11,394 nt of DNA from Bacillota bacterium (GTDB lineage Bacteria; Bacillota; Clostridia; Peptostreptococcales; Anaerovoracaceae): the NCBI GenBank assembly GCA_016282655.1, contig JAEELK010000236.1, forward strand, positions 1 to 11,394, in the 5' to 3' direction. Below the pieces are notes generated by a model. The model ran no database searches. It saw nothing but the letters and a program-made list of their open reading frames with translations, and was not told the origin of the DNA. Below are positions 1 through 11,394 of the stretch, one piece after another (position 1 is the first letter of the stretch; every line of letters begins with the position of its first letter). The position numbers were made by a program, and so were the translations under genes.

Positions 1-71
1 AGCGCGGCGATGAGCACGGTGATCAGCGTCTCCGCGATGGTCTCGCCCAGCCTGCTTTTCAGTTTCTTCAT
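1..71 (-). CDS. Minor pseudopilin, N-terminal fragment (cut by window edge)
   Basis: Only the first 23 complete codons are present, because the gene runs off the left edge. They read as a basic leader (MKKLKSRLG) followed by ETIAETLITVLIAA. This is a Class III prepilin signal: Gly9 at -1, Glu at +5 (E14) and the start of a hydrophobic helix. The +1 residue is Glu rather than the usual Phe or Met, a variant I associate with minor pseudopilins of Firmicutes; that is from memory. The ATG overlaps the stop of the preceding gene as ATGA (71-68). A strong SD (GGGAGG, 83-78) lies 6 nt upstream, so the start is secure and coupled translation is likely. Expected role: a membrane-embedded minor pilin, processed by prepilin peptidase, in the pilus initiation or tip complex. 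The fold and length beyond the helix cannot be seen. Confidence 0.8.
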   Translation of the reverse strand, partial: MKKLKSRLGETIAETLITVLIAA

Positions 72-685
72 GATCTGCCTCCCAGAGTGCTGAGCTCTGT
101 TTTGTTCCAGCGGTAATAGGTCACGCTGGTCGTGATCGTCTTGTGCTCTTCTTCGATCTCCTGCGTGCTGATGATCGGCATGGGCGTGGAGGGGATCCAC
201 GCGCTCAGGTAGACGACCTGCTCTCCGTCCTGCTGGCGGACGGTCCCCTTGATCTTGTACGGGTCCGTGGGATCCTCGTAGCTTCCGTTCGGATTGATCT
301 GGAAGTCGAAGACGCAGACGGTGCCGTCGCTCTGCCTGACGCGGAACTCGTGCCGGGTCTCCCCGGGGAGCGCGGCCAGGACCTGCCGCAGGGGATCGCC
401 CAGGCTGCCGCTGGTCGCATAGCTGACGATGGTCTCCGGCTCTTCGCCTTCCACCTCGGTCGTGACGGAGGTGACCGTGACGCTGGATTCGGAGATGCAC
501 TCCGAAAGGAGCTTCGCGGCGGAGCTGACCGAGAGAGATTCTCTCTGCCGGAGCCCGTCGTCGTGCACGCGCTTGACCGCGGTGACGGAGGCGCTGAGCA
601 CGACCATGGAGATCATGGCCGCCACGAGGAAGAGGAGCAGAGCGAAGAGCACGGAAATGCCGCACTTGCTTTTCAGCTTACGCAT
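68..685 (-). CDS. Pseudopilin-like minor pilus protein lacking Glu+5 (PilX/GspK-like position)
   Basis: A 205-aa protein with a short basic leader (MRKLKSKCG) followed by ISVLFALLLFLVAAM and one long hydrophobic helix (about residues 10-35). The layout is that of a prepilin: Gly9 at -1, then the helix. The residue at +5 is Phe14 instead of Glu, so the recruitment Glu of ordinary pilins is missing. In known systems GspK is the main example of a pseudopilin that lacks Glu5, and it caps the tip. The remainder (about 40-205) is a soluble, Ser/Thr-rich, beta-prone exported domain with no family I recognise; its single Cys there is in the stretch TVCVFDF. The ATG at 685 overlaps the stop of the giant gene as TGATG, and an SD (GGGAGG) lies 12 nt upstream. 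The 3' end overlaps the next gene by ATGA. Pseudopilin-like is well supported; PilX- or GspK-like is inference from position and the missing Glu. Confidence 0.8.
   Translation of the reverse strand: MRKLKSKCGISVLFALLLFLVAAMISMVVLSASVTAVKRVHDDGLRQRESLSVSSAAKLLSECISESSVTVTSVTTEVEGEEPETIVSYATSGSLGDPLRQVLAALPGETRHEFRVRQSDGTVCVFDFQINPNGSYEDPTDPYKIKGTVRQQDGEQVVYLSAWIPSTPMPIISTQEIEEEHKTITTSVTYYRWNKTELSTLGGRS
78..83 (-). promoter_or_regulatory. Shine-Dalgarno of the edge pseudopilin gene, inside the previous CDS
   Basis: GGGAGG on the minus strand, 6 nt before the ATG at 71. It lies within the last codons of the 205-aa gene and writes the Gly-Gly of that protein's C-terminal LGGRS. Together with the ATGA overlap it decides the start of the edge gene. 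Confidence 0.75.
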
Positions 686-3600
686 CAGTTGCCGCCACCT
701 CCCTGTGAGACCTCAGAGGGGACGAAGCTGTAGACCGCATCCTGACGGAAGAGCCAGCAGGTCTTTGGCGGCGTGTTCTTGGCGGAGGTCCAGGCCGTGC
801 CTTTCCAGTACACGGTGTAGTCCTTGCCGTCGCCGGCGAAGGCCTGCTGCTCGCACTGCAGGCAGTGCTCATACTTCTGCCCGTAGGTGAAGCGGTGCTT
901 GTTGTTGCCCGCGCCGTCCTCGCGCAGCGTCAGGGAGCCGATCTGATCGCGCAGATGCTTGGTCTTTCCGGCGCGTACGACCGAGAAGGCGTAGATGTTG
1001 TACTGCCCGCCGTTGAGGCTGTGGAAATCGCCGTTCCAGACCGCGTTGTCGGGCACGGAGAGGAAGACGTTGCCGACCGGCACGTTGCCGGCGTTCAGGA
1101 AGCTGCCGGAACGGAGCGTCGCGGTGGCGTTTACGATGCTGGTGTCCGAGGCGGCCACGAGGTTCTGCGTTCCCGCGGCATTGCCGCTCGAGATCACGTA
1201 GAGACCGCCGAGGTCCGCGCTGTCGAAGCTGTCGATCTGCAGATAGGCGCTGCGCGTCCAGCGCGCGTAGAGCGTGCGGTCGGCCGTGAGCGCGAAGACG
1301 CCGTCCGCCGTGTAGCCGTTGACGTTCTCCGCGCCGGCGGCGATGGAGCCGTTCGCGTTCAGGATCCGGACGCCGCCCGCGCCGGTCGAGCTGTACCAGC
1401 CGTCCAGCGTCCAGCCGCTGATCGGCGCGATGCTGTAGTCCACACTGCTGCCGACCGCCACGTCGGAGTAGACGATATCGTTTTCCGATCTTAAGGTCAG
1501 GAGCCCGTTCGAGATCCACTGGGCGTAGAGCGTCACGCTGCCGCCTTCCTCGGCGCTCAGCTGGCTGACGGAAGCCCCGTTTTCGTAGGAGTATCCGAGC
1601 CCGTCGGCCTGCGTGTTCCAGCCGGCAAACATAGTGGAGGCAGGAGGCGTAAAGGCATTCGCGGTCAGAGCCTGCGGCACGTCGTAGGTGAAGTTCTGCG
1701 CGGGCATCGAACCGCTTCCTCCGTTGGGATCGAAGTTCACGGTGTAGGTATGCGGCGTCCAGGTCGCGGTGATCACGGTGTCGGCGCTCAGGCTGACCGT
1801 TTCGCCGGCCGCCTTCAGCTCGCTGCCGACGCGCCACTTCGCGAAGGAGTAGCCGGTGCGGACAAAGGCGCAGTCCGGCAGCGTGAAGAGGCCGTTCGTG
1901 CCGGCGTCCGGCATGTAGCCTTCGCCGCCGCCCGCGTCGAAGTGCACGGTATAGCGCGAGGCCATCACGTTCTCAGCCGTGAAGGTGTATGTGGCTCCGC
2001 TCACGGGATCCTGCGCGGTGATCCTGACCGAGACAGGACCGGAGGAGGCGCCGTTGCTGCGCACGTAGACCGGCCAGAGCAGGTAGTCCCCGACGCTGAT
2101 GATCTCGGAATCGGGACCGAAGTGCGCGCTGTAGGGACCTGCCGTGGTGACGGTGACGCTCTTGTTCACAAACTGCGCCAGATCGTTGTCCGAAGCTTCT
2201 CCGAAGAGATAGAGCTCCGGGCCGGCAGGCGCCTGCAGGCTGATGCTGTTGTTCACCGTTCCGGTCGCCGCGCTCTGCTGACGTTCTACCGTCTTGATGA
2301 CGCCGGCGGAGTAGATGCCCAGATCGCCGGGCGTTTTGGTCGGGATGAAGATGGTCTCCGAATAGTCTTTGCCGTTATAGGCAAAGGTGAAGACGCCGGC
2401 AAGATCTCTGGTGCCGGACTCGTGCGCGGTGACGCTGAACACGTTCTTTTTGCTCTGCGGCGTCACGAGGATCTGCTCATAGACGTCTTCGTCGGCGGTC
2501 TGCAGCGTCCACACGCCTCTGGCGGTGTAGTCGATGCTGCCCGCGGAAGCGCTGAACGTGATGTTCTGCGGCTTGTCGGTGTAGAGCAGGAGGCTCGTGG
2601 GATCGCACGCGAGCTGCACGTTCGCCGTTACGGTGAGGACGAAGGATACGCCGGAATTGCTCTCCGTTATGGTGACGGAGCCGTCCGAAAGGGCCTTGAT
2701 CGTCACCTGGTACGCGTTGTGCTCCGCGTCCTTCACGGGAGAGCCGATGATCTCAACGATCCCGGCGGGCTCGCAGACGAAGTCGAAGTCTTCGCTCTCG
2801 GGCGGTTTCGTGTACTTCAGCAGGAAGGTCTTCTCGGGATAATTCCGGACGGTCATATCGGAGAAGATGTCCATGGTGTCGCGGCCGTGCTCCCAGTACA
2901 GCCCGTCGAGCGGCCAGGAGCCATAGTGCACGTTGACGTACTGCGGCTCCCAGCGCGTGCTGTAGGTGTTGTCCTTCTGCGTCACGATGGTCGGGAAGGG
3001 GTAGTTCTTTCCCGTCTGGGCGGCGTTGCTCGAGAAGCTGAACATGCCGTCGACCGAGGCGCCGCTGAGGTCCTCCTTGGTCACCCAGGACCAGGGCGCA
3101 GCAGCGCCGCCGTTGAGCCGTACCGCCATGTCGTTCGCTTCCGAGCTGCCGATCTGCCGGCTCAGCTCTTCGAAGTTGCAGGCCTGCGGCACGCCCGAAA
3201 TGCCGGGGTGTCCGTTCGCGGCGCCCTGCGAATACAGCAGGCGTTTGAGGCAGCCCAGATCGCCGAGCAGCATGGACTGGAACTCCGCGTCCGTGATCCA
3301 CTGCTTGCCCTTGTTCGACTGGAAATAATAGCCGGGGAAGATCGCCTGGATATCGCTGTTGATGCTGTCCAGGTAATAGCAGTTGGAGATGTTGATCCTG
3401 GTATCTCTGTAGTAGCGGTCCGCCGGATTCGCGAAATAGGAGACCGCCCTGATGTTCCCGGTCAGATCGGGGAGCTTCATGTAGGTGTAGCAGTTCGAGA
3501 TGTTCGCGGTGCCGTCAGGCGCGTTCGTGCGGCTCGCGCTGAAGTTCGAGATGTTGGGGGCGTAAGAGCCTCCGATGACGCCGGAAGCGTAGATGTTGAT

Positions 3601-6600
3601 CGAGGTGCCCTGGGTGCTGGTCTCACGAATGGCGAAGCCGTTCTGGATCAGCGGCGGCTCGTTGAGCGCCGCGCCGATCACGCTGATGGTACCGCCGGTA
3701 TAGCAGTTCTTCACGTAGACGGCGACGCCCTTCATCATGCTCCCCGCGGAGCCCGCGAGGCCGCCGACTCTGAGCTGGCTGCCGAACATCATGTGCCCGT
3801 ATTCATAGGAGCTGTCGATGATCAGGTCGACGACGGAGGAGCAGGCCTCCAGGTTCATGCTCGCAAGGCCGATCAGGCCGCCGATGTTCGCGGTGCCCGC
3901 GCCCTGCTGGTTCGTGCTGTGATCGATCACCCGGTAGCCGGCGATCGAGCAGTTATAGACCTTGTTCGTCAGCTCGTTGGACTTATACTCGTACGCGATG
4001 CCGATCAGTCCGCCGATGAAGTAGGCGCCGGGACCCTTTTCAAAATTGAGCGTCTTGCCGCCCACGCTGACCGCGGTCTTTCCGGCGGTGTTTCGTTCGA
4101 TGCGGGCCTCGCCGTCGTCGGCGAAGAGGATCACGTTCTTGATCTCCGCGCCGGCCGTGGCGCCGAAGAGACCCACGCAGTACGCCTCGGAGACGACGTT
4201 TACGTTCTGGATCTTATAGCTCTGTCCGTCATAGTTCCCTCCGAACCAGGCGTAGAGGAAGTTCGAGTATTCGCCCTTGACGCACGGCGAGGAGGTGGCC
4301 ATGCCGGCGATGGGCGTGAGGATCCGGTCCGTCGTTTCCCGTACGTCGTGGCTCTGGACCCAGAAGCGCGGCGGCCTGAGGGCTTCCACATCCGCGCGGG
4401 CCTGCGTTCCGACCGTCAGCACGGTCGCGTACTGGAGATAGGGGAACTGCTTGTAGTTGAGGGCGTCCGCCTTCTTCTCCTCGCCATAGACCAGGGTGCT
4501 GCAGTTCTTCGTCGCGTAGTTCCAGTTGATGTAGCTGAACTGATCGACCGAGCGCACCTCAAAGACGTTGTTCTCGGTGCCGGGCGTTTTGGCGAAGTCC
4601 GTAAGACGCCAGTCGGAAGCCAGAAGGCCGAGAGGCGCGGAAGAGCCGGTGCGGCGCATGGCGTTGGCAAAGAAGGGCGTGAACTCATATTTGCAGCTCT
4701 GCTCGCCGCATGTCAGCGTCCAGCTGCCGAGCTGCTGCTCGCCGTTGTTGAGGTAGATATAGTCTCCGCTGTCTCCGCTGCCGGGGACGCGCGTGGTGAA
4801 CGGATAGAAGGTGTAGCCGGAGATCTGGCTCTCCAGCGCCGCCTTGGCTGCCGCGTTGAAGCTGCCGGCGCCGCTGTAGGCGATGCCGGTGGAGTTCACG
4901 CTCAGCTGATCCGCGAGCTCCGTCTTCGCGTAGTAGCCGTAGCCGAAGGAGGTGATCACGCCGCCGTCGTCGTGCGCGGTGCAGAGCGTGCTGCCCGTAT
5001 CGACCAGGTCCGCGTCGCCGCCGAGATAGGTGAAGTGATAGCCGTTGTTGAAGCCGTGTTCTTCGTGCTCCCAGTAGAAGAGGCCGAAGCTGCTCGACAT
5101 GGCCTCGTCCATCCAGTCGCCGTAGTGGACCGGGGCTGCGGAAGCGTCCTTGAGGTAGGCCGGGAAGGGATACGCGTCGCCTCCGTCGCCGGTGTTCGGG
5201 TGATACAGGGAGTGGTAGCGGTTGGCCCGCGCGCCGGAGAGCTCCTTCAGCGCGCGCAGGGTGAGCGGTTCGCCGCTGGTGATGTCGGGGATCGAGCTGT
5301 AGTGGCGCAGGCTGTCGATGTAGCTGTAGCTGCCCTGGTCGAGGTAGTAAGCGCCCGTGACCGAGCCGCCCAGGGGCGCGAAGCCGTAGGAGCGCGCGGT
5401 CTCGCCGCTGATGACGATGGCCGTGGCGCAGTAGGAGCTGCTGATGCGGCCGTTGTTCTGACCCGCGAAGCCCGCTGCGTAAACGCTGCCGCCGCGCGAT
5501 TCCGCCACCTCCAGGAAGCCGATCGCGTAGGAAGAGCTGATGGTCCCGCTCGCGCTGTTCCAGCCGACCAGTCCGCCGAGGCGGGAGTCCGCGTACACGC
5601 TGGAGAGGCGCAGGGCCGGGCAGTCCGCGGAGCAGCCGCGCACGGTGCCGGCGTTGGCGCCGACCAGTCCGCCGACGTAAAGCGTGCTGTTGGAGTAAGC
5701 GTGCAGGGTGCCGTCCGAGCCCGCGACGTAGTAGCCCGCGATGGCGCAGTTTTCGATCACGCCCGCGTTGTAGCCGGCGAGCACGCCCATATAGACCGTT
5801 TCGTTCGCTTCGGTATCCTGTCTGCGCTGCACGTAATAGTGGGCCTGCGCGGAGGGATCGTAGTTGCACGCGAGGACGACGTCGCTCACGTGAGAGCCCG
5901 CGGCCACGTATCCGAAGAGGCCGGAGTATCTTCCGGCGGTGCTGACGAAGCTGACGTCCGTGATCGTGTGGCAGCCGCCGTCGTAATCCGCCTTGAAGGG
6001 CTTCTGATCGGAGACGCCGATGGGCTCCTGCAGGCTGACCGCTTCAGAGGAACCGCTGACGTAGGAGGTGAAGCTGCTCCACTCATACAGGCGGTAGTCG
6101 AAGTCGCGCTCCTGCACGAACTTCATGCCGGCGCAGACGTCCGCGAGCCTGTCGTAGTAGAGGCTCAGGTCATAGAGATGGCGCGGTGTGCGCAGCACGA
6201 TCTCGTCGCCGCTCTGCAGCGTGGGCGCGGCCGCGCCGTTCTGCGTGCGGATGACGGTCTTGGCGAAGTGCGGGTCGAACCAGAAGGTGTCGCTCCGGCC
6301 GGTGGCGTTGACGCGGATGACGACCTTCGTGTAGAAGACGCCGGTGGAAGGCGCCTTGTTGACGAGCGCCTTCGGCAGCGGATAGACGCGGTACGCGACT
6401 TCGTCGGTGCCGGTCACGCTGTAATAGGGATCCGTGGCGGGCTTGATGGTGGCCGTGTCCGAACCGACCGTGACGGTGAGCGTGTCGGGCGGCGTTTCGG
6501 CCTTGCGGTATACGATGCCGTAGCCGTCTCCGATCACGACGTCCGTGTCCTTCAGCGTGGAGTTCACGTTGGCGCCGAAGAAGCCGTAGCTGATCTTTCC

Positions 6601-8685
6601 CTTCGCGTCCTTGTACTTTTCGTAGTAGACGAGGGAGCCGGTCTCGAAATCCGCCTGCCAGTCGCCGTAATGCCGGCTGACGGCAAGGCGCGGGTAGGGA
6701 TAAGAGGACAGGGACTGTCCCATGAGGTTGTAGGCGAAGGTGTTCGCGTTGTCCAGGACGAAGGCGGAGCCGAGCTCGTTCTTCAGGACGTCGTTCTCGT
6801 AGGAGCCGAGCGAAGCGGTGCCGGAAAGATCCCGCCCGGTGCTGTTGCCCGGCGTGAAGTAGAAGACGCGGTCCGCGTCCGCGATGGAGCGCGCGGTGCT
6901 CCAGGTCTCCTTTCCGTCGGGGACCGAGAGAGAACTGATGGTGTAAGAGTTCGCGCAGACGGAGACGCTGCCGTTGACGAGACCGCAGGCGCTCTCCTCC
7001 GCGGTCTGGAAGCCCGCGGCGTAGCAGCTCCGGATGCTGCCCGCTCTGCCGCAGACGAGCCCGCCGGTCACGGGCGCGGTGAGATAGTTGTCCGCGTAGG
7101 AGGTGCGGAGGTCCAGAGAAGCGGAAGAGGAGTTGGCGACCAGGCCGCCCGCTCTTTCGCTGCCGTCGATCACGGTCGCCGCGAAGCTGTCGCTGATCTC
7201 GAGCGAGCCGCTGACAGAGCCGACCAGGCCGCCGGCGTTCGCGCCTCTGATCCAGACGTACTTCTCGTTCCTTCCCTGGATGTCCGAGCGACCGAGATAG
7301 ACCGCGCAGCCGGAGATCTCGTTGCCGCTGCCGATGACGGAGCCGACCAGGGCGCCGGCGCTGCCGGAGCCGCCGTCGACCCGCGGCGCGGCGAGCTTGA
7401 CGTTCCGCAGGGAGGTCTCGCCGCTCAGGCGGGCGAAGAGCCCCGCGTCTCCGCCGCCGGACACGCTGACGTTCAGGCCGTAGATCACCATGCCGTTCCC
7501 GTCGTAGGACTTCAGATGCGCGTTGCTGATCGGCCGGAAGTTCGGGCTTCCGGAGAAGAAGTTGTTGAAATAGCCGGCATGGTACAGGTCGTACCAGTCG
7601 TCGTCCCTGTCGCTGTTGTTCAGGAAGGAGATGTCGCTGTTCTGGATCGCCGAAGAGATGGCGGTCGAGACGCCGGAAGAGGCGTCGAGGTTCTGCAGAT
7701 GGCGGGCGCAGGTGATCCCGGCCTGCGAATCGCTGCTGCTGTCGGCGAAGAGGCTGTTGGTGAGCGCCTCGGCCGTGCCGGGCTCCACCAGGTGGTTGTC
7801 GCTCTGCGCCGTGACCTGGATCGTCAGGGCGGTGCCGGGGACGAGCTTGGGCAGGACGCTGCTCCCGCTGCCGAATACCCGGTCGAAGCGGCTGCCGCTC
7901 TGCAGGAGGTCGTCCAGGACCAGCTCGTAATAGAAGGTGCGGCCCAGGCGGCTGGCGGCATACGTGCGCTTCTGGCTGTTGCCCATGCCGTCGGTGAGGA
8001 CGACTTCGAAGCTGATGTCGTTGATCCCGACGGGCGCCGTGCACTGGAGGAGCGCGGTGAGCGTCTCCCCGTTGCTGACGGAGATCGTCGGCTTCAGCGA
8101 GGTGGTGTCGGTGGTGGTGGAGCTGACGTCTCCGCCGTAATAGCCCACCAGGGCGCCGTCCGCGATGCGCTTGGCCTTTTCGCGCAGACCGTTGTACTTG
8201 GTCCACTGTCCGGGATATTCGCTGTTGAGGTCGCGCGTTTCACTGTAATAGACAGCATAGACGCTGCCGGTGGAGGGTTCGTATTCGATGATCCAGGAGT
8301 TGGAGAGCAGATCGGCGCTGACGGTTCCGGCGCCCATGAGCGCCTGCGCCTGGGGATCCGTCGTGAGCAGGTAGTGGAGCTCGCGGACGATGAGGTTGCC
8401 GTGCTCGTCGCGGGAGGAGACGATGTCGCTCGGGGCGTCGGGCAGGAGCTGTTCGCTCTGGCCGATGGCGTAGAGGTCCGCGTTGCCGCCGGTGCGCAGC
8501 TTGATCATCTCGTTCTGCGCGGCGAGGTAGATGGTCTCCGCCTTGGCGTCCAGCTCGGACTGCCGGAATTCCTTGCGGATCTTGGCGATGTTCGGCGCGA
8601 GCAGCGCGAAGAGGAGGATGATGATCGCGACGACGATCAGCACCTCCGCCAAAGTAAAGCCTTTTTGCCTGTTTTCGTATCTCAC
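685..8685 (-). CDS. Giant prepilin-anchored modular surface protein (putative pilus-tip adhesin), 2666 aa
   Basis: The N-terminus MRYENRQKG/FTLAEVLIVVAI is a textbook Class III prepilin signal with Gly9 at -1, Glu14 at +5 and Pro31 at mature +22. An amphipathic helix follows (to about 65), then a pseudopilin-type domain ending near GALVGYYGGD (about 90-200) and a beta-rich domain (about 200-310). Next come three GLUG-type beta-helix blocks (about 324-665, 830-1175, 1376-1898) with repeated GGLVG/GGLIG motifs and stacked SNCY/SSYA turns. Each block ends in YP[YF]P and then HYG[DS]W (672, 1187, 1920). Residues about 2040-2240 look Ig-like, 2245-2476 are three InlB-type repeats, and the C-terminal domain has CLQC (2608-2611). 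The start is GTG with SD GGAGAGA 5 nt upstream. It has no LPXTG anchor; the pilin helix is the anchor. Pilins are usually 100-200 aa, so this is exceptional. Surface display and prepilin processing are strong inferences; adhesion and tip location are weaker. The ligand is unknown. Confidence 0.9.
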   Translation of the reverse strand: MRYENRQKGFTLAEVLIVVAIIILLFALLAPNIAKIRKEFRQSELDAKAETIYLAAQNEMIKLRTGGNADLYAIGQSEQLLPDAPSDIVSSRDEHGNLIVRELHYLLTTDPQAQALMGAGTVSADLLSNSWIIEYEPSTGSVYAVYYSETRDLNSEYPGQWTKYNGLREKAKRIADGALVGYYGGDVSSTTTDTTSLKPTISVSNGETLTALLQCTAPVGINDISFEVVLTDGMGNSQKRTYAASRLGRTFYYELVLDDLLQSGSRFDRVFGSGSSVLPKLVPGTALTIQVTAQSDNHLVEPGTAEALTNSLFADSSSDSQAGITCARHLQNLDASSGVSTAISSAIQNSDISFLNNSDRDDDWYDLYHAGYFNNFFSGSPNFRPISNAHLKSYDGNGMVIYGLNVSVSGGGDAGLFARLSGETSLRNVKLAAPRVDGGSGSAGALVGSVIGSGNEISGCAVYLGRSDIQGRNEKYVWIRGANAGGLVGSVSGSLEISDSFAATVIDGSERAGGLVANSSSASLDLRTSYADNYLTAPVTGGLVCGRAGSIRSCYAAGFQTAEESACGLVNGSVSVCANSYTISSLSVPDGKETWSTARSIADADRVFYFTPGNSTGRDLSGTASLGSYENDVLKNELGSAFVLDNANTFAYNLMGQSLSSYPYPRLAVSRHYGDWQADFETGSLVYYEKYKDAKGKISYGFFGANVNSTLKDTDVVIGDGYGIVYRKAETPPDTLTVTVGSDTATIKPATDPYYSVTGTDEVAYRVYPLPKALVNKAPSTGVFYTKVVIRVNATGRSDTFWFDPHFAKTVIRTQNGAAAPTLQSGDEIVLRTPRHLYDLSLYYDRLADVCAGMKFVQERDFDYRLYEWSSFTSYVSGSSEAVSLQEPIGVSDQKPFKADYDGGCHTITDVSFVSTAGRYSGLFGYVAAGSHVSDVVLACNYDPSAQAHYYVQRRQDTEANETVYMGVLAGYNAGVIENCAIAGYYVAGSDGTLHAYSNSTLYVGGLVGANAGTVRGCSADCPALRLSSVYADSRLGGLVGWNSASGTISSSYAIGFLEVAESRGGSVYAAGFAGQNNGRISSSYCATAIVISGETARSYGFAPLGGSVTGAYYLDQGSYSYIDSLRHYSSIPDITSGEPLTLRALKELSGARANRYHSLYHPNTGDGGDAYPFPAYLKDASAAPVHYGDWMDEAMSSSFGLFYWEHEEHGFNNGYHFTYLGGDADLVDTGSTLCTAHDDGGVITSFGYGYYAKTELADQLSVNSTGIAYSGAGSFNAAAKAALESQISGYTFYPFTTRVPGSGDSGDYIYLNNGEQQLGSWTLTCGEQSCKYEFTPFFANAMRRTGSSAPLGLLASDWRLTDFAKTPGTENNVFEVRSVDQFSYINWNYATKNCSTLVYGEEKKADALNYKQFPYLQYATVLTVGTQARADVEALRPPRFWVQSHDVRETTDRILTPIAGMATSSPCVKGEYSNFLYAWFGGNYDGQSYKIQNVNVVSEAYCVGLFGATAGAEIKNVILFADDGEARIERNTAGKTAVSVGGKTLNFEKGPGAYFIGGLIGIAYEYKSNELTNKVYNCSIAGYRVIDHSTNQQGAGTANIGGLIGLASMNLEACSSVVDLIIDSSYEYGHMMFGSQLRVGGLAGSAGSMMKGVAVYVKNCYTGGTISVIGAALNEPPLIQNGFAIRETSTQGTSINIYASGVIGGSYAPNISNFSASRTNAPDGTANISNCYTYMKLPDLTGNIRAVSYFANPADRYYRDTRINISNCYYLDSINSDIQAIFPGYYFQSNKGKQWITDAEFQSMLLGDLGCLKRLLYSQGAANGHPGISGVPQACNFEELSRQIGSSEANDMAVRLNGGAAAPWSWVTKEDLSGASVDGMFSFSSNAAQTGKNYPFPTIVTQKDNTYSTRWEPQYVNVHYGSWPLDGLYWEHGRDTMDIFSDMTVRNYPEKTFLLKYTKPPESEDFDFVCEPAGIVEIIGSPVKDAEHNAYQVTIKALSDGSVTITESNSGVSFVLTVTANVQLACDPTSLLLYTDKPQNITFSASAGSIDYTARGVWTLQTADEDVYEQILVTPQSKKNVFSVTAHESGTRDLAGVFTFAYNGKDYSETIFIPTKTPGDLGIYSAGVIKTVERQQSAATGTVNNSISLQAPAGPELYLFGEASDNDLAQFVNKSVTVTTAGPYSAHFGPDSEIISVGDYLLWPVYVRSNGASSGPVSVRITAQDPVSGATYTFTAENVMASRYTVHFDAGGGEGYMPDAGTNGLFTLPDCAFVRTGYSFAKWRVGSELKAAGETVSLSADTVITATWTPHTYTVNFDPNGGSGSMPAQNFTYDVPQALTANAFTPPASTMFAGWNTQADGLGYSYENGASVSQLSAEEGGSVTLYAQWISNGLLTLRSENDIVYSDVAVGSSVDYSIAPISGWTLDGWYSSTGAGGVRILNANGSIAAGAENVNGYTADGVFALTADRTLYARWTRSAYLQIDSFDSADLGGLYVISSGNAAGTQNLVAASDTSIVNATATLRSGSFLNAGNVPVGNVFLSVPDNAVWNGDFHSLNGGQYNIYAFSVVRAGKTKHLRDQIGSLTLREDGAGNNKHRFTYGQKYEHCLQCEQQAFAGDGKDYTVYWKGTAWTSAKNTPPKTCWLFRQDAVYSFVPSEVSQGGGGN
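698..703 (-). promoter_or_regulatory. Shine-Dalgarno of the 205-aa gene, inside the giant CDS
   Basis: GGGAGG, followed by TGG, on the minus strand and 12 nt before the ATG at 685. The spacing is slightly long. It forms part of the codons for the QGGGG near the C-terminus of the giant protein, so the poly-Gly tail may be a by-product of this ribosome binding site. Confidence 0.6.
1258..1953 (-). repeat. Three InlB/Listeria-Bacteroides-type repeats in the giant protein
   Basis: Residues 2245-2476 of the giant protein. Copy 1 starts YTVHFDAGGGEGYMP and ends at TATW. Copy 2 starts YTVNFDPNGGSGSMP, has MFAGWNTQADG, and ends YAQW (W2390). Copy 3 is more diverged (GWTLDGWYSS, ending YARW at 2476). 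The pattern [YF]TVxFDxxGG ... F.GW ... LYAxW is the beta-grasp repeat known from internalin B and many surface proteins of Firmicutes and Bacteroides. The repeats usually act as stalk or spacer units, which fits a position just before the C-terminal domain. The third copy lacks a clear FDxxGG and is the least certain. Confidence 0.8.
2887..4560 (-). repeat. GLUG beta-helix module C of the giant protein
   Basis: Residues about 1376-1933, the longest of three related modules. It opens with VRSVDQFSYIN and contains NYDGQSYKIQNVNV (YDG at 1485-1487), then VGLFG. Several GLUG motifs follow (GGLIGIAYEY, GGLIGLASM, GGLAGSAG), with turns ending in NCSIAGY, NCYTGG and SNCYTY. It closes with YPFP (1895-1898), HYGSW (1920-1924) and GLYWEH. 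It is about 150 residues longer between YDG and HYG than modules A and B. Confidence 0.7.
5065..6198 (-). repeat. GLUG beta-helix module B of the giant protein
   Basis: Residues about 830-1207. It opens with VLRTPRHLYDLS, has DYDGGCHTITDVSF (YDG at 901-903) and SGLFG, then GLUG motifs (GGLVGANAG, GGLVGWNSASG) alternating with ISSSYAIGF and ISSSYCATA turns. It closes with YPFP (1172-1175), HYGDW (1187-1191) and GLFYWEH. Confidence 0.7.
6619..7716 (-). repeat. GLUG beta-helix module A of the giant protein
   Basis: Residues about 324-689. It opens with ITCARHLQNLD, has SYDGNGMVIYGLNV (YDG at 394-396) and AGLF, then GALVGSVIGSG, GGLVGSVSGS and GGLVCGRAG. Between these are short turns such as ISGCAVY, LRTSYAD and IRSCYAAG. 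It closes with YPYP (662-665), HYGDW (672-676) and VYYEKY. The order of landmarks matches modules B and C, which indicates duplication of a whole module rather than of single GLUG turns. Confidence 0.7.
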
Positions 8686-8690
8686 TTCTG

Positions 8691-8697
8691 TCTCTCC
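8691..8697 (-). promoter_or_regulatory. Shine-Dalgarno that sets the GTG start of the giant gene
   Basis: GGAGAGA on the minus strand, then CAGAA (5 nt), then GTG at 8685. No ATG lies in frame between this site and the prepilin leader, and starting at GTG gives a leader of the right length (nine residues to the cleavage Gly). Confidence 0.75.
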
Positions 8698-8727
8698 GAA
8701 AGGCCCTGAGGTCTGTTCTGTGGGTGC

Positions 8728-8757
8728 TTTGCGCGGCGCCCGGACACGACGCGCAAA
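8728..8757 (-). promoter_or_regulatory. 8-bp hairpin in the giant gene's 5' leader
   Basis: TTTGCGCG (8728-8735) and CGCGCAAA (8750-8757) are perfect inverted repeats around a 14-nt loop. They lie in the transcribed leader between the candidate promoter and the SD. No U-run follows on the minus strand, so this is not an intrinsic terminator, and the SD is not part of the stem. A role in mRNA stability or control is possible but unproven. Confidence 0.5.
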
Positions 8758-8777
8758 AATAGTTGTGCTAATCTAAT

Positions 8778-8806
8778 ATATTACACAAATTGCTGTGAAA
8801 ATTCAA
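8778..8806 (-). promoter_or_regulatory. Candidate sigma-A promoter of the giant pilin/pseudopilin cluster
   Basis: On the minus strand -35 TTGAAT (8806-8801) and -10 TAATAT (8783-8778) are separated by exactly 17 bp in an AT-rich island within GC-rich DNA. The predicted start is near 8771, giving a leader of about 86 nt. The promoter lies just after the terminator of the major pilin gene, so it would give the downstream cluster its own transcript. An imperfect inverted repeat (8763-8788) overlaps the -10 and the start site. Confidence 0.7.
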
Positions 8807-8831
8807 GATTCCCCGCATTTTTCAGGGCAAG

Positions 8832-8862
8832 AAAAAACCGGCCGCAAGCGGCCGGTTTTTTT
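8832..8862 (-). terminator. Strong intrinsic terminator after the major pilin (symmetric, could act both ways)
   Basis: CCGGCCGC (8838-8845) pairs with GCGGCCGG (8848-8855) around AA; with a four-base loop the stem is 7 bp, all G/C. It is flanked by six A (8832-8837) and seven T (8856-8862). Read on the minus strand, the U-tract follows the hairpin about 40 nt after the pilin stop. It should end the abundant pilin mRNA before the giant gene. Confidence 0.92.
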
Positions 8863-8901
8863 CCATCGTTAGAATGGATGCTGATGTACTGATTCCCGTG
8901 C

Positions 8902-9219
8902 TTAGTTCGGGAAGGAGTAGGAAGAAGGTCCTTTTACAGTGCCTTCGGAAAGGGTGACCGTCCAAGTCGCGCCATTGTCCTCGGTTTTGGCAGTGTATTT
9001 GATGGAATCGTAGGTCTTTGTGGTCGTCGCGGTACCATCGAGGAGGTAGGTGGTAACGGCTTCCGCGTAGGTGGCGCGGGCGTTGGCCTGCTCGGTGGCG
9101 ATCTTCGCCTTGTCCAGGGAGTTGTTGAAGACCGGGATGGCGATGACGACCAGGATAGCGATGATCGCGACGACGATCAGGAGTTCTGCAAGGGTGAAGC
9201 CTTTCTTGTTTCTTTTCAT
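8902..9219 (-). CDS. pilA: Type IV major pilin (small prepilin)
   Basis: A 105-aa prepilin: six-residue basic leader MKRNKK, Gly7 at -1, then FTLAELLIVVAIIAILVVIA with Glu+5 (E12) and Pro+22 (P29), all invariant features of type IV pilins. The mature form would be about 99 residues: the N-terminal helix (to about residue 55) and a short, Thr/Ser/Tyr-rich beta domain ending SSYSFPN. There are no cysteines, so it has no disulphide-bounded D-region. This is much shorter than the roughly 140-160 residues of proteobacterial PilA, but small pilins are known in Gram-positives and in Geobacter-type systems. ATG start with AAGGAGA 6 nt upstream, the best ribosome binding site in the window, and its own promoter and terminator; all fit an abundant subunit. 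The symbol is by role. It could instead be a pseudopilin of a T2SS-like system, but pilT next door favours a pilus. Confidence 0.93.
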   Translation of the reverse strand: MKRNKKGFTLAELLIVVAIIAILVVIAIPVFNNSLDKAKIATEQANARATYAEAVTTYLLDGTATTTKTYDSIKYTAKTEDNGATWTVTLSEGTVKGPSSYSFPN

Positions 9220-9225
9220 TTTAGT

Positions 9226-9232
9226 TCTCCTT
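9226..9232 (-). promoter_or_regulatory. Shine-Dalgarno of the major pilin
   Basis: AAGGAGA on the minus strand with a 6-nt A-rich spacer (ACTAAA) before the ATG at 9219. It is near-consensus, as expected for a highly translated structural subunit. Confidence 0.8.
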
Positions 9233-9246
9233 ATTGCTTCTTAATT

Positions 9247-9273
9247 GCCTGCGCGTTTGGGCGCAGCGCAGGC
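9247..9273 (-). promoter_or_regulatory. 8-bp GC hairpin in the major pilin 5' leader
   Basis: GCCTGCGC (9247-9254) and GCGCAGGC (9266-9273) are perfect inverted repeats with an 11-nt loop. They lie between the candidate promoter and the SD of the pilin gene. No U-run follows, so a terminator is unlikely. A similar hairpin of equal stem length lies in the leader of the giant pilin gene. Possible roles are protection of the mRNA 5' end or regulator binding. Confidence 0.5.
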
Positions 9274-9299
9274 GAAATAACAAAACTATCGACAAATAA

Positions 9300-9328
9300 T
9301 CTTTAGCACAAAACCGTAAAAAATACAA
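9300..9328 (-). promoter_or_regulatory. Candidate promoter of the major pilin gene
   Basis: On the minus strand TTGTAT (-35, 9328-9323), a 17-bp spacer, then TAAAGA (-10, 9305-9300) preceded by TGC, an extended -10 element. The -10 itself matches the consensus only weakly, so the assignment is moderate. The surrounding AT-rich stretch is the only promoter-like sequence between pilC and the pilin. The predicted leader is about 74 nt. Confidence 0.5.
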
Positions 9329-9332
9329 GTGT

Positions 9333-9350
9333 CGTTTTTGTTACAAAACG
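9333..9350. repeat. Dyad just upstream of the pilin -35
   Basis: CGTTTTTGTTACAAAACG: arms CGTTTTGT and ACAAAACG match when one T is bulged, around a central T. It ends 5 bp upstream of the -35 candidate, which is where an activator might bind. The AT-rich character makes chance plausible, and I recognise no regulator consensus. Confidence 0.3.
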
Positions 9351-9375
9351 GTGACGCTCTTTCTGCGGAGAGGGT

Positions 9376-10590
9376 CTACATGGCGCCGTACATGCCGAAC
9401 ATGGCCGAATAGATCGCGATCACGATGAAGCCGGCGATGGCGGCGAGGAAGACCAGCAGGGCGGGCTCCAGCTTGGCCAGCGCGGAGGCGATGGCGACCT
9501 CCAGCTCGGAGTCGTAGTACGTGGCGACCGTGTTCAGCGTGGATTCCATCTCGCCGGTCTCTTCGCCCACGGCGACCATGTCCACCAGGATGTCCGGCAG
9601 GAAGGCGGCTTCGCGCATGGAGGCGCCGAGGGAGCGGCCCTCTTCGAGCTTGACCGCGAGCTTGCCGGTCTCCGTGCTCATGTAGTAGTTGCTCAGGGTC
9701 CGCGCGGTGATCGAGATGGCGCGGGTGAGCGGAAGGCCGGAGGAGAGCATCATGGCGAGCGTGTTGGAGAACTCGCTGGCGGAGCCCAGCGTGGCGATGT
9801 TCCCGAGGACGGGGAGCCTCAGGCGGAGCTTCGCCATCTTCAGCTTGCCGCTCTCGGTCTTTTCGTAGAGCTTGAAAATGATGACGACGGCGATGATCAG
9901 GACCGCCAGGAAGAGCCAGTAGCGGGTGAAGAAGTTCGAGACGGCGATCAGGGCCCGCGTCACGCCCGGGAGCGAAGCGCCGTAGTTGTCGAACACGGCG
10001 GTCATCGCCGGCACGACCTTGATCATCAGCACGGCGACGACTAGCACCGCGATCACGAGCACGAAGGCGGGATAGGCCAGGGCGGAGCGTACCTTGCCGG
10101 CGGTCTTGGTCTGCTTGTCGAAGTGCTCGTACACGGTCCGGAACGCGTTGGATAGATTGCCGCTCTGCTCGCCCGCGGAGATGGTCTCGATGAACTCGCC
10201 GGGCAGGAAGTCTCCGCCCCGCTCCGCGAAGCTGGCGGAGATCGAGCGGCCGGCCTCCACGTCGCCCGCGACCTTGAGCAGCGTCTTGTTGAGCCGCTTG
10301 TCGCTGATCTTGGCGGCGATGAGCTGGACGCAGCGGGAGATGGGGATGCCGGCGCTGAGGATGATCGCGAACTGGCTGCACATCAGCAGAAAGGCTTTTT
10401 TGTTCAGCTTCTTTCCGCCGACGTCCATGTTCAGCAGGCCCTCGGCGTCCTCGCTGACGGGCTGCAGCTTGAGGATGACGCTGTAGTTCTGCTTGATGCG
10501 GTCCACCGCGTCCATCTCGTTGTAGGCCTCGATGATGCCGTTGACCTTTTCGCCGCTGCGCGATTTGGCTACGTATTTAAAAGCTTGCAA
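9376..10590 (-). CDS. pilC: Type IV pilus inner-membrane platform protein PilC (T2SSF family)
   Basis: A 404-aa polytopic membrane protein that forms the platform on which the PilB/PilT ATPases act to add or remove pilins. The N-terminus MQAFKYVAKSRSGEKVNGII is the typical PilC/GspF opening. Two homologous T2SSF cytoplasmic domains are visible at about 65-170 and 270-375. Each has the family landmarks: GIPI (81-84) against GLPL (285-288), and AGEQSGNL (139-146) against VGEETGEM (341-348). Membrane segments lie near 173-195, 223-242 and 377-399. Length is normal for the family. The start is TTG at 10590; no ATG lies in frame near it, and it matches where family members begin. The SD (AGAAAGGA, 10609-10602) is 11 nt away, rather far. 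It lies 30 nt downstream of pilT, so the two are probably co-transcribed. Confidence 0.95.
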   Translation of the reverse strand: MQAFKYVAKSRSGEKVNGIIEAYNEMDAVDRIKQNYSVILKLQPVSEDAEGLLNMDVGGKKLNKKAFLLMCSQFAIILSAGIPISRCVQLIAAKISDKRLNKTLLKVAGDVEAGRSISASFAERGGDFLPGEFIETISAGEQSGNLSNAFRTVYEHFDKQTKTAGKVRSALAYPAFVLVIAVLVVAVLMIKVVPAMTAVFDNYGASLPGVTRALIAVSNFFTRYWLFLAVLIIAVVIIFKLYEKTESGKLKMAKLRLRLPVLGNIATLGSASEFSNTLAMMLSSGLPLTRAISITARTLSNYYMSTETGKLAVKLEEGRSLGASMREAAFLPDILVDMVAVGEETGEMESTLNTVATYYDSELEVAIASALAKLEPALLVFLAAIAGFIVIAIYSAMFGMYGAM

Positions 10591-10601
10591 AGAAGATCGC
10601 G

Positions 10602-10609
10602 TCCTTTCT
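10602..10609 (-). promoter_or_regulatory. Shine-Dalgarno of pilC (TTG start)
   Basis: AGAAAGGA in the 30-nt pilT-pilC gap, 11 nt before TTG. The long spacing and rare start codon suggest modest translation, consistent with a platform protein needed in few copies. Confidence 0.5.
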
Positions 10610-10620
10610 GGGGTGAGATG

Positions 10621-11394
10621 CTAGAGGGCGTTCTTTTTTATGAACTCTCTGTCGTGGGCGTATTGGGTCGCCGTGTCGCGGCTGATCTGACCCGAACGGA
10701 CGAGGCGCACGAGGGCCTGGTCCATGGTCTGGCCGCCGATGGCGGAGCTCGTCGCGATGGCGTTCGCGATCTGCGGGGTGTTTCCGCCGCGGATCAGGTT
10801 GCGGATGGCGTCGGTGACGAGCATGAGCTCGCAGGCGAGGCAGCGGCCGCCGCCGATCTTCGGGACGAGCTGCTGCGTCAGGACGGCCTGCAGGCACATG
10901 GAGAGCTGCAGGCGGATCTGCGCCTGCATGGCCTCCGGAAAGACCTGCACGATGCGGTCCACCGCGTCGGAGGCGCTGCCGGTGTGCAGCGTGCCGAAGA
11001 CGAGGTGGCCGGTCTCTGCGGCGGTGATGGCGGTCTCGATGGTGTCTTTGTCGCGCATCTCGCCGATCAGGATGACGTTCGGGTCCTCGCGAAGGCTGGC
11101 CCGCAGGCCCTCGGAAAAGCTTCTGGTGTCCTTTCCGACCTCGCGCTGGTTGATGGCGCAGAGGTCCGGCTTGTAGACGTACTCCACGGGGTCTTCGAGC
11201 GTCACGATATGCGCCTTGCGGTGGTGGTTGACGAAATCGATCATCGCCGCGAGGGTGGTGGATTTGCCGGAGCCGGTCTCGCCAGTGACGAGGACGATGC
11301 CTTTGTGCAGGTCCGGCAGATCGAGCGCGGCGGGGGGAAGCCCCAGCCCCGCGAGATCCGGGATCTCCTCGCGCAGCAGGCGCAGCGCCACGGA
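10621..11394 (-). CDS. pilT: Type IV pilus retraction ATPase PilT (C-terminal 257 residues, cut by window edge)
   Basis: A cytoplasmic hexameric ATPase of the PilT/GspE superfamily that powers pilin removal (retraction, twitching). Counting visible residues from the window edge: Walker A GETGSGKST (38-46), Asp box IVTLEDPVEYV (63-73), Walker B NVILIGEMRD (106-115) and His box ETGHLVFGTLHT (127-138) are all intact. The PilT hallmark AIRNLIR follows, then GGQTMDQALVRLV near the end. There is no tetracysteine zinc motif, and the C-terminus is short, which separates it from PilB/GspE. The stop is TAG at 10621. By comparison with the usual length of about 345 residues, roughly 90-100 N-terminal residues lie outside the window; the GTG near 11391 is internal, not the start. 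pilC follows after 30 nt. Confidence 0.95.
   Translation of the reverse strand, partial: SVALRLLREEIPDLAGLGLPPAALDLPDLHKGIVLVTGETGSGKSTTLAAMIDFVNHHRKAHIVTLEDPVEYVYKPDLCAINQREVGKDTRSFSEGLRASLREDPNVILIGEMRDKDTIETAITAAETGHLVFGTLHTGSASDAVDRIVQVFPEAMQAQIRLQLSMCLQAVLTQQLVPKIGGGRCLACELMLVTDAIRNLIRGGNTPQIANAIATSSAIGGQTMDQALVRLVRSGQISRDTATQYAHDREFIKKNAL

Follow-up and report, generated by a model that had tools for sequence, protein, structure and literature searches.

A giant modular prepilin encoded beside K-, I- and J-like minor pilins, a candidate tip adhesin of type 4 pili in a presumed monoderm

How could an array of roughly 280-560 kDa be carried on a pilin through a thick cell wall, and perhaps be retracted by PilT? 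This is the question raised by a locus from a Bacillota bacterium related to Clostridia of the gut and rumen, in which the window (the whole 11,394-nucleotide stretch of DNA that was analysed) encodes, amongst type 4 pilus genes, a protein that begins as a prepilin and continues through a long succession of further domains. A preliminary description of this DNA viewed the protein as an adhesin at the tip of a retractable fibre, in which the roles of PilY1 and of a minor pilin had been fused.

Reading frame, signal and modules of the giant prepilin

The gene for the giant is read on the minus strand from a GTG start at 8685, with a GGAG stretch upstream, to a TGA stop at 687-685, and contains no internal stops (Table 1). 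Third-position GC is 0.86-0.96 across six parts of the ORF, as compared to 0.94 for PilC and 0.87 for the K-like gene, and this uniformity points to a single coding frame from end to end, with no hidden junction between the pilin part and the repeats. The earlier observation of an 8-kb frame open without a stop is thus borne out, at 2666 aa. A second open frame, of 2319 aa, lies antisense to the giant gene (window 1750-8709, plus strand); nothing marks it as a gene, and it is probably a by-product of the high third-position GC. Long antisense frames are also found opposite other genes in related loci.

Table 1. Features of the window, in order of transcription
Feature	Coordinates	Strand	Basis
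PilT/PilU-family ATPase, 5' end cut	10621..11394	-	TIGR01420 355.2 bits, cut-off 319.1
PilC/GspF platform protein	9376..10590	-	PF00482 E 6.5e-50
PilA-like, probable major pilin, 105 aa	8902..9219	-	N_methyl 36.4 bits
Possible intrinsic terminator between pilA and the giant gene	8836..8853	-	2 sites over both strands vs 1.3 in shuffles
Giant modular prepilin, 2666 aa	685..8685	-	ORF, third-position GC, relatives
Class III signal peptide leader, residues 1-9, predicted cleavage after Gly9	8659..8685	-	Sequence; N_methyl PF07963
Pilin module, residues 10-185: alpha1 helix (12-65) and small beta-sheet	8131..8658	-	AlphaFold2 model
Ig/FnIII-like domain, residues about 195-312	7750..8103	-	
Beta-helix of module A, residues 315-671	6673..7743	-	
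Post-helix beta domain of module A, residues 684-803, after HYGDW (672-676)	6277..6636	-	
Beta-helix of module B, residues 828-1188	5122..6204	-	
Post-helix domain of module B, residues 1190-1345	4651..5118	-	hhalign A vs B; beyond residue 1200 outside structure models
Beta-helix of module C, residues 1366-1905	2971..4590	-	
Tandem Ig-like domains, residues about 1926-2240	1966..2910	-	Structure model
InlB-type / List_Bact repeats, residues about 2280-2477	1255..1848	-	PF09479 and model
Variable distal domain, residues 2485-2660	706..1233	-	Present in 25 of the searched C-termini
K-like minor pilin, 205 aa, N-terminus KCG/ISVLFALLLFLVA without Glu5	68..685	-	Sequence
I-like minor pilin, start only (MKKLKSRLG/ETIAETLITVLIAA), cut by window end	3..71	-	Sequence

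The N-terminus, MRYENRQKG/FTLAEVLIVVAIIILLFALLAP with the slash at the predicted cleavage site, has Gly-1, Phe+1, Glu+5 and Pro+22, and hence the short hydrophilic leader ending in Gly and the Glu5 in a hydrophobic helix that characterize the class III signal peptides of type 4 pilins. The N_methyl profile PF07963 scores 23.4 bits against a cut-off of 21.2, and TIGR02532 passes narrowly (16.5 versus 16.3 bits). The prepilin N-terminus recognized in the preliminary description therefore stands, although Pro+22, while present in the giant, is no general rule, being found in 52 of the 77 relatives that have a prepilin motif. Residues 6-37 are the sole hydrophobic stretch, and the calculated mature protein has 2657 aa, a mass of 284 kDa and a pI of 4.9. 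Anchoring by sortase was considered and rejected, because the giant has neither LPxTG nor a C-terminal membrane segment; LPxTG is likewise absent from the last 60 residues of all 116 sequences searched (88 database hits, 27 of 28 locus copies and the window protein, partly the same genes).

Behind the pilin module, the predicted order of domains is an Ig-like domain, three IgA1-protease-type beta-helix modules, Ig-like domains and InlB-type repeats, with a variable distal domain last; a pilin signal and module joined to domains that are not pilus-specific is what defines a modular pilin. Structure models, folded from alignments of 28 of the 103 hits described below, cover residues 1-1200 and 1360-2540 (pLDDT 89 and 83, with 2480-2540 below pLDDT 50). 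In the AlphaFold2 model of the pilin module the helix is accompanied, as a pilin would lead one to expect, by strands within residues 104-184, a low-confidence stretch (189-194) follows the module, and the structural matches of the model lie elsewhere in the protein. Modules A, B and C are a triplication according to the models and, independently, to profile alignment, and their modelled fold is the right-handed beta-helix of the M26 IgA1 protease family. At E<=0.1 the only Pfam match besides N_methyl is PF09479 (E 1.6e-10, 2 stretches, the best at 2314-2389), which together with the structure model upholds the InlB-type domains named earlier, just as the model upholds the Ig-like ones. The description of the central part as GLUG beta-helix survives as to the helices but not as to the label: the Pfam model for GLUG, presumably the motif of IPR011493, matches some relatives and is silent on the giant at the same threshold, and the fold is that of the IgA1-protease beta-helix. 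An alignment of 25 C-terminal domains shows no conservation of the CxxC near the C-terminus that was once listed as a domain feature.

Resemblance of the three beta-helices to those of M26 IgA1 proteases raises the alternative that the giant belongs to a secretion-type pseudopilus, or is a substrate-handling surface enzyme of the IgA1-protease kind. In PMC8179133, pilin plus IPR011493 is indeed read as a predicted M26 peptidase, and earlier members of the giant's family were probably already counted there under that combination. The PilT/PilU-family ATPase encoded in the window argues against the alternative. So does the distribution of HExxH, a zinc-binding catalytic motif with no copy in the window protein; its occurrence in 8 of the 116 sequences, at residues 1613-1751 within the third module and in one case also at 730, is too sparse for a conserved site. 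A secretory or proteolytic role is, in our judgement, highly improbable, and given the lack of HExxH and the predicted fold, the published 'M26 peptidase' pilin architecture may itself be a binding beta-helix and no protease.

Relatives of the giant and their distribution

A search with the whole-length protein returned 103 hits, within a size range bounded by the lengths considered (0.55-1.75 times the query); like the second protein search below, it scored only the candidates with most shared words. The HYGxW motif of the repeat module is present in 88 of the 103, at lengths of 1518-4299 aa and 25-50% local identity. Family counts refer to these 88 and leave out the 15 hits lacking HYGxW, of which 3 have a prepilin motif and 12, matching via short parts, do not. 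Three copies of HYGxW are found in 65 relatives, two in 19 and one in 4. A prepilin motif is recognizable in 77; a further 7 begin inside it, with a start that was probably called too late, and 4 are without the 5' part. Identity to the window protein, calculated per 100-residue block over 37 relatives chosen from the 103 hits (alignment A1, gaps taken as differences), is 31-50% to residue 2000 and 12-28% beyond. By this comparison of sequences, the giant's parts are conserved as one unit.

Named genomes were also scanned with a single peptide pattern, which matched 40 stretches and gave 28 named loci, a lower bound. Their sources include Oscillospiraceae, Lachnospiraceae, Clostridia, Christensenella, Erysipelotrichaceae and Coriobacteriia; nearly all are MAGs, and the rumen is named in 5 of the 28 locus titles. 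The prepilin motif was found by script in 24 of these loci and by eye in L058, the other 3 being 5'-truncated. The longest relative, in Christensenella sp. UBA1750 (L044:9980-25423), is a single frame of 5147 residues (563 kDa); its second half contains 8 PF09479 stretches, and its extension is made up mostly of InlB-type repeats. These relatives bear on whether the giant could be a chimera, a frameshift fusion or a decaying gene, as might be feared of a draft assembly of 247 contigs that is 88.56% complete with 4.96% contamination. The same architecture in 77 of 88 hits, the prepilin motif in most named loci and the uniform third-position GC of the ORF speak against such an origin, which is almost certainly wrong, and the earlier statement that the gene does not look like decay holds.

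In the gene tree, built from 25 locus copies and the window after the three truncated loci were dropped, the three Coriobacteriia copies are not grouped, a result to be read with its three long branches and composition bias. These copies come from MAGs of Actinomycetota (L033, L040, L043), have adjoining pilin genes and are scattered among Bacillota copies; transfer of the cluster, or a binning error, is possible from the sequences.

The cluster also houses smaller proteins. Five fully read stretches carry a prepilin of about 773, 794, 1028, 1365 or 1762 residues clustered with K, I and J, and this smaller modular prepilin is positioned before K in four stretches and after J in one (L094). A search with the 773-residue prepilin gave 69 hits of 458-1343 residues (a range bounded by the length filter) that, where named, are called 'type II secretion system protein' or prepilin-type protein. 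One hit of 1129 aa (P0166) has a precomputed PF00437 (T2SSE ATPase) domain and is perhaps a gene-calling fusion. The simplest account of the size series would be that giants arose by module duplication and spacer gain within a fixed cluster. Some match is found in 32 of 393 genomes of the order, and in several of these it is confined to the prepilin start. The one same-genus genome examined (88% complete) has no match to the giant, and its PilC relatives are just 22% identical, which makes the pilus system accessory.

The pilus cluster and a putative H slot

In the window the genes are transcribed in the order PilT (cut), PilC, PilA, giant, K-like and I-like (cut), and the last three overlap: the start of the K-like gene lies in the giant's stop (TGATG), and that of the I-like gene in the K stop (ATGA). 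Contig C30 of the same genome carries PilM, PilD and PilB as well as the first part of a PilT gene. At its PilT end, C30 matches exactly the 100 bases with which the window's PilT strand begins; a word of 200 bases gives no match, and from these sequences the two contigs are probably neighbours. A PilT-family ATPase within a type 4 pilus cluster agrees with the retractable fibre of the preliminary description. There are two A24 peptidase genes in this genome; the second (G000:C88:6217-6519) and a further T2SSE-family ATPase (G000:C28:2813-3637) suggest another type 4 filament or a Tad-like system.

Related loci repeat this arrangement. A K-like gene is in the cluster at 24 of the 28, after the giant in 22 and before it in 2 (L053, L056), where the K-I-J genes precede the giant, so that the cluster has been rearranged at least once. 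In three of the four loci without K the giant reaches the contig end; in the fourth, L055, it does not, and there is no K hit. J-like genes occur at 22 of 28 loci, and at least one of PilB/T/C/A/D/M/N/O at 20 of 28 in the DNA examined per locus, a count that includes L057, a source of the reference proteins. By Pfam, the L057 cluster comprises PilB and PilT (T2SSE), PilC, a pilin, PilD, PilM and the giant, whose N_methyl score is just below the cut-off. Three PilA-like pilin genes stand in tandem at L054:22453-24154.

Published work on such systems describes the HIJK minor pilins as a tip complex that is capped by a Glu5-lacking subunit and starts pilus assembly (PMC10191384, PMC9934059). In the related loci, K is without Glu5 in 24 of 24 cases (neither the script's cut in L043, three residues early, nor the corrected one gives Glu), whereas Glu5 is present in 17 of 17 I hits (16 genes, the L054 hit being its J gene) and in 22 of 22 J. 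GspK is the top NCBIfam match for three of three K proteins from other loci, at E 3.5e-6, 5e-4 and 0.021, all far below the cut-off; the window's own K-like protein has no pilin match in the profile search. NCBIfam matches of I and J are weak and mixed (the L057 'I' weakly matches ComGD and HpsB, not GspI/PilV), and these two labels rest mainly on gene order and N-termini.

What then occupies the place of H? A prepilin scan of ten loci recovered the K, I and J of every cluster and, PilA-like ones apart, no additional small prepilin resembling H, with a pattern that missed the giants of L040 and L058 and so can miss others. The giant has no match to the GspH model, and weak matches to the N-termini of several pilin families. 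In the related loci, where I, J and a Glu5-lacking K are encoded together, it is the fourth minor pilin; the window itself contains K and the start of I. By its position the giant would fill the fourth (H) slot of an HIJK tip complex, a placement that we infer from gene order, counting and analogy.

A putative tip adhesin and its known counterparts

The best explanation of the locus, and one that we consider likely from sequence, models and analogy, is a retractable type 4 pilus, in a presumed monoderm, with the giant modular minor pilin as its tip adhesin. The prepilin would be exported by Sec and held in the membrane by its alpha1 helix, PilD would cut it after Gly9, and the giant would join the Glu5-lacking K together with I and J as the H-slot member of an assembly-starting tip complex. 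The pilus would then carry outward a roughly 280-kDa beta-helix/Ig stalk, the InlB-type spacer repeats and the variable distal domain, and the stalk or the distal domain may bind a surface (a host glycoprotein, a fibre or another cell), like PilY1 or S. sanguinis PilB/PilC; PilT might be able to retract the fibre that bears it. The K-like, I-like and J-like partners strengthen the tip placement of the preliminary description, but both tip location and adhesion are still things that we infer.

Alternatively, the giant could be a modular pilin that is spread along the shaft, or that stays in the membrane as a long adhesin on the cell surface. For membrane retention the prepilin helix would be sufficient. 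PMC8179133 considers a filament-body location of modular pilins possible given a flexible enough linker, PMC10191384 has system-specific minor pilins spread along filaments, and in the model of the giant a low-confidence stretch follows the pilin module. However, a 284-kDa protein whose beta-helix starts about 130 residues past the pilin module should clash within the shaft, and its cluster partners are pilins of the tip type, so that we regard a site away from the tip as unlikely.

Beyond this locus, we lean, with more reserve, towards the view that in many monoderms, several of them from the rumen, the H subunit of HIJK became a giant tip effector, a pilin-anchored PilY1 counterpart whose reach would be repeat-tuned (0.8 to 5.1 thousand residues in one conserved cluster) via duplication of the IgA1-protease-type beta-helix and spacer repeats. 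If the H-slot tip effector is real, it is far larger than the modular pilins named in the cited passages. As a conserved neighbour of K, I and J, the giant pilin is a concrete candidate for adhesion by monoderm type 4 pili, and a size series in one cluster makes it testable whether reach or ligand changes with module number. Plant fibre is one candidate target, as PMC3672088 links a small type IV pilin of R. flavefaciens, a bacterium of the rumen, to growth on and binding to cellulose.

The principle of the modular pilin is known. Pilins with grafted adhesive modules are already described under this name (PMC8179133, PMC9934059), and PMC8179133 counts more than 1,200 proteins in 264 architectures and cites 860 residues for the many-domain extreme; longer ones may be listed in its dataset. 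The size, the triplicated module and the conserved position next to K, I and J were not found in print, and searches among the listings of open-licence PMC papers turned up nothing on point for a giant or a GLUG pilin. Among the closest counterparts are PilB and PilC of S. sanguinis, modular pilins that published work places at the pilus tip (PMC9934059, PMC8179133, PMC10191384). Like the giant, they have a prepilin N-terminus with Glu5, a pilin module, a C-terminal grafted module and a minor-pilin operon without PilY1; unlike it, they are of 50.5 and 52.8 kDa with one grafted module each, where the giant, at 284 kDa, has three homologous beta-helix modules together with Ig-like, InlB-type and distal domains, and their system has PilABC in place of HIJK.

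PilC/PilY1 of diderms is also a very large effector presented by a minor pilin complex, as the giant may be. PilY1, absent in monoderms according to PMC9934059, is a tip effector and a non-pilin with a C-terminal beta-propeller (PMC8179133), whereas the giant is a pilin. Its beta-propeller model PF05567 has no match in the giant at E<=0.1, and with no PilY1 domain found by Pfam the idea of PilY1 and minor pilin fused must be given up for that of an analogue at most. The M26 IgA1 proteases (PDB 6xja, 7uvk) and 3n6z differ from the giant in that it lacks HExxH and has a pilin anchor instead. With the InlB B-repeat / List_Bact_rpt proteins it shares PF09479 repeats near the C-terminus, but these are two detected stretches in 2666 residues of mostly other sequence. 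The HIJK tip complex (PilHIJK, GspHIJK), which in Pseudomonas goes by the names FimU-PilV-PilW-PilX, has the same co-encoded Glu5-lacking K-like, I-like and J-like subunits, here with a similarity below model cut-offs, and the giant would be its fourth minor pilin. Known H subunits of HIJK are small; the H slot here would be taken by a modular protein with between 0.8 and 5.1 thousand residues.
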